This document shows, piece after piece, positions 1 through 64,000 of a stretch of DNA of 64,000 bases. Position 1 is the stretch's first letter; the number at the start of each line of letters is the position of its first letter. The notes under the pieces are model-generated. The model had not been told where the DNA came from and ran no database searches. It saw only the letters and a list, made by a program, of their open reading frames with translations. Made by a program: the position numbers and the translations under genes. Source of the stretch: Planctomycetota bacterium (GTDB lineage Bacteria > Planctomycetota > Planctomycetia > Pirellulales > Pirellulaceae); NCBI GenBank assembly GCA_014381825.1, contig JACNKX010000141.1, forward strand, positions 625-64,624, given 5' to 3'.

Positions 1-150
1 GGGGGCGTGTTGATCGTCGTCGGTGCGCTCGTGGGCGTAAACCTCGGTGCGGCTGCTGGTGATGTGGCGGGATTCCTCGGCCTTGGGGCCGGTGGCTTCT
101 TGGGATGGCTGATCAGTTACGTTTGCCGCCCAACAGCGCATGCCCGATGA
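1..150 (+). CDS. C-terminal end of a membrane protein (5' truncated by window)
   Basis: Only the last 49 codons and the TGA stop are present. The visible part is rich in Gly, Ala, Val and Leu (for example GALVGVNLGAAAG and GLGAGGFLGWLISY), enough for one or two membrane helices with glycine-zipper-like packing, followed by a short basic tail ending RPTAHAR. There is no catalytic or binding motif. The next gene on the same strand starts about 195 bases later, behind a hairpin and a dispersed repeat, so it is probably not co-translated. Function cannot be assigned; a small integral membrane protein is an inference from composition. Confidence 0.6.
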   Translation, partial: GGVLIVVGALVGVNLGAAAGDVAGFLGLGAGGFLGWLISYVCRPTAHAR

Positions 151-151
151 A

Positions 152-171
152 CCGCCGCATCCATGCGGCGG
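152..171. repeat. Perfect 9-bp inverted repeat just after a stop codon
   Basis: CCGCCGCAT (152-160) and ATGCGGCGG (163-171) are exact reverse complements around a 2-base spacer, directly after the stop of the upstream gene. There is no T-run after it, so it is not a classical intrinsic terminator. It could still act as a 3' end hairpin, or be part of the intercassette-like sequence that precedes the next gene. Confidence 0.5.
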
Positions 172-212
172 ACGCATTCGGATTCACTTCCGGCCGCCGG
201 TGTGTCACAATG

Positions 213-273
213 TTCCTTGGTTACTCGACGTTTTCCGCTTTGATCGGGGCGGCGTCGGGCATGCGTCCCGTTC
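213..273 (+). repeat. Dispersed repeat copy A, upstream of the 345 gene
   Basis: This 61-base stretch matches 1496-1555 at roughly 50 of 62 aligned positions by my hand alignment, including the shared blocks CGTTTTCCGCTT, GGCGGCGTCGG and TCCCGTTCG. Both copies lie in the same orientation and end about 15-70 bases before a start codon. It does not form a strong hairpin itself. It may be a mobile intergenic repeat, or a conserved leader or promoter block. Confidence 0.6.
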
Positions 274-344
274 GCCGATCGAAGTCGTTGTCAATTCGCA
301 AAATTGCGTGGTTCGTGAGCGCACTGAGTAAGAAGGAACAAGCA

Positions 345-1391
345 ATGGTACGAGTTCAACTTCGGCGTGTCGCCGCCTTTCTGCTTCTGGCGTTTTCGGG
401 CGTGTTGTATGCTGCCGATGTGCCAGCGCTCGACACGCGCGTAATCGTTCCGACTACTCCGGCACGTCTTGTGCGACTGACTGCTCATATTCGCGTCACG
501 AACTCCAGCAGCACCGATGTATCGCGTTTCGTTTTCCGCGTAACTGCCCCTCCTGACCTCGATTCTCAGCGGTCCGTTTTAGTCACCAGCGATCTTCCGC
601 CTGTTGTTCGGAAGCAACACAAGAACAGCGCGAATGAATATCTTGAGTTCCAATGTGCGGTTCCCGCGAATCAGGAGGTCTTGAAAGGTGTGACATTCTC
701 CGTTCTCTTAATGCCGGTTGATTATTCGAGAGTGAAGAGTATTGAGGGTCGAAGCGATTCAAAAAGCGACGACCTTCTCCGTTACCTGACACCTTCGCGC
801 TACATTGAATCCGATTCTGCCGAAGTCAAAGATGCGGCTGCTTTCGTTTTTCAACGGTCACGAGGCGAAATGTCAAAGGCACGGGCGGCTTATGAGTTCC
901 CGTCCAAAGTTCTCAAATTCAAGTTGCAAAAGGAACCACTCGGAGCTCGACAGGCACTAGAAAGGAGGACCGGTGATTGCACGGAATTCGCCTGCTTGTT
1001 CGTTGCGCTCTGCCGCACGCAATCGATACCTGCTCGCAAGGTTGGAGTTTTCAATCTCGGAGACAAGTCGCAGCTCTCGGTATCTCAGCCAAATCACGAT
1101 ATTGCTGAGGTATATCTTGGCAGTCACGGGTGGATTCCTGTCGATCCAAACCTGGGCCGAGGACGGTACGACCGCCCAGCCGGTTTTGGAAAACTCGGGA
1201 ATACTGCCATCGTCCTGAATCGCGAAGGTGCGTGGGTCTGGTCGACATGGCTCCCACCGTATGGCTACGACAAATCGAAACCCAAACCAACAGTCACCTA
1301 CGGAATCGAATGGGATGCAAAAGTCGTAAAGGAAGGCAGTGCCCGTGATCTTTATCGTGAGTTGGTTGCGACGAAGCAGTCAAACGAATGA
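345..1391 (+). CDS. Exported transglutaminase-like protein
   Basis: A 348-residue protein. I chose the internal ATG at 345 because it follows AGAAGGAA at a ribosome-binding distance and opens a clear signal peptide (MVRVQLRRVAAFLLLAFSG, cleavage near YAA-DVP). The open frame upstream of 345 has repeat-like composition. The C-terminal half carries the transglutaminase/papain-like fold: Cys in GDCTEFA, His in PNHDIAEVYL and Asp in PVDPN, in the order of the Cys-His-Asp triad. Members of this superfamily act as peptidases or amidases, or occasionally as cross-linking enzymes; which applies here is not visible. The N-terminal half (about residues 25-200) is beta-rich, as in many secreted transglutaminase-like proteins. 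It probably acts in the periplasm. The gene stands alone between two repeat-bearing spacers. Confidence 0.8.
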   Translation: MVRVQLRRVAAFLLLAFSGVLYAADVPALDTRVIVPTTPARLVRLTAHIRVTNSSSTDVSRFVFRVTAPPDLDSQRSVLVTSDLPPVVRKQHKNSANEYLEFQCAVPANQEVLKGVTFSVLLMPVDYSRVKSIEGRSDSKSDDLLRYLTPSRYIESDSAEVKDAAAFVFQRSRGEMSKARAAYEFPSKVLKFKLQKEPLGARQALERRTGDCTEFACLFVALCRTQSIPARKVGVFNLGDKSQLSVSQPNHDIAEVYLGSHGWIPVDPNLGRGRYDRPAGFGKLGNTAIVLNREGAWVWSTWLPPYGYDKSKPKPTVTYGIEWDAKVVKEGSARDLYRELVATKQSNE

Positions 1392-1495
1392 AAGATATCA
1401 ACGTTGCATGTTGCGCCGCTGAACAAAACTTCTGCCGCAGAGGCACTTCGGGCGCGCCTTCGTCTTTCGTTCAACGGGCGCTCGCCTAAAATAGG

Positions 1496-1555
1496 TTCTT
1501 GGTTGTTCGGCGTTTTCCGCTTCGTTAGTGGCGGCGTCGGCAATGCTTCCCGTTC
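1496..1555 (+). repeat. Dispersed repeat copy B, upstream of the 1571 gene
   Basis: This is the partner of 213-273, in the same orientation. The most conserved blocks are CGTTTTCCGCTT, GGCGGCGTCGG and TCCCGTTCG. It ends 15 bases before the GTG start of the next gene, so it could include that gene's promoter or leader. Confidence 0.6.
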
Positions 1556-1570
1556 GGCACCTCAGAGTAC

Positions 1571-1954
1571 GTGAAAGAATTCAGCTCCAATCCGTATCAG
1601 AGCCCACCATCGTGTGAGCTTGATGTTCGTAGCGGCCATCCGCATCTGGGCTGTGTGCTCACCAAGTGGCGTTGGGTCTATCGTCGATTTGAATTGAACG
1701 GACAATCCGACGCTGTCATCGAGTACAACGGACGCGGAGTTGGATACGAAACGGTGTTCGTGAATGGCGTCGTGGCGATTCGGGTTTCGAGTCCGGGTAT
1801 TTCATTCAGTACGCCGATTGACTTCGTTGTTCCCATGGGGGCGGACTCATCCGCGCACGCACGATTTGAAATTCGCACTCGCGCACTGCTCTTTCTGGGC
1901 GCATTCCGCTTGTTCATTGACGGCTACGTTGTTTATTCGGAGGGCGAATGGTGA
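1571..1954 (+). CDS. Small conserved-type protein with N-terminal NPYQSP motif
   Basis: 127 residues from a GTG start. The opening (KEFSSNPYQSPPS) has the Asn-Pro-Tyr-x-Ser-Pro signature seen at the start of many small planctomycete proteins of unknown function. The rest alternates hydrophobic and polar residues like a beta-sheet domain (WRWVYRRFELNG, VIEYNGRGVGYETVFVNG, FRLFIDGYVVYSEGEW), with a typical 'VNG...FxLxIDGxxVY' pattern. There is no signal peptide and no membrane helix. No catalytic motif is visible and I do not assign a function. The gene sits alone between two spacers, the first carrying repeat copy B. Confidence 0.6.
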   Translation: MKEFSSNPYQSPPSCELDVRSGHPHLGCVLTKWRWVYRRFELNGQSDAVIEYNGRGVGYETVFVNGVVAIRVSSPGISFSTPIDFVVPMGADSSAHARFEIRTRALLFLGAFRLFIDGYVVYSEGEW

Positions 1955-2344
1955 CATGATGTCGCCCAGCGGGAAGGGATTCTTTTCGGCAGCTTTCAAG
2001 AGATTAGCTTGCACCGCGTGAGTCGGTCGCGCGTGAGTATCGTCGGATGACGGAGTGGGCCTCATCGTTCGCATCACTGCGTATTCGAAAACGTGAGATC
2101 GCCTGTTGGATCGAGCGTATAACACCGGTTACGCACAATCTCGGTGAGGAGATGCCAGCGGCACGCAAGTGGTTTGTTAGCGTTCGGAGTTCTATGGCTC
2201 CATACTTCCCTCGCGCGAATGGGCATCGTACACTGATCTTGCTGTATGGGTGGGCGTTCTTGCCATGACCCACGCGGCGCGAAATCGCTCCGGGATGGTG
2301 TGGTTCGATGCTGTCTTTTCCTCATGCAACAAGCGGAACGCGGA
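1955..2344. other. 390-base spacer without a convincing gene
   Basis: The open frame of the following lipoprotein extends upstream to 2246, but that part lacks a signal sequence and a ribosome-binding site, so I treat it as untranslated. GCGTGAGT occurs twice near 2020-2038. I see no hairpin with a T-run, no tRNA and no copy of the 213/1496 repeat. Confidence 0.4.
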
Positions 2345-5095
2345 ATGTCGATGTCAAAGGCCACAGTGTGGTTGTGCTTGGCGATGACTGGTGTCGTGTT
2401 AATGACCGGCTGCCGAGGATGCAATAACGATCCGCTGGTGGAACGTGACAAGAAGCTCGAAGACGAAGAGAAGAAAAAAAAGAAGCCGAAAGATGATTTC
2501 GAGTTTCAACTCGCCAGAACTGTCCCTGCCGACGATACACTTGCTGCGCCGTTGGTGAAGCCGGGACATTGGATCACGGTTGCGCATGATCTAAAGGCGA
2601 ACAACCGCAACGTTCAAGCTGTGTTGCACACGAAGGCGACTGATCGAAATGGAAAGCCGTTCTTCGTCGACGATACTCCGTTTATGTTGTCCTCGTCGCG
2701 GCCCGCGCCGCTTCCAAAAGGGCAGGAGAAGCGATTCGAAACACCCTACTTTGTGCCGCGGGCGGCTGCTGATGAAGAGGGCAAGACCGTTGGATTGCAT
2801 CGCGAATTACGAGCTGCTCCCAGCGGGAACTTGTTGGAGAACGATTGGCAACCCGCGATGAACATGGATGGGTATCAATACTTCTTCATGGTGCTGGCCG
2901 CGGATCCAGATCGTTACGGGTATATCAAACGATTGCCGAGCGTCTCGGCTCCCACCGCGGACGACTATACGACCGACACATATTTGTATTATCGAGTTCT
3001 GCTTCCACAGCTTGATCGGATCGCTCCGCTTCCAACGAACCCGCTGACTTGGACCAGCATCGCTTATATTCTGTGGGACGATGCCGATCCGAATATGCTG
3101 ACTCCGGATCAATGCCAAGCCATGCTCGATTGGTTGCATTGGGGTGGCCAGCTAGTCATCAGCGGCCCCAACACATTGGAGAAGCTCAAAGGGACGTTCT
3201 TGGACGATTTTCTCCCTGCGTCGGTATCTAAGACGACCGAGATTGATCAGGCTGCGATCGACGAGATCAATGGGTACTGGGCATTGCCCAATAAAAAGCT
3301 GGGAGGCTTGCGAACACTTGATGTCTTGCCCGGCAAGCCGCTGATCGGAGTTCAGCTAGAGAAGCATCCTGCCGCCGAGCCCGTTGCCAACACCGGCGGG
3401 CTGGTTCTTGAGCGGCAAATTGGCGGCGGGCGAATTGTGGTTACAGCCTTCTCGCTGTCCGATCGTACGATTGTGAATTGGGGCAGCTTCGATAGTTTCT
3501 TCAATGCTTGCTTGTTGCGCCGCCCGAAGCGCGTCTTTCGGGTCGAGAGCATGTTGCCCGATGCTCGATGGGCCGACTATCACCATTCCTTGGTTACAGA
3601 CGCCAGATTGGTAACGACACTGCGCTATTTCACGCGTGACATAGGGCACTTTGCCTCGATCGTTCGTCCGCGAGATTATGTCGAGCCTGGCGAAGAAATC
3701 AAAGAAACGATTGACGCACGGCAAATGGGGAGTCCGCAAGAGATGGAGCCTCGACCGACGCAACAAGATCTTGACCCCACTGGCGACGACACACACTTCC
3801 TTGGCTATCCGTTTCGTCCCAAATCGGGAATGGCAGCGTGGAACGACCAGAGCGGCGCTTCGGATGCGTCGCGGGAAGCGTTGAAGGTTGCGGCCGGCAT
3901 CTCGATTCCAAAAGGCGATTTTGTCTTGAAGGTGTTGGCCGTCTATTTGATTGTCTTGGCACCGCTCAACTGGGGCTTCTTTCGAATGATGGGACGTGTC
4001 GAATGGGCGTGGGTCGCTGCACCGATCATGGCCATCGTCGGAGCCGTCGCTGTCGTCCGACTAGCTCAACTCGATATCGGTTTTGCGCGCAGTGTTACCG
4101 AGATCGGTATCGTCGAGACACAAGGCGACTACTCTCGGGCGCACGTAACTCGCTACACCGCGTTGTACACTTCGCTTTCTGACTCATACGATCTCGTCTT
4201 CGATGATGCCGGTTCACTCGCCCAACCGTTCTCGGCGAACCCGGATTTTGTTTTGGGACCGCACGACACGACCTATACCGTCAGTCTCCGCCGCGACAAA
4301 GAACTGCGATTGAGCGGTTTTCAAGTTGCCTCGAACAGTACGCAGACAGTGCACTGCGAACAGATGGCCGACCTCGGGGGAACGTTTCGGCTGACCGGTG
4401 ACGACGCGACCGGCTTTCGACTCGAGAATGGAACGCCGATCACCTTGAGGCATGTCGGCGTGTTACGTCGCACGCTCGGCGGCAAACTGCAAACGTGTTG
4501 GATCGATGATTTGCCGAGTGGCATGGATCTAGCGGTTCGTTTCGATGCGGAGGCCGACGGTAAAGCTCGAATGAAGCAGTGGGATGAAGCGTCGGTCACG
4601 TTCAGTTTCGAACGACAGGCCGATCAGCTGCTCAAGAAACACGACGATGACAATGACAAGAAGCTATCCGTGGAAGAAATTGCGGACGTCCCGGAGGTCG
4701 CAACCGCGTTCCGTAATTTTGATCAACGAGAAAGCGGAAGTAATTCTGGTGACGGCCATTGGGATCGCGGCGAGTTGTTATCCTGGTGCCGTTCGTCCCG
4801 ATTTGGTGAGCTATCTCTCGGGCAGCTTGTGGACCTAGCAAGTCAAGGGCTCCGCTTGCGGCCCGGCGACGTCCGTCTGGTTGGCTGGAGCGAAGAGGAT
4901 CTTCCCGGCATGGCCATTCGACCGACGTCCGCGCAGGAAGCTCGCCGTAATCTATTTCTAGTTCACTTGAAACGTGGCCCGTTGCCAGAGCCAATGCCAG
5001 ACGTCAACACGATCGCAGATTTCAAAGAGGATAAACCAAAGGCGGAGATCGACAACAGCGAAGAGCCCTCCAAGGGTGAATCGGAGTCCGAATGA
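2345..5095 (+). CDS. Large lipoprotein with two membrane helices and EF-hand-like loops, partner of an ABC ATPase
   Basis: 916 residues from ATG 2345. The start is set by the lipoprotein signal (MSMSKATVWLCLAMTGVVLM, then lipobox LMTGC). Next come a Lys/Glu-rich linker and a domain with the phrase 'LTPDQCQAMLDWLHWGGQLV', resembling the glutamine-amidotransferase-like fold of DUF4350 and GldG-type proteins. Two helices follow at about 526-548 and 553-572, then a beta-rich C-terminal part. Around residue 765 there is a canonical-looking calcium loop (DDDNDKKLSVEE), and near 805 a second, less regular one (GDGHWDRGEL). The stop overlaps the ATG of the ABC ATPase by 4 bases, so the two are translationally coupled. 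Inference: an envelope component of an export or remodelling system driven by that ATPase. The substrate is unknown. Confidence 0.7.
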   Translation: MSMSKATVWLCLAMTGVVLMTGCRGCNNDPLVERDKKLEDEEKKKKKPKDDFEFQLARTVPADDTLAAPLVKPGHWITVAHDLKANNRNVQAVLHTKATDRNGKPFFVDDTPFMLSSSRPAPLPKGQEKRFETPYFVPRAAADEEGKTVGLHRELRAAPSGNLLENDWQPAMNMDGYQYFFMVLAADPDRYGYIKRLPSVSAPTADDYTTDTYLYYRVLLPQLDRIAPLPTNPLTWTSIAYILWDDADPNMLTPDQCQAMLDWLHWGGQLVISGPNTLEKLKGTFLDDFLPASVSKTTEIDQAAIDEINGYWALPNKKLGGLRTLDVLPGKPLIGVQLEKHPAAEPVANTGGLVLERQIGGGRIVVTAFSLSDRTIVNWGSFDSFFNACLLRRPKRVFRVESMLPDARWADYHHSLVTDARLVTTLRYFTRDIGHFASIVRPRDYVEPGEEIKETIDARQMGSPQEMEPRPTQQDLDPTGDDTHFLGYPFRPKSGMAAWNDQSGASDASREALKVAAGISIPKGDFVLKVLAVYLIVLAPLNWGFFRMMGRVEWAWVAAPIMAIVGAVAVVRLAQLDIGFARSVTEIGIVETQGDYSRAHVTRYTALYTSLSDSYDLVFDDAGSLAQPFSANPDFVLGPHDTTYTVSLRRDKELRLSGFQVASNSTQTVHCEQMADLGGTFRLTGDDATGFRLENGTPITLRHVGVLRRTLGGKLQTCWIDDLPSGMDLAVRFDAEADGKARMKQWDEASVTFSFERQADQLLKKHDDDNDKKLSVEEIADVPEVATAFRNFDQRESGSNSGDGHWDRGELLSWCRSSRFGELSLGQLVDLASQGLRLRPGDVRLVGWSEEDLPGMAIRPTSAQEARRNLFLVHLKRGPLPEPMPDVNTIADFKEDKPKAEIDNSEEPSKGESESE

Positions 5096-6018
5096 TTGAA
5101 CTGATTGACTTTGGCAAAGATTATGGCGACTTCACGGCCGTCGAACAGCTGAATCTAAAGATTGAGGCTGGCGAGATGTTCGGCTTCATTGGTCCCAATG
5201 GTGCTGGCAAGAGTACGAGCATTCGGTTTCTCGCGACGCTGCTCAAGGCAACTCGCGGCGAGGGAATCGTCAACGGTCACAGCGTGACACGCGACCCGAT
5301 GGCCGTTCGTCAGAGTGTCGGCTACATGCCCGACAACTTTGGCGTGTATGACGGGATGAAGGTATGGGAGTTTCTCGATTTCTTTGCCGTTGCGTATCGC
5401 ATCGGTCGGGCACAGCGAAAACGGGTCATCAGCGATGTCCTGGAGTTGCTCGACTTGGGCCATAAACGCGATGACTTCGTCAACGGCTTGTCACGCGGAA
5501 TGAAGCAGCGGCTGTGCCTGGCAAAAACGCTGGTTCACGATCCGCCCGTTTTAATCCTCGATGAACCAGCGAGTGGCCTTGATCCGCGAGCACGTGTTGA
5601 AGTCAAGGCGTTGTTAAAAGAGTTACGCCGGATGGGGAAGACCATTTTAATTTCGAGTCACATCCTCACGGAATTGGCTGACTGTTGTACGTCGATTGGA
5701 ATTATTGAACGTGGGCAATTGCTGATGCATGGACCGATCTCGGATGTCTATCGTCGAATTCGTGGGAATCGAATTGTCAGTGTAAAGTTCACCGGCAACA
5801 TGGATCTCGGCCTTTCAATCCTTCGGAGCTCGCCGCATACACGCGACATTCAAGTTGATGATCATTCGGCGGTCGTCGAATTGGAAACCGATGACAACGG
5901 CGTGGCCGAACTGCTCAACAAGCTCATTCATGAAGGAGTCGGTTTGCGGAGCTTTGGCGAGAATGATCCGACGTTGGAAGATGTGTTCATGTTAGTGACC
6001 AAAGGGCTCGTGTCGTAG
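5092..6018 (+). CDS. ABC transporter ATP-binding protein (CcmA/GldA/NatA type)
   Basis: 308 residues, with the expected order of motifs: Walker A GPNGAGKS (34-41), signature LSRGMKQRL (about 134-142), Walker B VLILDEPASGLD (about 152-163) and the switch His in ISSHIL. The ~80-residue C-terminal extension is typical of NatA/GldA-like ATPases that pair with ABC-2 permeases. It hydrolyses ATP on the cytoplasmic face to drive an export or gliding-type system. The start ATG overlaps the stop of the lipoprotein gene. No ABC-2 permease is adjacent in this window, which is odd; the two-helix lipoprotein may be the membrane partner, or the permease is encoded elsewhere. Confidence 0.92.
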   Translation: MIELIDFGKDYGDFTAVEQLNLKIEAGEMFGFIGPNGAGKSTSIRFLATLLKATRGEGIVNGHSVTRDPMAVRQSVGYMPDNFGVYDGMKVWEFLDFFAVAYRIGRAQRKRVISDVLELLDLGHKRDDFVNGLSRGMKQRLCLAKTLVHDPPVLILDEPASGLDPRARVEVKALLKELRRMGKTILISSHILTELADCCTSIGIIERGQLLMHGPISDVYRRIRGNRIVSVKFTGNMDLGLSILRSSPHTRDIQVDDHSAVVELETDDNGVAELLNKLIHEGVGLRSFGENDPTLEDVFMLVTKGLVS

Positions 6019-6091
6019 AGTCGAGAGCCAGCGGTGGTGTGGTCCTGATTCGCCTAGCTGATTACCGACGGCTGAAAGCAAATCCGCCCCA

Positions 6092-6880
6092 ATGACTACT
6101 CGCATCGCTTGTTTCGGTGGCATCTACAACAACTACCTCGCCTTGGAGGCGGCGGTGCGCGATGCGCGGCGACGTGGCGTTGATGCGATGTACTGCTTGG
6201 GCGATATGGGGGCGTTCGGACCGCATCCGGATCGAGTGTTCCCGATCCTGCATGACAACAACGTGTTGTGTGTGCAAGGGAACTACGACGATTCGATTGG
6301 CAACGCGTTCGACGACTGTCAATGCGGCTACACCGACCCTCGCGACAATCACTTTGCCCAGATCAGCTACGACTATACGCTTGCTAACACGTCGACCGAG
6401 AATCGGGCGTTCCTCCGAGCATTGCCGAAAGAGCGACGCCTGGAACTCGGGAGTTCCCGAGCTTTGCTCTGCCATGGCAGTCCTCGCAAGGTCAACGAGT
6501 TTCTTTGGGAATCGACCAGCTCGACGCACTTTTTGGAAGCGTTGCTGCGGGATCACGACGCGGACGTGATTGCCGCAACGCACACTGGGATCAAATGGCG
6601 GCGAGAGCTGTCGATGAATCGGCACTTCGTCAACGTTGGCGTCCTCGGGCGGCCTGAGAATGATGGCCGCACGAATGTGTGGTACACCGTTATGGAAGCC
6701 TGCTCGAACGGCGATCTTCAGATTGAATTTGTACCAATCGAGTTTGACCATCTTCGGCTCGCTGGCGAGATGCAAAATGAAGGGTTGCCTGCTGAGTTCG
6801 TTGAAGCACTGCGAACCGGCTGGTGGACTACATGCCTGGAAGTGCTTCCGGCGAAGGAACGCCGGCGTGGTGCCGCGTAG
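6092..6880 (+). CDS. Metallophosphoesterase-like protein with altered metal site
   Basis: 262 residues with the calcineurin-like phosphoesterase plan: GD (G37-D38 in CLGDMGAFG), GNYD (63-66), CHGSP (His128), then THTG (163-166) and NVGVLGRP. The first motif, normally D-x-H-G-N, reads G-I-Y-N-N (residues 10-14), so both the metal Asp and His are absent. The second His of the usual G-H-T-H is Gly166. Four of the metal ligands remain. I believe planctomycete relatives share this variant, so it is probably a subfamily rather than a damaged gene; that is from memory. The insertion after GNYDD contains DCQCGYTDPRD, with two close cysteines. It is cytoplasmic, with no signal. Whether it hydrolyses phosphoesters or only binds a ligand is open. 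Confidence 0.75.
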   Translation: MTTRIACFGGIYNNYLALEAAVRDARRRGVDAMYCLGDMGAFGPHPDRVFPILHDNNVLCVQGNYDDSIGNAFDDCQCGYTDPRDNHFAQISYDYTLANTSTENRAFLRALPKERRLELGSSRALLCHGSPRKVNEFLWESTSSTHFLEALLRDHDADVIAATHTGIKWRRELSMNRHFVNVGVLGRPENDGRTNVWYTVMEACSNGDLQIEFVPIEFDHLRLAGEMQNEGLPAEFVEALRTGWWTTCLEVLPAKERRRGAA

Positions 6881-6975
6881 TCACGCTTTTCCGGACTAGC
6901 AAATATTTCCTCCGTTTGCGTGGAATGCCCCGACCTGCATCGGATTAGTAAGCTAGGCTTTCATTGCAGCGAATA

Positions 6976-7006
6976 GACAGATCTCGACGCTCGTTGATGA
7001 TCTGTC
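6976..7006. promoter_or_regulatory. 8-bp inverted repeat in the leader of the Tad-like genes
   Basis: GACAGATC (6976-6983) and GATCTGTC (6999-7006) are exact reverse complements with a 15-base loop, 60 bases before the first TadE start. This could be an operator or leader hairpin. Nothing else supports either role. Confidence 0.25.
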
Positions 7007-7066
7007 CGCGATCTTCGATTGGTCGCAAGATTCGTCTGACTATTCTGCTCGTTCGAAGTCAAGATC

Positions 7067-7471
7067 ATGAAACACCTTCGACATAGATCTGCGCGCCGGA
7101 ATGGTGCCGCGACGGTCGAGCTTAGTATCTGCCTGCCACTGTTCATCACGGTACTCTTCGGGTCGATCGAGGCCAGCAACTTAATCTATCTCCGAGAAAG
7201 TTTGTGCCTCGCATCTTATGAAGCTGCACGACAAGCCGTTTCCCTCGATGCAACCAAGCAGGAGATTGAGAAACGCGCCATGCAGCTACTGAGTTCTCGA
7301 GGAGTGACAAAGCCAACGATCACGTTCACTCCCAGCGACATCACATCGGCGAGCGGCGGCGACCCGGTGACGGTTACCGTCTCCGTACCTGCGAGTTCCC
7401 AAACATTGCTTCCAAAGATTGTCTACGGTCAACGAGCTATTTCTGCGCAGACGACTTTCGTAAAGGAATAG
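7067..7471 (+). CDS. TadE-like pseudopilin
   Basis: 134 residues. A basic N-terminus (RHRSARRNGAATVEL) runs into one hydrophobic helix (SICLPLFITVLFGSIEASN). This is the TadE signature, where the Glu after the A/T-V motif starts the membrane segment. The rest is a small exported domain of about 90 residues. TadE-like proteins are pseudopilins of tight-adherence (Flp) pili or related type II-like secretion systems. It is first in a run with the VWA protein (4-base gap) and a second TadE-like protein (4-base overlap). No TadA ATPase, TadB/C platform or CpaF gene is present here. Confidence 0.8.
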   Translation: MKHLRHRSARRNGAATVELSICLPLFITVLFGSIEASNLIYLRESLCLASYEAARQAVSLDATKQEIEKRAMQLLSSRGVTKPTITFTPSDITSASGGDPVTVTVSVPASSQTLLPKIVYGQRAISAQTTFVKE

Positions 7472-7475
7472 ATCC

Positions 7476-8567
7476 ATGAACATAGAGTATTGGATGTCAA
7501 CACGCAGAAGAGGTCGATGCCGCCGCATGCGCCGTCGTGGGGTGATGGTCATCTTAATGATGTTCTTGCTAGTAGGGCTGCTGGCAGCGGCGGCGTTCTC
7601 GGTTGATGTCGCATACATGCAGTTGGTGCGAACCGAGCTGCGCCGAGCGACCGACGCAGGCGCGCGAGCTGGTGGCGAAGCCCTGTCTCGAACAGAGAAA
7701 CCGGACCTTGCGCGCGCTGCCGCGAAAGCTGCGGCCGCTAGAAACACCGTCGCCGGAAAACCGCTTGTATTGGAAGATGCCGACATCGTGTTTGGTAACT
7801 CGGCGGAAGGTCGTGACGGGAAGTGGCACTTTGCAGCGGGCGTAGAACCGTTCAACAGTGTCCAAGTTGACGGCAATCGCACGGCCAACTCAGCATCTGG
7901 TAACGTGGCGTTGTTTTTCGGTAGAGCCTTTGGAACCAACGACTTTGCTCCATCAATGTCCGCGATTGTGATGCAAGGCCAGTCGTCGAAGCGGGACTTT
8001 GCGGTTGTGGTTGATCGCTCTGGCTCGATGAACAGCCGGAGTGGCGGACGTGGCAGTGCCTCCCGCTGGCAGGCCTTGCTCGGTGCCTTTGGTGGGTTTC
8101 TCGCGGCCTTGGCAGACACGAAAGACGAAGAAGAGATCGGTCTTGCTTCCTACTCTAGTACGTCGAGCATTGACGAATTCCTTACAGACCGGCACGGGGA
8201 CCCGACCCATACGCTCAATCGCTTGCGCCCCGGTGGTGCAACGAACATTCACTCTGGCATCGTCAACGGGACGCGCGTTCTGACTCAATCCGCAAGGGGC
8301 CGAAGCGACGCAGTTAAGATCATGGTTGTGATGACCGATGGAAAACACAATCGAGGCCCCGAACCGATCCTCGCTGCACGAGCTGCGGTCGTCGAGGGAA
8401 TCACGATCTACACGATTACGTTTGGGCACGGAGCTGACGTTACAAGAATGAGTGCGGTAGCCAACGCCGCCGGTGGCAAACACTATCACGCTCCAACGGC
8501 CGCTGATTTGCGAGCCATCTTCCGAAAGGTTGTTACCGATTCGGAAGGTCTCGCCTTCGTCAAATGA
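7476..8567 (+). CDS. TadG-like protein with von Willebrand factor A domain
   Basis: 363 residues, with AAGGA about 8 bases before the ATG. A very basic N-terminus (STRRRGRCRRMRRRG) precedes a single helix (VMVILMMFLLVGLLAAAAF) and the TadG-like phrase RTELRRATDAGARAGGEAL. From about residue 175 there is a VWA domain with an intact metal-ion-dependent adhesion site: DRSGS, the Thr in GGATNIHSG and the Asp in MTDGKHN. VWA domains of TadG type face the outside and mediate adhesion or subunit contacts. The gene is flanked by two TadE-like genes. The VWA binding partner is unknown. Confidence 0.85.
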   Translation: MNIEYWMSTRRRGRCRRMRRRGVMVILMMFLLVGLLAAAAFSVDVAYMQLVRTELRRATDAGARAGGEALSRTEKPDLARAAAKAAAARNTVAGKPLVLEDADIVFGNSAEGRDGKWHFAAGVEPFNSVQVDGNRTANSASGNVALFFGRAFGTNDFAPSMSAIVMQGQSSKRDFAVVVDRSGSMNSRSGGRGSASRWQALLGAFGGFLAALADTKDEEEIGLASYSSTSSIDEFLTDRHGDPTHTLNRLRPGGATNIHSGIVNGTRVLTQSARGRSDAVKIMVVMTDGKHNRGPEPILAARAAVVEGITIYTITFGHGADVTRMSAVANAAGGKHYHAPTAADLRAIFRKVVTDSEGLAFVK

Positions 8568-8983
8568 GAGGTTGTTTGATGTCAAGTCTGTCACGTCAAA
8601 GAACGCGAAGCGGCAGGAAGCGGCGCGGCGCTTTGACGGTCGAGTTTGCGCTGACTGTGCCGTTGGCGTTCTTTCTTTTCTTTAGTGCCTTGGAATTTGG
8701 TCGTATGAATATGGTGCGACATTCGATGGAGAATGCCGCCTACGAAGCTGTACGTCGCGGCTTGGTGCCGAACACGACGGATGCAGAAGTCCGTGCTGCC
8801 GCGAAAACCGTCCTCGACATTGTCTCGGTCAAAAATCCGAAGATCCAGGTCGCGAATGCCGCCGATGAGATCTCGGTGACAATCCGCGCCAACTTCAACG
8901 ACCAAGGCTGGTTTACGCCCTTAATCTTCTACAACAAGACACTATCTAGCACGCTGGTAATGAGCAAAGACAAGTCTGGCTGA
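8564..8983 (+). CDS. Second TadE-like pseudopilin
   Basis: 139 residues if the ATG at 8564, overlapping the stop of the VWA gene, is used. The ATG at 8579 would give 134. The basic stretch SRQRTRSGRKRRGALTVEF leads into the helix ALTVPLAFFLFFSALEFG, the TadE pattern, followed by a short exported domain. It differs from the first TadE-like protein outside the helix, so the pair is not a recent duplication. It completes a three-gene unit encoding two minor pseudopilins and an adhesion-type VWA protein. Confidence 0.78.
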   Translation: MRGCLMSSLSRQRTRSGRKRRGALTVEFALTVPLAFFLFFSALEFGRMNMVRHSMENAAYEAVRRGLVPNTTDAEVRAAAKTVLDIVSVKNPKIQVANAADEISVTIRANFNDQGWFTPLIFYNKTLSSTLVMSKDKSG

Positions 8984-9014
8984 TGCGATTCGTTACGTTG
9001 ATCGTAAAGAGTTG

Positions 9015-11648
9015 TTAGTTGCCGATGGCTTCTGCCAAACTAATAGCTTCGAGCAGTCGTGCCCGCACTTCGCTGACTCGATCTGGGGCTTCTACCTTGG
9101 TGCCCTCGCCCGTGACGTAAAATACATCGACGACTTGATCCAGATGGGTCCCAATTTTTGCACCGTGGACGGACAGTCCAAGCTCAAATATTGTGTGAGC
9201 GATTGCGTAGAGCAAGCCGGTTCGATCGTGTGTAAAGATGTCGATGATCGTGTATTGCTCGGACGTATCATTATCGAGTCGAACACGGGTAGGCAGACGA
9301 CCGGCCTCTGGACTTTCAGTGGTCTGCGGATTCCAGGTACGTTGAAAAGAAGGTGTTTCGCTTGAGGTGTTGCTCAGCGAAGCTTCGAGATGACGACAGA
9401 CTTTGTCGAGCCGCGCGCGAGGGGGCTCGCCTGAGAAACGCTGGTCTCGGACGTAAAACCGGTCAATGATCAGACCATCGGCGAGCGTGTGAATCTCGGC
9501 GGTAAGAATCTCCAATCCGCTGCTCGTCAGCGCACCGGTCAACTTGTGGAAGATTCCCGTCGTGACGTCTTCGTAGGCTCCGACGGTGAACTCAAGCGCC
9601 TTGCGATCTTCCAGCCAGCGGCCCCACGCGACCGAACTGTCGCGTGGTAATACCGACAAGTCTTTCAATCGATCTATCGTCTCGAAAGGCTCATAATCCG
9701 TTAGATATCCACCTGGTATCTCGGCGATCTGCTGACGTAACCACGTTCGATTATCCTCCGATTCGACGAGGTCGTTTAGCGAGGCTCGGCGCTCGGTTAG
9801 CCAACGGTCTTCTTCCTCGGGATTGATGTCGCCCGCGAGGTGTGCCCTGGTGCGACGATAGAGCTGTGTGAGTAAATCAAGCTTCCAGCGGTTCAACACG
9901 CCCGGTCCCACAGCGGCCAGGTCGGCGCAGGTCAGAACATAAAGCATCCGCAGTACTTCGGCGGATTCGACATCGACGGCAAACTGAATTACTACGTTGT
10001 CGTCGTTCGTGTCGCGCCACTGGGCCAAGTGCGACATGACCAGATGCTTTAGAACGAGGAACTTCAGGACTTCGGTGTCTCGTTCGTCTAGACCGAGGAA
10101 TTTCGCGGTTTCACCCGCAAGCCGAGCGCCGATGATACTGTGGTCCTCGGAGAAGCCTTTGCCTAGATCGTGCATTAGTAGAGCGAGGTGTAGCAGCCAC
10201 TTTTTCTTGGTCTTCCGGTAAGCACGCCCAAGTGTGTCGTCTCGATGTTGGAAATCCGTAGCGCTCTCAATCGCTCGAATGGAATGTTCGTCGACCGTGT
10301 ACTTGTGATACTCATTGAATTGCATCAAGTGACGCGCATGTCCCAACGGCGGAACGATCTTTTCCAATACTCGCAGCTCGTGCAGCCGCCTCAGTAAATC
10401 GCCAAGATCGCCCGGTTGGTCGAGTAGCGAGAGAAAGCGTTCTGTTGCTTGAGGGGCCAATTGAAGGGACGACGACTCGAGCATCGATTCGCGGATCATC
10501 TGCCACGTTTCGTGGTCGATGCGAGTCTTGCTGCGATTCGCCAAGTCCATTAGGCGGAGGACTTCAGTCACGTTGGAACGCAACTTCTCCTTTCCACGCC
10601 GTGTGGCCGATATGTGAACGGGCCCGACGCGGAAGTCGCATTCCATGCGGTGGCTGAACACTTCGCCAGCAATCTTCGCAATTCCACGATGCGACTTGGC
10701 TGACTCGACGAAGTGTGCTGAACAGTAACGCACATGGCTCGTCTGCTCGATATAGTCGCGCATGAATCGCTCGACGGGCAATTGGTTCTCGTCTCCTTCG
10801 TAACCGTACAGTTCGGCAATTCGGACTTGTTCGTGTCGGTCGAGTAAGTCGAGTGACTTGCCAGCGTTGAAGTGCAATTCATTTCGTAACCGCAACAAGA
10901 ACTCGCAAGCGTCGCGCAATTTGGTTCGCTCTGCTGCTGCCAAACGTCCGGCCAGTACCAGGCTCGATGGTTCTGCCTCGCCCCATCTCGCAAATCCGAT
11001 CCAGCGCACCATTTGTAGATCGCGCAGACCGCCTCGCGATCGTTTGACGTTGGGTTTCAGCAAATAGATCGTATCGCCATGCTTGTTACGTTCCGTCTGT
11101 CGAGACTCTTCGATTTTCGCGATGAGCGACTGCGAACGACGCAGTGCCATCTTGCGAAACTTGTGCATGAACCGCGTGAATAAACGAACGCTACCAGCTA
11201 GGTAGCGAGACTCGACTAGCGACGTAAAGATGGTTGGGTCGGATTGTGCGAGCGAGCACGCGTAGGCGGGAGTTCGGCGGCTGTACCCAAGATCGAGTCC
11301 TGCGTCCACGATGTCTTGCGTCAACCTTCGAACAAACGGGGCAATCTGGTGTTCGGTGCCCGGTTTGTGCAACAACATCAGGTCGACGTCTGAGTAGGGG
11401 GCGACGTCGCGACGACCATAGCCGCCGTACGGAGCTAAAGCGATCAACGATTCGATATCTCGTCCCACGTCGTCCAAAGCGTCGTGATAGAGGTCGAGCA
11501 AGACCGTGTCCAGCAGGTCTGTCAATCTGGCACAAACCTGAATGCCCGGCGATCCCGCATCATGCTGCGCCCTCAATTTGGCTCGGCCGTCCGCTAGATG
11601 CTCACGTGCGGCAAGTACAGAGGGGCGTATGCGGATGCCGGTTGGCAT
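9015..11648 (-). CDS. glnD: Bifunctional uridylyltransferase/uridylyl-removing enzyme GlnD
   Basis: 877 residues, close to the usual GlnD length. Domains in order: nucleotidyltransferase with GGYGRRDVAPYSDVDL (75-90), including the catalytic G-x-x-x-R-x and S-D-x-D; a helical linker; an HD hydrolase domain with MHDLGKG (near 490-500) and a downstream H-x-x; and two C-terminal ACT domains (about 686-760 and 797-870) that sense glutamine. GlnD uridylylates the PII protein GlnB at low nitrogen and removes UMP at high nitrogen. The gene lies downstream of amtB-glnB on the same strand, separated by a terminator and a 64-base palindrome, so it may have its own promoter. No ribosome-binding site stands out at the ATG. 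Confidence 0.95.
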   Translation of the reverse strand: MPTGIRIRPSVLAAREHLADGRAKLRAQHDAGSPGIQVCARLTDLLDTVLLDLYHDALDDVGRDIESLIALAPYGGYGRRDVAPYSDVDLMLLHKPGTEHQIAPFVRRLTQDIVDAGLDLGYSRRTPAYACSLAQSDPTIFTSLVESRYLAGSVRLFTRFMHKFRKMALRRSQSLIAKIEESRQTERNKHGDTIYLLKPNVKRSRGGLRDLQMVRWIGFARWGEAEPSSLVLAGRLAAAERTKLRDACEFLLRLRNELHFNAGKSLDLLDRHEQVRIAELYGYEGDENQLPVERFMRDYIEQTSHVRYCSAHFVESAKSHRGIAKIAGEVFSHRMECDFRVGPVHISATRRGKEKLRSNVTEVLRLMDLANRSKTRIDHETWQMIRESMLESSSLQLAPQATERFLSLLDQPGDLGDLLRRLHELRVLEKIVPPLGHARHLMQFNEYHKYTVDEHSIRAIESATDFQHRDDTLGRAYRKTKKKWLLHLALLMHDLGKGFSEDHSIIGARLAGETAKFLGLDERDTEVLKFLVLKHLVMSHLAQWRDTNDDNVVIQFAVDVESAEVLRMLYVLTCADLAAVGPGVLNRWKLDLLTQLYRRTRAHLAGDINPEEEDRWLTERRASLNDLVESEDNRTWLRQQIAEIPGGYLTDYEPFETIDRLKDLSVLPRDSSVAWGRWLEDRKALEFTVGAYEDVTTGIFHKLTGALTSSGLEILTAEIHTLADGLIIDRFYVRDQRFSGEPPRARLDKVCRHLEASLSNTSSETPSFQRTWNPQTTESPEAGRLPTRVRLDNDTSEQYTIIDIFTHDRTGLLYAIAHTIFELGLSVHGAKIGTHLDQVVDVFYVTGEGTKVEAPDRVSEVRARLLEAISLAEAIGN

Positions 11649-11672
11649 GATGGTGTTGCCGAGCAGGTAGGC

Positions 11673-11736
11673 CGGAACAAGCTTCGCAGCTCCGGCAGAG
11701 TCTTAACAAAATGCCGGAACTGCGAAGCTTGTTCCG
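11673..11736. repeat. 64-base palindromic element (25-bp arms)
   Basis: The left arm, 11673-11697, and right arm, 11712-11736, are reverse complements over 25 bases with one C/T difference; the loop is 14 bases. Arms read from CGGAACAAGC inward to TCCGGCA. The same outer blocks, TGCCGGAAC and CTTGTTCC, recur at 54578-54602, so this is a dispersed family rather than a chance hairpin. It sits in the glnB-glnD spacer, beyond the glnB terminator. Confidence 0.85.
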
Positions 11737-11765
11737 ACGGACCCGAGTGTCATGTACTATCGCAC

Positions 11766-11808
11766 AAAAAAGGCGGATCGGGGAAGTGCTCCTTCCCTTT
11801 CTCCGCCT
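11766..11808 (-). terminator. Intrinsic terminator of amtB-glnB
   Basis: Read on the minus strand, AGGCGGA (11808-11802) pairs with TCCGCCT (11777-11771), with an inner GGAAG/CTTCC pair, and is followed by six Ts (11771-11766). It lies 40 bases after the glnB stop. Confidence 0.75.
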
Positions 11809-11848
11809 GAATCTTTTCGTATTCTGCGAAACCGCAACGAAGCGACAG

Positions 11849-12199
<351 letters not shown>

Positions 12200-12224
12200 C
12201 TATTATTATTGTACGACTGTGAAC

Positions 12225-12237
12225 TCACGAATCGTGA
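12225..12237. promoter_or_regulatory. 13-base palindrome between amtB and glnB
   Basis: TCACGAATCGTGA is a perfect 6+1+6 palindrome, 38 bases before the glnB ATG. It could be a protein site or a weak hairpin. It does not match an NtrC or sigma-54 site that I recognise. Confidence 0.3.
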
Positions 12238-12278
12238 TAGCTATACAGCCGCTGTTTGGGTTTAGTTTAACGATTTTA

Positions 12279-13859
12279 CTACAGGAAGATGTATCCTTCT
12301 TCACCGTGCTGGCTAAGATCCAGACCTGCTGTCTCGTCTTCTTGCGAAACTCGAAGTCCCATCGTGGCGTCGAGAATCTTTAAGATGATAAACGTTGCGA
12401 CAATCGAGAATACCACAGTCACGATGACGGCTGCGACTTGACCAATCAGCAGACTCACTCCACCGCTGGGATCATAGAATACTCCGTTAGCGGCGTCCGG
12501 GTTTACTTGCGTCGTTGCGAAAACTCCTGTCAGGATGGCACCGAGCGTTCCTCCAACCCCATGCACGCCGAACGCATCGAGCGAATCGTCATAGTTACAC
12601 GCTGCCTTCAATTTCGAGCAAGCGAGATAGCAAATAATTCCAGCAGCGGCTCCCATGACGAGGGCCGGCATGGGTTGAACGTAGCCGGCGGCCGGAGTGA
12701 TGCAAACGAGTCCAGCAACTGCACCGGACGCAGCGCCGAGCACGCTGGCTTTGCCTCGTGTGAGCCACTCGAATAACGCCCAAGACACCGCTCCAGCGGC
12801 AGCGGAAAAATGAGTCACCACGAAAGCGTTAGCTGCCAAGCCATTCGATTCACCGGCACTTCCGGCGTTAAAGCCGAACCATCCCACCCACAACATTCCG
12901 GCACCAAGCGCTGTGTATGTGAGATTATGCGGTCGCATGTCTTCAGTGCCAAACCCGAGGCGTCGACCGATCAGCAATGCGCAGACAAGTGCTGAGATTC
13001 CAGAGCTAATATGCACGACGGTACCGCCCGCAAAATCCAGCGCGCCGCCGGCGATTGCATGGTCTTCGCCAAACGCCAAGATACCGCCTCCCCAAACCCA
13101 GTGGCACAACGGACAGTAGACGATCACGCCCCAGAGAATTGAGAACACAACCATCGTGCTAAACTTCATTCGCTCCGCAAACGCGCCACAGATCAGCGCA
13201 GGAGTAATGATGAAAAACATCCCCTGGAAAACCATAAATGTAAGGTCTGGGATGGATCCGCCGGGTGCTTCGCCATCTGACATGCTAACACCGTTGAGCA
13301 GCAGGTAATCTAAGTTTCCGATGTAGGGGCTGCCGCCACCAAAAGCGAGCGAATAACCAACGAGTCCCCAGAGAACGGTCATGATGCCCATCAGGAACAT
13401 GCACTGCATGAGGACGCTGAGGACATTTTTTTTACGAACTAGTCCCCCGTAGAACATCGCGAGACCAGGTACGGTCATGAACAGTACAAGCGCGGCCGAG
13501 GTTAACATCCACGCATTGTGTCCGGCAAGTGCGGCGTCGTCAGCCTTGCCTTCGAGTGCGATTAGCCGAGTAAATACTGCAACGGCATAGCCAGGATCGC
13601 CTGGTTCCATATCCCCGAGATTCGGTCCCTCGTCTTCGGCCTCCTCGCCTTCTGTTTCTGTCGCTTCATTTTCCTCTGTAGTCGTATCCGACGTTTCTCC
13701 GTCGGCTTCAGCGGATTCGCCATCGACTTCGGCTTCGCTCGCCGGAGCTTCCTCCGTCGCAGCCGGTGCGGCTGCATCTTCTTGAGCCTGCGACGTGTTA
13801 ACCCTCGTCAGTCCAATAAGGCAACAGATGCCTAATGCAATCAACCAATGTCTGAACAT
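12279..13859 (-). CDS. amtB: Ammonium transporter with acidic N-terminal extension
   Basis: 526 residues from ATG 13859, chosen because AGGTGGGG precedes it and a signal peptide starts there (MFRHWLIALGICCLIG, cleavage near SQA-QED). Next is a ~65-residue Glu/Thr/Ala-rich, very acidic segment (about 30-95), then the 11-helix Amt core. Core motifs: MFYGGLVRKKN, the first pore His in VVHISSG and the second in GVHGVGGTLG. It conducts NH3/NH4+ across the cytoplasmic membrane and is blocked by deuridylylated PII. It is upstream of glnB in the same transcript. The long acidic periplasmic segment is not part of the standard Amt family. Confidence 0.95.
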   Translation of the reverse strand: MFRHWLIALGICCLIGLTRVNTSQAQEDAAAPAATEEAPASEAEVDGESAEADGETSDTTTEENEATETEGEEAEDEGPNLGDMEPGDPGYAVAVFTRLIALEGKADDAALAGHNAWMLTSAALVLFMTVPGLAMFYGGLVRKKNVLSVLMQCMFLMGIMTVLWGLVGYSLAFGGGSPYIGNLDYLLLNGVSMSDGEAPGGSIPDLTFMVFQGMFFIITPALICGAFAERMKFSTMVVFSILWGVIVYCPLCHWVWGGGILAFGEDHAIAGGALDFAGGTVVHISSGISALVCALLIGRRLGFGTEDMRPHNLTYTALGAGMLWVGWFGFNAGSAGESNGLAANAFVVTHFSAAAGAVSWALFEWLTRGKASVLGAASGAVAGLVCITPAAGYVQPMPALVMGAAAGIICYLACSKLKAACNYDDSLDAFGVHGVGGTLGAILTGVFATTQVNPDAANGVFYDPSGGVSLLIGQVAAVIVTVVFSIVATFIILKILDATMGLRVSQEDETAGLDLSQHGEEGYIFL

Positions 13860-14084
13860 GAATGGTTCCCCACCTAGAAACACAATGAACCTGACAACGC
13901 CAACCGCCGCCTGCGGTGCGTCCTGAAAACGAAATAAATCTCAGCCGCTTCTGCCTGTCGCTTTGGAGAGGGACAGTCGCCTGGATACAGATGCAACTAG
14001 CAAGCCTAACAAAGTAGCCCCCCCAAGCATCGAAGTAAATAACCCGATGGTTGATTCTGTCGCTCGAGTTGTTCTGACGTTAGC

Positions 14085-14645
14085 TCATTCGGGTGGTTCC
14101 GGCTTCACCCAAGGATGCTCGCCCTCGCCAGCCAACACATTTACTCGACGAGCTAGTACGAATAACAAGTCTCCCAAACGGTTGAGATACTTGACGACGT
14201 CATCCGCGACGGGGTGTTGGCTGCTGTGTTGCAACGTCACGACTCGTCGCTCGGCGCGGCGACAAACACCTCGTGCCACGTGAATAGCCGCTGCGGAGCG
14301 AGTCCCCGTTGGCAGAATGAACTGTCGCAGCGGTTCGAGGTGCGTCTCGGTCTCGTCGATCATCTTCTCGAGCCAACTGATCTCTTCCGCGCCGACGAGC
14401 TTCGTTTTCGCTGCGACGGGATCAGACGAAGCCAGTTCAGCACCAACCGCAAACAGCCCATGCTGCACCCGTTCGAGGACGGCATCGATCTCAACGGGCA
14501 GCATTTCGGCTCGAGTCACGCCTAGGAACGCGTTCAGTTCATCAACAGTGCCGTAGGCTTCAATGCGGGCGTCGTCTTTGGAAACTCGAGGACCGGCAAA
14601 CAGTCCGGTTTCTCCACGGTCACCGGTCTTCGTGTAGATTTTCAC
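14085..14645 (-). CDS. pduO: Cob(I)alamin adenosyltransferase, PduO type
   Basis: 186 residues from a GTG at 14645, the start set by the family N-terminus (KIYTKTGDRGETGLFAG). Other hallmarks are EAYGTVDELNAFLG, the C-terminal CRRAERRVV and YLNRLGDLLFVLAR. The enzyme transfers the adenosyl group of ATP to cob(I)alamin, making adenosylcobalamin. The open frame continues 114 codons upstream without family similarity. No good ribosome-binding site is visible before the GTG, so the exact start is the main doubt. It is divergent from the TolB-like gene, with 139 bases between. Confidence 0.92.
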   Translation of the reverse strand: MKIYTKTGDRGETGLFAGPRVSKDDARIEAYGTVDELNAFLGVTRAEMLPVEIDAVLERVQHGLFAVGAELASSDPVAAKTKLVGAEEISWLEKMIDETETHLEPLRQFILPTGTRSAAAIHVARGVCRRAERRVVTLQHSSQHPVADDVVKYLNRLGDLLFVLARRVNVLAGEGEHPWVKPEPPE

Positions 14646-14784
14646 GTCAGTCTTTCGCGAAAAGTAGCTTGTGAACGAGCCGAGTTCCTGGCGGTCGCGC
14701 CAGTTCTCTTTATAATGCCTTCCGCGACTTATAACACCGTAGCCGTGTGAGTGGTGTGGCCCTGCAACCTGGGAGGATGATGTT

Positions 14785-15870
14785 GTGCGAAAGATGAAAC
14801 GATACGTCGTCGCGTTTCTAGGGAGTGTTAGCCTTCTCGCTGCGTTGGATGGCTTTGCCGCTGATGAATCTCCAAAGCCGGAGAACGCCTCGATTGAGGG
14901 CCAATTCCTCCAAAACGTTCGCCAAGTAACGTCGGGTTTTGTGAAGGCCGGCGAAGGATATTTCTCGCCAGACGGAACACGGATCATTTACCAAGCGATT
15001 CGCGCTGAATATCCTTTCTATCAGATTTACACACAACCGCTTGCCGGTGGTGAACCGAAGTTGATCAGCACTGGGCGAGGCCGCACGACGTGCAGTTATT
15101 TCTCGCCGGATGGCAAAAGGCTGCTGTTCGCTTCCAGTCACCTTGATCCGAACATGGATAAGACCGAAGCCGACGCCATCCGGCAAGCAGAAGAAGATCG
15201 CAAGTCGGGGACACGTCGGCGCTATTCTTGGGACTTTGATCCGTACATCGACATTTTTGAGTCTGACCTAGACGGCAAAATAATCGGACAATTGACCAAG
15301 GCGAAGGGATACGACGCGGAGGGCGCGTACTCTGCCGACGGCAAGCAAATCGCGTTCTGCAGCGACCGTGACGGTGATCCCGACATCTACTTGATGAACG
15401 TCGATGGTTCAGAAGTGAAGCAGTTGACGAACGCTCCGGGATACGACGGAGGTCCGTTCATGTCGCCCAATCAAAAGTGGATCGTCTTTCGCAGCGATCG
15501 TGAGAAGGAACACTACCTTCAGATCTATGTAATTGGAGTGGATGGAAAACACGAGACGGCTCTTACGAACAGCAACGGCGTCCATTGGGCTCCATACTGG
15601 CATCCGACCCAACCTTACATCATCTGGACTGGCGCTGATCACTCCAATCCGCGAGCCCGCCCGAACTATGATCTTTGGCTAGTTCGTTATGAAGTGAAAG
15701 ATGGCAAGTTCACAACCACTGAACCTACGCGAATCACCGACTCGATAGCGGCGGACGTGTTGCCTGTATTCACTCCCGATGGCAAGCAATTAATGTGGAC
15801 CAGCACGCGCACCGAAGACCATAGTAGCCAGTTGTTCATTGCAGATTTTAAACTTCCGTCTGGTTCCTAG
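14785..15870 (+). CDS. Exported TolB/PD40 beta-propeller protein
   Basis: 361 residues. The GTG at 14785 is 8 bases after GGGAGG; an ATG at 14794 is an alternative. Signal peptide MKRYVVAFLGSVSLLAALDG with cleavage near FAA-DES. The body is a run of PD40/WD40-like blades: YFSPDGTRIIYQ, YFSPDGKRLLFAS, YSADGKQIAFCSDRDGDPDIYLM, MSPNQKWIVFRSD and FTPDGKQLMWTSTR. No protease domain follows, so this is a stand-alone propeller like TolB, probably periplasmic. No tol-pal genes are nearby, so a role in Tol is not supported. Confidence 0.8.
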   Translation: MRKMKRYVVAFLGSVSLLAALDGFAADESPKPENASIEGQFLQNVRQVTSGFVKAGEGYFSPDGTRIIYQAIRAEYPFYQIYTQPLAGGEPKLISTGRGRTTCSYFSPDGKRLLFASSHLDPNMDKTEADAIRQAEEDRKSGTRRRYSWDFDPYIDIFESDLDGKIIGQLTKAKGYDAEGAYSADGKQIAFCSDRDGDPDIYLMNVDGSEVKQLTNAPGYDGGPFMSPNQKWIVFRSDREKEHYLQIYVIGVDGKHETALTNSNGVHWAPYWHPTQPYIIWTGADHSNPRARPNYDLWLVRYEVKDGKFTTTEPTRITDSIAADVLPVFTPDGKQLMWTSTRTEDHSSQLFIADFKLPSGS

Positions 15871-15888
15871 TTTTCCAACCGCTCGTTT

Positions 15889-15946
15889 AACGGCAAGCCG
15901 AAGGCGACGGTGTTTTGAGCCGCCAAGTCGCCTCCGGCTTGCCGTT
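15889..15946. repeat. 58-base inverted repeat between TolB-like and Nudix genes
   Basis: AACGGCAAGCCGAAGGCGAC (15889-15908) and its near-exact reverse complement (15927-15946, one mismatch in 20) flank an 18-base loop containing GTTTT. It starts 18 bases after the TolB-like stop, so it could end that transcript, although no T-run follows. It does not share arm sequence with the other palindromes in this window. Confidence 0.75.
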
Positions 15947-15977
15947 AGACGACTTCTACGGGACAGAAGCACCCCAA

Positions 15978-16400
15978 ATGCCCGAAGTCAGATCTTGCGG
16001 TGTCGTTGTTTTCAGACGCGATCCGCTCTCGTTCTTACTGATGCGTCATCCAACTCGTTGGGACTTGCCTAAAGGGCACGTTGATACTGGCGAGACGGAT
16101 CTGGAATGTGCATTGCGCGAGGTTGAAGAAGAAACTGGAATTGCAGCCGACGATATCGAGTTGGATGAAGGATTCCGCTTCGAGCATCGGTATCAAGTCC
16201 AGGATCGCGACTATCCAAATCAAACGAGCAACAAAACGTTATTGATCTACCTCGGTTGGTTGTTGCGCGACGTGGAGATCATCCCGACCGAGCATCCAGG
16301 CTATGAATGGTTTCCCTGGAACCCGCCTCATTCAATTCAGCAAGCTACGATCGACCCGTTGTTAGCACACGTCGCCGAACACCTGCGTGGTGCAAGGTAG
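15978..16400 (+). CDS. Nudix hydrolase (Ap4A-hydrolase-like)
   Basis: 140 residues from ATG 15978; an in-frame TTG at 15915 lies inside the palindrome loop and is rejected. The Nudix box is complete (GHVDTGETD...ALREVEEETG: G-x5-E-x7-R-E-x2-E-E-x-G). The N-terminus (SCGVVVFRRD, FLLMRHPTRWDLPKGH) resembles bis(5'-nucleosyl)-tetraphosphatase-type Nudix enzymes, which cleave Ap4A and similar dinucleotides. The substrate cannot be fixed from sequence. It is cytoplasmic. It converges with the DUF1501 gene on the other strand, whose stop is only 6 bases away. Confidence 0.88.
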   Translation: MPEVRSCGVVVFRRDPLSFLLMRHPTRWDLPKGHVDTGETDLECALREVEEETGIAADDIELDEGFRFEHRYQVQDRDYPNQTSNKTLLIYLGWLLRDVEIIPTEHPGYEWFPWNPPHSIQQATIDPLLAHVAEHLRGAR

Positions 16401-16406
16401 TCCGCA

Positions 16407-17852
16407 TTACGCAGTCAACCCGCGTATCGGATTGGCTTGATACACGTGATAGGGGCGGTTTGTCATGTCGTACCAGTTGGCATCTTTGGGAATTCCCAAG
16501 GCGTCATAGATCGTGGCGGCGAAGTTCTCAGGCGTTTGGGGATCGTTAGTAACGTAGGCACCGTTGCGATCCGTCGCGCCGATCACGTTCCCACCACGGA
16601 CGCCCGCTCCTGCCAAGAGGATCGACTGACAAGGTGCCCAATGATCGCGCCCGGGCAGTTTGTAGATCTTTGGAGCGACGTTGAAAATTCTCGGCGTTCG
16701 CCCAAACTCGCCGGCCATCACGACAAGCGTATCTTCGAGCAAGCCGTTCTCGTCGAGATCGTCGAGCAAGGCCGAGACAGCTCGGTCGGTCGGTGGGAAG
16801 AGGAAATTCTTTGCCAGAGGGAAGTTGTTGCCATGCAAGTCCCAACTCCCGAAATTCCCCATGTTGACTTGAACCATGTTCACACCGACTTCGATCAATC
16901 GCCGCGCCATCAACAACGACCAGCCGAATGAGTTGTCGCCATAGCGTTCCAAGACTTCGGGATCGGCGTTGCCGACATCGAAGGCTTCCCGGACTTTGGG
17001 ATCGGCCATTAACGACACGACGCCTTGGCGAATGCGATCATAGCTCGCGACTTCAGCGGCTTGTTCGAGTTGCTGTCGTTGATCGTCAATCGAGTTTAAC
17101 AGCGAGAGCCTGTTGCGAAATCGCGATTGGAGCATACCCTCTTGAAGCGTTAGATGAGGGACGGAGAATCGCCAATCATCTTTATCCGATGCCACACCAT
17201 CGTGCAGATTGAACAGGTACTTCGGAAATGCTCCTGAGTAATCGTGATAAGCATGCGGTTTGTCGGTGCATTGGAGCAACCACGGTTCGTGTTGCGGCCC
17301 CAACAAGCCGGCGAACTGACCGGGATAGATCCCGGTATTCGAATGGTAGATTCGCTCCGGCAATATAGCGCTCGTCGGCATGTTGCGGCGAGGCTCGCTC
17401 GCGTAACCAGCGATCGCGGCGATGCTCGGAAGATCGATCGACTGTGGTTTGCTGGAGCGAAACGTCGGTGGCACGACCGAGTTCCCGGTCAACATTACAT
17501 ACGTACCTTTGTCGTGACCATTCTCCTTGTGAGTCAGCGAACGGACGAGCGCCCACTTGTCACTCCGTTGCGCGAGCAGCGGAAAGTGTTCACAGATTTG
17601 AAGGCCGGGCGTCCTGGTCGAGATTGGGTTGAACTCGCCCTTGTATTCAGTCGGTCCGTCCGGCTTCATGTCAAACGTGTCATGCTGGGACGGACCACCA
17701 GTTAGAAAAAGGTAGATCACCGATTTCGGCTTCGTTGGCGTTGCTCCCGCCTCCGAGGCGCGGCATTGCCATCGCGCCACATCGGCCATCGAGAGTCCCA
17801 TCAGACCGAGCGTTCCTGCTTGGAGCATGTTCCGGCGTGAGATCTGGTGCAT
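16407..17852 (-). CDS. Tat-exported DUF1501 protein
   Basis: 481 residues from ATG 17852, selected by the twin-arginine signal (SRRNMLQAGTLGLMGLS). The body is DUF1501, an alkaline-phosphatase/sulfatase-fold family very common in planctomycetes: YLFLTGGPSQHDTFDMKPD, ENGHDKGTYVMLTG, VVMAGEFGRTPR and GRDHWAPCQS. These proteins are usually paired with DUF1549/DUF1553 cytochrome proteins, but none is adjacent here. Its role is unknown, with export to the periplasm inferred. It lies 60 bases downstream of dapB on the same strand and may be the last gene of that transcript. Confidence 0.9.
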   Translation of the reverse strand: MHQISRRNMLQAGTLGLMGLSMADVARWQCRASEAGATPTKPKSVIYLFLTGGPSQHDTFDMKPDGPTEYKGEFNPISTRTPGLQICEHFPLLAQRSDKWALVRSLTHKENGHDKGTYVMLTGNSVVPPTFRSSKPQSIDLPSIAAIAGYASEPRRNMPTSAILPERIYHSNTGIYPGQFAGLLGPQHEPWLLQCTDKPHAYHDYSGAFPKYLFNLHDGVASDKDDWRFSVPHLTLQEGMLQSRFRNRLSLLNSIDDQRQQLEQAAEVASYDRIRQGVVSLMADPKVREAFDVGNADPEVLERYGDNSFGWSLLMARRLIEVGVNMVQVNMGNFGSWDLHGNNFPLAKNFLFPPTDRAVSALLDDLDENGLLEDTLVVMAGEFGRTPRIFNVAPKIYKLPGRDHWAPCQSILLAGAGVRGGNVIGATDRNGAYVTNDPQTPENFAATIYDALGIPKDANWYDMTNRPYHVYQANPIRGLTA

Positions 17853-17912
17853 GACTAAATGCCTAGCGAACAACAGAGGAAAGGTGTTCTTCGTGCGCAG
17901 ACGCGGGTCGGG

Positions 17913-18713
17913 CTATTCGAGGCCCAGCACGTCGTACATCGAGTATAGCCCGGCGGCTTTGTTGGCGATGAACTTTGCGGCTTGCAATGCGCCGAGGGCG
18001 TAACAATCTCGATTCGACGCTCGCACTGTAAGCTCGATCGTTTCTCCTAAGAGACCGAAGATTATCGTGTGCTCGCCTGGGTTGTCACCGACTCGCATCG
18101 CGTGGTAGCCAATTTCGTCACGTGGCCGCCGACCGGTTTGTCCCTCACGGCCATGTTGGTGCTTGGTTTGTCCCATCGCTTCGGCGATCAACTCGCCGAA
18201 CTTGATTGCAGTGCCGCTTGGCGCGTCTTCCTTGAAGCGATGGTGACGCTCGACAATCTCGACGTCGGTACCTCCAGGAGCATCTTTGAGCGTTCGACCG
18301 GCGAGCGTCGCCAACTTCATCGTCAAGTTGACTGCCATGCTCATGCTGGGAGCCCAAACGATTGGTATTTCTTGCCCGGCTGCCCGTACTTCGGCCTTCT
18401 GCTGTTCAGTCATCCCGGTTGTTGCGAGGACTAATGGTCTCTTGTGCGTCACACAGGATCGGCAGAGGGCGATTGCCGAATCGGGAAGCGAGAAATCGAT
18501 CACGGCATCGGAGACGAAGTCGAGTGAGGAACTCAGTGGCACGGCCGCTTCGGCTACGCCCGCTAGTACGCCTGCATCTCGACCGAGGTCCGGGTGCTCC
18601 GAATACTCGATAGCAGCGACGAGTTCCAGTTCGGTGTCGCTGGTGCTTAACGCGACGAGACGCTTTCCCATGCGACCGGCTGCACCGTGGATTGCGAGTC
18701 TAACAACATCCAT
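17913..18713 (-). CDS. dapB: 4-hydroxy-tetrahydrodipicolinate reductase
   Basis: 266 residues from ATG 18713. N-terminal nucleotide-binding motif GAAGRMGK, then ATTGMTEQQ and the catalytic region ERHHRFKEDAPSGTA, with the His-His, Lys and dinucleotide-loop residues of DapB all present. It reduces HTPA with NAD(P)H in the lysine/diaminopimelate branch of the aspartate pathway. Upstream on the same strand are a helical protein of unknown function and thrC, also aspartate-family, so the cluster makes metabolic sense. Confidence 0.95.
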   Translation of the reverse strand: MDVVRLAIHGAAGRMGKRLVALSTSDTELELVAAIEYSEHPDLGRDAGVLAGVAEAAVPLSSSLDFVSDAVIDFSLPDSAIALCRSCVTHKRPLVLATTGMTEQQKAEVRAAGQEIPIVWAPSMSMAVNLTMKLATLAGRTLKDAPGGTDVEIVERHHRFKEDAPSGTAIKFGELIAEAMGQTKHQHGREGQTGRRPRDEIGYHAMRVGDNPGEHTIIFGLLGETIELTVRASNRDCYALGALQAAKFIANKAAGLYSMYDVLGLE

Positions 18714-18763
18714 TTGTCTGATCCTACAAAGTGCCAATTCGTTGTGGTGGGTGTCCGATGCCC

Positions 18764-19252
18764 TTAACCATCCGAAGCCAAGTCGTGCCAGTTGCCGGCG
18801 CGGTGCCATTTGTCGAAAAACTCTTTGTCTTGCTCGTCCGCGATTTTGTTTCCCAATTCGCGAGCTCGCATACGGACGATGCTCGCCTGTTTGGTTTCAC
18901 CGGCTGCTGCATGTGCGCGGGCGAGAGCGTCATAGGCGAAAGCCCAATCCCAATCGGCCAGCTCGTCGGGGTTGGCCTTCGTCAGTTCGACACAGCGAAA
19001 CGCGTGACGAAGAGCACCGGAGAAGTCTCGAATCGCCGCGTGGACGTTCGCGACGAGGCACTCGGCACGAGCGTTATTCGCCGCACCACCGGCTTCGAGC
19101 CAGTGGTAACAAGATGCGTGCGCCGCATGCACCACTCGCTCTGCCGACGGATCATCGTAGTCCTCAGCTTCGAGCCAATCCCAGGTTTTGTTATTCAACT
19201 CAACGGCGAACCATCGGTGAGCCAGCGATTCCTCGAAAGGAGCTTCGGGCAT
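18764..19252 (-). CDS. Helical, TPR-like protein of unknown function
   Basis: 162 residues with no signal or membrane helix. The sequence is almost all alpha-helical, with TPR-like phrases (NARAECLVANVHAAIRDFSG, ADWDWAFAYDALARAHAAAG and ETKQASIVRMRARELG). It is rich in Trp (WDWLEAEDYDD, YHWLEAGG, WDWAFAYD) and aromatics. TPR-like folds bind peptides or proteins, but nothing here identifies a partner. It lies between thrC (98 bases) and dapB (50 bases) on the same strand, so it is probably co-transcribed. Confidence 0.7.
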   Translation of the reverse strand: MPEAPFEESLAHRWFAVELNNKTWDWLEAEDYDDPSAERVVHAAHASCYHWLEAGGAANNARAECLVANVHAAIRDFSGALRHAFRCVELTKANPDELADWDWAFAYDALARAHAAAGETKQASIVRMRARELGNKIADEQDKEFFDKWHRAGNWHDLASDG

Positions 19253-19350
19253 GTGGAGTCCTCCAGTTGTTTAACCGAGTCGCATCGCGACCTTGCAGTT
19301 GAGTTAGCCGTCGCCATGCGATTGGGTTAAACGAACCAAGGGACCGCGAA

Positions 19351-20751
19351 TTAGCTATACAACTGTATCGCCTTGATAATTTCGCCGAGATCATTCGGAA
19401 CTGCAACCGCCCGATTGGCGAAGCTCGCTCTTTTGACGTCGCGGCTACCGAGGACTTCGTTGAATTTATCCTGGTCGGTGGTGTGATAGGCGACGGTTGC
19501 TGTCGGATCTTTTAGTAGATGGCCCGTCAGAATACACACGACTCGCTCGTCAGGCCCGATCACCCCCTGACTGCGAAGCAGCTTCGCGCCAGCGACACTG
19601 GCGGCGCTCGCCGGCTCGCATCCGATGCCGCCGGTGCCGACTTGGGCCTTGGCGTCCATGATGTCTTGGTCCGTCACTTCTCGAACGACTCCGTCACAGG
19701 TTTTCAATGCCCGAAGGCACTTGTTCAAATTGACGGGGCGATTGATTTCGATTGCACTCGCAATCGTCGACGCCTTCTTGTTCTCGCTATCCAGTTCTTT
19801 GTAATAATCACACGCTACACAAGAACCGCCATTCCCGTTGTTCCAACGCAACCCGCGATTCTCGTACAACTCGTGCAGCGTATTCGCTCCAGCGGCATTG
19901 ATCACTGCGAGTCGAGGAATGCGGTCGATCAGACCCAGTTCGTGCAACTCGGCAAACGCTTTGCCGAAGGCACTCGAGTTGCCAAGATTCCCGCCGGGAA
20001 CGACGATCCAATCCGGAGTCTCCCACCGAAGGGCCTCCAGTACGCGATACATAATCGTCTTTTGACCTTCGAGTCGGAACGGATTGACGCTATTAACTAA
20101 ATAGATCCCCAGGTCTCGGGATACCTCCTTCACGCGGGCCATCGCGTCGTCAAAATCGCCGGCGATCTGAACGGTCAGGGCCCCATAGTCCAAAGCTTGC
20201 GAGAGCTTGCCGAAAGCGATCTTGCCTGATCCGACAAAGATCACGGCTTTCATCATCCGAGTTACCGAGCAGTACATCGCCAAAGATGCGCTCGTATTGC
20301 CAGTTGAAGCACAAGCGGCCCGCTTGGCGCCAGTCATTCGGGCGTGGGTGAACGCGGCGGTCATGCCATTGTCTTTGAAGCTGCCGGACGGGTTCATGCC
20401 CTCATATTGCAAGTACAGGCCGCCCGTGTTGAGGCCAATGTACTTCGCAACAGAATCAGCCTGTTGGAGGAGGGTTTGCCCTTCACCGACGGTTACGACG
20501 TCCTTCGTGTCGGCGAATGGAAGCAACTCGTGGAATCGCCAGACGCCGCTAAATCGCAGTGGTTCGTGGCGTCGCGTCCACATCTGCTCAAAGTCGGCCA
20601 GCTGCGTTGGTGGCTTGGCTCGGTTCCAATCGTAGACAACGTCGAGCAAATCACCACACTTGCCGCAGGCAACGCGCGCTTCATCGGTACTGTAAGTCTC
20701 CCCGCACTGAGGGGAGATGCAGCGTTGATAGGCGAGGTCAGTTAACGCCAC
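19351..20751 (-). CDS. thrC: Threonine synthase
   Basis: 466 residues from a GTG start. An N-terminal C4 zinc-ribbon-like segment (Cys11, Cys16, Cys29, Cys32) precedes the PLP fold-type II core. The PLP lysine is Lys126 in [10 protein letters not shown], with the phosphate-binding [11 protein letters not shown] and a glycine-rich [11 protein letters not shown] further on. It converts O-phosphohomoserine to threonine. The zinc-ribbon N-terminus is seen in several bacterial and archaeal ThrC. It is the probable first gene of a run with the TPR-like protein, dapB and DUF1501. Confidence 0.93.
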
Positions 20752-21120
20752 GGTGTTTTCTCGATGCGGCTGAATATGTCCGGTTGGAAGGCGTCGTTCT
20801 TTTCGCCGTCGGTCGATTTGCGGATCGGACGATAATCAACCGCTTGGCATTTAACCAATTGGTACGACGAGAGTTCCTACTACGAAATCGGCCACGGGAT
20901 AAGTCTACGTTAGCCCTTTTGCCTCAGCAAGGCGAACGACTTTGCAGATCAGTTCGATTGTTAGTTGTCATCGTAAGTCTTTTGATAGAAAATCTTTACG
21001 GTGAATTAAATGTCGTCGTTACTGCGACTTGCCCCTTTGACATCAGGTTTGCCTCCATTTAAATTAGATGGGCTGTAGAGGCGAAGTCGGTCCTTCACCG
21101 TGCGATCGGGAGTTACAACG
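20752..21120. other. 369-base divergent spacer between thrC and the DksA-like gene
   Basis: It holds the 5' regions of two divergent units. The right end has a good sigma-70-like promoter (listed separately). On the thrC side I see only short pairings (GGCG/CGCC near 20795) and the palindrome ACCAATTGGT, nothing like a T-box or known riboswitch. No small gene with a ribosome-binding site is visible. Confidence 0.4.
21037..21065 (+). promoter_or_regulatory. Sigma-70-type promoter of the DksA-like gene
   Basis: TTGACA (21037-21042), a 17-base spacer, then TAAATT (21060-21065). This is a perfect -35 and four of six at -10, about 55 bases before the ATG. Confidence 0.6.
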
Positions 21121-21492
21121 ATGAAGAAAACAGAGATGCGAGTTTACAAGGAACGCTTGCTGATGATTCGCGCGCGACTTCGCGGTGACGTCCATGCGAT
21201 GACGGAAGCAGCCTTGAGCAAGACTCGAAGTGAAGCCAGTGGCGACCTCTCAAGCATGCCCATCCACATGGCAGACGTTGGAACGGACAACTATGAGCAA
21301 GAATTCACGTTGAGCATGCTGCAGAACGAGGAAGAGACGCTCGACCAGATCGAAGCTGCTCTTGAACGCGTCGAAGACGGGATCTATGGTTCGTGTGTCG
21401 AATGCGACGGTCGAATCACGAAAACCCGCCTCAATGCAATCCCCTACACGCCATTCTGCATCAAGTGCGCCAGCAAGCTCCAAGGCGGGTAA
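21121..21492 (+). CDS. DksA/TraR-family zinc-finger protein
   Basis: 123 residues from ATG 21121. A coiled N-terminal half (KERLLMIRARLRGD, MLQNEEETLDQIEAALERV) and a C-terminal C4 zinc finger (Cys92, Cys95, Cys113, Cys116 in CVEC and CIKC) match the TraR/DksA family. Such proteins bind RNA polymerase in the secondary channel and modulate transcription with ppGpp. It is shorter than E. coli DksA (151) and the coiled-coil tip is not the canonical D-x-x-D-x-A, so partner specificity is uncertain. Downstream lspA starts close by and is probably co-transcribed. Confidence 0.88.
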   Translation: MKKTEMRVYKERLLMIRARLRGDVHAMTEAALSKTRSEASGDLSSMPIHMADVGTDNYEQEFTLSMLQNEEETLDQIEAALERVEDGIYGSCVECDGRITKTRLNAIPYTPFCIKCASKLQGG

Positions 21493-21532
21493 GCCCTCCC
21501 TGGGCTGCGCTGCAGTTCCTCGCAGTCGTTAC

Positions 21533-22066
21533 GTGGTTTTCGGCACGGTTTCGACGTTGGGATGCGCTGCAGATCTCCTGACCAAACAACTGGTGTTCCA
21601 GTGGCGTGGCTTGCCGCGCGCGGGGAACGAATGGTGGTTGTGCGAGCCATACATTGGAATCGAGACGGCGGTTAACGAAGGAGCACTCTTTGGCATGGGC
21701 GGGGGGCATGGCCGCATCTTCGCCGGCCTTTCGATTGTCGCCGCCGTTGGGATCGTGGTGTGGCTATTTCGTTTCGGTGCCGCCCGAGACCGGTGGCTGA
21801 CCTGGGCCTTGTCCCTCGTGATGGGTGGTGTTTTCGGTAACCTCTATGATCGCCTCGGGTTATGGGTTCAGCCTGGGTATCCAGTGCAATGGAGCAGTGG
21901 CGTCCGCGACTGGATTCTCTTTCGCTATGGTGAATATACCTGGCCGAATTTTAATATCGCCGACGCGCTCTTAGTCTGCGGCGCGATCATGCTGATGCTG
22001 CATGCATTTTGGGAAAGTCCAACCGCCGAATCTGCGGAACAATCGAAGTCGGAAGCATCCTCGTAG
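21533..22066 (+). CDS. lspA: Lipoprotein signal peptidase (signal peptidase II)
   Basis: About 177 residues from GTG 21533. The start is uncertain: the open frame runs back to 21362, and an ATG at 21434 would overlap the DksA-like gene by 59 bases. The four helices and both catalytic aspartates are visible: GGVFGNLYDRLGL and FNIADALLVCG. The N-terminal TLGCAADLLTKQLVF is the normal first helix. The enzyme cleaves signal peptides from lipoproteins in the inner membrane. The C-terminus ends in a short charged tail (SAEQSKSEASS). The TAG stop is also the first three bases of a 129-base palindromic element, so the element abuts or supplies the end of the gene. Confidence 0.9.
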   Translation: MVFGTVSTLGCAADLLTKQLVFQWRGLPRAGNEWWLCEPYIGIETAVNEGALFGMGGGHGRIFAGLSIVAAVGIVVWLFRFGAARDRWLTWALSLVMGGVFGNLYDRLGLWVQPGYPVQWSSGVRDWILFRYGEYTWPNFNIADALLVCGAIMLMLHAFWESPTAESAEQSKSEASS

Positions 22067-22192
22067 TGCTCTATCACAGCTAAAAGTGAGGGCTGTCCAT
22101 CGTAGCGGATGTCGTGAGACTTCGGTCTTCCTTGCACTCTCCGAAGTCTCACGACGTCAGCTACCCTAAAACTAGGATGCGACAAAGCACTA
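22064..22192. repeat. 129-base palindromic (MITE-like) element overlapping the lspA stop
   Basis: Terminal TAGTGCT (22064-22070) and AGCACTA (22186-22192) are exact inverted repeats. A central perfect 15-bp hairpin (GTCGTGAGACTTCGG, 22111-22125, against 22141-22155) has a 15-base loop, and pairing continues outward to about 22103 and 22163. It has no coding capacity. The form is that of a non-autonomous mobile or repetitive element. I recall similar sequences from other planctomycete genomes but cannot check here. Confidence 0.8.
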
Positions 22193-22236
22193 GCCAGCGT
22201 TTGCAGCCTTAGTCCGCGCCGGTTTTGCCATTTCAT

Positions 22237-22264
22237 TGACAAATGGTCCGACTTTGTTAGATTG
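22237..22264 (+). promoter_or_regulatory. Likely promoter of the Rrf2 gene
   Basis: TTGACA (22237-22242), 16 bases, then TAGATT (22259-22264), 57 bases before the ATG. The -10 matches four of six. Rrf2 proteins often regulate themselves, but no clear operator is visible. Confidence 0.45.
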
Positions 22265-22320
22265 GTCGCACTTTGCATCCCCTATGGCCATCCCCCTACG
22301 GCCGACGTTGGACAAAAGCA

Positions 22321-22725
22321 ATGAAGCTATCCAGAACAGTCGCGTATGCAGTGCGTGCGACCATTCAACTGGCGCAGGACCCTTCGGACAGGCCAGTCCC
22401 GTGCAGCAAGCTTGCATCCGAGGGTAAGATGCCCGAGCGGTTCTTGCTCCAAATTTTGCGCAACTTGGTCACACACGGAATCTTACGTTCGACTCGTGGT
22501 GTTGACGGCGGGTATGCCTTGACGCGTCCGCCGGAGAACATCTCGCTTCTGGACGTTATCGAGGCGATCGAAGGACCGATGGACGCTGGTGAACCGACCG
22601 GCGATGGGTTGACCGAGGAATCGCAATTGAAGTTGCGAGGTGCATTGATCGAGATCACTCAGACCGCTCGGCAACAGTTGGAAGCAATCAAATTCTCTTC
22701 TCTGCTCGAGCCACCACAAGCTTAG
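22321..22725 (+). CDS. Rrf2-family transcriptional regulator
   Basis: 134 residues from ATG 22321. It has the Rrf2 plan: N-terminal KLSRTVAYAVRATIQLA, the recognition helix MPERFLLQILRNLVTHG and the wing RSTRGVDGGYALTRP, followed by ISLLDVIEAIEGP. The only cysteine, in VPCSKLA, lies in the DNA-binding half. The C-terminal half, where IscR and NsrR hold three cysteines for an Fe-S cluster, has none (SQLKLRGALIEITQTARQQL). So it is probably an apo-type or otherwise-sensing Rrf2 protein. It lies 19 bases upstream of the HisN-like gene and may control it. Confidence 0.9.
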   Translation: MKLSRTVAYAVRATIQLAQDPSDRPVPCSKLASEGKMPERFLLQILRNLVTHGILRSTRGVDGGYALTRPPENISLLDVIEAIEGPMDAGEPTGDGLTEESQLKLRGALIEITQTARQQLEAIKFSSLLEPPQA

Positions 22726-22744
22726 CTCGCCGGTTCTTCAACTT

Positions 22745-23548
22745 ATGTCAGAAGAAGTCTCCGCACGGCTGAAGTTTGCTCTCGAAATCGCCCGTGCCGC
22801 GGGTGCCCTGACTTTGGAGTACTTTCAAAAGGACTCCGTCCAGGTTGAACGAAAGGGCGACGACTCACCGGTCACTCAAGCCGACCGTCAAGCCGAGTCG
22901 TTGATGCGTGAACGGATCGCCGCAGCCTTCCCCAATGATGCCATTATCGGGGAAGAGCACGGCGAGGTGGCGGGAACGTCGGGCTACAAATGGATTCTCG
23001 ACCCGATTGACGGCACGAAGTCGTTTATTGCCGGAGTTCCTATGTACAGTGTGCTTGTTGGTGTCGTACATGATGGCGAAAGCGTCGTCGGCGTGATTCT
23101 TGTTCCTGGACTCGACGAGTGTGTCTACGCCGCGAAAGGGGAAGGTGCTTGGTGGACGCAAGGCGAGCTTGAGCCACGCCGCGCGAAGGTCTCGGCTCGC
23201 GCGAGCCTTGCGGATGGTGTATTCGTTAATTCACAGGTGGATGGCTTTGCGAAACGAGGCGCGGCGAATGCCTACGAACGCCTGGTTCGCGCCGCCTACA
23301 TAACGCGGACGTGGGGTGACGGATATGGCTACTTGTTGGTTGCGACCGGCCGCGTGGAGGTAATGGTCGATCCGATCATGAACATTTGGGATGCGGCCGC
23401 GATCCAGCCCGTCATGGAGGAAGCGGGCGGCACGTTCACCGACTGGCAAGGAAACGCCTGCATCGACGGAGGCGAAGGCATCGGGACAAACGGGCTCGTG
23501 CTGGAAGAAGTTCTCGCGATTACTCGGGATTTCCCACCGCTTTCTTGA
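22745..23548 (+). CDS. hisN: Histidinol-phosphatase HisN / inositol-monophosphatase family
   Basis: 267 residues. The Mg-dependent phosphatase motifs are complete: IIGEEHGE, DPIDGTKSF and the C-terminal WDAAAIQPVMEEAGG. The N-terminus (EIARAAGALTLEYFQ) and G-D-D-S-P-V-T-Q-A-D-R-Q-A-E are typical of the HisN branch of the inositol-monophosphatase family, which removes phosphate from histidinol phosphate. No other his gene is adjacent. An inositol- or other sugar-phosphatase role cannot be excluded. Its last 29 bases overlap the convergent redoxin gene. Confidence 0.88.
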   Translation: MSEEVSARLKFALEIARAAGALTLEYFQKDSVQVERKGDDSPVTQADRQAESLMRERIAAAFPNDAIIGEEHGEVAGTSGYKWILDPIDGTKSFIAGVPMYSVLVGVVHDGESVVGVILVPGLDECVYAAKGEGAWWTQGELEPRRAKVSARASLADGVFVNSQVDGFAKRGAANAYERLVRAAYITRTWGDGYGYLLVATGRVEVMVDPIMNIWDAAAIQPVMEEAGGTFTDWQGNACIDGGEGIGTNGLVLEEVLAITRDFPPLS

Positions 23549-24854
23549 CGATGGCGTCAAGTTCTTCCAAACCACGATCCCGATTCACCTCGTAGGTACC
23601 GACGTGGTAGTGCGCGACTTTGCCATCTTTCCCAATGACCACGAACAGCGGCAACTTGGCTCCGGTGACGCGCGGATCGCCAAACTGGCGAATGCCGCCA
23701 GAATGGTCCACCACAATCGGATAGCTGAGGTTCATAAACGATACGAGTTTCTTCGCACTCAGCACGCCCCGCAATCGCGTTTCCGGATCAAGCACACGTT
23801 GATGTGAACAAACGCCGAGCACAAGTACATCCTCGGAAGGCCGATTACGAAAGAGAAAATCCAGGTACGCGATTTGGCCGTAGGGTTCCTCAAGCGGCGT
23901 GTCGCGGTACTCCCAAAAGTGCAGCACTGTCACTTTTCCCTCGGTTTGCGACCAATCGAACGCCTTGCCATTCAGCTGGTATAGCTTGGGCTGAGGCGCA
24001 GCATTTCCGACGAGTTTCCCGCGCATCAACTGCACCGCACCGGCTCGATTCTTCTGGTCCTTTGCGTCTCGCGCCGCATCTCGAGCGATACTCGTCAACG
24101 GCCCGTCCTTGATGCGTGCGACGACGCTTGGTAGTTGTTCTCGTAACATGACTAGCCGATCGTCGGTCCACTTGACGTCACGCGCTCCGCGCACAATCCC
24201 AAGTCGGTTGCGCAGCCCAATCATGCCATCGAACGCCGATACACTCGCCGGTGCCTCAATTGCATTCAACTGGGTCGCCGACACCAGTTGGTAACGCAAC
24301 TCGTGTTTCTCGCCTTGCCCGATGAATACGTTCTCCTTGAGCGACAGGATAAGAGGATTGTTTTGGTCGACGAGCATACTTCGTTTCAGGCCATAAGCAT
24401 TGCTAACTTCCACTTTCCACGCATCCGCGTCGGCAACCTTTCCTGCACCGGTAACTTCATGATCGAAGCGTGCCTCTTTCCATTTCGTGCCGTTCGCAAG
24501 TGGGGCATCGCGAAAGAAGAGCGGGCTCATCAACTGAATCTCGCTGGTCCCAGCAGGGCGCTCGTAGAGCAGCGTCGGTTGTCCTTCATTCGCGGCTTGC
24601 CCTGTTTGATAGTGGCCGAATCGATGAATCCAAGACCAACCTCCTCGCCCTTGCTCTTCGAGTGCCCAATAAACGGTTGCTCCCGTCGGTCGCACTTCAG
24701 TAACGAGCAGCGAGAGCGTGAACTTCTTCTCGGTCTCCGCGGCAGATCCCTTCTCTGCCACAAAGTTGCCTTGGAAAACTAACTGTGTTCCGGGCTCGAT
24801 GGTCGCGATGGGCGAACTGGAAGCCAACACGAGTGCGAGTAACGCAGCATGCAT
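23520..24854 (-). CDS. Exported redoxin-fold protein lacking the CxxC motif
   Basis: 444 residues from ATG 24854, where a short signal peptide begins (MHAALLALVLASSSPIA). The N-terminal ~270 residues form a beta-rich domain of no known family. The last ~150 are a thioredoxin/AhpC-TSA-like domain: VTVLHFWEYRDTPLEEP, DVLVLGVCSH, YPIVVDHSGGI and LPLFVVIGKDGKVAHYHVG. At the place of the usual W-C-x-x-C it reads WEYRDTP, so the redox cysteines are missing. It therefore probably is not a classical thiol oxidoreductase, and may be a structural or binding protein. Planctomycetes have many redoxin-fold exported proteins. Its 3' end overlaps hisN tail to tail by 29 bases. Confidence 0.75.
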   Translation of the reverse strand: MHAALLALVLASSSPIATIEPGTQLVFQGNFVAEKGSAAETEKKFTLSLLVTEVRPTGATVYWALEEQGRGGWSWIHRFGHYQTGQAANEGQPTLLYERPAGTSEIQLMSPLFFRDAPLANGTKWKEARFDHEVTGAGKVADADAWKVEVSNAYGLKRSMLVDQNNPLILSLKENVFIGQGEKHELRYQLVSATQLNAIEAPASVSAFDGMIGLRNRLGIVRGARDVKWTDDRLVMLREQLPSVVARIKDGPLTSIARDAARDAKDQKNRAGAVQLMRGKLVGNAAPQPKLYQLNGKAFDWSQTEGKVTVLHFWEYRDTPLEEPYGQIAYLDFLFRNRPSEDVLVLGVCSHQRVLDPETRLRGVLSAKKLVSFMNLSYPIVVDHSGGIRQFGDPRVTGAKLPLFVVIGKDGKVAHYHVGTYEVNRDRGLEELDAIVKKAVGNPE

Positions 24855-24974
24855 AATCGTGGTCCCATGATAGGATGTGGTTCGGGTTGCGGCACGCAGC
24901 AACGTGGCGGACCGAGCGTCAGCGGGGTGGGTACTAAGGCAGGGGCAGGTCGGCTTTTAGATCGTCTAGTACTG

Positions 24975-25020
24975 CGCCAACCGAGCGGCCTCATTCTAGT
25001 CATCGGAGGCACGGTTGGCG
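24975..25020 (-). terminator. Hairpin downstream of the S9 peptidase gene
   Basis: CGCCAACCG (24975-24983) and CGGTTGGCG (25012-25020) are exact reverse complements, with an inner GCCTC/GAGGC pair. It lies 28 bases after the peptidase stop. No T-run follows, so termination is only a possibility. Confidence 0.35.
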
Positions 25021-25048
25021 AGAGTCAAATTGTAGCGTCCCCGGCCGA

Positions 25049-26992
25049 TTATTTCACTCCCAAATGCTGCTTTAAAAACATCACCTGGACAGCACGCACG
25101 TAGTCCGCGTTGTCTTTCTTGCCGAATCCGTGGCCTTCGTTGTCGGCGTAGACGGTCCACACGGATCGGTCCCGCGCGCGGACTTTGTCGGCGATTTGTT
25201 GGGCCTCACTGAATGGAACGCGAGGGTCGTTGACACCGTGTGCCACCATCAGTGCGGAACGGATCTTGTCGGCGTTGGAAGTCGGGTTGATTCTGTCGAA
25301 CACGGCTCGCATCGTGGGATCTCGCTCGTCGCCATATTCGGCTCGGCGGAGGTCTTGGCGGTACGGAGCGGTATTCTCGAGGAACGTCGTAAAGCTGGCG
25401 ATGCCGACGATGTCGATGCCAGCTTTCAAGCGGTCGCCAAAGTGAACCAGCGAAGCGAGAACCATATAACCACCATACGAACCGCCAACGACGGCGACGC
25501 GAGACTCGTCGAGTTCTGGTTGTTCCGCGATCCAATCGAGAAGCGCGCCAATGTCCTTCACGCTGTCCTCACGGCGCTCGGCATTATCGAGCTTCAGATA
25601 AGTCTTGCCGTAACCGGCCGAGCCGCGAACGTTTGGGGCGATCACTGCCAAACCGAGATCATTAACGTAGTACTGAGACGAACTCGAAAAGTACGGGCGG
25701 TACTGACTCTCGGGTCCGCCGTGAATGCTGATGACAACGGGGACTTTGTTTGTGGGAGATGCACCGTTGGGCTTGTAGTAGTAAGCCGGGATGGTTCGTT
25801 CGTCGAACGACTTGAATTGAATTCTCTGTGGTGCAGCAAACGTCTCCGGATTCAATCCGCCCACTTCGCTGAACGTCCAACGCGTGAGCTTGTCGTCGGC
25901 CAGCGATAGAGAATAACTGTCTGAGGGAGCGTCCGGCCGCGAGAGCGTAAAGCCGAGATGTTCGCCGTCGAGCGAGAATTCGATGCTGGAGATGATCCCA
26001 AGCGGCAGTGGAAGCGGGCGAGGTGTATCGCCGTCGAGCAAATAAAGTCGGCTTGCACCATCTTCGTTGACGGCGAACGCAACACGACCACTCTCCGAGT
26101 GTATCTCTAGGTCGCTGACGTTCCAGTCAATTCCTTCGGTTAGCCACTGATACTCTTTCGTGGCGATGTCATAGCGGGCCAAACGATTAAACTCGTCACG
26201 GGCGTCGGTCGTGATGTAAATCGACTTGCTGTTCGGTGAAAAACTCAGATCGCCGATCGACGCCGTTTTGCCACCGGGTAACGCGAGGTTTGTCCGCTGT
26301 TGAGTCGTAACGTCGAGCAACGCAAAATACGATTCGTTGATCGAAACGTAACGACCCAATAGCAGTGTCTTCGCATCGCGTGACCAATCCGCGGCATACC
26401 AATACTCACCCTTCGTCGCGAAGATCATTTTCATCGAGTCGGGCTTTCGAGGGTCCGCGATATAGAGATCGGTGTCCCGTCCGTTTCGCTTGTTGCTAGA
26501 TATGATCATCTGTTTGCCATCGGCGCGGATCGCACCCATCGAATTCCGCGACTCGCCATCGGTCAGCAACTGAGTCGTGAACGCACTTCGATCGAACAGA
26601 TAGACCTGATAGTTCTCGTTGCCTCCCGCACTCATCGAAAGCAACATCGAGCCATCTTCTGCCTTGGGAATGAAGCCGCCACGAACAGGTTCCTCGAAGA
26701 AAGTCACCTGCTCGCGCCGCCCACCTGGCGTATAAACGCGATGCAGTTGCGCCGAGTTGGAAAATCGTGTCGAGACGAGAATGCCGTTGCCATCCGGTGC
26801 CCAACCTTGAAAACGGGCACTGCGTATGTTGCTGTACTGGTTCAATCGCTCAAAGATCTCTTCAGGGACGACAGGCACTTCTTGCGCCGCGATCGCCGCG
26901 GGGCGTCGTGAATCGACTTCTTCTTCGGCCAGAACTCGTGTTGGCAACAACAAGCTAACGGCAACGGCACAGAGGATAATCGGGCGATACAT
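25049..26992 (-). CDS. Exported S9-family prolyl-oligopeptidase-type peptidase
   Basis: 647 residues with signal peptide MYRPIILCAVAVSLLLPTRV (cleavage near LAE-EEV). The N-terminal half is a beta-propeller of PD40-type blades (LSFSPNSKSIYI, IEFSLDGEHLGF). The C-terminal alpha/beta-hydrolase domain has the Ser nucleophile in GGSYGGYM (about 505), Asp in GVNDPRVP (about 588) and His in NEGHGFG (about 622). This is the DPP-IV/acylaminoacyl-peptidase branch (S9B/S9C), cleaving short peptides in the periplasm. Upstream is an amidase on the same strand with only 12 bases between, suggesting co-transcription. Confidence 0.93.
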   Translation of the reverse strand: MYRPIILCAVAVSLLLPTRVLAEEEVDSRRPAAIAAQEVPVVPEEIFERLNQYSNIRSARFQGWAPDGNGILVSTRFSNSAQLHRVYTPGGRREQVTFFEEPVRGGFIPKAEDGSMLLSMSAGGNENYQVYLFDRSAFTTQLLTDGESRNSMGAIRADGKQMIISSNKRNGRDTDLYIADPRKPDSMKMIFATKGEYWYAADWSRDAKTLLLGRYVSINESYFALLDVTTQQRTNLALPGGKTASIGDLSFSPNSKSIYITTDARDEFNRLARYDIATKEYQWLTEGIDWNVSDLEIHSESGRVAFAVNEDGASRLYLLDGDTPRPLPLPLGIISSIEFSLDGEHLGFTLSRPDAPSDSYSLSLADDKLTRWTFSEVGGLNPETFAAPQRIQFKSFDERTIPAYYYKPNGASPTNKVPVVISIHGGPESQYRPYFSSSSQYYVNDLGLAVIAPNVRGSAGYGKTYLKLDNAERREDSVKDIGALLDWIAEQPELDESRVAVVGGSYGGYMVLASLVHFGDRLKAGIDIVGIASFTTFLENTAPYRQDLRRAEYGDERDPTMRAVFDRINPTSNADKIRSALMVAHGVNDPRVPFSEAQQIADKVRARDRSVWTVYADNEGHGFGKKDNADYVRAVQVMFLKQHLGVK

Positions 26993-27004
26993 TGCGACTC
27001 CTAC

Positions 27005-28384
27005 TTACTCATCTAAGAGTGACGGGTGATTTTGAAATCCAATTCGTTCTTCGCACCAAGCGGCAGCCTGCAGCAGCCTGGCCTCGCTGTTTCGCGGCCC
27101 GACCAACTGTAAACCGCACGGCATCCCGTCGCTGGCGAGTCCGCAAGGGATCGTGACAGACGGGACACCTGCGTAGCTCCAGGGTGAGTTGAACCGCGGG
27201 TCTCCGGTCGTATCGAGACTCGCCGGAGCGGTTGTATTGGTTGATGGCATGACGGCGATGGCACCGGTCGAAAGCATTTGTTCTGCGTCGGCTTGAAACC
27301 GCCGTTGGTGCTCGAGTGCCGCTTCGTAGTCCTTCGGTGAAGTATCGTGACCTGCATCAAGCAGACTCGATATATTTGGCCCGTACGCTTCTGGACTTGC
27401 GGCATATTCGCGGCGATGATTCTCAGCTGCATCATGCGACATTATCCGGTAGTGATTCGCATGTACCTCATCAAATGACGGCGGGAGCGTAACGGTTTGC
27501 TCTTCGCTCCAAGCGTCTTGCAATATTTTCAGTGCCTTCCGCGTACTCGCAGCAACACCAGGTTCTGCATGTTCCATGAAATAGGATTCAATCAGATGAA
27601 AACGCCGCGGTTGTGGCTCCGAGCCGAGATTTTTGAAGCCAAACCGTTGAATCCCTTCAGTTCTAAGCGAGCCATCGCTTGCTCCAGAATTCAACCGCGC
27701 AATACGATCCTCAATTGCGGCGTAGACTGCCAGCAGATCGTTTACGCGGCGAGCGATTGGCCCGGCATGATCGAGCTGCTTGCTGACGGGAACAACTCCA
27801 TCGAGTGAGACGTGGCCAAACGTTGGCTTCAGCCCTGCAACGCCACAGTAGCTTGCCGGACGAATGATCGAGCCGCCGGTTTGTGTGCCGATTGCCGCCA
27901 TGCACATTTCGAGTGCCACGGCAGCAGCACTTCCGCTGCTCGAACCGCCAGGTGTGTGTTTCAGATTCCAAGGATTGCGAGTTGGCGATGGATCGAAGCA
28001 GGCGAATTGAGTCGTGACGGTCTTCCCCAAGATGATTGCACCGGCCGCCCGAAGGTCACGGACAATTGGCGCATCAGCCTCTGCGACGTGCCCCTCACGA
28101 AGTGGTGAACCTGCCTTTGTTGGCCACCCAATAACGTCGATGATGTCTTTGATTCCGATTGGAATTCCCGCTAACGGGCCTGGATCGATACCCTCGCTGA
28201 GCGTTTCCGCTTGTCGCTTGGCCTCCTCGCGAGCACCCTCGGCATCGACCATCACCCACGCGTGGATACGATCTTCGTACCGCTCGATCCGCGATAGACA
28301 GAACTCGACAAGATCCAGCGGACTGATTTCACCAGCGCGAATCTGCTCTGCGGCTTTCGCAATCGTAGGGAGTGACGATATCAT
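27005..28384 (-). CDS. Amidase (amidase-signature family)
   Basis: 459 residues from ATG 28384; a TTG four codons upstream is possible. The Ser-cisSer-Lys triad is complete: Lys79 in GIPIGIKDIID, the cis-Ser in GGSSSGSAAA (about 150) and nucleophile Ser172 in GTQTGGSIIRPAS. The family hydrolyses amide bonds (amidase, 6-aminohexanoate-oligomer hydrolase) or forms GatA. Lone position and the absence of gatB/gatC favour a catabolic amidase over the Glu-tRNA amidotransferase subunit. It has no signal peptide and is cytoplasmic. Next to the exported S9 peptidase (12 bases). Confidence 0.9.
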   Translation of the reverse strand: MISSLPTIAKAAEQIRAGEISPLDLVEFCLSRIERYEDRIHAWVMVDAEGAREEAKRQAETLSEGIDPGPLAGIPIGIKDIIDVIGWPTKAGSPLREGHVAEADAPIVRDLRAAGAIILGKTVTTQFACFDPSPTRNPWNLKHTPGGSSSGSAAAVALEMCMAAIGTQTGGSIIRPASYCGVAGLKPTFGHVSLDGVVPVSKQLDHAGPIARRVNDLLAVYAAIEDRIARLNSGASDGSLRTEGIQRFGFKNLGSEPQPRRFHLIESYFMEHAEPGVAASTRKALKILQDAWSEEQTVTLPPSFDEVHANHYRIMSHDAAENHRREYAASPEAYGPNISSLLDAGHDTSPKDYEAALEHQRRFQADAEQMLSTGAIAVMPSTNTTAPASLDTTGDPRFNSPWSYAGVPSVTIPCGLASDGMPCGLQLVGPRNSEARLLQAAAWCEERIGFQNHPSLLDE

Positions 28385-28428
28385 GGAAGTAGCCAACTGA
28401 TGGAGGAGGTATTGCGATATTCACTCTT

Positions 28429-28649
28429 TACCGCAACGCGGTTAAATTCCGAAGCCCAGGGTCGCGGCGCTTCGTCGCGCACCCCTGGGATCATTGAACG
28501 ACAAATCTACATACGCTGAAGGCGTTACACAAATCGTAGGGCTGTGATATTTGTCCAACGCCTTCAGCGTAAGCCATTTGTTGTGTTGCCAACCCAGGGT
28601 GCGCGGGAGATCGCGACCCTGGGCTTTGGGATGCAACCGCTTTGCGGTA
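28429..28649. repeat. 221-base nested palindromic element
   Basis: Three pairs of inverted repeats are nested. Outer: TACCGCAACGCGGTT (28429-28443) against 28635-28649, one mismatch in 15. Middle: GCCCAGGGTCGCG (28454-28466) against 28612-28624, exact. Inner: ACGCTGAAGGCGTT (28513-28526) against 28557-28570, exact. Each half can also fold alone through CCCAGGG/CCCTGGG. The whole occupies most of the divergent spacer between the amidase and gamma-carbonic anhydrase genes. A short open frame inside (28442-28636, minus) is a by-product. It has the form of a mobile palindromic element; I recall similar planctomycete copies but cannot verify. Confidence 0.85.
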
Positions 28650-28704
28650 GAGATCTGCGAATTCCCACAGTCATTTAACCGTCAACTCGCGCATGTAGCC
28701 CTAG

Positions 28705-29208
28705 ATGTTAAACCGTTCGGAATTTCAACCTGATCTCGTCGATCCAACCGCGTACATCGCTCGCGGAGCAATTGTCCTTGGTGATGTTGTCATCGGCGCT
28801 GAATCAAGTATCTGGTTCAACGCGGTCGTTCGCGGCGATACGGAGGCAATTCGGATCGGCAACCAAACCAATGTGCAGGATTTGTGCGTGCTGCACTCAG
28901 ATCGAGGCTTTCCATGTGTTCTTGGAGACCGCGTCACCGTCGGACACGCAGCGATCGTTCACGGTGCGACCGTTGACGATGACTGTATGATTGGGATGCG
29001 AGCTGTTGTGATGAACGGAGCAAAAATTGGCAAAGGAAGTCTGGTCGCGGTCGGAGCCGTTGTGACGGAAGGAACTATTGTGCCTCCCGGTTCGGTGGTG
29101 ATGGGCGTGCCAGGAAAGATCCAACGCGAAGTTACCGAAACGGATCTCGCACGGATTACTCACGCTGCATTGCACTATGTTGAACAGGCGAAGAAGTTTC
29201 ACGAGTAG
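28705..29208 (+). CDS. Gamma-class carbonic anhydrase family protein
   Basis: 167 residues made of left-handed beta-helix hexapeptide repeats (AIVLGDVVIGAESSIWFNAV and similar) plus a C-terminal helix (HAALHYVEQAKKFHE). The metal ligands of the family are present: His64 (VLHSD), His81 and His86 (VGHAAIVHG), together with the structural R43-x-D45. These are the Cam/CaiE/YrdA-like homotrimers; many members have no proven carbonic anhydrase activity. It lies 11 bases upstream of the OLD-like ATPase gene on the same strand and is probably co-transcribed with it. Confidence 0.92.
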   Translation: MLNRSEFQPDLVDPTAYIARGAIVLGDVVIGAESSIWFNAVVRGDTEAIRIGNQTNVQDLCVLHSDRGFPCVLGDRVTVGHAAIVHGATVDDDCMIGMRAVVMNGAKIGKGSLVAVGAVVTEGTIVPPGSVVMGVPGKIQREVTETDLARITHAALHYVEQAKKFHE

Positions 29209-29219
29209 GAAGAGGATTT

Positions 29220-31070
29220 ATGTCAGATACAGCCACCCTGACGGACGGAGCCGCGGCACCCGCTGCTGCACGTCGCGCGACAGACCAATCGCTGATCAAA
29301 TCGCTTTCGCCTCGCGTCGGGCAAGCGGTCGAGGTCGGTGCGATCACGGCCTTTGTCGGACCGAACAATTCAGGCAAGACCGAGACACTGCGAGATATCT
29401 TGCGATTGGCGGCGAACTTCGATCCGCTTGCAGTCGATCGTTCAAGCGAAGAAGGGCCGCAGCCAATTGTCTTGAGCGACTTGAATTTTGTGCCAAAGCT
29501 CTCCATGGAGCGCATGACGCATGGACTGACCGTTATCGATTCGGACTCTTCGGAAGGGATGATCGTCCAAGGCATTGGGCCTGACTTGAAGTCGCCTCGG
29601 CAGCGTGCAATAGGCCGCGAGCTGCAGAATATTTTGTACCGCCCGATCATGAATGCGAAATCTGTCTGGATGAGTTCGCTTGGTGATCTGATGCCGCTGC
29701 GTGTTTCTTATGTGGGGCCTGATGATCGAAAGCGGCTGGTCGCGACGACCCTTGCCGCAAGTCCGCTTCAGGGTCCCGAAAACTTGCTCCAGATGCTCCA
29801 CTATGCCGATGCAAACCTTCATCAAGCACTTGCCGACGCGTTTGCGGCGGCGTTCGACGGAATTCGAGTCAAGCTGGATACGAGCGAGCAAATCAACTTG
29901 ACCTTGCGAGTCGCGAACGACTTTCCCGCCGACTTGCCGGATCCATTGGAGAACGTTCGCCAGTACCAGAAGCTGCGCAGTATCGACGAAGAAGGCGATG
30001 CCTACCAGAGCTTCGCGGCGATTCTCCTAACGATGCTCCTAGGGCAGGGGCGCGTAATCCTAATCGACCAGCCAGAGGCGTTCTTGCAGCCGACGCAGGC
30101 GAGGTTCCTGGGCCGATGGATCGCCGCGAATGCTTCGCGTCTTGCCTGCCAAGTGTTCGTAGCAACTCGCGATGTGGCGTTCTTAGAGGGACTTTCTGAA
30201 GGCCCCTCCGAGCTGACCGTTCTTCGGACGGAACGCCAGGAAGACATGACGTCGTTCCGTTCGATTCCGCACGACGCGACACGCGCTCTCGCTCGCTTTC
30301 CCCTCTTCGCGACGCAAGACGCGTTCCGTTTGCTCTTTTGCGAAGGCGTCGTCATCGCCGCGGAGGCAGATGACAAGATCGTCTTCGAAACGGTAGCGAA
30401 CCGCCTGCCGTCGTCGAGGAGCATTGGATTCGTGCATGCCGTTGGCGCAAGGAATGTAGCTCTCGTGACTAAAACACTACGGCAATGCGGATTGCAGGTT
30501 TGCTCCGTCGTCGATCTTGACGTGTTTCAGACCGAGAAGGATCTGGGGGACTTGGTCGAGGCCGCAAGCGGCTCGCCACTCCCGCAACCTTGGCTCGCGA
30601 CTAGAGAGCGACTTGCGAAGCACGTTGAAGGTTGGTTCGATGAGGCGTCGATCGCTGCCAGCGCAAATGAAGTGGAGAACTTTCTTGACCAGATCAAGAA
30701 CGAAGACGCTCCGAACTCTTCGTCTGCGGCAACTGAAAGCCAAACTGCGACTGTCGCCGATAGTTCAAAGAATTGGGCCAAGTTGCGGGACGAACGACTT
30801 GAATGGTTGCCGCGCGAGCTACGCGTATGGGTCGAAGAATTGGTCGAAGACCTGAAGCGGCAGGGGATCTTTGTGTCGCCTAAGGGCCGACTTGAACGGT
30901 GGATCGAGACCGGAAGTGACGACCGAAGTATCTGGATGAACCAAACAATGCAGCTACTGCATCAAGGGCAATGTCCACCCGAGTTGCAGGCGTTCGTAGC
31001 TGATTTGCTCGCGTACTTGACTTCAGCCCGGAGTCCCACGCGTTCCGCACGCACTGGACACCGCACATGA
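29220..31070 (+). CDS. OLD-like protein: ABC-type ATPase plus TOPRIM domain
   Basis: 616 residues, no signal. GGAAGAGG lies just before the ATG. N-terminal ATPase: Walker A GPNNSGKT (47-54) and Walker B VILIDQPEAFLQP (about 278-290), with a degenerate signature before it. From about residue 375, a TOPRIM-like domain: the Glu in VVIAAEADDKIVFETV (about 381), where the usual E-G is E-A, and the D-x-D in VCSVVDLDVF (about 431-433). A ~180-residue helical tail follows, with an acidic, Ser/Thr-rich linker (NEDAPNSSSAATES). This architecture is that of OLD-family nucleases, several of which act in phage defence (for example GajA of Gabija). No GajB-like helicase is beside it; neighbours are carbonic anhydrase, PSP1 and bioB. 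Activity is inferred only. Confidence 0.8.
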   Translation: MSDTATLTDGAAAPAAARRATDQSLIKSLSPRVGQAVEVGAITAFVGPNNSGKTETLRDILRLAANFDPLAVDRSSEEGPQPIVLSDLNFVPKLSMERMTHGLTVIDSDSSEGMIVQGIGPDLKSPRQRAIGRELQNILYRPIMNAKSVWMSSLGDLMPLRVSYVGPDDRKRLVATTLAASPLQGPENLLQMLHYADANLHQALADAFAAAFDGIRVKLDTSEQINLTLRVANDFPADLPDPLENVRQYQKLRSIDEEGDAYQSFAAILLTMLLGQGRVILIDQPEAFLQPTQARFLGRWIAANASRLACQVFVATRDVAFLEGLSEGPSELTVLRTERQEDMTSFRSIPHDATRALARFPLFATQDAFRLLFCEGVVIAAEADDKIVFETVANRLPSSRSIGFVHAVGARNVALVTKTLRQCGLQVCSVVDLDVFQTEKDLGDLVEAASGSPLPQPWLATRERLAKHVEGWFDEASIAASANEVENFLDQIKNEDAPNSSSAATESQTATVADSSKNWAKLRDERLEWLPRELRVWVEELVEDLKRQGIFVSPKGRLERWIETGSDDRSIWMNQTMQLLHQGQCPPELQAFVADLLAYLTSARSPTRSARTGHRT

Positions 31071-31649
31071 GGCACAACTGCCTGTCGAACAACCTTGGCC
31101 CATCGCCTCTTCTGTCCCACATCCGGGACCGCAGCCTTCAGTGAGTGTTTCAGCGAATTTGTGAAACTGGACGGTCGTTTCATACGCCGCGGTAAGCTCG
31201 CTCGTCAGCGCTTCGACTTCTGGGCCAACGTCACCTAGAAAGTAAAAGTACAGTGACTGCCCATCGAATAAGTGCTCGACATCCATAAGAACAGCCGGCA
31301 AATCGCGTTCTGCCAGCAACTCATTGCATGCCCGGAAAGCCTCATCGCGATTCCGCTCGATCCGCGTGAGCAGCAAGTCGTCTTCGACCGTCAGTCGCCG
31401 GACAAGCGTTCCGGCCGCGTCAGGATTGCCTAACTCGCTCGACGACAAGACTTCGCCAACTTCTAGCCCACGAGTTGTCCGGCAAATGACTCTCGCGTGC
31501 CGCGGGTAGAGGACCCCATCGACGGAATCGAAGCGACCGACATGTCCAATGACACCGATTCGCACGAGATGACGAGCTGCAACCAACGAAAACCTCGATT
31601 CAGCGGGCTCGATTAAAGAGCCTCTAGCGGGCATCGACGAATATATCAA
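31023..31649 (-). CDS. PSP1-domain protein with cysteine-rich tail
   Basis: 208 residues (203 if the ATG at 31634 is used). The central part is a PSP1 (RicT-like) domain: RIGVIGHVGRF, RTTRGLEVGEVL, EDDLLLTRIERNRDEAF and YFYFLGDVGPEVEAL. In Bacillus, RicT acts with RicA and RicF and carries Fe-S clusters in RNA processing. The C-terminal ~30 residues hold six cysteines (CGPGC, GCSTGSCASC and SSACG), plausible ligands for Zn or Fe-S. Family membership is clear, the role here is inferred. The last 48 bases overlap the OLD-like gene tail to tail. Confidence 0.85.
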   Translation of the reverse strand: MIYSSMPARGSLIEPAESRFSLVAARHLVRIGVIGHVGRFDSVDGVLYPRHARVICRTTRGLEVGEVLSSSELGNPDAAGTLVRRLTVEDDLLLTRIERNRDEAFRACNELLAERDLPAVLMDVEHLFDGQSLYFYFLGDVGPEVEALTSELTAAYETTVQFHKFAETLTEGCGPGCGTEEAMGQGCSTGSCASCAVSSACGTRGTPG

Positions 31650-31762
31650 ACGAATGTTATCATTCTGGGCTAAGTTCTTCGCCTCGCCAACCCGTCTGAC
31701 GGCAGATCAGCCAGGGGAGGGCAGGGCGGTTCCCATAATCCCATCGATCACCGAGTTTCACC

Positions 31763-32791
31763 ATGAGTCAAGCATCTACCGCCGTCCCCAGCACAATTGG
31801 CTCTGACTGGAGTGAGCTTGCGCAGCGTGTTCTCGATCGCCACGATCTCACCGAGGCGGAAGCCCTGAGCATCGTTCGCGCCCCCGACGAGCAGCTTCTC
31901 GACGTGTTATCAGCGGCGTACAAAATCCGCCACAAACATTTTGGCAATTCGGTCCAGCTCTATTACTTGATGAACGCCAAGAGCGGATTGTGCCCTGAGG
32001 ATTGCAGTTACTGTTCGCAATCCAAGGTCTCTGACGCGGAGATTCCGAAATACAATTTTTTGAGCCGCGATAAGATTATGGAAGGCGCTCGGCTTGCTCA
32101 CGAGCGAAACTCCAAGACCTATTGTATGGTCATTTCCGCGCGTGGCCCCAGCGATCGCGAGATCGCGGCTGTTGAGGAGTTAGTTCCGGAAATCAAGGAA
32201 AAGTACGACTTGAAGATCTGTGCGTGCCTCGGGTTGTTAGACCAGGATCAGGCCGATCGCCTGAAGGCGTGTGGCGTTGATCGAGTCAACCATAACGTCA
32301 ACACCAGTCCGGAACACTACGCAGAGATATGCTCGACCCACACCTATCAAGATCGCATCGACACCTTGAACGCCGCGCGAAACGCTGGTATCGAACTCTG
32401 TTCCGGTGGCATCATCGGTATGGGCGAGCAGGACATCGACGTTGTACGGATGGCTTTACAGCTGCGAGACGTCGGCGTCGAATCGATCCCCCTCAACTTC
32501 CTCATCCCGATCGAAGGCACTCCACTTGAGGCCAATCAAGATTTGAATCCTCGATATTGCTTAAAGACGTTAGCGATGTTCCGGTTTGTAAATCCAAGTC
32601 GCGAGTTGCGTATTGCTGGAGGACGTGAGATCCACTTGGGTAGCATGCAATGTCTTGGCCTGTATGCCGCGAACTCAGTTTTCGTTGGCGACTATCTTAC
32701 GACCGAAGGCCAAGCTGCGGAAGCGGACTACAAGATGATCGAAGAGATGGGCTTTGTCGTGACAAAGAATGAGGAGTGTGTTATTAGCTAG
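31763..32791 (+). CDS. bioB: Biotin synthase
   Basis: 342 residues. It has the radical-SAM motif C-x3-C-x2-C (Cys77, Cys81, Cys84 in CPEDCSYCSQ), plus KIRHKHFGN, NHNVNTSPEHY, GGIIGMGE and PLNFLIPIEGTPL, all BioB hallmarks. The second-cluster ligands C-x-C-L-G are present in KICACLGLL. It inserts sulfur into dethiobiotin to make biotin. No other bio gene is adjacent. A small membrane protein follows after 31 bases on the same strand. No Shine-Dalgarno sequence is visible before the ATG, which is common in this phylum. Confidence 0.97.
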   Translation: MSQASTAVPSTIGSDWSELAQRVLDRHDLTEAEALSIVRAPDEQLLDVLSAAYKIRHKHFGNSVQLYYLMNAKSGLCPEDCSYCSQSKVSDAEIPKYNFLSRDKIMEGARLAHERNSKTYCMVISARGPSDREIAAVEELVPEIKEKYDLKICACLGLLDQDQADRLKACGVDRVNHNVNTSPEHYAEICSTHTYQDRIDTLNAARNAGIELCSGGIIGMGEQDIDVVRMALQLRDVGVESIPLNFLIPIEGTPLEANQDLNPRYCLKTLAMFRFVNPSRELRIAGGREIHLGSMQCLGLYAANSVFVGDYLTTEGQAAEADYKMIEEMGFVVTKNEECVIS

Positions 32792-32822
32792 GCGGTCGTG
32801 ATGCGAGCGAAAGGCTTGGAAG

Positions 32823-32981
32823 TTGATTGGAGTTTTTGGGATACTCGCAATCGTGTTTATGGTGACAGTCTGGGTGGGTGTCTTGATCGACCGCGAGCAA
32901 CGACGCGATCAAGCCAGACGAATGGAGCGTTGGAAACGACGTCGCGGGAACGCCAGAGAATTTGACGAGCATCCGGACTAG
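32823..32981 (+). CDS. Small single-helix membrane protein downstream of bioB
   Basis: 52 residues from TTG 32823, preceded by AAAGG. An ATG at 32857 (inside the helix) is less likely. One clean membrane helix (LIGVFGILAIVFMVTVWVGV) is followed by an abruptly charged tail (LIDREQRRDQARRMERWKRRR, ending EFDEHPD). The helix plus strongly basic amphipathic tail is not expected by chance. It lies 31 bases after bioB, so it is probably in that transcript. A weak hairpin (CCACG/CGTGG, 32983-33004) follows immediately. I do not recognise the family. Confidence 0.6.
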   Translation: MIGVFGILAIVFMVTVWVGVLIDREQRRDQARRMERWKRRRGNAREFDEHPD

Positions 32982-33124
32982 GCCACGCGTCTCGTGACAC
33001 GTGGAACAGGACATCCGAGTCTTATCGCCTTAATATCACAAAACGTGACATCAAAAGCTTGCGCAAGTATCCAGGAGCAGATCGATTTCGGCGGGGTGCG
33101 TACCGGAAGGTGCGACTCAATAGG

Positions 33125-33154
33125 AAAAGCCCTCGCGACCATTGTCGCGAGGGC
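33125..33154 (-). terminator. Intrinsic terminator of the NHL-like propeller gene
   Basis: On the minus strand GCCCTCGCGAC (33154-33144) pairs exactly with GTCGCGAGGGC (33139-33129), with a 4-base loop and then TTTT. It lies 33 bases after the stop of the 33188-34189 gene. Confidence 0.8.
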
Positions 33155-33187
33155 CTCATTTGTTACGCCGTATTGCAATACAAGGGA

Positions 33188-34189
33188 TTACAGCCCTGGT
33201 GCAACCTTCAACAGCTTTCCGCCTTTCGCATCACCTTCACCCGTTCCGATGACAGTGATATATAGCGAGCCATCATCGCCGAAGGCCAACGCGGTTGGCT
33301 TGTCGAGCGTTTCGACTTTCTTCGCTTCGATGCTTTGCTTTCCGTCGGCTTCTTTCGAGATCAACTGATACAAGCCGCCTTCTTTTGTGTTGGTCCACAT
33401 GAAGTCGGTCGCATAGAGCTGGCCTTTGGGGCTGTAAGCCAAAGCCGTAATGTCACTCAATCCAGTTTCGAGATTCAACAGCATCTTGCTGTTCTTGGCG
33501 TTGTAGAACGTTAGCAGGCCATCACCAGGAACGGTGATCTCGCCCATCTGCCCGATTACCAACTCGCCACGCGGGCTGATCGCGACGGCGACAGGCGCGT
33601 CGACTTCTGTGGCTTCTTTGGTTGCGACTGCACGTTTGATTTTGCTGAGCTTTCCATCGTTGATCCGGGCGCGTGATACCCAACCTTTGGTATCGTCACC
33701 GTTACAGGTGACAAAGACGAACTTGCCGTTTGTCGCTACGCCGTAGAAGTTTCCCTCGCCTTTAATCTCGTCAGTGGCAACGAGCTTCGAGCTTCCTTCC
33801 ATCTGGTCGGCTTTAATCGCGGGTTGGCCTGCTTCCGGAATCTTGTACACGCGAAGCAACTCTTCCCCGTCCTTGTAACCACCGCCGCCGACGACGAGCG
33901 TGTTCTTATCCAAAAAGACAAGACCTAATGGGCCGATGTTGTACATCGGGCCTTTGCCGTATACGTCGACGGGGAAATCAGTGATGACGTCTTGGGCTTT
34001 ACCATCGACAACGCGGATCACTCGCGAGGCACCGCTGTCCGACACGAAGACATGCCCTGTGTCTGGTTGAATCGCAACGCCCGCTGGGTTGTCGAGGCCA
34101 TCAACGACGGTCGATACGTGATGATCGGCCCAAGCCGGAGCGAGGGCGAACGTGAGCAAAGCGATGATGCTCAAGATGCTAGTTCTCAT
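33188..34189 (-). CDS. Exported NHL/SMP-30-like beta-propeller protein
   Basis: 333 residues with signal peptide MRTSILSIIALLTFALAPAW (cleavage near AWA-DHH). It reads as a six-bladed propeller: LDNPAGVAIQPDTGHVFVSD, FYGVATNGKFVFVTCNGDD, PVAVAISPRGELVIGQMG, ITALAYSPKGQLYATDF and PTALAFGDDGSLYITVIG. No catalytic motif is obvious, though SMP-30-like lactonases share the fold. It lies 51 bases downstream of the di-haem peroxidase gene on the same strand and has its own terminator, so the two may form a unit. Confidence 0.8.
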   Translation of the reverse strand: MRTSILSIIALLTFALAPAWADHHVSTVVDGLDNPAGVAIQPDTGHVFVSDSGASRVIRVVDGKAQDVITDFPVDVYGKGPMYNIGPLGLVFLDKNTLVVGGGGYKDGEELLRVYKIPEAGQPAIKADQMEGSSKLVATDEIKGEGNFYGVATNGKFVFVTCNGDDTKGWVSRARINDGKLSKIKRAVATKEATEVDAPVAVAISPRGELVIGQMGEITVPGDGLLTFYNAKNSKMLLNLETGLSDITALAYSPKGQLYATDFMWTNTKEGGLYQLISKEADGKQSIEAKKVETLDKPTALAFGDDGSLYITVIGTGEGDAKGGKLLKVAPGL

Positions 34190-34240
34190 GAATCGTGTCT
34201 CCTTCGGAGTGAAGTGGGGTTCGGTGTTCTAAATCGAATG

Positions 34241-35242
34241 CTATTTGGGTAAAGCCGGTGGCTTGAAATCTGGGTAGTCTTCGCTACTTAGTCCCTCTTT
34301 TAGGAAGGTGATTAAGTCGGCCTTTTGTGCAACTGTTAGCTTTAAGGGAAACAACTCTTCGTCGAGTTGTGGATTAGCGATGCCGCCCTTGTTGTAGAAG
34401 TCAACGACATCTTCTAATGTCCCCAAACTGCCGTCGTGCATATAGGGAGCCGTACGGTCGATCTCACGAAGGGTCGCCGTCTTGAATGATCCGCGATCTC
34501 CGAGCATGTCCGTTTCATTGAATCGTCCCACATCTGGAGGATCGTTATCCATGCCGACTCCAATGTTGTGAAACGCGAAGTCACTAAAATTGGGGCCCGC
34601 GTGACACGCAGAACAATTTGCTTTACCGAAAAACAGTTTGCGACCGCGCTCCGCTGCGTCGGATAACGCCGACTTGTCGCCGGCTTTGAATTTGTCATAG
34701 GGTGCGTTGCCGGAGAGAATCGTGCGTTCAAAAGATGCGATCGCTCGGGCAATGCCAGGGGAGGTGACATCGGTCCCGAAGACATCTTGAAACTGCTTGC
34801 GATAACCTTCGATCTTATTCAGTTTCGCAACACACTCCTCAAGCGTAAGATCCATCTCAACTGAACTTTGGATTGGCCCGAGAGCTTGCCCCTCCAGCAT
34901 GAGAGCACGACCGTCCCAGAATTGAAAGTAAGAGTACCCAGCGTTAATGATGGTTGGCGCACTCCGGCCCGTGCGCTGTCCGCGAACACCCGTCGCGAAA
35001 TCGTCGCCGTTCGACCAACCCTTTGAGGGCTCGTGACAACTCGAGCAACTCACGGTATCGTCGCGCGAGAGGCGAGGATCGAAAAACAACTGTTTGCCAA
35101 GCTTGATCTTCGCTTCGGTCAATTCGTTGCCTTTGGGAATTCGCATCGGCTTTAAGCCAAGCGGGTATTGCAACTCATAATCGTCCGCAGTCACAGTAGC
35201 AACACAGCTTATCGCGAACAGCAACAAGGTTAAAAAACGCAT
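34241..35242 (-). CDS. Di-haem cytochrome c peroxidase (MauG/CcpA family)
   Basis: 333 residues with signal peptide MRFLTLLLFAISCVATVTA. It has two C-x-x-C-H haem sites: CSSCHEPSKG and CSACHAGPNF. The family phrase KQLFFDPRLSRDDTVSC and the C-terminal RDRTAPYMHDGSLGTLEDVV-like stretch (here REIDRTAPYMHDGS) are present. It is periplasmic. It reduces H2O2 using electrons from a c-type cytochrome or copper protein, or acts as a MauG-like oxidase. It is followed by the NHL-like propeller (51 bases). A 9-bp palindrome lies 129 bases upstream. Confidence 0.93.
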   Translation of the reverse strand: MRFLTLLLFAISCVATVTADDYELQYPLGLKPMRIPKGNELTEAKIKLGKQLFFDPRLSRDDTVSCSSCHEPSKGWSNGDDFATGVRGQRTGRSAPTIINAGYSYFQFWDGRALMLEGQALGPIQSSVEMDLTLEECVAKLNKIEGYRKQFQDVFGTDVTSPGIARAIASFERTILSGNAPYDKFKAGDKSALSDAAERGRKLFFGKANCSACHAGPNFSDFAFHNIGVGMDNDPPDVGRFNETDMLGDRGSFKTATLREIDRTAPYMHDGSLGTLEDVVDFYNKGGIANPQLDEELFPLKLTVAQKADLITFLKEGLSSEDYPDFKPPALPK

Positions 35243-35370
35243 GGGAGTGGCTCCGTCGTCGAGTCAGGAGGGCTATCGGGCAGCAGCGGCGTTGCCGCAA
35301 ATCGGGCTCGTCATTGTCGCGTACCCAATTCGCGCTGGCAAGATGGGGAAACACGCAATCGCCAGCCAGC

Positions 35371-35396
35371 TGATGTAACGCGAATGTGTTACATCA
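35371..35396. promoter_or_regulatory. 9-bp palindrome upstream of the cytochrome c peroxidase gene
   Basis: TGATGTAAC (35371-35379) and GTTACATCA (35388-35396) are exact reverse complements, 8 bases apart. It fits the size of a dimeric regulator site, or a 3' hairpin for the FAD oxidoreductase gene that ends at 35432. The half-sites are too far apart for a Crp/FNR box. Confidence 0.4.
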
Positions 35397-35431
35397 CTCG
35401 AATGATTCATTCCGATGAAGGCGTATTGCCG

Positions 35432-37534
35432 CTATTCGTGGAGAATCCACTGAACCGCATCGAGGATCACGTAGCCGTCCGTGTCATGATTGGAAACGAC
35501 AACAGCTGCGAGTTCGTTGGCCCGGAATTCATACTTGCCTAGCGAGACAAACGAGTCGTCGATCGGTGGTAGGAGTTTCTGGTTGATACGGACCTTCGTC
35601 ACGCGGCCCTCATGATGGATCTCGACGGGTACGTTCGACGCCCGATTCTTGTTGTGTGTATAACCGAGCCTCACCTCGTAGGTTCCGCTTGTTGCTAACT
35701 TCGCTTCGTATTTTGCCCTGGAGTTACCATCACGTTGGTCGCCGTCATGGCGATAGCTGTTTCCGATCCACGTTTTCGAGGCGGTACTCGATGTCCAGAG
35801 ACCGATTGTCACGGCCTTCGAGTCGTCGATCACAATCCCTTCCAACTTGGATGGATCTTTGCCATACGGTCCGCCGAGATCGAGTCCAGTCGCTTCGAGG
35901 ACTTGGCCGTCTTTCAGTAGACGTTCACGGAGCGCGGTATAGTCAACTTCCTGCACACTGGTTCCGTTATCGATCGCGAGTACCGCTGCCGCCGCCGCGG
36001 AATGGCCGAGGATCATAAACACTGGCTCCATGCGGATCGAGCCGAAAGCGATGTGTGAACTCGATAGGCAAACGGGGACGAGTAGGTTATCGCATTGCCC
36101 CTTCTTCGGGACGATCGATCCGTAAGCAATCTGGTAAGGGCCTCGCGTCGAAACGCCAATGTCGCCTTCGTTTTGCACGTAGCCATCGGGCGTGATGTAA
36201 CGTTGCACATTGTGTGAGTCCATCGTGTACGATCCCATGCCAATCGAGTTAGGCGTAGGGCGTTTCTTGAGTAACTCATTTTCGGTCAGAACATACTCGC
36301 CGATCATTCGCCGCGCTTCGCGTATGTACAGTTGATGCGGCCAGTTTCCGTTGTCCTTAAACTCGTCTTTCGCGAGGCCCCAGCGACGCATGTTGTCTTG
36401 CACGTTATTGGGAACGCGTGGATCGTTCGCGATGAAATACAACCAACCCTTCTGGTACGCTTCATGCTCTTTGATAATCTCGCGACGCCGCTCGTACGAA
36501 GCTTCCGGGTAATCGTAATTGAAGCCGATGTTGTCCGTACTCATCGGGCCGTGGTTGTTTGTGTCGGTTTTGCGATTTGGGATCGGGTCAAACTTGCGAA
36601 AAGTCTCCCGCCAACCAGCATCGAAGATCCGCACGAGCAACTCGTATTGCGACGGATCGTAGCTATCGGGTTTCGGGAAAGGCACGCGGTTCTTTTCGTG
36701 ATCAGTCAAGCACATGCGGAAACAATAGGCCTGGATCTTGTTGTCTTGCTCGCCATACTTTCCAGGTGCGTCGGCGCTGATTCGAGGCAACACACCGCTC
36801 GAAGGATCGCCAGGGACGACATACGGGCTGATCTTCTTCTTCACGGCACCGAAGTGGTGTCCGTGATGCAACACGCCTGTTTGCACACCGTTCCACTGTT
36901 CGTCGTACTTGCTCGTCGCCTCGCGACCGACGTGATAGTCAACGCCCGCGACGGCCAGAAGATCTCCTTCATAAGTGGCGTCGACAAACATGCGGCCCGT
37001 GTACGTCTTCCCGCTGAGCATCGTGATCGAAGTGATTCGCGCACCGACTTTCGTGACCCCACTCTCACGATCGAGCCATTCATTTCGATGGACAGGGATG
37101 TTGTCTTCCCGAACCATGTCTTCAAAGACGGCCTCGGCCACATGTGGCTCAAAGATCCACATCGTTCGCTGGTCACCATCAATGGCACGCGTCCCTTGGC
37201 CTTTGGCACCGTAGCTTTCACGCGCCTGCCACTTCCACGCTTCGGGTTTGTCATAGTGCTGCCAAACGCGATGATAGAACTCGCGAGCCAAGCCGCCGAT
37301 GACAGCCTTACTGCCCGTGTCCGTCCATCCGAGACCGCCGCTTGATAAACCGCCAAGATGTTTGTCGGGACAGACAATGATTGCGGACTTGCCCATACGC
37401 TTCGCTTGGACAGCTGCGGTAACTGCTGCTGACGATCCACCGTAGACTACGACATCGTACTGCACTGCAAACGATCGACTGGTGAAGGTAAAGCTTAGTA
37501 GCAATGTACCAAGTAAGAATCTGGCGGCAGTCAT
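35432..37534 (-). CDS. Exported FAD-dependent oxidoreductase with C-terminal carbohydrate-binding-like domain
   Basis: 700 residues with a signal peptide (MTAARFLLGTLLLSFTFTSR, cleavage near SFA-VQY). The FAD motif begins YDVVVYGGSSAAVTAA, with GGLSSGGLGWTD and FVDATYEGDLLAVAG, as in the FAD_oxidored (PF12831) family abundant in planctomycetes. The C-terminal ~130 residues form a separate beta-sandwich (WIGNSYRHDGD, YEVRLGYTHNKNRA and GYVILDAVQW), resembling the golvesin/xanthan-lyase C-terminal domain. The substrate is unknown; polysaccharide-related oxidation is plausible from that domain and the neighbouring sulfatase, but this is an inference. Confidence 0.88.
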   Translation of the reverse strand: MTAARFLLGTLLLSFTFTSRSFAVQYDVVVYGGSSAAVTAAVQAKRMGKSAIIVCPDKHLGGLSSGGLGWTDTGSKAVIGGLAREFYHRVWQHYDKPEAWKWQARESYGAKGQGTRAIDGDQRTMWIFEPHVAEAVFEDMVREDNIPVHRNEWLDRESGVTKVGARITSITMLSGKTYTGRMFVDATYEGDLLAVAGVDYHVGREATSKYDEQWNGVQTGVLHHGHHFGAVKKKISPYVVPGDPSSGVLPRISADAPGKYGEQDNKIQAYCFRMCLTDHEKNRVPFPKPDSYDPSQYELLVRIFDAGWRETFRKFDPIPNRKTDTNNHGPMSTDNIGFNYDYPEASYERRREIIKEHEAYQKGWLYFIANDPRVPNNVQDNMRRWGLAKDEFKDNGNWPHQLYIREARRMIGEYVLTENELLKKRPTPNSIGMGSYTMDSHNVQRYITPDGYVQNEGDIGVSTRGPYQIAYGSIVPKKGQCDNLLVPVCLSSSHIAFGSIRMEPVFMILGHSAAAAAVLAIDNGTSVQEVDYTALRERLLKDGQVLEATGLDLGGPYGKDPSKLEGIVIDDSKAVTIGLWTSSTASKTWIGNSYRHDGDQRDGNSRAKYEAKLATSGTYEVRLGYTHNKNRASNVPVEIHHEGRVTKVRINQKLLPPIDDSFVSLGKYEFRANELAAVVVSNHDTDGYVILDAVQWILHE

Positions 37535-37730
37535 CGTCGATGCTCCATTAGTTCGATTCCGGGCAACGTCAGCAGACGCTTATCATTTGGGCGATTCATT
37601 CTATTCACCGTACGTGACGAGTGCGATCGATTGGGATCCCATCTCCCACCGATGGTAGCATCCCTCGTACGCCACGCGCATAATGAGCGGTCGCAAATAT
37701 CTCGCGTTACTTGACCGAACGGAAACCAAC

Positions 37731-39305
37731 ATGCTGCGCTCCTTGCCCTTCTTCGTATTACTTCTCACATCCGCGATTTCGCTCGCTGCCGATCGCCCGA
37801 ATATCGTCTTCATCTTCACAGACGATCATGCTCCGCATGCGATTGGTGCCTATGACGGTTGGCTGAAGAATGTGAATCCGACTCCCAATATCGACTCGCT
37901 GGCGCGACAAGGAATGCTGTTCCAAAACAGCTTCTGTACGAACTCGATCTGCGGGCCGAGCCGTGCGGTGATTCAGACTGGGAAGCATAGCCACATCAAC
38001 GGCTTTATGACCAACGGAAATCGTTTCGATGGCGACCAGCAAACATTTCCCAAGCTGCTACGGAAGGTCGGCTATCGCACCGCGATGATCGGCAAGTGGC
38101 ATTTAGGGACCGATCCGCAGGGCTTTGATTACTGGCGAGTGCTGCCGGGGCAGGGGGATTACTACAACCCGTTTTTCAAGACGCCGCAGGGCCGCGTTAA
38201 GATGGATGGCTATTGTACGGATCTTGTAACCGACATGGCGATCAATTGGCTGAAAGAAGAAGCCAGTTCAGACCAGCCGTTCATGTTGATGTGTCAACAC
38301 AAAGCACCACACCGCACTTGGATGCCGGCGCTGCGGCATCTCCATCTGTACGATGATATTGAGATTCCAGAACCTGCGACGTTGTTTGATAAGTGGGAAG
38401 ATAATGCCAGCCCTGCACGATTCCAAGAGATGGAAATCGACCGGCATTTGCATCTTGTCGGCGATGTCTTTGGCCCGCAACCAAGTGGCTTCGACATCAT
38501 GAAGGAAAAAACTGATCGTTCGGGGATCAAAAACCTGGCGCGGATGACGGAGGAGCAGTTGAAAGCTTGGAACGCCGCCTATGGTCCTAAGAACGAAGCG
38601 ATGCTAAAGGCGAAGCTGACGGGCAAGGATCTCATCCGCTGGAAGTACCAACGCTATATCAAGAACTACCTTCGATGCATCAAAGGCGTCGACGAGAGTG
38701 TTGGTCGGCTGATGACGTACCTGCACGACGCTGGGTTGGAAGACAACACGATCGTAATCTACTCCTCGGATCAGGGATTCTATTTGGGGGATCATGGCTG
38801 GTACGACAAGCGGTGGATGTACGAAGAGTCGTTTAAGATGCCGCTGATCGTAAAATGGCCGGGTGTTACCAAACCAAGAACGGTTAACAAGCAACTGGTT
38901 CAAAATCTCGACTACGCTGAGACTTTCCTTGATGTTGCAGGTGCGGAGGTACCCGCGGACATGCAGGGACGCTCGCTCGTTCCATTGTTCAAGGGCGAGA
39001 CGGCTGACTGGCGCGAGTCGCTGTATTATCACTACCACGAGTACCCCAGCGTCCACATGGTCGCGAAGCACTTTGGAATCCGAACAGGTCGCTACAAATT
39101 GATCCGTTTCTATCAGTTCGACGAATGGGAGTTCTACGACCTCAAAAATGATCCGGAAGAACTCACGAACCAGTACTCAAATCCCAAATACGCGGGCGTT
39201 GTCGCCAAGCTGCTGGACGACCTTAAAGGGTTGCGAACTCAGTACGCCGACGATACCGACGTGAGCGTCATGCCGGTCGAGTGGCAGAAGCAGTTTCGCC
39301 CTTAA
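37731..39305 (+). CDS. Exported type I sulfatase
   Basis: 524 residues from ATG 37731, where a signal peptide starts ([20 protein letters not shown]). The sulfatase motif C-x-P-x-R is CGPSR (Cys about 74), the cysteine that is oxidised to formylglycine. Metal ligands: [10 protein letters not shown] at the N-terminus and [13 protein letters not shown] further on. These periplasmic enzymes remove sulfate esters, typically from algal or host sulfated polysaccharides. The C-terminal [15 protein letters not shown] is the usual family ending. No formylglycine-generating enzyme gene is in this window. A structured RNA candidate begins 8 bases after the stop. Confidence 0.95.
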
Positions 39306-39312
39306 GACGTTG

Positions 39313-39447
39313 ACAGCAACCGTTTTTGGATGCTAGCGGCCTCAAGAAATTAAAAACGGCCAATCGCGGAGGGGCAGAATCCGCGAAGGGCCTTACCTGG
39401 CAGGTGGGGCAGAAACCTGCTCAGGCTTCCTTCATTCTAATTGCTGT
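39313..39447 (+). ncRNA. Candidate structured RNA with two identical-loop hairpins
   Basis: A closed multibranch fold can be drawn from four perfect or near-perfect stems. P1: ACAGCAA (39313-39319) with TTGCTGT (39441-39447). P2: CCGTTTTT (39320-39327) with AAAAACGG (39352-39359). P3: TCGCGGA/TCCGCGA (39364-39370/39380-39386). P4: CCTG-GCAGGT with ACCTGC-t-CAGG (39396-39405/39415-39425). P3 and P4 have different stem sequences but the same nine-base loop, GGGGCAGAA. It starts 8 bases after the sulfatase stop and could be a 3' UTR element, an independent small RNA or a far-upstream leader of the desaturase gene. Strand is assumed. I do not match it to a named family. Confidence 0.55.
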
Positions 39448-39750
39448 TGCAGTGTCTTCAACGGTAAAGCGACGGAAATATCGATGACTTTTTCGATTTC
39501 GCCCTAGATTCCGCAAACCTCCGTCACAAGTTACTCAAACCTGGTAACTCAATTAACCGATAGAGTTCATTGGGAGTGTGCCGGCTACTAAACACATTCG
39601 CTGGCGAAATCCACAGAAACCGCTTGGCGCCGAAGGCCGAATGCAGCGACTTCGCTCTATTCGCCAAAAGAGTTCGGAGTTATGTTATGCCTCCGATTCT
39701 GGTGTCGCATTTCGTGGGCGTCGCCACCCTTTCATGGATGAAAGACGTCG
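39448..39750. other. 303-base spacer upstream of the desaturase
   Basis: Apart from the RNA candidate before it, this holds nothing I can name. A short ATCGA/TCGAT pairing around a T-rich loop lies near 39479-39496. Short open frames here lack ribosome-binding sites. Confidence 0.35.
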
Positions 39751-40827
39751 ATGCGAGAACCTAAAGAACTCATCTTGGCTAGCAAGCCCTTTGCGTCAGA
39801 AAATCGGTTGCTTAGTTGGTGGCACCTTCTGTCGACGCTAACGATCTTCAGTGGGCTTGTGGTTCTATCGTGTAGCCCACTGCCTTTGGCGCTGCGAATT
39901 CTTATCAGCATCCTCGCGGGGCTTGTGCTGGTCCGACTGTTTATCGTGTATCACGACTTTCAGCATGGCACGATACTTCGCGGCTCGAAGATCGCTCGAG
40001 CGATTATGTTCGTCTACGGTATGATCGCGCTGAATCCGCCGAGCATTTGGAATCGCTCACACAACCATCATCACAAAAATAACGCGAAGATCTTTGGAGC
40101 GGATATCGGCTCCTATCCCATGATGACAACCGAGGCGTACGCCACCGCTTCTGCGAAGGAACGTTTTCTGTATTCGTTGGCACGCCACCCGCTGACGATC
40201 GCTTGTGGATACGTGACGATCTTTTTGTACGGCATGTGTCTGCGATCGCTGTTTATCAACCCGCGTAAACATTACGATTCGGCAATTGCCCTCGTGTCGC
40301 ATTTGACGCTCGCGGTCTGGCTCGGCTTGGTGTCCGTCGAGTGGCTAGTTCTTGGTCTTGTTGTGCCGTCGGTGATTGCCGCAGCGCTCGGGGCATACTT
40401 GTTTTACTGCCAACACAATTACCCAGATGTTAAGCTTCGCGACAGTTCCGAATGGAGTTATGTGTTTGCCGCGTTGCATTCATCCAGCTACATCAAGATG
40501 AGTCGCCTGATGCATTGGTTCTCAGGCAATATCGGCTACCATCATGTCCACCATCTGAACGCGCACATTCCGTTTTATCGCTTGCCCGAGGCGATGGCTG
40601 CGATTGAGGAGCTTCACTCACCGGGGACAACTTCGCTGCGTCCGCGTGACGTCCTCGCCTGCCTGAGCCTCAAACTCTGGGACGTCGAGCAAGATCGCCT
40701 CGTGCCGTTTCCAACGGCGAACGGACTACCGCAATGGGCGGATGCGCCTGACGTAATCGAAGACGATCTACCTGCGAAACGTCGGCCTCTGACTTCGCCA
40801 TCCCGCCGACGGCAGCCTCAGTCATAG
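39751..40827 (+). CDS. Membrane fatty acid desaturase
   Basis: 358 residues. The three histidine boxes of the di-iron desaturase family are present: HDFQH, HNHHH and, near the C-terminal third, HHVHH. Four or so membrane helices separate them (for example LRILISILAGLVLVRLFIVY, ALVSHLTLAVWLGLVSVEWL). The enzyme inserts a double bond in fatty acyl chains using O2 and reduced ferredoxin or a similar donor. It could also be a related hydroxylase. The C-terminal tail (DLPAKRRPLTSPSRRR) is basic and disordered-looking. No electron-donor gene is adjacent. Confidence 0.93.
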   Translation: MREPKELILASKPFASENRLLSWWHLLSTLTIFSGLVVLSCSPLPLALRILISILAGLVLVRLFIVYHDFQHGTILRGSKIARAIMFVYGMIALNPPSIWNRSHNHHHKNNAKIFGADIGSYPMMTTEAYATASAKERFLYSLARHPLTIACGYVTIFLYGMCLRSLFINPRKHYDSAIALVSHLTLAVWLGLVSVEWLVLGLVVPSVIAAALGAYLFYCQHNYPDVKLRDSSEWSYVFAALHSSSYIKMSRLMHWFSGNIGYHHVHHLNAHIPFYRLPEAMAAIEELHSPGTTSLRPRDVLACLSLKLWDVEQDRLVPFPTANGLPQWADAPDVIEDDLPAKRRPLTSPSRRRQPQS

Positions 40828-41019
40828 GCGCGAAATTGGCGATCGCCGGCGATTCCACAACGTTCACCTTGCGGATTCGTCTTGATCTTCGCATCATTTA
40901 GCGAAACGCTTCTCGACACGCAGGGTTTAACGCAACTGGTTCATGGGATCGCGTCGCTCCGTAGCCGAACACTCAAGCGAACCATCGCCCGATTGTATAA
41001 GGAGTTGTCGAAGTGACAG
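40828..41019. other. Spacer after the desaturase; no gene recognised
   Basis: One frame reads without stops to 41013 (ending in RLYKELSK) and looks helical and basic, but has no start, ribosome-binding site or family motif. Together with the doubtful small frame that follows, the stretch 40828-41321 may be decayed coding DNA. Confidence 0.25.
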
Positions 41020-41256
41020 TTGATCGACGGCCATGAGATGAACGAGGCGGATGGCTTGTTCCGCAATGTTCGCGATCCACTGGCGCGAAAATCGATCCTC
41101 GTGGACTTCAATCCAGTCAAACATTCGAAGCTCGGCGAACTCGCCGCCAACTTTGACATCGTCCTTGGCCGAACCGTCGAGGAACTCGAGGACGGCACAT
41201 TGAAGGGTGGCATTGGCAAGCCGGTGTTCAAGTCCAGCGGTCGGCGCCCCGGCTAG
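41020..41256 (+). CDS. Doubtful small protein or gene remnant
   Basis: 78 codons from TTG 41020 (72 from ATG 41038). The sequence is protein-like: NEADGLFRNVRDPLARKSI, LVDFNPVKHSKLGELAANF, then RTVEELEDGTLKGGIGKPV, with balanced charge and beta/alpha alternation, unlike an out-of-frame reading. There is no signal or membrane segment and no family that I recognise. AAGGAG is present but 15 bases before the TTG. It may be the tail of a larger gene that has lost its front, or a genuine small gene. An opposite-strand frame over the same bases is Ser/Arg-rich and less protein-like. Confidence 0.4.
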   Translation: MIDGHEMNEADGLFRNVRDPLARKSILVDFNPVKHSKLGELAANFDIVLGRTVEELEDGTLKGGIGKPVFKSSGRRPG

Positions 41257-41321
41257 TGACTATCGTTCGCCATGAACTTGCTTCGCACTAATAAACCATC
41301 ATTTGGTCAGGAGATTCCGGA

Positions 41322-42695
41322 ATGTTAATCGTCGATTGTCGGAAAGTCGCTGTTGGGATTGCTATCGTGTTGTTCTGCGTCTCAACGACCGCGACTGCTG
41401 CCGACTGGACCCGGTTCCGTGGCCCGAACGGCTCGGGCGTGAGCCAAGATACCGCATCAGTCCCAACCACCTGGAGTGCGACAGAGAACTTGAACTGGAA
41501 AGTCGCGTTGCCAGGGCCGGGGTCGTCGAGTCCGATAATTATTGGTGATCGCCTCTTTATCACTTGTTGGTCTGGATATGGTGTTGATCGTGGCAATGCC
41601 GGGAACCAGAAGGATCTTCGTCGCCACTTGATTTGCCTCGACCGCAACACCGGCAAGACGATTTGGTCGAAGGCGGTCGAGCCGGTTCTTCCCGAAGATA
41701 ACTACGGTGGAATGTTTGCCGAGCATGGTTACGCATCACACACGCCGGTATCGGATGGAGAACGCGTCTATGTCTTCTTTGGAAAGAGCGGCGCGTTGGC
41801 CTTCGACATGGACGGCAATCAGTTATGGCAAACGAAGATCGGAGCTGAATCCGATCCGCGCGGATGGGGATCGGCATCCAGTCCCGTACTGCATAAAGAT
41901 AAAGTCATCGTCACGGCTAGCGCTGAGAGCGAGGCCGTTGTCGCGTTGGACAAGAAGACTGGCAAGGAACTCTGGCGACAAGAGGCCGCCGGATTGAGTT
42001 CGACTTGGGGCACGCCCGTCATGGTCAAGGTCGACGAGCAAAGGACCGACCTTGTGTTAGGAGTACCTTACGAATTTTGGGCGTTTAATCCAGACGACGG
42101 CAAGTTGCGTTGGTATTGCGAAGTGATGGAGACGGATTCTTATTGCTCCAGCGTCGTGACCGATGGCGGCATCGTCTACGGCATCGAAGGGCGTGGAGGC
42201 GGTTCGATTGCAGTCCGAGCAGGCGGTAAAGGCGATGTCACCGACTCGCATGTGGTGTGGTCCGGACGCGATTCCAATCGAATTGGCACGCCTGTCATCT
42301 ATGAAGGTCGGATCTACTTCTTCTCGAACGGTGTCGCTAACTGTATTGAAGCGAAGACCGGCAAAAAGGTCTTTCAGTCACGACTTGACGGTGCAGGCGG
42401 TGGCTCGCAAGCGGGCGGCGGAGGCGAACGTCGTGGACCTGGCGGTGGCCGAGGCCGGCGTGGTGGCGGAGGATTCGGTGGAGATTATGCTTCCCCAATC
42501 ATCGCCGACGGAAAGATCTATTTCACATCACGGGGCGGGAACATCTTCGTCCTGAAAGCAGGCGCAGAGTTCGAGCAGCTCGCAACGAATCGCCTGACTA
42601 GCGATTCCGAAGATTTCAGCGCGACGCCGTCGGTAAGTGACGGCCAGCTATTCATTCGCTCCAGCAAGCATCTCTATTGCGTTGCGTCACCCTAG
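41322..42695 (+). CDS. Exported PQQ-like beta-propeller protein
   Basis: 457 residues, with AGGAG 8 bases before the ATG and a signal peptide (KVAVGIAIVLFCVSTTATA). The characteristic WTRFRGPNGSGVS opening is followed by repeated PQQ-like blades (LNWKVALPGPGSSSPIIIGD, GNQLWQTKIGAESDPRGWGS and EAVVALDKKTGKELWRQ). A glycine/arginine-rich linker of about 35 residues (GGGSQAGGGGERRGPGGGRG and on) interrupts the last third. These proteins usually lack the PQQ-dehydrogenase catalytic residues and are thought to be structural or binding propellers. It is the common planctomycete 'outer membrane protein assembly factor BamB-like' type; a true BamB role is not supported by context. Confidence 0.88.
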   Translation: MLIVDCRKVAVGIAIVLFCVSTTATAADWTRFRGPNGSGVSQDTASVPTTWSATENLNWKVALPGPGSSSPIIIGDRLFITCWSGYGVDRGNAGNQKDLRRHLICLDRNTGKTIWSKAVEPVLPEDNYGGMFAEHGYASHTPVSDGERVYVFFGKSGALAFDMDGNQLWQTKIGAESDPRGWGSASSPVLHKDKVIVTASAESEAVVALDKKTGKELWRQEAAGLSSTWGTPVMVKVDEQRTDLVLGVPYEFWAFNPDDGKLRWYCEVMETDSYCSSVVTDGGIVYGIEGRGGGSIAVRAGGKGDVTDSHVVWSGRDSNRIGTPVIYEGRIYFFSNGVANCIEAKTGKKVFQSRLDGAGGGSQAGGGGERRGPGGGRGRRGGGGFGGDYASPIIADGKIYFTSRGGNIFVLKAGAEFEQLATNRLTSDSEDFSATPSVSDGQLFIRSSKHLYCVASP

Positions 42696-42842
42696 CGTCG
42701 ATAGTTTATTCGATAGAACCGGTTAAGCCGTAAAAGACCTGCCGTCCACCGCTGAAAGAGCCATGGCACAAGCCAAATAACTTGTCGAATCCCGAATCTC
42801 AATTACGCTAGAAGTAGGAACTGGCAAAGAGGAGATTTGGCG

Positions 42843-43049
42843 ATGCGACTTCAAACTGGGGATTGTTACGTACTCTGGTCCGAGCAAATTGTGCAGCTTC
42901 GCGATCGACTGGACGAGAATCGGTGGATGGCAGTGATTTGGGATCGCGATGCTTGCGATTGGTCGCTTTCTGTCTATGCCATCGACGAGCAATTGATCGA
43001 GCGCATCGTTCGCGATCCACAGTCGCTGCAACAACGAAGTATCGGCTGA
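42843..43049 (+). CDS. Small acidic/aromatic protein of unknown function
   Basis: 68 residues from ATG 42843, with AGAGGAG about 9 bases upstream; a TTG at 42837 is possible. The protein (MRLQTGDCYVLWSEQIVQLR, then DRLDENRWMAVIWDRDACDW, then YAIDEQLIERIVRD) has no signal or membrane helix, two cysteines and four Trp. The clear ribosome-binding site and even codon usage favour a real gene. No family recognised. The next gene begins 65 bases later on the same strand. Confidence 0.55.
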   Translation: MRLQTGDCYVLWSEQIVQLRDRLDENRWMAVIWDRDACDWSLSVYAIDEQLIERIVRDPQSLQQRSIG

Positions 43050-43114
43050 TGTTCGGTGATTGCTCCCCGGCTTCCCCGCTGGACCCGCGTTCGGTTCTGA
43101 CGTAAGACTTGATT

Positions 43115-43597
43115 ATGTCAGCGGCAAACTTCATGCGCTACGAGCACTCTCAATCAGCACCCATGTATCTCATTCTTGCGGCAGTCGCGAGTAGCATCTG
43201 GGTTGCGGCATGGTTCATTCCACAACCTGTGGTTCAATTGAGTCTAGCGACCAGTGGTGGTTTCGTAGCTATTCTCGCACTTGCATTTCGCCAGTTGACT
43301 GTTCGAGACGAAGGAGAAGAATTGCTTGTCAGCTTCGGGCCGCTGCCGTTGTTTCGACGGCGTATTCCGTACTGCGATATCGAACGCGCCGAACAGGCTC
43401 GGTCGTCTTGGTTGGATGGTTGGGGAATTCACATGAGTCCGAGCGGCGGTTGGACTTGGAATCTTTGGGGCTTTGATTGCGTGGATGTCTTTCTGACTCG
43501 CGGGCGAAAGATGCGACTTGGGACGGACGATCCAGTCGAGCTCGTCGCGTTCTTGCAAACGCAGATTGTACCTCACGACACGGAACGCGAGCAGTAA
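43115..43597 (+). CDS. Two-helix membrane protein with PH-like domain
   Basis: 160 residues from ATG 43115. Two adjacent membrane helices (APMYLILAAVASSIWVAAWF and VVQLSLATSGGFVAILALAF) are followed by a cytoplasmic beta-rich domain (EELLVSFGPLPLFRRRIPY, DIERAEQARSSW) in which a C-terminal helix (DPVELVAFLQTQI) closes the fold. This is the plan of bacterial PH-like (bPH/YdbT-like, DUF304-related) membrane proteins. Function unknown. It is 17 bases upstream of the S4-domain gene on the same strand. Confidence 0.7.
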   Translation: MSAANFMRYEHSQSAPMYLILAAVASSIWVAAWFIPQPVVQLSLATSGGFVAILALAFRQLTVRDEGEELLVSFGPLPLFRRRIPYCDIERAEQARSSWLDGWGIHMSPSGGWTWNLWGFDCVDVFLTRGRKMRLGTDDPVELVAFLQTQIVPHDTEREQ

Positions 43598-43614
43598 TCA
43601 CCAAGGAACCCAAC

Positions 43615-43842
43615 TTGGATCAAAATACATCGACGCCTGAACCCGAACCGATTCGCCTGGATCAGTTCTTGAAATTTACGGGCCTCGCCGAAACGGGCGG
43701 TCACGCAAAGCGATTGATCCAGAACGGCGAAGTGGAAGTCAACGGCGAGGTGGAAGTACGGCGTCGGCGAAAGTTATCCTCCGAAGATGTTATCGCGTTG
43801 TGCGGCAACGAAGTGGCGGTGGCCGACTATCTTGAAGGCTAG
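43615..43842 (+). CDS. S4-domain RNA-binding protein (YbcJ-like)
   Basis: 75 residues from TTG 43615, with AAGGAA six bases upstream. The whole protein is an S4 domain: IRLDQFLKFTGLAETGGHAK, RLIQNGEVEVNGEVEVRRRR and KLSSEDVIAL. This is the length and pattern of the YbcJ/YaaA group, small RNA-binding proteins; the related RqcP acts on stalled ribosomes. It presumably binds rRNA or tRNA. It follows the PH-like gene and ends a three-gene run starting near 42843. Confidence 0.88.
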   Translation: MDQNTSTPEPEPIRLDQFLKFTGLAETGGHAKRLIQNGEVEVNGEVEVRRRRKLSSEDVIALCGNEVAVADYLEG

Positions 43843-43911
43843 GAACTCAGTTTATTCATGCGGGAGGTGAAAACTGACCGCTGACTTCTGATCTCTCATT
43901 CCCGCCCTCTC

Positions 43912-44667
43912 CTAGTTCAACGGTCGGAGTTGAATATTCCGATACCACACTTCGCTGCCGTGGTCGGTCAGCATGATCTTGCCGTATCGGTTTTCTCCAA
44001 ATTCAATCTCGTTGGAGAACTTGCTCGCCGCGACGCGCTCGTCCCATTCCGGACTGCCGACGATCGCTGTGAGAATTCGTTTGCCATTCAGCCAATGCTC
44101 GATCCAGTTTCCACAAACGACGATCCGAGTTGAATTGAATTCGCCCGCTGGATTCAGCTGCTTGCTTTCGTTGGGTTCGTAAAGAGCATAAAGAGAGCCG
44201 GTGCTGCCTCTCGGTGGGAGATTGCTTGCCTTTTCGTCGTCGTAGATCTGGTACTCGCAACCAAGCGTTTTGTTGCCATACTTTCGTACTCGATACTTCA
44301 AACCGCTGTTGCCCCCTTCGGCGATCTTCCAGTCGAAAGTTAGTTCAAAATCTCCGTATTCGTGCTTCGAGATAATGTGTCCGGCTCGCCCTTGCTCCTT
44401 GTTCAAATGAATCACACCGTCGACGACTTCCCATCCCGTCGTTACCGGTTGGCCGGCGATCGTTGTCCAGTTGTCCAGTGTTCTTCCGTCGAACAGGGGA
44501 GGAGCAGGTTGGCCCGATCGGCAACAGTTAGTTGCGTTCGAGCGGTTCGTTCGACGCGCGGACCGTCGGCTTCGTGCAGCGTCGGTTGCGTTGGCCACAA
44601 GAACGCAAGTTGCCAAGGCGACGATGGCAGTAACTTGCCTGAAGCTTAGTTGGAATGAGCGTGACAT
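43912..44667 (-). CDS. Exported DUF1080 protein (3-keto-disaccharide hydrolase family)
   Basis: 251 residues from ATG 44667, where the signal region starts (MSRSFQLSFRQVTAIVALAT, CVLVANA). The body is the DUF1080 concanavalin-like jelly roll: PLFDGRTLDNWTTIAG, GDFELTFDWKIAEGGNSGLKY, GCEYQIYDDEKA and NWIEHWLNGKRI. Some members hydrolyse 3-keto-glycosides, others bind sugars. It begins 7 bases after the stop of the beta-galactosidase gene, so the two are co-transcribed, supporting a joint role in glycan breakdown. Confidence 0.9.
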   Translation of the reverse strand: MSRSFQLSFRQVTAIVALATCVLVANATDAARSRRSARRTNRSNATNCCRSGQPAPPLFDGRTLDNWTTIAGQPVTTGWEVVDGVIHLNKEQGRAGHIISKHEYGDFELTFDWKIAEGGNSGLKYRVRKYGNKTLGCEYQIYDDEKASNLPPRGSTGSLYALYEPNESKQLNPAGEFNSTRIVVCGNWIEHWLNGKRILTAIVGSPEWDERVAASKFSNEIEFGENRYGKIMLTDHGSEVWYRNIQLRPLN

Positions 44668-44674
44668 GGTGCGC

Positions 44675-48436
<3,762 letters not shown>

Positions 48437-48482
48437 TTAGCGAGCGATCTATCAAACGCCTCATTGTAAGCCAAACTACATC

Positions 48483-49331
48483 TCATTGCCTGCGACCGCG
48501 TTTGGATTGGCATCTCGGACAGAAGAATGTCGAACGCTGGGTCTGAACAATCCGCTGGACTAGTTCTTTGTTGCAGGTGCCGCACAGTTCACCAGCACGA
48601 TCGTAGACGCGATGTTGGCTCTGGTAGCCACCTGCGTTGTTCAACGCATTCCGATACGTCCCGTCGGACAGCGTTGAACCTTCGTGTCGGATCGCATCGT
48701 CCAATACGTCAAGCGTTGCTTCGTGAACGCGTTTCCACTGGGCGATCGTGAGCTTGTCGCAGCGAGTCGTTGGATGAACGCCTGCGACATTGAGTATCTC
48801 TGAAGCATACAGGTTCCCGATGCCCGCGACCGCCTGTTGATCGAGTAGCGCGACCTTGACCGCCCGACGGCTTGAACGAAGACGCTCTCGTAGCAACTCG
48901 CTAGTCAGGGCCAAAGCGTCGGGCCCGAACTTCGAGACGACTTCGCGAGCGAATTGCTTCGTCGAGAAAAGTTTTACCGATCCCAAACCACGGCGATCCC
49001 AGTACCAGATCGTATCCAGCGGACCGCCTGTCAGATCAACTCGGAACCGCAAGTGATCGACACTCGGTGGATCGGTAACGAGGACCAAGCCCGTCATGCG
49101 TGGTTCAAACACCAAGCGATCATCGGTTTCCAGCCGGACGATCACTCGTTTGCCGATCCGCTCGATCGCTATGATTTCTCGGCCTGCGACACGTCGGTTG
49201 ATGGCCGGAGCCGAGGGAGTGATCAGCAGTGGCTTAACCGCCGTTCTGATTCGTTCGACTCGTTCGATCCGGCAGCCGATGGCCGACAGAATTCCGCGTC
49301 GCATTGTTTCCACTTCAGGCAGTTCAGGCAT
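48483..49331 (-). CDS. mutM: Formamidopyrimidine-DNA glycosylase
   Basis: 282 residues. N-terminal PELPEVETMRRG with the catalytic Pro and Glu after Met, the Lys in IERIGKRVIV and the helix-two-turn-helix DQQAVAGIGNLYASEIL. The zinc finger at the C-terminus is complete (ELCGTC and FFCPRC). It removes 8-oxoguanine and formamidopyrimidines from DNA. Standard length for the family. It is isolated, between the beta-galactosidase and a divergent TM2-domain gene. Confidence 0.97.
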   Translation of the reverse strand: MPELPEVETMRRGILSAIGCRIERVERIRTAVKPLLITPSAPAINRRVAGREIIAIERIGKRVIVRLETDDRLVFEPRMTGLVLVTDPPSVDHLRFRVDLTGGPLDTIWYWDRRGLGSVKLFSTKQFAREVVSKFGPDALALTSELLRERLRSSRRAVKVALLDQQAVAGIGNLYASEILNVAGVHPTTRCDKLTIAQWKRVHEATLDVLDDAIRHEGSTLSDGTYRNALNNAGGYQSQHRVYDRAGELCGTCNKELVQRIVQTQRSTFFCPRCQSKRGRRQ

Positions 49332-49501
49332 TTCAATCCCTTTTTGGCTTGGGATTGTACGTACCTAAGCGATCGATTCGCAACCGGTCGCATTAAACGA
49401 AGACTTTGCAAAACGTGAACTGCCAAATAAATCGGCCCCAGCAACGAACTACTGGTCGCACATCGAAACTACTCAAAAAATCGAATACCGGACCAATCGC
49501 C

Positions 49502-49924
49502 ATGAAGCCCTCGCACGACACACACTCGATCGCCGTCGGTTACCTATTGTGGCTGTTCGGATTTACAGGTGCTCACCGCTTCTACTACGGTAAACCAGTC
49601 AGTGGGACGATTTGGTTCTTCACGCTCGGGTTGCTTGGTGTCGGTTGGTTAATCGATGTGTTCTTGATCCCTGCTATGGATCGCGACGCCAGCTTGCGAT
49701 ACGAGTCCGGGATAATCGACTATTCGTTGGCCTGGATTCTCTTGACGTTTCTTGGACCGTTTGGACTTCATCGCTTCTACATGGGCAAGATCATCACCGG
49801 ATTGATCTATCTGTTCACGGGCGGCCTGTTCATGGTCGGAATTCTCTACGACTTCTGGACCTTGAATGGCCAAGTCAGCGAAGTCAACGAAGGGTCGCTC
49901 AGTGCTGCTGCGCTGAGTAGCTGA
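49502..49924 (+). CDS. Protein with two TM2 domains
   Basis: 140 residues from ATG 49502; the open frame upstream to 49406 is not protein-like. Two copies of the TM2 motif follow one another: YLLWLFGFTGAHRFYYGKPV with LLGVGWLIDVFLIP, then WILLTFLGPFGLHRFYMGKI with GGLFMVGILYDFWTLN. Each TM2 unit gives two helices with a G-x-H-R-F-Y turn. It is an integral membrane protein of unknown function; internal duplication is clear. The C-terminus is short and polar. Confidence 0.85.
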   Translation: MKPSHDTHSIAVGYLLWLFGFTGAHRFYYGKPVSGTIWFFTLGLLGVGWLIDVFLIPAMDRDASLRYESGIIDYSLAWILLTFLGPFGLHRFYMGKIITGLIYLFTGGLFMVGILYDFWTLNGQVSEVNEGSLSAAALSS

Positions 49925-49963
49925 AGTCGCAACGGCAGCTGAATTCGACGCGGCGCTTTCGAG

Positions 49964-51376
49964 CTAGAATCGATACTCAAGGCCGAATCGAAGTCCTTGC
50001 GCCCAGAAGTCGTCGGTTCTTCGCGGAAACGCTGGCCGTGACGTTCCGGTGAGCGTTCCCGGAGGTATCTGTGTCGTGTTGATCGTTGTATCAACCTGCT
50101 CGCTGGCCCTAGCGACGTTGCTCCAGTAGAGGAAGTTGTAGCCAAACGTGGCTGCGAGTCCGCAGGCGAGTTCACGTCGCAACGTGAATCCGAACTCGGC
50201 CATCGAGGCGAAGTCGTCCCACTCAAAACTGCCGCTGTTCGTTCCCAATGCGAGCAGTCCGCTTTGTGCCGTCGTTGCAACTCCTACCGCGTCGGTCGTG
50301 ATCGTTTGTCCCGCGACTCCCGCTCGATAAGTCGTCCCGCCGATCGCGAACTTCGCGACCGTCTCGCACGACCAACAATTGTCGATCTGCCAGTCACCGA
50401 CCAGACCAAATTCAGCCCCGTGAAATGTGTTTCGTGTATCAAACTGGTCAAACAAGTCGAATGTCGTGCCTGCCGTTGGGCCCGTTAGCGATGCTGTCGA
50501 CTCGCCGATTCGCAAACGATCTTCCAACTCCGCAAAGCGGTAGCCAACGACCCAGTCGATATGGCAGCCCCACGAGTGGCAACCGTCATGCCGGTAGAGA
50601 ACCTCAAGGGACTGAAACTCGGAGCTTGCGGCGACGTTTAGGTTCCCTTGTACCAGCCCAGGAAACGCGATCAGCCGCGAATCCTCTGCCGCTCCGACTG
50701 TGTCGAAAAACGGGCGCGCGAGGATATTGAATTGGTTCAGGTTTGCATTGAACGAATTGGTATCGCTACCAAACGCCAGATAGTTCACTTCGACGCCATT
50801 GCAGTGAGTTGGATCGAGCCACCTGCCCAGTGTAAACCTCGCGCCCGATCGCGAGCCGTCGACGAGATCACCGTTTCCGAAGAGAATCGTTGTACCCGGT
50901 TGGCCCAGGACGCCGGCTTGGGCCTGCGCCGTCCCCGTCGGGCTGGTTGTTACTAACGGAGGCGAGTTCATTCCCTTCGTCCACCACAGCAAGTACTCAG
51001 CGCGGCCCCAGTAACAAGAAGTGTCGTCGACCCAAAGTTTGCTGCCCTTGGAGTCTTCGGTGAATTCGAGCACTTCGCCTTCGAGTCCAGGTGGCAGTGG
51101 CGGGTCGCTGAGCAAGTGTTCTGCATAGGCGACGGTTGTGACATCGGGAGGCGAACTCTCGGTTATCTCAGTTTGCAAATTCCGTGCGATCTGTCTCGCC
51201 CGCTGCTGGCCCGGTTTACCCTTCAAGTGCGCTGGAACAAAACCACGGTAGCTGCCTCCATGCTGGATACCAGGAGTTCGGCGTATGGTTTCGTTGGATT
51301 CCGATTGGGCGAACGAATAGCTCACTGGTGCAAGCAAACATAGTGAGGCAAGCAACGCAACGCGGCATGTCGACAT
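49964..51376 (-). CDS. BBP7-family outer-membrane protein
   Basis: 470 residues from ATG 51376, with signal peptide MSTCRVALLASLCLLAPVSY (cleavage near FAQ-SES). The core begins CYWGRAEYLLWWTKGMNSPP, which is the signature of the planctomycete BBP7 (DUF1551) family. Then come alternating amphipathic strands (RFTLGRWLDPTHCNGVEV, GCHIDWVVGYRFAELEDRL) and a C-terminal aromatic end (LRFGLEYRF), as in outer-membrane beta-barrels. Four or more cysteines in the barrel region may form disulfides. Role is unknown; a surface or porin-like protein is inferred. Confidence 0.85.
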   Translation of the reverse strand: MSTCRVALLASLCLLAPVSYSFAQSESNETIRRTPGIQHGGSYRGFVPAHLKGKPGQQRARQIARNLQTEITESSPPDVTTVAYAEHLLSDPPLPPGLEGEVLEFTEDSKGSKLWVDDTSCYWGRAEYLLWWTKGMNSPPLVTTSPTGTAQAQAGVLGQPGTTILFGNGDLVDGSRSGARFTLGRWLDPTHCNGVEVNYLAFGSDTNSFNANLNQFNILARPFFDTVGAAEDSRLIAFPGLVQGNLNVAASSEFQSLEVLYRHDGCHSWGCHIDWVVGYRFAELEDRLRIGESTASLTGPTAGTTFDLFDQFDTRNTFHGAEFGLVGDWQIDNCWSCETVAKFAIGGTTYRAGVAGQTITTDAVGVATTAQSGLLALGTNSGSFEWDDFASMAEFGFTLRRELACGLAATFGYNFLYWSNVARASEQVDTTINTTQIPPGTLTGTSRPAFPRRTDDFWAQGLRFGLEYRF

Positions 51377-51664
51377 CAGGCATTCCTTCGAGTGGTGTCC
51401 ACTGGAGCTTCTGCGCAATTCTTCCGAACGCTGGCAGTTCGAAGACTAGATTTCCGAAGACGGGGAATTCAGTCTCTGCGCCCGGGTGTTGCCAATTCAT
51501 CGGCGATAATCGGAGCAACCGTTAATCTTTCTTCAATCCGAATATCTTTCCACGTTATCCCAGACTGCGAACGGATAGCTCAGACGGGAAAGCAAAGACA
51601 GGAGGTTCGCTGACCCGACAGCCATGCTATCACTGGCAGCAGAATACGTTCGGGGGCATCTGAG

Positions 51665-52699
51665 TCAGATGGCGTCGGCAGACGCGCAGCGACGCTCGGC
51701 GCTGGCAAGCTTCGACGCGAGTTTCACCGCTTCAATCATGCTCGTCGCCTCGGCTTTGCCTTGCCAAGCAATGTCGAGAGCAGTTCCGTGATCGACCGAG
51801 GTCCGAATGATCGGCAAACCAAGCGTAACATTTACGGCGACATCGAATGCCAGCGCCTTGAGTGGAATATGGCCCTGATCGTGATACATGCAAACGAAGC
51901 AATCGGTTTCGCGACGCCGGTCGGGTAAGAAGGCTGTGTCGGGAGGAAGTGGACCTTCCACGCTGATTCCATTGCGCCTCGCAATCTCGATCGCGGGGGA
52001 GATGATTCGTTCTTCCTCGCGTTCACCGAATAACCCACCTTCTCCCGCGTGCGGGTTGAGTGCGCAAACGACCAGATCCGGTCTCTTGCCGCGCATCTGG
52101 TTCATGGTCGCGTGACTAATTCCAATCACTTCGACGATTCGTTCAATCGTTAACAAAGTGGGCACATCTCGATAGCCGACGTGCGTTGTCACGAAGCTGC
52201 AGGTGATCTCGTCGCAGGTGAGCATCATGCATGTGCGTTCTGCTCTTGTTTCCTCTGTGAAGATCTCTGTGTGCCCGGGGTAGTGAATGCCAGCAGCATT
52301 CAGCGCCTTCTTATGAATTGGACCCGTTGCGACGGCATCGACCTTGTCGCACATCGCGGCTTCAATAGCTGCCTTGATGTAGCGATACGATGCTCGTCCG
52401 GTCAATTCGCTGACCACACCGGCTGTCACTTCACCTAAATGCTCGTCCGTGCAATTCACGATGGTGGGCTCAGTGATTTGGTCCCAGTCTTGCTCCCATT
52501 CCGCGAACTTCACAACATGGGGAAGCGGCCCCAGCCGACAGCACTCCGCGACGCGCTCGAGTACGACGGCGTCGCCAAAGAGCAATGGCGTGCATCGTTT
52601 GCGCGTTGGTGCGTGCGACATCAGCCGCAAGCACACTTCAGGTCCGACGCCAGCCGGATCGCCCATCGTGACCGCGATTCTTGGTAGATGGATCGTCAT
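51665..52699 (-). CDS. pdxA: 4-hydroxythreonine-4-phosphate dehydrogenase
   Basis: 344 residues. It has the PdxA hallmarks: AVTMGDPAGVGPEV at the N-terminus, the metal-binding YPGHTEIF, LNPHAGEGGLFG and MYHDQGHIPLKAL, plus SVDHGTALDIAW near the end. It oxidises 4-phosphohydroxy-threonine in the DXP-dependent vitamin B6 pathway. A PdxA2-like role in tetronate catabolism is a known alternative but no such genes are nearby. It starts 4 bases after the ggt stop on the same strand, so it is co-transcribed with it. Confidence 0.95.
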   Translation of the reverse strand: MTIHLPRIAVTMGDPAGVGPEVCLRLMSHAPTRKRCTPLLFGDAVVLERVAECCRLGPLPHVVKFAEWEQDWDQITEPTIVNCTDEHLGEVTAGVVSELTGRASYRYIKAAIEAAMCDKVDAVATGPIHKKALNAAGIHYPGHTEIFTEETRAERTCMMLTCDEITCSFVTTHVGYRDVPTLLTIERIVEVIGISHATMNQMRGKRPDLVVCALNPHAGEGGLFGEREEERIISPAIEIARRNGISVEGPLPPDTAFLPDRRRETDCFVCMYHDQGHIPLKALAFDVAVNVTLGLPIIRTSVDHGTALDIAWQGKAEATSMIEAVKLASKLASAERRCASADAI

Positions 52700-52703
52700 T
52701 CGA

Positions 52704-54446
52704 CTAGTAGCCTACGGCCGCGCCGTCTTTTCGAGCCTCGGTAGCGCCGTGCAGTACCCCATTCTTGCGGTCGATCATAATGCCTTGATATCCACCGAAC
52801 GCTCCCTTGGCTCGCACTACTTGATGGCCTTTGGCTCGTAAGGCTTCGACGGTTTCATCGGAGATTCCGGATTCTACTTGCACAGTTCCGGAACCGTTCG
52901 CGGCGACGCCAGTTGGTTGTGCGCTGCCGACGTGACGTACTCGAGCTGCGTCGCCGGCGGCTTGGACGTTCATTCCAAAGTCAATTAGATTCATGGCCAC
53001 TTGAGCATGTCCTTGTGGTTGCATATCTCCCCCCATGACACCGAAACAGAAGTACGGTTCGCCATCTTTGGTGAGCATCGCGGGAATGATCGTGTGGAAG
53101 GGCCGTTTGCGAGGTTCGTAGACGTTTAAGTGGCCTTCCTCGAGCGTGAACAGTGCACCACGATTCTGTAGCACAAAGCCAACGTCGCCGGGAACGATCT
53201 GCGAACCGAAGCCGTAGTAGTTGCTCTGAATGAACGAACAGCAGTTACGATCTTTGTCCACCACGGTTAAATAGATCGTGTCACCGTTCGCAAGCTTTGG
53301 ATCGCCAGCAGGCACGTCGGTCGCCGCCTTGTTCATATTAATGCGTTGCACCTGTCGCGCCGCGTATTGCTTGGAGATCAGTTCGGCCGTTGGCAACGCG
53401 TTGAATGCAGGATCTGCATAGAACTTCGCACGATCTGCAAAGGCGAGTTTCTTTGCCTCAATAAACAGATGCAGGTAATCGGGGCTACCAAATCCCATGG
53501 CCTTAACGTCGAACGGTTCGATCGAGTTGAGAATCTGCAACGCCGCGATTCCTTGGCCGTTGGGTGGCAATTCCCACAGTTCGTAACCACGGTAGCTCGT
53601 CGACACGGGGTCAACCCACTCGGCTTCGTGCTTAAGGAAGTCGTCTCTCGAAAAGAATCCGCCGTTGGCTTCGCTGAAAGCGACGATCGTTTTAGCAATG
53701 TCGCCTTGGTAGAAGGCCTCGGGGCCGTCCGTCGCGATGCGTCGGTAGGATTGAGCGAGCGAGGGGTTGCGAAACAACTCGCCGAACCTTGGCGCCCGTT
53801 CGCGATCGACGAGGTATGTCGCTGCCGAGTCAGGCGACTGTTTCAGCTTGCTGGTCGCGCCTCGCCAAGAGCTCGCGATCACTTCCGATACAGGGAAGCC
53901 CTCCTCGGCGGTCTCGATCGATGGCCCCAATAACTCGTCGAAAGGCTTACTGCCAAATCGATCGTGCAATTGCTGCCAGCCGCTTACACAACCTGGCACG
54001 GACCAAGCTAGAGGTCCGTACGTTGGGATCTGCTCATGGCCGAGTCGCACGAACTCTTCGCGCGACAGGTTAATCGGGCTGCGGCCGCTCGCGTTCAAAC
54101 CGTAGAGTTTCTGAGTGTTGTTGTCCCAGTAGATTGCGAACAGATCACCACCGATTCCGCAACTCATCGGTTCGACCAAGCCGATCATCGCACTAGCTGC
54201 GATCGCCGCGTCTGCAGCATTCCCTCCCGCCTTAAGGATGTCGAGCCCGGTCTCTGCAGCCAGCGGATGACTGGTTGCGACAATCCCATGCTTCGCAAGG
54301 ACGACCGAGCGGCTTTGCTTTGGGTCGCCGACTGGACGATCGTATCCCGCCGCACGGACGACATTGGCTTCGTCATCGAAGAACTCAGTCATGATGCAAC
54401 TCGACGCTACGAACAGTGACAGAGTGAGCAACGCATAACGCGTCAT
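52704..54446 (-). CDS. ggt: Exported gamma-glutamyltransferase
   Basis: 580 residues from ATG 54446, where a signal sequence starts (MTRYALLTLSLFVASSCI; a possible lipoprotein-like Cys). N-terminal half: GLDILKAGGNAADAAIA and MSCGIGGDLFAIYWD. The nucleophilic Thr that also splits the precursor is in NGDTIYLTVVD, followed by SFIQSNYYGFGS. The C-terminal motif YFCFGVMGGDMQPQGHAQ is present. It transfers or hydrolyses gamma-glutamyl groups of glutathione and related compounds in the periplasm. The stop is 4 bases from the pdxA start. Confidence 0.93.
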   Translation of the reverse strand: MTRYALLTLSLFVASSCIMTEFFDDEANVVRAAGYDRPVGDPKQSRSVVLAKHGIVATSHPLAAETGLDILKAGGNAADAAIAASAMIGLVEPMSCGIGGDLFAIYWDNNTQKLYGLNASGRSPINLSREEFVRLGHEQIPTYGPLAWSVPGCVSGWQQLHDRFGSKPFDELLGPSIETAEEGFPVSEVIASSWRGATSKLKQSPDSAATYLVDRERAPRFGELFRNPSLAQSYRRIATDGPEAFYQGDIAKTIVAFSEANGGFFSRDDFLKHEAEWVDPVSTSYRGYELWELPPNGQGIAALQILNSIEPFDVKAMGFGSPDYLHLFIEAKKLAFADRAKFYADPAFNALPTAELISKQYAARQVQRINMNKAATDVPAGDPKLANGDTIYLTVVDKDRNCCSFIQSNYYGFGSQIVPGDVGFVLQNRGALFTLEEGHLNVYEPRKRPFHTIIPAMLTKDGEPYFCFGVMGGDMQPQGHAQVAMNLIDFGMNVQAAGDAARVRHVGSAQPTGVAANGSGTVQVESGISDETVEALRAKGHQVVRAKGAFGGYQGIMIDRKNGVLHGATEARKDGAAVGY

Positions 54447-54540
54447 CGCTTCAACCTCCAGGAGAGCGCAAACAACAAATCGGTTGTACGCTTCATGTCG
54501 CGTGAAAGCAACAAGCGTCGGAAGGGGGAACAATGTAGGG

Positions 54541-54602
54541 CCGAAAAATCCGCGCAGTTTTAGAAGCTGTCGCCCACTGCCGGAACGGTGCGGACTTGTT
54601 CC
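54541..54602. repeat. Degenerate copy of the 11673 palindrome
   Basis: 54578-54602 shares TGCCGGAAC and CTTGTTCC at the same spacing as the right arm of 11712-11736, with a different middle. A left arm, roughly 54541-54560 (CGAAAAATCCGCGCAGTT), pairs with it imperfectly. It lies in the ggt-rpsT spacer. I judge it a member of the same dispersed family with an eroded left arm. Confidence 0.6.
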
Positions 54603-54616
54603 ACGCTATGAAAGAA

Positions 54617-54889
54617 CTAGCTGCTTTGCTTCGCGCTTTTGATCAGCTTCTGCATACGTGACTTAGTGCGAGCAGCTTTGTTCTTGTGGATAATACTCTT
54701 CTGGCCTGCTCGATCGAGACGCTTCGTTGCGAGTTGCATCTCGGATTCAGCCTTGCTGACGTCGCCTGCTTGAACAGCTTCCCGAACCTTGCGAAGCTGT
54801 GATCTCATCGCGGACTTTACGGCTTTGTTACGATCCGTTCGAACTTCCGTTTGACGAAGTCGCTTTTTGGAACTTTTGGAATTTGGCAT
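54617..54889 (-). CDS. rpsT: 30S ribosomal protein S20
   Basis: 90 residues, the standard S20 length. Lys/Arg-rich and helical: PNSKSSKKRLRQTEVRTD, AMRSQLRKVREAVQAGD, GQKSIIHKNKAARTKSRMQK. It binds 16S rRNA in the 30S body. No terminator with a T-run was found after the stop. Confidence 0.97.
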   Translation of the reverse strand: MPNSKSSKKRLRQTEVRTDRNKAVKSAMRSQLRKVREAVQAGDVSKAESEMQLATKRLDRAGQKSIIHKNKAARTKSRMQKLIKSAKQSS

Positions 54890-54962
54890 GGCTTCTTTGG
54901 GAGAACTCTCGGAACTTGATAGTTAGGTTCGTGCTACGCGACATCCTTGTCACAAAGATGAA

Positions 54963-56405
54963 TCAACCTTTATGGCGAATCTCCCGAATCTTGTCTAGCC
55001 GGGGGGCCGCGTCCTTGTAAGCAGGGTCGAGCGCGACCAAGGCTGTGAGGTGCTCTTCGGCGGCGGCATAGTTGTGCAATCCAGCCGCTAATACTCCGCT
55101 GCGATATCGCGCAAGCTTTTGCAATTCAACGTCTTCCGTCGCAACAGCAGCTTCGACCGATCGCAAGTAACACTCCAAAGCTTTGTCATATTGCTTGGTC
55201 CGTTGCAGGCACTCGCCTAGCTCGACCAGGGCGTTTGATTGCTGGCTCTCGAGTTTTGCGGCCTCGGTCAGCATCGGGATCGCCTCTCGATAATTCCCGG
55301 CTTTGCGGAGCCGAACACCAAGCTGGAACTGCGTTTCCAGGTCCTTCGGGTATCGCTCTGCTCGCGAGTTTAACACTTCTAGCTCATACCGGTTGAGGTC
55401 TTCCTTCAATTGGACGACTAAATCCTGCGCATCCCCATCAGCATCGGCAGCTACACGCTGCTCAGCAATCGCGATCTGTTCTTGTTTCCGCAAGACTTCG
55501 ATATCTTCGAGCCGCTCGCGCACCTTGAAGTTGCCTCCGGACGCCGCGCTTGCTTTGTTTAACACGTGAGCCGCATCGCCCAGTCGCTGTGCGGCGATAT
55601 GTAAATCCGCCAATTCGAAGTAGGTCTCGACATCCGTTGGGTTGTTGGCGACCGCTCGCTCCAGTTCCTGTCGACGGGTGAGAGTGATCTCTCGGCGTTC
55701 GGTGGGCGACTCGGCAGCAGAGTCCGCTTCGGCTTGCCGCTGCGCCCGCCGGCGGGCGCTGGGGCGAGTGTCCTCGTCGCGGTCGCGCGAAACTCCGACC
55801 GTCTTGGCGATTTGCAGTTCGGAGATCATTCGTTGCGCTTCCTCGTCGCCGCGCTTCGTCTCGTCAACACGCGTCCAGCAGGAAATCGCCTGATCGAATT
55901 GACCGATGCGAGCGAGAGACAACGCACAGTGTCGGTTTACGGCCGCGTCTTGCGGATTCGGGACGAGTGCGTTCTTCAAGTAACGAAGTTCCGCCTGGTG
56001 ATAGCCAAACGCTGCGCAAGCTTCGGCCACCGCTCGCAACGTCGCAACGTCCCACGGGTTCGCCTTCAGAGCGTCCGGCGCGAGCTTCAACACTTGTTCC
56101 CAGTTTTCTTTTGCGACCGCCTTCTTAATGGGGCCTTTGCCACCGAAGTTAAGCATCGAGCCACGTTTGTTGTTGTTGTGCTTGCGATGCAGGTTTTCTA
56201 GGAAGGCTTCGAGATAGACGGTATTCGCGGAGTCGTGAAGTACGCATTGGACGAGAAATGAATGGACATAGTCGTGGTCGTACTTCCCGGTCGTCATCAA
56301 CTTCGTACCTTGCTCATAGCATTCTTGAAGTCGACGTCGAAGCTTCGGAGAAATCGCCTCCTCTTGTGGTTGATCGGATGCAGCGGTTGACGAATCCTGC
56401 GCCAT
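54963..56405 (-). CDS. Tetratricopeptide-repeat protein
   Basis: 480 residues without signal or membrane helix. Five to seven TPR units are visible, for example [80 protein letters not shown] and [20 protein letters not shown] charged, Arg/Glu-rich linker ([18 protein letters not shown]) splits the array. The N-terminal part ([20 protein letters not shown], then [15 protein letters not shown]) is typical of a planctomycete-conserved TPR protein. It is a protein-protein scaffold of unknown role. Lies upstream of rpsT on the same strand (73 bases). Confidence 0.85.
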
Positions 56406-56564
56406 TCGGTTGCTTTCGGAATTGCGTTGCTAGATTTTCTGAACCTGAGAACGCTTCGTATTCTAACTCCCTGGCGCTCGGTCAGCCAACCGCTCTACGG
56501 CTGCATGGGTTGCGGTAATCATGCAGTGACGAACGGCTGCTGCTACAATCGGCAGTCACCCTCG

Positions 56565-58049
56565 ATGAATCCGATGTCATTCCGCTCGTGTGAGTTCTGT
56601 ATGTGTCGTGTTTGCTGGCTCCTCGCAATTGTTCTGCTCGCATGTGCGGGCGTTTCTCGCCCGCTGTACGCAGCAGACTCGGATCGCCTCAATGTACTAT
56701 TCATTGCCGTCGACGATATGCGAGTTGAACTCGGATGCTACGGCAACACACCGGCGTTGAGCCCCAATATCGATCGGCTTGCTGGTCGCGGAGTGACGTT
56801 CAACCGAGCCTACTGTCAGCAGGCGGTTTGTAATCCGTCGAGGGCTTCGTTGCTGACGGGGCGCCGCCCAGACACGTTGCGCATCTGGGATTTGCCGACT
56901 CACTTTCGCGAGTTGTACCCGGATATCGTGACGTTGCCGCAACATTTCAAGAACAACGGTTACTTCACGCAAGGCATCGGAAAAATCTTCCACAATTGGC
57001 GGCAGAACATCGAAGGCGACCCTGCATCATGGAGTGTGCCAGCGGAACTGCACTACGCGACGCACGGATCCGACCAACCGATTGTTGATGGTGAGTTGCC
57101 CGAGGATACGGCGACGACGATAAAGTGCGAAGCGCGCGACGTGGCTGATAACGCCTACTTCGACGGGCGAATTGCTGAACTTGCTATTGCCGCACTCGAC
57201 CAGCTGAACGACAAACCATTCTTTCTGGCCGTTGGCTTCTGGAAGCCGCACCTCCCGTTCAATGCGCCGAAGCGCTATTGGGATCTGTACGATCGCACGA
57301 AGTTGTCGTTGCCAGCTCACCCCGAGCCGCCTATTGATGTTCCAGAGTTGGCGTTGCACAACGGTCGGGAACTGCTAGGCGCTAAAGGTCGGAACTTAAC
57401 GGATGCTGAAGTTCTTGAGTTGCGGCACGGCTACTACGCGGGGATCAGCTACCTCGACGCCCAGGTTGGGAAAGTTCTGGCCGAGCTGAAACGACTCCAG
57501 CTTGATGACGACACGGTGATCGTGTTTTGGTCAGATCACGGCTTTCATCTTGGCGAGCAAGGACTCTGGTGTAAGACGTCGAATTTTGAGCTGGACGCGC
57601 GCGTGCCGCTGATTATCTCGACACCAGAGATGCGGAGTGAACAACGTGGAACACAGTCGGATTCGCTCGTCGAGCTACTTGATCTTTATCCCACGCTCGT
57701 GGATCTGTGCGGATTGCCCGAGGTTAGCGGAATGGAAGGCGTTAGCTTGCGCCCCGTGCTTAACGACTCGGCCGATACTGTGAAACCAGCCGCGTACACA
57801 CAACACCCACGCCCTGCCTACTACAAAGGCAAGCCGGATGTCATGGGGTGCTCGGTTCGCACCGCCCGTTATCGCTTTACCGAGTGGCGCGATTTCATGA
57901 CGGGCAAGGTTGTCGCGAAGGAGCTATACGATCATGAATCCGACCCAGGCGAATCTCGCAATGTAGCTGCGTCGCCCCCAGACGTCGCCGCCTTGGAAGA
58001 CGCGGTCAATCTCTTGGAGCGAGGATTTCCGCGGCGCGGCTATGATTGA
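56565..58049 (+). CDS. Exported sulfatase (iduronate-2-sulfatase-like)
   Basis: 494 residues from ATG 56565; MSFRSC at 56574 is an alternative. Signal region [20 protein letters not shown] (cleavage near YAA-DSD). Sulfatase motif CNPSR (Cys89) gives the formylglycine; metal ligands are in [16 protein letters not shown] and [13 protein letters not shown]. The overall plan and [21 protein letters not shown] match the iduronate-2-sulfatase-like subfamily, which removes 2-O-sulfate from uronic acids in sulfated glycans. The stop codon abuts the stop of the following gene on the other strand. Confidence 0.95.
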
Positions 58050-58277
58050 CTAAACCCAATCGAGCCCCGTCTTCACCTTGACGCGATCAACGTAGTCGCC
58101 CAGCAATCCGCCAATCACGTCCCATCTTGCTGGACGACGCACTTCGATATCGCCGTGTTCGTTGATGCGTACGATCGTATCGGCTTCGACTCCAGCGGCT
58201 TCCAGATTGCTGTGGTTCAGCTCGTCATCTGAGACAATTTGGTCTAGGGTCTTGCCAGTCATTTCCATAAATCGCAT
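58050..58277 (-). CDS. Small protein of unknown function
   Basis: 75 residues. MRFMEMTGKTLDQIVSDDEL, NHSNLEAAGVEADTIVRINE, HGDIEVRRPARWDVIGGLLG. It contains 'VxxxDTIVRINEHGDIEVRR', a compact beta-hairpin phrase, and a C-terminal helix that fits a small cytosolic domain. GAGGCG precedes the ATG by about 9 bases. Its stop lies against that of the sulfatase. No family recognised. It could be a DNA- or protein-binding module, but nothing shows it. Confidence 0.6.
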   Translation of the reverse strand: MRFMEMTGKTLDQIVSDDELNHSNLEAAGVEADTIVRINEHGDIEVRRPARWDVIGGLLGDYVDRVKVKTGLDWV

Positions 58278-58402
58278 AGCTTTGATCGCCTCGTTGCTGT
58301 AGCGGAGAATCCGTCAGGCGAGGCAATGACCAGGGAACTGCTCGCCGAATGACAACCTAGAGTTTAATCCAGTGGCGGCTGAAGTTGAAGCGTGCGAGGG
58401 CG

Positions 58403-59320
58403 CTAAGTGGAGTCACTCTCTGGCAACGCCTGCCTTACGGCTTCACTCAGACTTAACATCTGTTCGATCGTCAACTCCTCCGCACGAGCGTTGGGGCCGA
58501 GTTCTTGAGATGTAAGCACGATATCGACTTCCGGCTTCGTGAGTTGTCCCTTCATGGCAGCGACTAACACGCTCCGCAGAAATTTTCGGCGATGGAAGAA
58601 CATTGATCGCACGAACGTGTGAAAGAACTTCAAATCGTGAATTTTTGCCCGCTTCTCGGCGTTGGGTACGATCTGCACAATTACCGAATCGACTTTGGGA
58701 CGTGGCCAGAAGACTTGTGGCGGCAAAGTTCGCAAGATCTGCGCATCGCACTGAGCTTGAATCCAGATGCTCAACGCGCTGTAATCTTTTGTGCGTGGGC
58801 TCGCAACGATGCGGTCACCGAGCTCCTTTTGGATCGTGACAGTCATTGATTGTGGAACGATTGGCGTCAGCAATAAGTTCGAGATAATAGGCGTTGCAAT
58901 ACAGTAAGGCAAATTCGCCGCGAGCTTGAAGTTCCGATCAGGTACTTCCGCTAGTTTTGCTTGAACGGTTTCGAGCACGGCAGGATGAAGGTTGTTCTTG
59001 TTCCGTAATGCGTCGTGCCGGAGTAACGTGACATTATCGAAGCCGTCGAGGACTTCTGACGCCAGAAGTTGCAAGTGCTTGTCGATTTCGACCGTAACCA
59101 CGGCCCCGGCCTTTTCAGCCATCAACGCCGTTAACGACCCAAGGCCAGTTCCGACTTCCAACACAACGTCGTGTTCATTGATGCCGGCCGCCGTCGCCAA
59201 TATTTCAAGCAGGTTAAGATCGATCAAGAAGTTTTGCCCGCGCCGCTTGTCTGGTTCGAGACCGACTTCGCGGAAGCGTTGCATCAGGAAAGAGGCGGTT
59301 TGGCGAGGGGCAACGGACAT
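58403..59320 (-). CDS. rsmA: 16S rRNA dimethyladenosine transferase
   Basis: 305 residues from ATG 59320; the frame extends four codons upstream to a TTG. The SAM-binding motif VLEVGTGLGSLT, the acidic ETVEID-like loop (here VVTVEIDKHL) and the catalytic NLPYCIATPII are all present. The C-terminal helical domain follows FWPRPKVDSVIV. The protein dimethylates two adjacent adenosines near the 3' end of 16S rRNA. It lies 76 bases downstream of the prolyl oligopeptidase gene on the same strand. Confidence 0.96.
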   Translation of the reverse strand: MSVAPRQTASFLMQRFREVGLEPDKRRGQNFLIDLNLLEILATAAGINEHDVVLEVGTGLGSLTALMAEKAGAVVTVEIDKHLQLLASEVLDGFDNVTLLRHDALRNKNNLHPAVLETVQAKLAEVPDRNFKLAANLPYCIATPIISNLLLTPIVPQSMTVTIQKELGDRIVASPRTKDYSALSIWIQAQCDAQILRTLPPQVFWPRPKVDSVIVQIVPNAEKRAKIHDLKFFHTFVRSMFFHRRKFLRSVLVAAMKGQLTKPEVDIVLTSQELGPNARAEELTIEQMLSLSEAVRQALPESDST

Positions 59321-59396
59321 GCGTGCGTCCAATTGGATTCGAAGCGAGTGAACACTCCAACATACGGGGCGGGGCAGGGCAGCGAAAGGACTGCTG

Positions 59397-61574
59397 CTAT
59401 TGTCCCATTACCTTTGTCAGAAAGGCGATCACGTCCGCTGAAGCTTCAATCAACTTCGCTGTCGGCGTACCAGCACCGTGCCCGGCGCGGGTTTCGATGC
59501 GAATCAGGACGGGATTGTCGCCGCTGTGAGCGTGCTGTAGCTGTGCCGCGAACTTGAAACTATGCGCCGGAACGACGCGGTCATCGTGATCGGCCGTGGT
59601 GACCATCGTGGCGGGATAGTTTGTGCCGGGTTCCAAATTATGAAGTGGGGAGTAGCTCATTAGATTCTTAAAGGAGTCGGCCTCGTCGGACGAACCGTAC
59701 TCCGATACCCATGCCCAACCAATCGTGAACTTGTGATAACGGAGCATGTCCATAACTCCGACCGCTGGGATTGCTGCGCCGAATAGTTCGGGACGCTGAG
59801 TCATCGCAGCTCCTACTAGCAAGCCACCATTACTCCCGCCGCGAATCGCCAGCTTCTCGGTCGAAGTGTATTTGTTATCGATCAACCATTGAGCCGCAGC
59901 AATGAAGTCGTCAAACACGTTTTGCTTTTGTTCTTGCATCCCGGCTTCATGCCACTCGCGCCCATACTCACCGCCGCCACGTAGATTTGGAACAGCATAG
60001 ATTCCACCCTGCTCAAGCCAAACAAGATTGCTGACCGAGAAACCTGGCGTGAGCGAGATATTGAATCCACCGTAGGCATAAAGCAACGTTGGGTTCGAGC
60101 TGTCAAGTTTTATGCCGCGTTTGTGCGTGATAAACATTGGGACGCGCGTTCCGTCCTTGCTCTCATAAAAAACCTGACGCGTTTCAAATACGTTGGGATC
60201 AAAATCGACTTTTGGTTCGCGAAAGACGATGCTCTTGCCCGACTCGATGTCATACTTATAGATCGTGCCGGGAGTCGTGTAGTTGGAAAAGTAATAGAAG
60301 GTCTCACGATCACTTCGCCGCCCGCCGAATCCGCTGGCCGAACCAATTGCCGGCAGGTCGACGTCGCGGACATGATCGCCCTTCAGCGTGAACGCTCGAA
60401 CCTTCGAAGCGGCATCTTTCAGGTATAAGGCCAGGAAGCGATCACCAACGACGCCGACTCCTCGGAGAACTTCTTTCGCCTCAGGTATCAGTTCTCGCCA
60501 GTCGTCGCGCTGCGGATTGTTGACGTCGATCGCGAGAACACGTCGCAACGGTGCGTTGTCGTCAGTGTTGAACCAAAACGTCTGGTCCTCGTTTCCAACG
60601 AAGTCGTACTCAAACGCAAACCCAGCGAGCAACTCGACGACTTCTGCATCGGGCTTCGCTAAGTCTTTGTAGAAGACTTGGTTCTTCCTCTCGGTCCCGC
60701 GCCAGACGGAGATGATTAAATACCGTCCATCCTCGGTAACATGACCATCGAAGCCCCATTCCTTTTCGTCGGGCCGTTCGTAAATCAAGACATCTCTAGA
60801 TTGGTCGTCGCCAATCTTATGGAAGTAGAGCTTCTGGTGGTAATTAACTCCAGTAAACTCTTCGCCTTCCTTCGGCTCGTCGTAGCGGCTGTAGAACAAA
60901 CCGCTGCCGTCCTTCAACCAGGAGACACCAGAGAACTTGACCCACTTTAAATGGTCGGACAGTTCCCGGCCTGTCTCGGTATCCAACACCTTCCACTCAC
61001 GCCAATCCGATCCAGCCGCCGCAACACCATACGCTAACAGCCGACCATCTTCGCTCGGCGTCCAGCCGGCCAATGCGACGGTCCCATCTTCCGCCCAGTC
61101 GTTCGGATCGATCAGGACGCGAGGTTCGCCGTCGATGCCCTTGGAGACATACAAGACGCTTTGATTCTGCAGGCCATCGTTCCGCGAGTAGAAGTAACGC
61201 TCGCCACGCTTGCGTGGCAATCCGAATCGCTCGTAATTCCACAGCGTCGTCAATCGCTCTTCGATCGGCTCGCGTTCGGGAATCGATTCAAGGAAGCCGA
61301 ACGTAATTCTGTTCTCGGCTTCGACCCAGGCTCTTGTTTCGTCGCTATCGGAATCTTCTAACCATCGATAAGGATCAGGAACATCGGTCCCGTGATATTG
61401 ATCAACATGATCCGAGCGGCGGGTCTTAGGGTATGTCAACGATCCAACCTCCTGTGTGAGTTGATTCGTGGATGATTGGGCGAATGTGTCGTGAGGAATC
61501 GTCGAGAGGAAGGAATTGATCACGAAACAGAGGAGGAACGCCTTTAACTCGAACGCGTTTTTGTGTTGTTGCAT
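59397..61574 (-). CDS. Exported prolyl oligopeptidase (S9A)
   Basis: 725 residues from ATG 61574, set by AAGGAAAAC before it and a signal region (KAFLLCFVINSFLSTIPHDT). The N-terminal YPKTRRSDHVDQYHG and VPDPYRWLEDSDSDETRAWV are the S9A opening. A seven-bladed propeller follows, then the hydrolase domain with Ser in RGGSNGGLL (about 580), Asp in DHDDRVVPAH and His in RAGHGAGTP. It cleaves short peptides after proline; export to the periplasm is inferred. It diverges from comEC with 213 bases between. Confidence 0.95.
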   Translation of the reverse strand: MQQHKNAFELKAFLLCFVINSFLSTIPHDTFAQSSTNQLTQEVGSLTYPKTRRSDHVDQYHGTDVPDPYRWLEDSDSDETRAWVEAENRITFGFLESIPEREPIEERLTTLWNYERFGLPRKRGERYFYSRNDGLQNQSVLYVSKGIDGEPRVLIDPNDWAEDGTVALAGWTPSEDGRLLAYGVAAAGSDWREWKVLDTETGRELSDHLKWVKFSGVSWLKDGSGLFYSRYDEPKEGEEFTGVNYHQKLYFHKIGDDQSRDVLIYERPDEKEWGFDGHVTEDGRYLIISVWRGTERKNQVFYKDLAKPDAEVVELLAGFAFEYDFVGNEDQTFWFNTDDNAPLRRVLAIDVNNPQRDDWRELIPEAKEVLRGVGVVGDRFLALYLKDAASKVRAFTLKGDHVRDVDLPAIGSASGFGGRRSDRETFYYFSNYTTPGTIYKYDIESGKSIVFREPKVDFDPNVFETRQVFYESKDGTRVPMFITHKRGIKLDSSNPTLLYAYGGFNISLTPGFSVSNLVWLEQGGIYAVPNLRGGGEYGREWHEAGMQEQKQNVFDDFIAAAQWLIDNKYTSTEKLAIRGGSNGGLLVGAAMTQRPELFGAAIPAVGVMDMLRYHKFTIGWAWVSEYGSSDEADSFKNLMSYSPLHNLEPGTNYPATMVTTADHDDRVVPAHSFKFAAQLQHAHSGDNPVLIRIETRAGHGAGTPTAKLIEASADVIAFLTKVMGQ

Positions 61575-61787
61575 CTTGTTTTCCTTTGCACATCGTTCAT
61601 TGAACGCTCGGCAAAAGGACTGTAACGCGTCATGCTCCTGTGTGCTAGTCGGCTGCGATGTCGCGACGAGGCTTGCCGTCCGTGGCATTCACTTGCACAG
61701 TGAACGGACGCGTGTAATTTGTGTCTCGTTTCCGAACTGGCTAGAATGACGGCGCTCGTTGGGTGGATTGGGAGGGCGTGATTGTAG

Positions 61788-64000
61788 ATGGGATTGCAGG
61801 CTGAACGTGAATTCAATCTTGCGAATGCGCGATACCAGCCTCTCGTCGTCGTCTTCGTGGCGGTCAGTATCGGAATCGTTACGGACTATCTGATCTCCGT
61901 TTCGCTGACGTGTTGGCTCTGCATTTCTGTTAGTGGATTGCTCGCGTGGCTAGCACTTCGTCGCCGCCCGTGGCAACTGCCCGTGATGCTCTTGTTGTTG
62001 TTCGCCGTCGCGAGCGTTGGGGGAGCGTGGCACCATGTGTATTGGCGTCTGTACGATGACGAAGAGATCGGATTCGCAGCCAGCGCCGGCGTAACGCCCG
62101 TTTGTCTGGAAGCGATTGCCCAGAGCGCGCCACGCGTTCGCGCCGCTCCGGCGGACGATCCGATGAGTACGATGCCGGGGAGAGAGCGAACGGTGTTCAT
62201 CGTGTCCGCAACGCGAGTCCGTGACGGGACCAGCTGGCGAAAGGCATCGGGATTGATGCAACTTACTTCACCCGGGCATGTCAGCGATGTGCGTGCAGGA
62301 GATCGCCTGCGGATCTTTGGTTCCTTGAGTCCGGCCTCGCCGCCATTGAATCCGGGCGAGTTTGATTTCGCGCGAAGCCAACGTCAGCGACGAATGCTTT
62401 GCCGGATGAGTGTCGATGCACCGGAATGCATCGCGGTCCTCGAGCCTTCATCCTGGTGGAATCCTCGTACCGCGATCCATGCGATACGCGGTCGCAGCAA
62501 TGAGATTCTCGCCACGCATCTTCAGCCCGAGCAAGCGGAGCTGGCGTCGGCAATTCTGCTGGGCATCCGCGAACAAGTCGATTCGCAGCGGATCGAGATG
62601 TTCATGACGACCGGTACCATTCATCTACTGGCGATCTCCGGATTGCACGTCGGAATGCTGGCAGCAGGCTTTTGGGTCGTCGCTCGCCTTGGCTGGTTAT
62701 CGCGACGGAGGACGTTGTATCTCGCGATCGTGTTGTTCGTGTTCTATGCGTTATTTACCGATGCGAAACCACCGGTCGTACGGGCTGCGGTATTGATCAG
62801 TGTGATGTGTACGGCCAGGCTGCTCGGTCGACGAGCGTTCGCGTTTAACACGTTGGCTCTGGCAGGATTAATCTTGCTGATCGTGAACCCGACGAACTTG
62901 TTTCAAACGGGAACGCAACTCTCGTTCCTGGCAGTCGCAACGTTATCCTGCTCGCAACGTGTAGCGTTTTGGTTGGCCGCACCGGATGATCCCTTGCAGC
63001 GATTGATCTCGCAAAGTCGTCCGTGGCCGATGCGAGCGTTGCGGCGGACCGGTGTCTTTGTCTGGCAGTTGTGCGTCGCTTCAACAGTGATCTGGCTTGT
63101 CGCGTTGCCGCTGGTGATGTATCGATTTCATTTAGTCTCGCCGATCGCGGCCTTACTGAATCCAGTTGTTTGGGTTCCGATGGGCGTGGCTCTGTTTTCG
63201 GGCTTTGGCGTACTCCTATTTGGTTGGACGGTTCCACCGCTTGCCGATCTGTCAGGTTGGGTCTGTGATCGGAGTTTGTCATTGATCGAAACTTCCGTTC
63301 TGTGGGCCGCCGAGATTCCATTCGGCCACGCATGGGTTCCGTCGCCTCCGCTGTGGTGGGTCCTGTTGTTTTATGGCGGACTTGCCATTGGCGTAGCGTT
63401 CCCACGATTCGGCCTCACCATTCGCTGGTTGATTGCGACGTTGTCTGTCTGGTTCGCCATCGGGTTTGCGCTGACCGTTGGACCACTGGCTCGATCGGGA
63501 AGCTTGGACGGCGAGCAACTGGCTTGCACTTTCATCGCAGTTGGCCACGGAACGAGCGTCTTGATTGAGTTCCCGGATGGAAAGACGATGTTGTACGATG
63601 GAGGCAGTCTTGGTTCATCGCGCTTCGCCGCGCGTCCGATCTCGGCGACGTTATGGTCGCGTGGAATAACACACCTCGATGCCATTGTCATCTCCCACGC
63701 TGATGCCGACCACTACAACGCAGTGCCAGGAATCCTGAAGCAGTTTTCGGTTGGCGTCGTTTACGTGTCTCCTGTCATGTTTCGCGAGCCCACGCCCGCA
63801 CTCGAAGCCCTTCGTACTGCGATTCACGCGGCGCACGTCCCACTCCGCGAGTTGGACGCAACCAGTCATCTCGGCGCGAGCGCGGGTGTCGAAATGGAGA
63901 TCCTGCACCCTCCTCCACAGGGAATCGACGGCAGCGACAATGCCAACAGCATTGTGTTAAGAATTGGCTATCAAGGACACACAATTCTGTTGCCGGGAGA
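61788..64000 (+). CDS. comEC: ComEC/Rec2-family DNA uptake channel (3' truncated by window)
   Basis: 737 codons are in the window, running off its end without a stop; the start is ATG 61788, with GGGAGGG 12 bases upstream. N-terminal DUF4131-like part with two or three helices and a beta-barrel-like section (RDGTSWRKASGL, LRIFGSLSPASPPLNPGEFDF). Then the Competence domain (LLAISGLHVGML) with many helices, and, from about residue 580, the metallo-beta-lactamase-like domain with TFIAVGHGTSVLIEF, YDGGS and VISHADADHYN. ComEC forms the inner-membrane channel for transforming DNA and the domain may cut the incoming strand. Planctomycetes usually lack characterised competence, so the actual role is uncertain. 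Confidence 0.93.
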   Translation, partial: MGLQAEREFNLANARYQPLVVVFVAVSIGIVTDYLISVSLTCWLCISVSGLLAWLALRRRPWQLPVMLLLLFAVASVGGAWHHVYWRLYDDEEIGFAASAGVTPVCLEAIAQSAPRVRAAPADDPMSTMPGRERTVFIVSATRVRDGTSWRKASGLMQLTSPGHVSDVRAGDRLRIFGSLSPASPPLNPGEFDFARSQRQRRMLCRMSVDAPECIAVLEPSSWWNPRTAIHAIRGRSNEILATHLQPEQAELASAILLGIREQVDSQRIEMFMTTGTIHLLAISGLHVGMLAAGFWVVARLGWLSRRRTLYLAIVLFVFYALFTDAKPPVVRAAVLISVMCTARLLGRRAFAFNTLALAGLILLIVNPTNLFQTGTQLSFLAVATLSCSQRVAFWLAAPDDPLQRLISQSRPWPMRALRRTGVFVWQLCVASTVIWLVALPLVMYRFHLVSPIAALLNPVVWVPMGVALFSGFGVLLFGWTVPPLADLSGWVCDRSLSLIETSVLWAAEIPFGHAWVPSPPLWWVLLFYGGLAIGVAFPRFGLTIRWLIATLSVWFAIGFALTVGPLARSGSLDGEQLACTFIAVGHGTSVLIEFPDGKTMLYDGGSLGSSRFAARPISATLWSRGITHLDAIVISHADADHYNAVPGILKQFSVGVVYVSPVMFREPTPALEALRTAIHAAHVPLRELDATSHLGASAGVEMEILHPPPQGIDGSDNANSIVLRIGYQGHTILLPG

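Follow-up and report, generated by a model that had tools for sequence, protein, structure and literature searches.

What is the palindromic element that begins at the lspA stop codon, and did its insertion determine where the LspA protein ends? The locus was studied in a window of 64,000 bases (C36:625-64624 of the genome G000, a 9.69-Mb draft in 238 contigs), and the features discussed below are listed in Table 1. An earlier note had described a 129-base, MITE-like element with the termini TAGTGCT and AGCACTA and a perfect 15-bp hairpin. Its coordinates and termini were reproduced exactly, the perfect stem (GTCGTGAGACTTCGG / CCGAAGTCTCACGAC) lying at 22111-22125 / 22141-22155, and the first three bases of the element are indeed also the stop codon of lspA. 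In the lspA frame, homology started from about codon 2-12, and the gene was flanked by a DksA/TraR-type gene on one side and an Rrf2-type gene on the other.

Table 1. Features of the lspA locus (positions in the window).
Feature	Position	Strand	Basis
lspA reading frame	21491..22066	+	Peptidase_A8 (E 1e-26); aligned with five relatives; reading frame taken from 21491
TAG, stop codon of lspA, made of target TA and first element base	22064..22066	+	same stop position in element-free G001 and G002
Predicted IS630-type MITE, 129 bases including TA at each end	22064..22192		facing arms
Left 29-base arm	22064..22092	+	family profile match, E 1.1e-4
First GTAG-type REP of core (GTAGCGGATGTCGTGAGACTTCGG)	22102..22125	+	1 mismatch to 22-base REP pattern
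Second, inverted REP of core	22141..22164	-	1 mismatch to 22-base REP pattern
Right 29-base arm	22164..22192	-	family profile match, E 1.1e-3
Second TA, presumed target duplication	22191..22192		sequence and family flanks

The insertion had been thought to set the C-terminus of LspA, of which the last residues were described as non-conserved. Alignment with relatives confirmed that the C-terminal tail is variable. In the own genome and in two congeners, G001 and G002, MLHAF was alike followed by 18 residues up to the end of LspA. The stop codon was TAA in G001 and TAG in G002, and both congeners lacked the element at this position. Since LspA ends at the same residue in these element-free congeners, the insertion did not set its C-terminus. 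It is thus extremely unlikely that lspA was truncated or extended, with the TAG of the element as a new stop fixing the present C-terminus; such an event would suit an element whose first codon is TAG and a protein whose last residues are non-conserved, but the two congeners share the end residue, and two further genes carrying an element also end alike without it. Instead, the alignments indicate that the element appears to have gone into a pre-existing lspA stop codon and rebuilt that stop, leaving the protein unaltered. A promoter-like sequence (TTGACA-16-TAGATT, window 22236-22263) was observed upstream of the Rrf2-type gene, near-identical in G002 and, as judged by eye, similar in G009 (L017). 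This site is downstream of the element, which left it intact.

The two further genes were found on contigs C78 and C37. On C78, an element occupied the stop of a gene ending in RITRLAG; both congeners ended at the same place, and the site in G001 reads GGC TAG GCC, uninterrupted. The C37 element (L044/L047; G000:C37:69035-69165) had a predicted gene end on either side, belonging to two predicted convergent genes that each run up to the TAG at their own border of the element. With the flanks joined (ATCGCC-TA-GCGAAT), both genes would have shared one CTAG, and each now has its own TAG. The right-hand gene ended in LPQCQIIR in G000 and LPKCRIVR in G002; only this gene was compared, because the G002 match starts about 100 bases from a contig end. 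Thereby, the stop was independent of the element in all three gene ends compared (lspA, C78 and C37 right-hand; five orthologue comparisons).

The earlier note had named a lack of other copies as an argument against its reading; same-ended copies were in fact present in the genome. For counting copies, an 18-base consensus (up to 3 mismatches) was tried and rejected, giving 33 matches against 27 in the reversed control, near noise. Since it was too weak, a 29-base profile was used, and the argument is built on full-length arms that face each other. The arm consensus, TAGTGCTTTGTCACAGCTTAGATTTAGGG, was derived from an alignment of 16 copy ends, including the arms of the lspA copy, so that the E-values of these arms in Table 1 (whole-genome search) are not independent. 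In the lspA copy, the similarity of the ends extended beyond 7 bases to facing 29-base arms, identical at 19 of 29 positions.

At least 21 arm matches were found in the own genome at E<=10 (sequence-only profile; 150 of 2396 candidates scored). Under stricter filters, with 124 candidates scored per genome, arm matches at E<=0.001 were present in at least 10 of the 60 genomes, own included (G000, G001, G002, G016, G018, G025, G032, G041, G051, and G058). Dispersed copies thus occurred in the own genome and in at least 9 of the 59 others. Arms scoring below 25 and one of the 85 unique arms, with less than 150 bases of flank, were excluded before counting, as were paired elements with short flanks or no arm scoring 28 or more. 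The 29 paired elements comprised 28 short ones and an insertion sequence of G002. In five contigs of G016 (C121, C132, C175, C184, and C240), arms lay within about 130 bases of the contig end; this assembly was probably broken by the arm-bearing repeats. In addition, two loci of the own genome, L046 (G000:C15:52485) and L050 (C225:115843), had a GGAG-type core and a right end that by eye differed, close to TAGTGCAGCGTCACAGC, which suggests a sub-family with unequal ends.

The lspA copy has 129 bases and carries no transposase. In G002, two facing arms of the same family were found 1,232 bases apart (C269:13243-14474). Between them, on the minus strand, was a pair of frames matching HTH_32 (4.8e-15) and DDE_3 (1.3e-18), a domain composition typical of IS630-family transposases. 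The coding sequence was split over the two frames at a run of eight A; its pattern would fit frameshifting or decay, both being possible. In G025 (L101), an arm was followed by sequence similar to the G002 insertion sequence. In the own draft genome, a PF13358 profile search did not turn up an intact IS630 transposase bearing these ends; a 39-position match on C47 (L073) exceeded the cut-off, and another on C103 (L074) fell short of it. By eye, no family arms were seen in all of L073 or in 2000 of the 2282 bases of L074. Thus, a transposase with the same ends, such as the earlier note had proposed to search for, exists in the congener G002, whereas the own genome yielded short or weak IS630 matches only. 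The lspA copy is probably now immobile in its own genome; since the draft assembly may lack repeats, its mobility at present is to be taken as doubtful and not as excluded. The term MITE-like was nevertheless apt, given the same-ended copies in the genome and, in G002, an IS630-type element that shares these ends. Since the arms are shared with that transposase-bearing element and the copies recur, the 129-base element is, judged from sequence comparison, a non-autonomous IS630-type MITE.

The flanks of the copies pointed to a defined target. The base preceding the arm was C in 73 of 84 arms, and 20 of the 29 paired elements had C-TA...TA-G flanks, which fit a TA duplication inside CTAG. The family is therefore predicted to target TA, mostly within CTAG. 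The lspA copy, with TA at both ends, deviates from the others in that its joined flanks (TCCTCG-TA-GCCAGC) give GTAG, not CTAG. No exact empty lspA site was found among the congener sequences compared, and the spacer of G002 has diverged. According to the title of a report by Tenzen and Ohtsubo in 1991, CTAG is reportedly the preferred site of IS630. Within the IS630/Tc1/mariner family, the elements resemble IS630 in this CTAG preference and, by their presumed TA duplication, ISY100, an IS630-family element for which such duplication is described (PMC2170065); the lspA copy differs from both in carrying no transposase.

The interior of the element had a different affiliation. The core showed a GTAG tag, an imperfect hairpin, an inverted pair and many copies, and the central hairpin is accordingly a separate entity, namely a pair of resident GTAG-type REPs in inverted orientation. 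The REP pattern of the lspA core matched the genome 50 times, its reversed control not once, and 5 of these matches were inside identified arm-bearing elements (two each on C36 and C78, one on C227). Cores differed between copies, as the 28 short elements fell into 8 groups by shared 10-mers. Of these elements, 24 folded better than mononucleotide shuffles at z<=-2 (exceptions: L105, L107, L125, and L134). As single-stranded DNA, the 129-base element had a predicted fold of -33.2 kcal/mol, compared with -14.0 +/- 2.7 in 200 shuffles (z -7.1; 0/200 as good).

One core pattern was counted in G001, G002, G016, G018, and G041. It had 343 matches in G002 (control 2), 87 in G016 (control 1), 23 in G018 (control 1), and 19 in G001 (control 0); in G041, 4 matches against 2 in the control gave no signal. 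Arm matches numbered at least 9 in G002 and at least 26 in G016. Since core-pattern matches far exceeded arm matches, the palindrome is mainly a resident repeat in these two genomes. In G002, matches of this TCAGCCGCnnnGCGCTAGC palindrome often formed inverted pairs about 50 bases apart, and the difference from the congener G001 points to recent expansion or loss.

With such a core, the whole element might be regarded as a RAYT-mobilised REP/BIME whose arms are no more than chance flanks. The many copies of the GTAG REP pair elsewhere, the four Y1_Tnp matches in the genome, one of them adjoining GTAG hairpins of another sequence, and the description of REP ends as suppliers of TAG stops (PMC3733652) would agree with this. 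However, the lspA stop is within the arm, 38 bases ahead of the REP, and the same arms enclose unrelated cores, an IS630-type transposase and non-REP content (e.g., L099). Moreover, no RAYT flanked by the lspA-core REP was found at any of the four Y1_Tnp loci of the own genome (3.1-3.3 kb each), although REP families whose genome lacks a RAYT are on record (PMC3733652). Movement of the whole by a RAYT is hence most improbable, and the preferred reading remains an IS630-type MITE with a REP pair inside. The route of the REP pair to its place between the arms may have been REP transposition into the MITE or copying of filler in gap repair; both are candidates. The one Y1_Tnp match that adjoined several GTAG hairpins, their sequence being another one (L163; G000:C45:45140-45358), likely marks a RAYT/REP neighbourhood.

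A classical terminator for lspA was considered and dropped, none having been found in 21900-22450. The hairpin could nonetheless have been retained for a role in lspA RNA, whether as 3' end, stabiliser or terminator, which would be compatible with the MITE reading. A strong hairpin does follow the lspA stop immediately, and REPs and MITEs are said to act on mRNA in this manner (PMC3733652). Such retention is unlikely, given the lack of a terminator-like site in that interval and of the hairpin element in both congeners.

How often elements sit on stops was assessed with a codon score for gene ends, for which 34 frames of the window served as the training set. The first setting (mean 0.12, 80 codons) accepted 28 of 40 frames of at least 250 codons, the 40 including some overlapping shadow frames; a relaxed setting (0.08 over up to 120 codons, at least 50 open) was then used. 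For paired elements, the 50 open codons were lowered to 45 after the C146 element had been seen at 49, and this C146 gene may be spurious. CTAG and TA control sites, taken from the window and the fetched loci, were scored at the same relaxed setting as the paired elements. A predicted gene end was found at one or both TAGs in 11 of the 29 paired elements; 2 looked gene-interior and 16 were neither. Among the control CTAG sites, 30/328 were stops and 133/328 interior, and 215/7,884 control TA sites were stops. The excess at stops had a one-sided Fisher value of 9e-5 against all CTAG sites, and 0.003 when interior sites were removed (11/27 elements vs. 30/195 CTAG sites). At the 50-codon setting, counted per arm, 6/21 arms of the own genome compared with 14/336 CTAG orientations, and 10/63 arms of the relatives with 18/336. 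CTAG itself was not rare in the window (85 observed, 83 expected).

The preference for CTAG, together with the loss of insertions inside genes, accounts for much of the stop association. What excess is left depends on a crude score with cut-offs relaxed after inspection of the data. An element aimed at stop codons beyond the CTAG preference, via its transposase or the context of translation or termination, would explain the difference among non-interior sites; it is quite improbable, considering the small numbers, that score and its loosened cut-offs, and selection against promoter insertions, which would yield the same excess.

Taken together, the locus is very probably explained by an IS630-type MITE with a REP-pair core that was inserted in trans at TA/CTAG, neutrally at the lspA stop. 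An IS630-family transposase acting in trans would recognise the 29-base arms and insert the element at TA, preferably inside CTAG, with a TA duplication that is presumed for the lspA site. The element base after TA is G, and a TAG stop split as TA/G would regain the same stop; the lspA stop would have been entered in this way and LspA left unaltered. The REP pair would somehow have been placed between the arms, with sister copies holding other palindromes. Related copies, ends in common with the IS630-type element of a congener, TA/CTAG flanks and unaltered gene ends were directly observed.

IS630-derived MITEs are known from Streptococcus pneumoniae (RUP) and Neisseria (Correia elements), and those are described as similar in having about 100-150 bases, no transposase, IS630-type ends and a TA target (PMC2229807, PMC2817692). 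Unlike them, the element at lspA has an interior made of two resident REPs in inverted orientation, interiors vary between copies and genomes, and the family shows a preference for CTAG and stop codons. GTAG repeats have been reported from Planctomycetes, and ORFs adjoining a REP are stated often to take their TAG stop from its terminus (PMC3733652). The lspA core shares the GTAG tag and imperfect hairpin in an inverted pair with GTAG-type REPs and BIMEs; in contrast to these, the stop comes from an IS630-type arm, the REP pair is inside a DDE-type MITE, and no RAYT is tied to it. IS630 MITEs and stop-supplying repeats are thus already known, and the REP-pair cores look like a variant. In titles and abstract beginnings of the open-licence literature, no report of IS630 MITEs with host REP cores was found.

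The stop codon at lspA illustrates how a mobile element can enter coding sequence without cost, as a CTAG target and a TAG start make a TAG stop safe. It also calls for caution, in that a repeat supplying a stop codon need not have created that stop. The hybrid build of IS630 arms and REP core is the more interesting part. Tentatively, and with the balance somewhat against it, the arms might serve across this bacterial family and order as a shuttle for host palindromes, repeatedly acquiring a common host REP pair and, by virtue of the CTAG target and TAG start, settling protein-neutrally on stops, which would place a REP hairpin directly 3' of genes, or of two genes where a convergent pair shared a CTAG. 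If the hybrid cores hold up, DDE-type MITEs and REPs would be physically linked, and REP hairpins would gain a RAYT-free route of spread.

Follow-up and report, generated by a model that had tools for sequence, protein, structure and literature searches.

In a 64,000-nucleotide stretch of planctomycete DNA from the family Pirellulaceae (hereafter the window), the region between a sulfatase gene and a fatty-acid desaturase gene very probably harbors a free-standing small-RNA (sRNA) gene belonging to a multicopy family, as predicted from its sequence and that of its homologues. The predicted RNA is encoded on the minus strand and comprises two hairpins presenting the same nine-base loop, the second of which is an intrinsic terminator.

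Results

The sequence-only reading of this locus had singled out two hairpins, at 39364-39386 and 39396-39425, sharing an identical nine-base loop on differing stems. These are real: both stems pair, and the loop reads GGGGCAGAA on the plus strand at 39406-39414 (loop 1) and 39371-39379 (loop 2). With 9-nt loops, stems of at least 6 Watson-Crick pairs and a separation of at most 80 nt, the window contains one such identical-loop pair versus none in 100 dinucleotide-preserving shuffles. The larger architecture first assigned to them, a multibranch domain of about 135 bases closed by four stems, did not hold up. Folded on the plus strand, this domain gives a z-score of -1.92, with 8 of 200 shuffles equally good, and on the minus strand a score of -2.50, only modestly better; its closing stem (ACAGCAA/TTGCTGT) overlaps a minus-strand promoter and is lost in the syntenic orthologue described below. 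With a fold barely better than that of shuffled sequence and no conservation of the closing stem, the four-stem plus-strand domain was rejected. The implied strand was also wrong: the predicted RNA corresponds to the minus strand, so that both loops read UUCUGCCCC. The shuffle control that leaves the 135-nt domain unremarkable clearly distinguishes a shorter minus-strand unit (39427-39344), whose folding energy is -37.4 kcal/mol versus -21.5 kcal/mol for shuffles (z -5.07), a value reached by 0 of 200 shuffles.

This unit is preceded by a sigma70-type promoter, TTGAAG-16-TAGAAT (39461-39434, minus strand), in which the -35 hexamer (39456-39461) and the -10 hexamer (39434-39439) are separated by a 16-nt spacer and together match the consensus at 9 of 12 positions. 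It is the only promoter-like site on either strand within 39200-39800, and a -10-like hexamer is found at the same place in nearly all same-genus copies. With the 5′ end placed about 7 nt after the -10 hexamer and the 3′ end at the U tract, the predicted sRNA spans about 84 nt (39344-39427, minus strand). Its 5′ hairpin (39395-39426, minus strand) is formed by the stem GCCUG-A-GCAGGU / ACCUGCCAGGU and carries loop 1. The terminator hairpin (39358-39392, minus strand), with the stem GGCC-CU-UCGCGGA / UCCGCGA-UU-GGCC, presents the same loop, is closed by GGCC and is followed by GUUUUUAAUUUCUU; the U tract forming the tail of the intrinsic terminator (39344-39356, minus strand) reads UUUUUAAUUUCUU. 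A generic terminator scan did not report this terminator because it allows only loops of 3-8 nt. The sRNA is directed towards the 3′ end of the sulfatase gene (Pfam domains Sulfatase and SGSH_C), the desaturase gene being divergently placed; since it has its own promoter, it is predicted to be neither leader nor tail of either gene.

A syntenic orthologue in a sister species (L014), also flanked by sulfatase and desaturase genes, indicates that selection has acted on this unit: between the two species the RNA has hardly changed, most of the intergenic sequence next to it has diverged, and identity in the sulfatase gene is about 66-82% when measured in 100-nt blocks. Within the orthologue's promoter, TTGAA and TTA-AAT are kept, the -10 hexamer being TACAAT at the same position. 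Two more orthologous pairs resemble this one, and the members of one of them (L065/L092) come from different genera. When contigs were picked by the terminator alone, without promoter information, a promoter with at least 9 of 12 matches lay within 120 nt upstream in 69% of the copies versus 2.1% of control windows, and the end of the -10 hexamer fell mostly 38-47 nt before the terminator stem. A non-redundant set of 103 copies gave a promoter in 45, against 25 of 874 controls.

Further copies were recovered in the window's own genome and genus with the loop-pair pattern and a DNA search; pattern matches at L016, L017 and L019 proved to be chance or tandem-repeat matches and were excluded. Aligned in the minus-strand sense, 22 copies (alignment A1) have in common the -10 box, two successive hairpins and the U tract. 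Changes on both sides occur at 11 of their 22 pairs, and the covariation score of 0.212, compared with 0.096 for shuffled alignments, is reached by 0 of 500 shuffles and is destroyed by sliding the partner columns. Of 196 relatives searched with a covariance model (R1), 86 gave matches; the window's genome has 7 copies, and two sister species have 13 apiece. The more distant copies usually bear CUGCCCC on the terminator hairpin only, and their 5′ hairpin varies. A model of the terminator hairpin alone (R2) matches 26 of 40 close relatives, finding 8 copies in the genome of the window and 15 in either sister species. Under strict filters it matches 125 of 296 genomes sampled from Pirellulales; as more than half of the sampled genomes lack a match under these filters, some members of the order may have no copy.

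Covariation was also assessed in 31 divergent terminator copies, which align without gaps over 52 columns (alignment A2). Compensatory changes affect 13 of 13 pairs, the score is 0.751 versus 0.215 for shuffles (0 of 500 reaching it), and shifting the partner by 1-3 columns collapses the signal. The aligned copies consist of a GC-rich hairpin and a U tract, as expected of an intrinsic terminator. The loop core CUGCCCC is present in 31 of 31 copies, an invariance partly favored by the search because both R1 and R2 contain the loop. Natural variants nevertheless exist, CUACCCC in L084 and a decayed copy within a tandem array, and loops across the family read UUCUGCCCC with variants at positions 1-2. 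Among 57 U-run hairpins with 9-nt loops in 1.18 Mb of the window's own genome, no loop core other than CUGCCCC recurs. Twin loops like those of the window copy define a subfamily of 21 of the 103 non-redundant copies, in which more than one hairpin carries the loop and the stems have diverged; a single CUGCCCC loop is present in the remaining 82. The suggestion that the locus encodes a selected RNA fold is therefore strongly supported as regards the fold and its doubled conserved loop, by homologous copies with compensatory stem changes and a fixed loop, and is revised in anatomy and orientation.

Two further features of the copies deserve mention. Two siblings in the window's own genome, L070 (contig C182) and L114 (C87), differ strongly in their 5′ part and keep the terminator loop core; these 5′ parts may specify separate functions. 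Across distant copies, the A2 columns following the U run tend towards UUUCUUG(G) or AUGCGC/UUGCGC.

The taxonomic range of the family is narrow. Among 84,980 species genomes, a degenerate terminator pattern retrieved 44 contigs, 43 of which are titled as planctomycetes, including Pirellulales, Pirellulaceae, Thermoguttaceae, Blastopirellula and Rhodopirellula. The sole other title, a Candidatus Nealsonbacteria contig that carries the sRNA (L179, JABMRB010000267.1), is probably a mis-binned planctomycete contig, because it has the same M20-peptidase neighbor as planctomycete loci. Readable model matches from outside the order in a phylum-wide sample were ordinary terminators without the loop, and viral contigs gave no match. 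Judged from these searches and the contig titles, the sRNA family appears to be restricted to the order Pirellulales; the sequence of G128 coincides with that of a named Pirellulales contig.

Neighboring genes differ between copies. One site recurs, between a divergent M20 peptidase gene and the complex I genes nuoA-nuoB; it is occupied in the window's genome on contig C227 (L118/L245; G000 C227, 86976-88138) and at other loci including L055, L182, L201 and L207, and is possibly the ancestral site of the family. A second recurring hairpin, approximately CUCGGC...GCCGGGC followed by a U-rich stretch, was observed about 450-490 nt upstream of the nuoB match (L227, L228, L230, L231, L244 and L250) and may represent a separate nuo leader attenuator. 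Tandem arrays of the sRNA gene also occur: L071 (1440-2690), which shares overlapping sequence with JAIMBC010000044.1 (loci L189 and L198), contains within about 1.3 kb four intact sRNA genes, each with a promoter-like site, and one decayed copy with the loop CTGCTACTG.

Discussion

Based on the above data, we propose that these genes encode a family of trans-acting sRNAs that pair with other RNAs through the CUGCCCC loop. The housekeeping polymerase would produce a stable RNA of about 80 nt presenting one or two C-rich loops, and the CUGCCCC loop, at the tip of the terminator hairpin, would be its working part. This loop could serve as a base-pairing site for GGGGCAG-bearing RNAs, engaged by a loop-first contact like that of RepG or the CCUCCUCCC-loop sRNAs of Rhizobiales but without Hfq or ProQ, and extra loops and extra gene copies may provide a higher dose or redundancy. 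We infer from the sequence features that the RNA is transcribed, stable and active in trans. Taken as a whole, this explanation has, in our judgment, a slightly better than even chance of being correct, and the odds that the role of the loop is base pairing rather than protein binding are likewise even or slightly better.

GGGGCAG occurs 4 times near 812 predicted starts of the window's own genome against 6.5 expected, in a weak test that sampled roughly 13% of the genome and relied on crude start calls; its sub-words are likewise not enriched there, and in the sampled DNA as a whole the motif is below expectation (88 versus 124). Broad antisense targeting of start regions or ribosome-binding sites through the CUGCCCC loop is thus unsupported by this weak test, and we have set it aside. 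No rRNA was found in the own-genome assembly. Hfq was detected in 0 of 40 relatives and ProQ in 0 of 20 genomes, with E. coli positive in both controls, although very divergent homologues could escape such searches. Two options for the loop deserve serious consideration: a small number of specific RNA targets, or a protein partner.

The second of these options retains the same sRNA gene and assigns to the CUGCCCC loop the binding of a protein, the RNAs acting as sponges or scaffolds for an RNA-binding protein. We regard it as possible, with perhaps one chance in three. It would account for the invariance of seven bases in many families of the order although the stems vary freely, for the two loops per RNA in one subfamily and for the many copies per genome and tandem arrays; the lack of GGGGCAG enrichment near gene starts also keeps it in consideration. 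CsrB and RsmZ are sponge RNAs of this kind, which titrate CsrA via repeated GGA hairpin loops. They resemble our family in repeating a fixed loop motif in sRNA hairpins, but the CUGCCCC-family loops contain no GGA and most members carry one fixed loop; 82 of 103 copies with a single CUGCCCC loop are unlike typical sponges. Moreover, we found no candidate protein, and where C-rich loops have been described in sRNAs, they usually serve for pairing (PMC3927594, PMC8295292). A more far-reaching version, which we put forward tentatively and consider rather unlikely, is an order-wide sRNA regulon operating without Hfq and ProQ, in which a dedicated RNA-binding protein would recognize the CUGCCCC terminator loop. 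If true, many otherwise unrelated sRNAs would share one adapter loop, and a loop-specific sRNA chaperone or sponge system would be at work.

It is improbable that the element is no more than a favored intrinsic terminator, or an attenuator acting in cis on genes such as nuoA, with a loop kept for termination or antitermination. Its hairpin and U tract do form a terminator, and around a dozen copies, including one in the window's genome, precede nuoA/nuoB by roughly 120-600 nt and point the same way. However, only some one in four of 30 nuoB loci has a linked sRNA copy and the neighbors of other copies are unrelated, so that the nuo linkage does not establish a cis-attenuator. The nearest gene downstream runs forward in 64 cases and in reverse in 41, the window copy is directed towards the sulfatase gene's 3′ end, and the neighbors of its paralogues differ. 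A generic terminator hairpin is rejected because the element's own promoter and 5′ hairpin travel along at fixed spacing, and because those matches outside the order that could be read are ordinary terminators lacking the loop.

Still less probable is that the family represents a mobile element or a REP/MITE-like repeat, with hairpins recognized as DNA and an incidental resemblance to a promoter and terminator. Such a repeat would be dispersed, multicopy, hairpin-rich and sometimes tandem, as the family is, but it is disfavored by the roughly 30-fold promoter enrichment at near-fixed spacing, by orthologues occupying the same locus across species (for L065/L092, across genera), and by the confinement of similarity between most paralogues to the unit running from promoter to U tract; viral contigs, in addition, are without matches. 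Chance inverted repeats with a coincidentally shared loop, a reading favored only by the modest z-score of the 135-nt domain, are refuted for practical purposes by the homologues, covariation, promoter, terminator and orthologue conservation.

The proposed pairing sRNAs have relatives in kind among described systems. The sequence-only reading knew of no RNA family with this loop, and Rfam agrees: at the curated gathering score there was no match for the window or for 13 distant homologous loci, and at E values up to 10 nothing relevant appeared. The open-licence PMC literature yielded no paper describing a CUGCCCC-loop sRNA family, which is apparently undescribed. The closest parallel is offered by the trans-encoded SmelA075/SmelA099-type sRNAs of Rhizobiales, which carry repeated CCUCCUCCC loops on highly diverged stems (PMC3927594). 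As in the present family, several hairpins of one sRNA share a C-rich loop on diverged stems and the RNAs are widespread in a single order; there, however, the loop is the anti-Shine-Dalgarno CCUCCUCCC, whereas here it is CUGCCCC, in another phylum and on the terminator hairpin. RepG of Helicobacter pylori is likewise an intergenic sRNA with a C/U-rich terminator loop, which is its active site and binds a G-repeat of the tlpB leader by base pairing (PMC8295292); we infer a similar active-site role for the C-rich terminator loop here, in a family that is multicopy and belongs to another phylum, whereas RepG has been described as one conserved sRNA. Homologous siblings within one genome are also found in Rhodobacter sphaeroides as CcsR1-4, but these four sRNAs are processed from the ccaF1 3′ UTR and bind Hfq (PMC8307010), whereas each of the present genes comes with a promoter and none of the 40 relatives yielded an Hfq match. 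The Rhodopirellula-1 motif (Weinberg 2010) is similar in being a partly planctomycete RNA candidate and is set apart by description only, as it occurs also in Proteobacteria, is probably cis-regulatory and is ambiguous as an RNA (PMC2864571).

Catalogued sRNAs are few for the PVC group as a whole, one recent count listing 8 distinct annotated ones (PMC9029176). The kind of sRNA predicted here is known; what is new is the loop, the host lineage and a setting in which the usual chaperones were not detected. A fixed loop on free stems would thereby recur in another phylum, with a loop other than the anti-Shine-Dalgarno sequence, and a multicopy fixed-loop family with its own promoters and syntenic orthologues would offer a concrete handle on riboregulation in bacteria without detected Hfq or ProQ.
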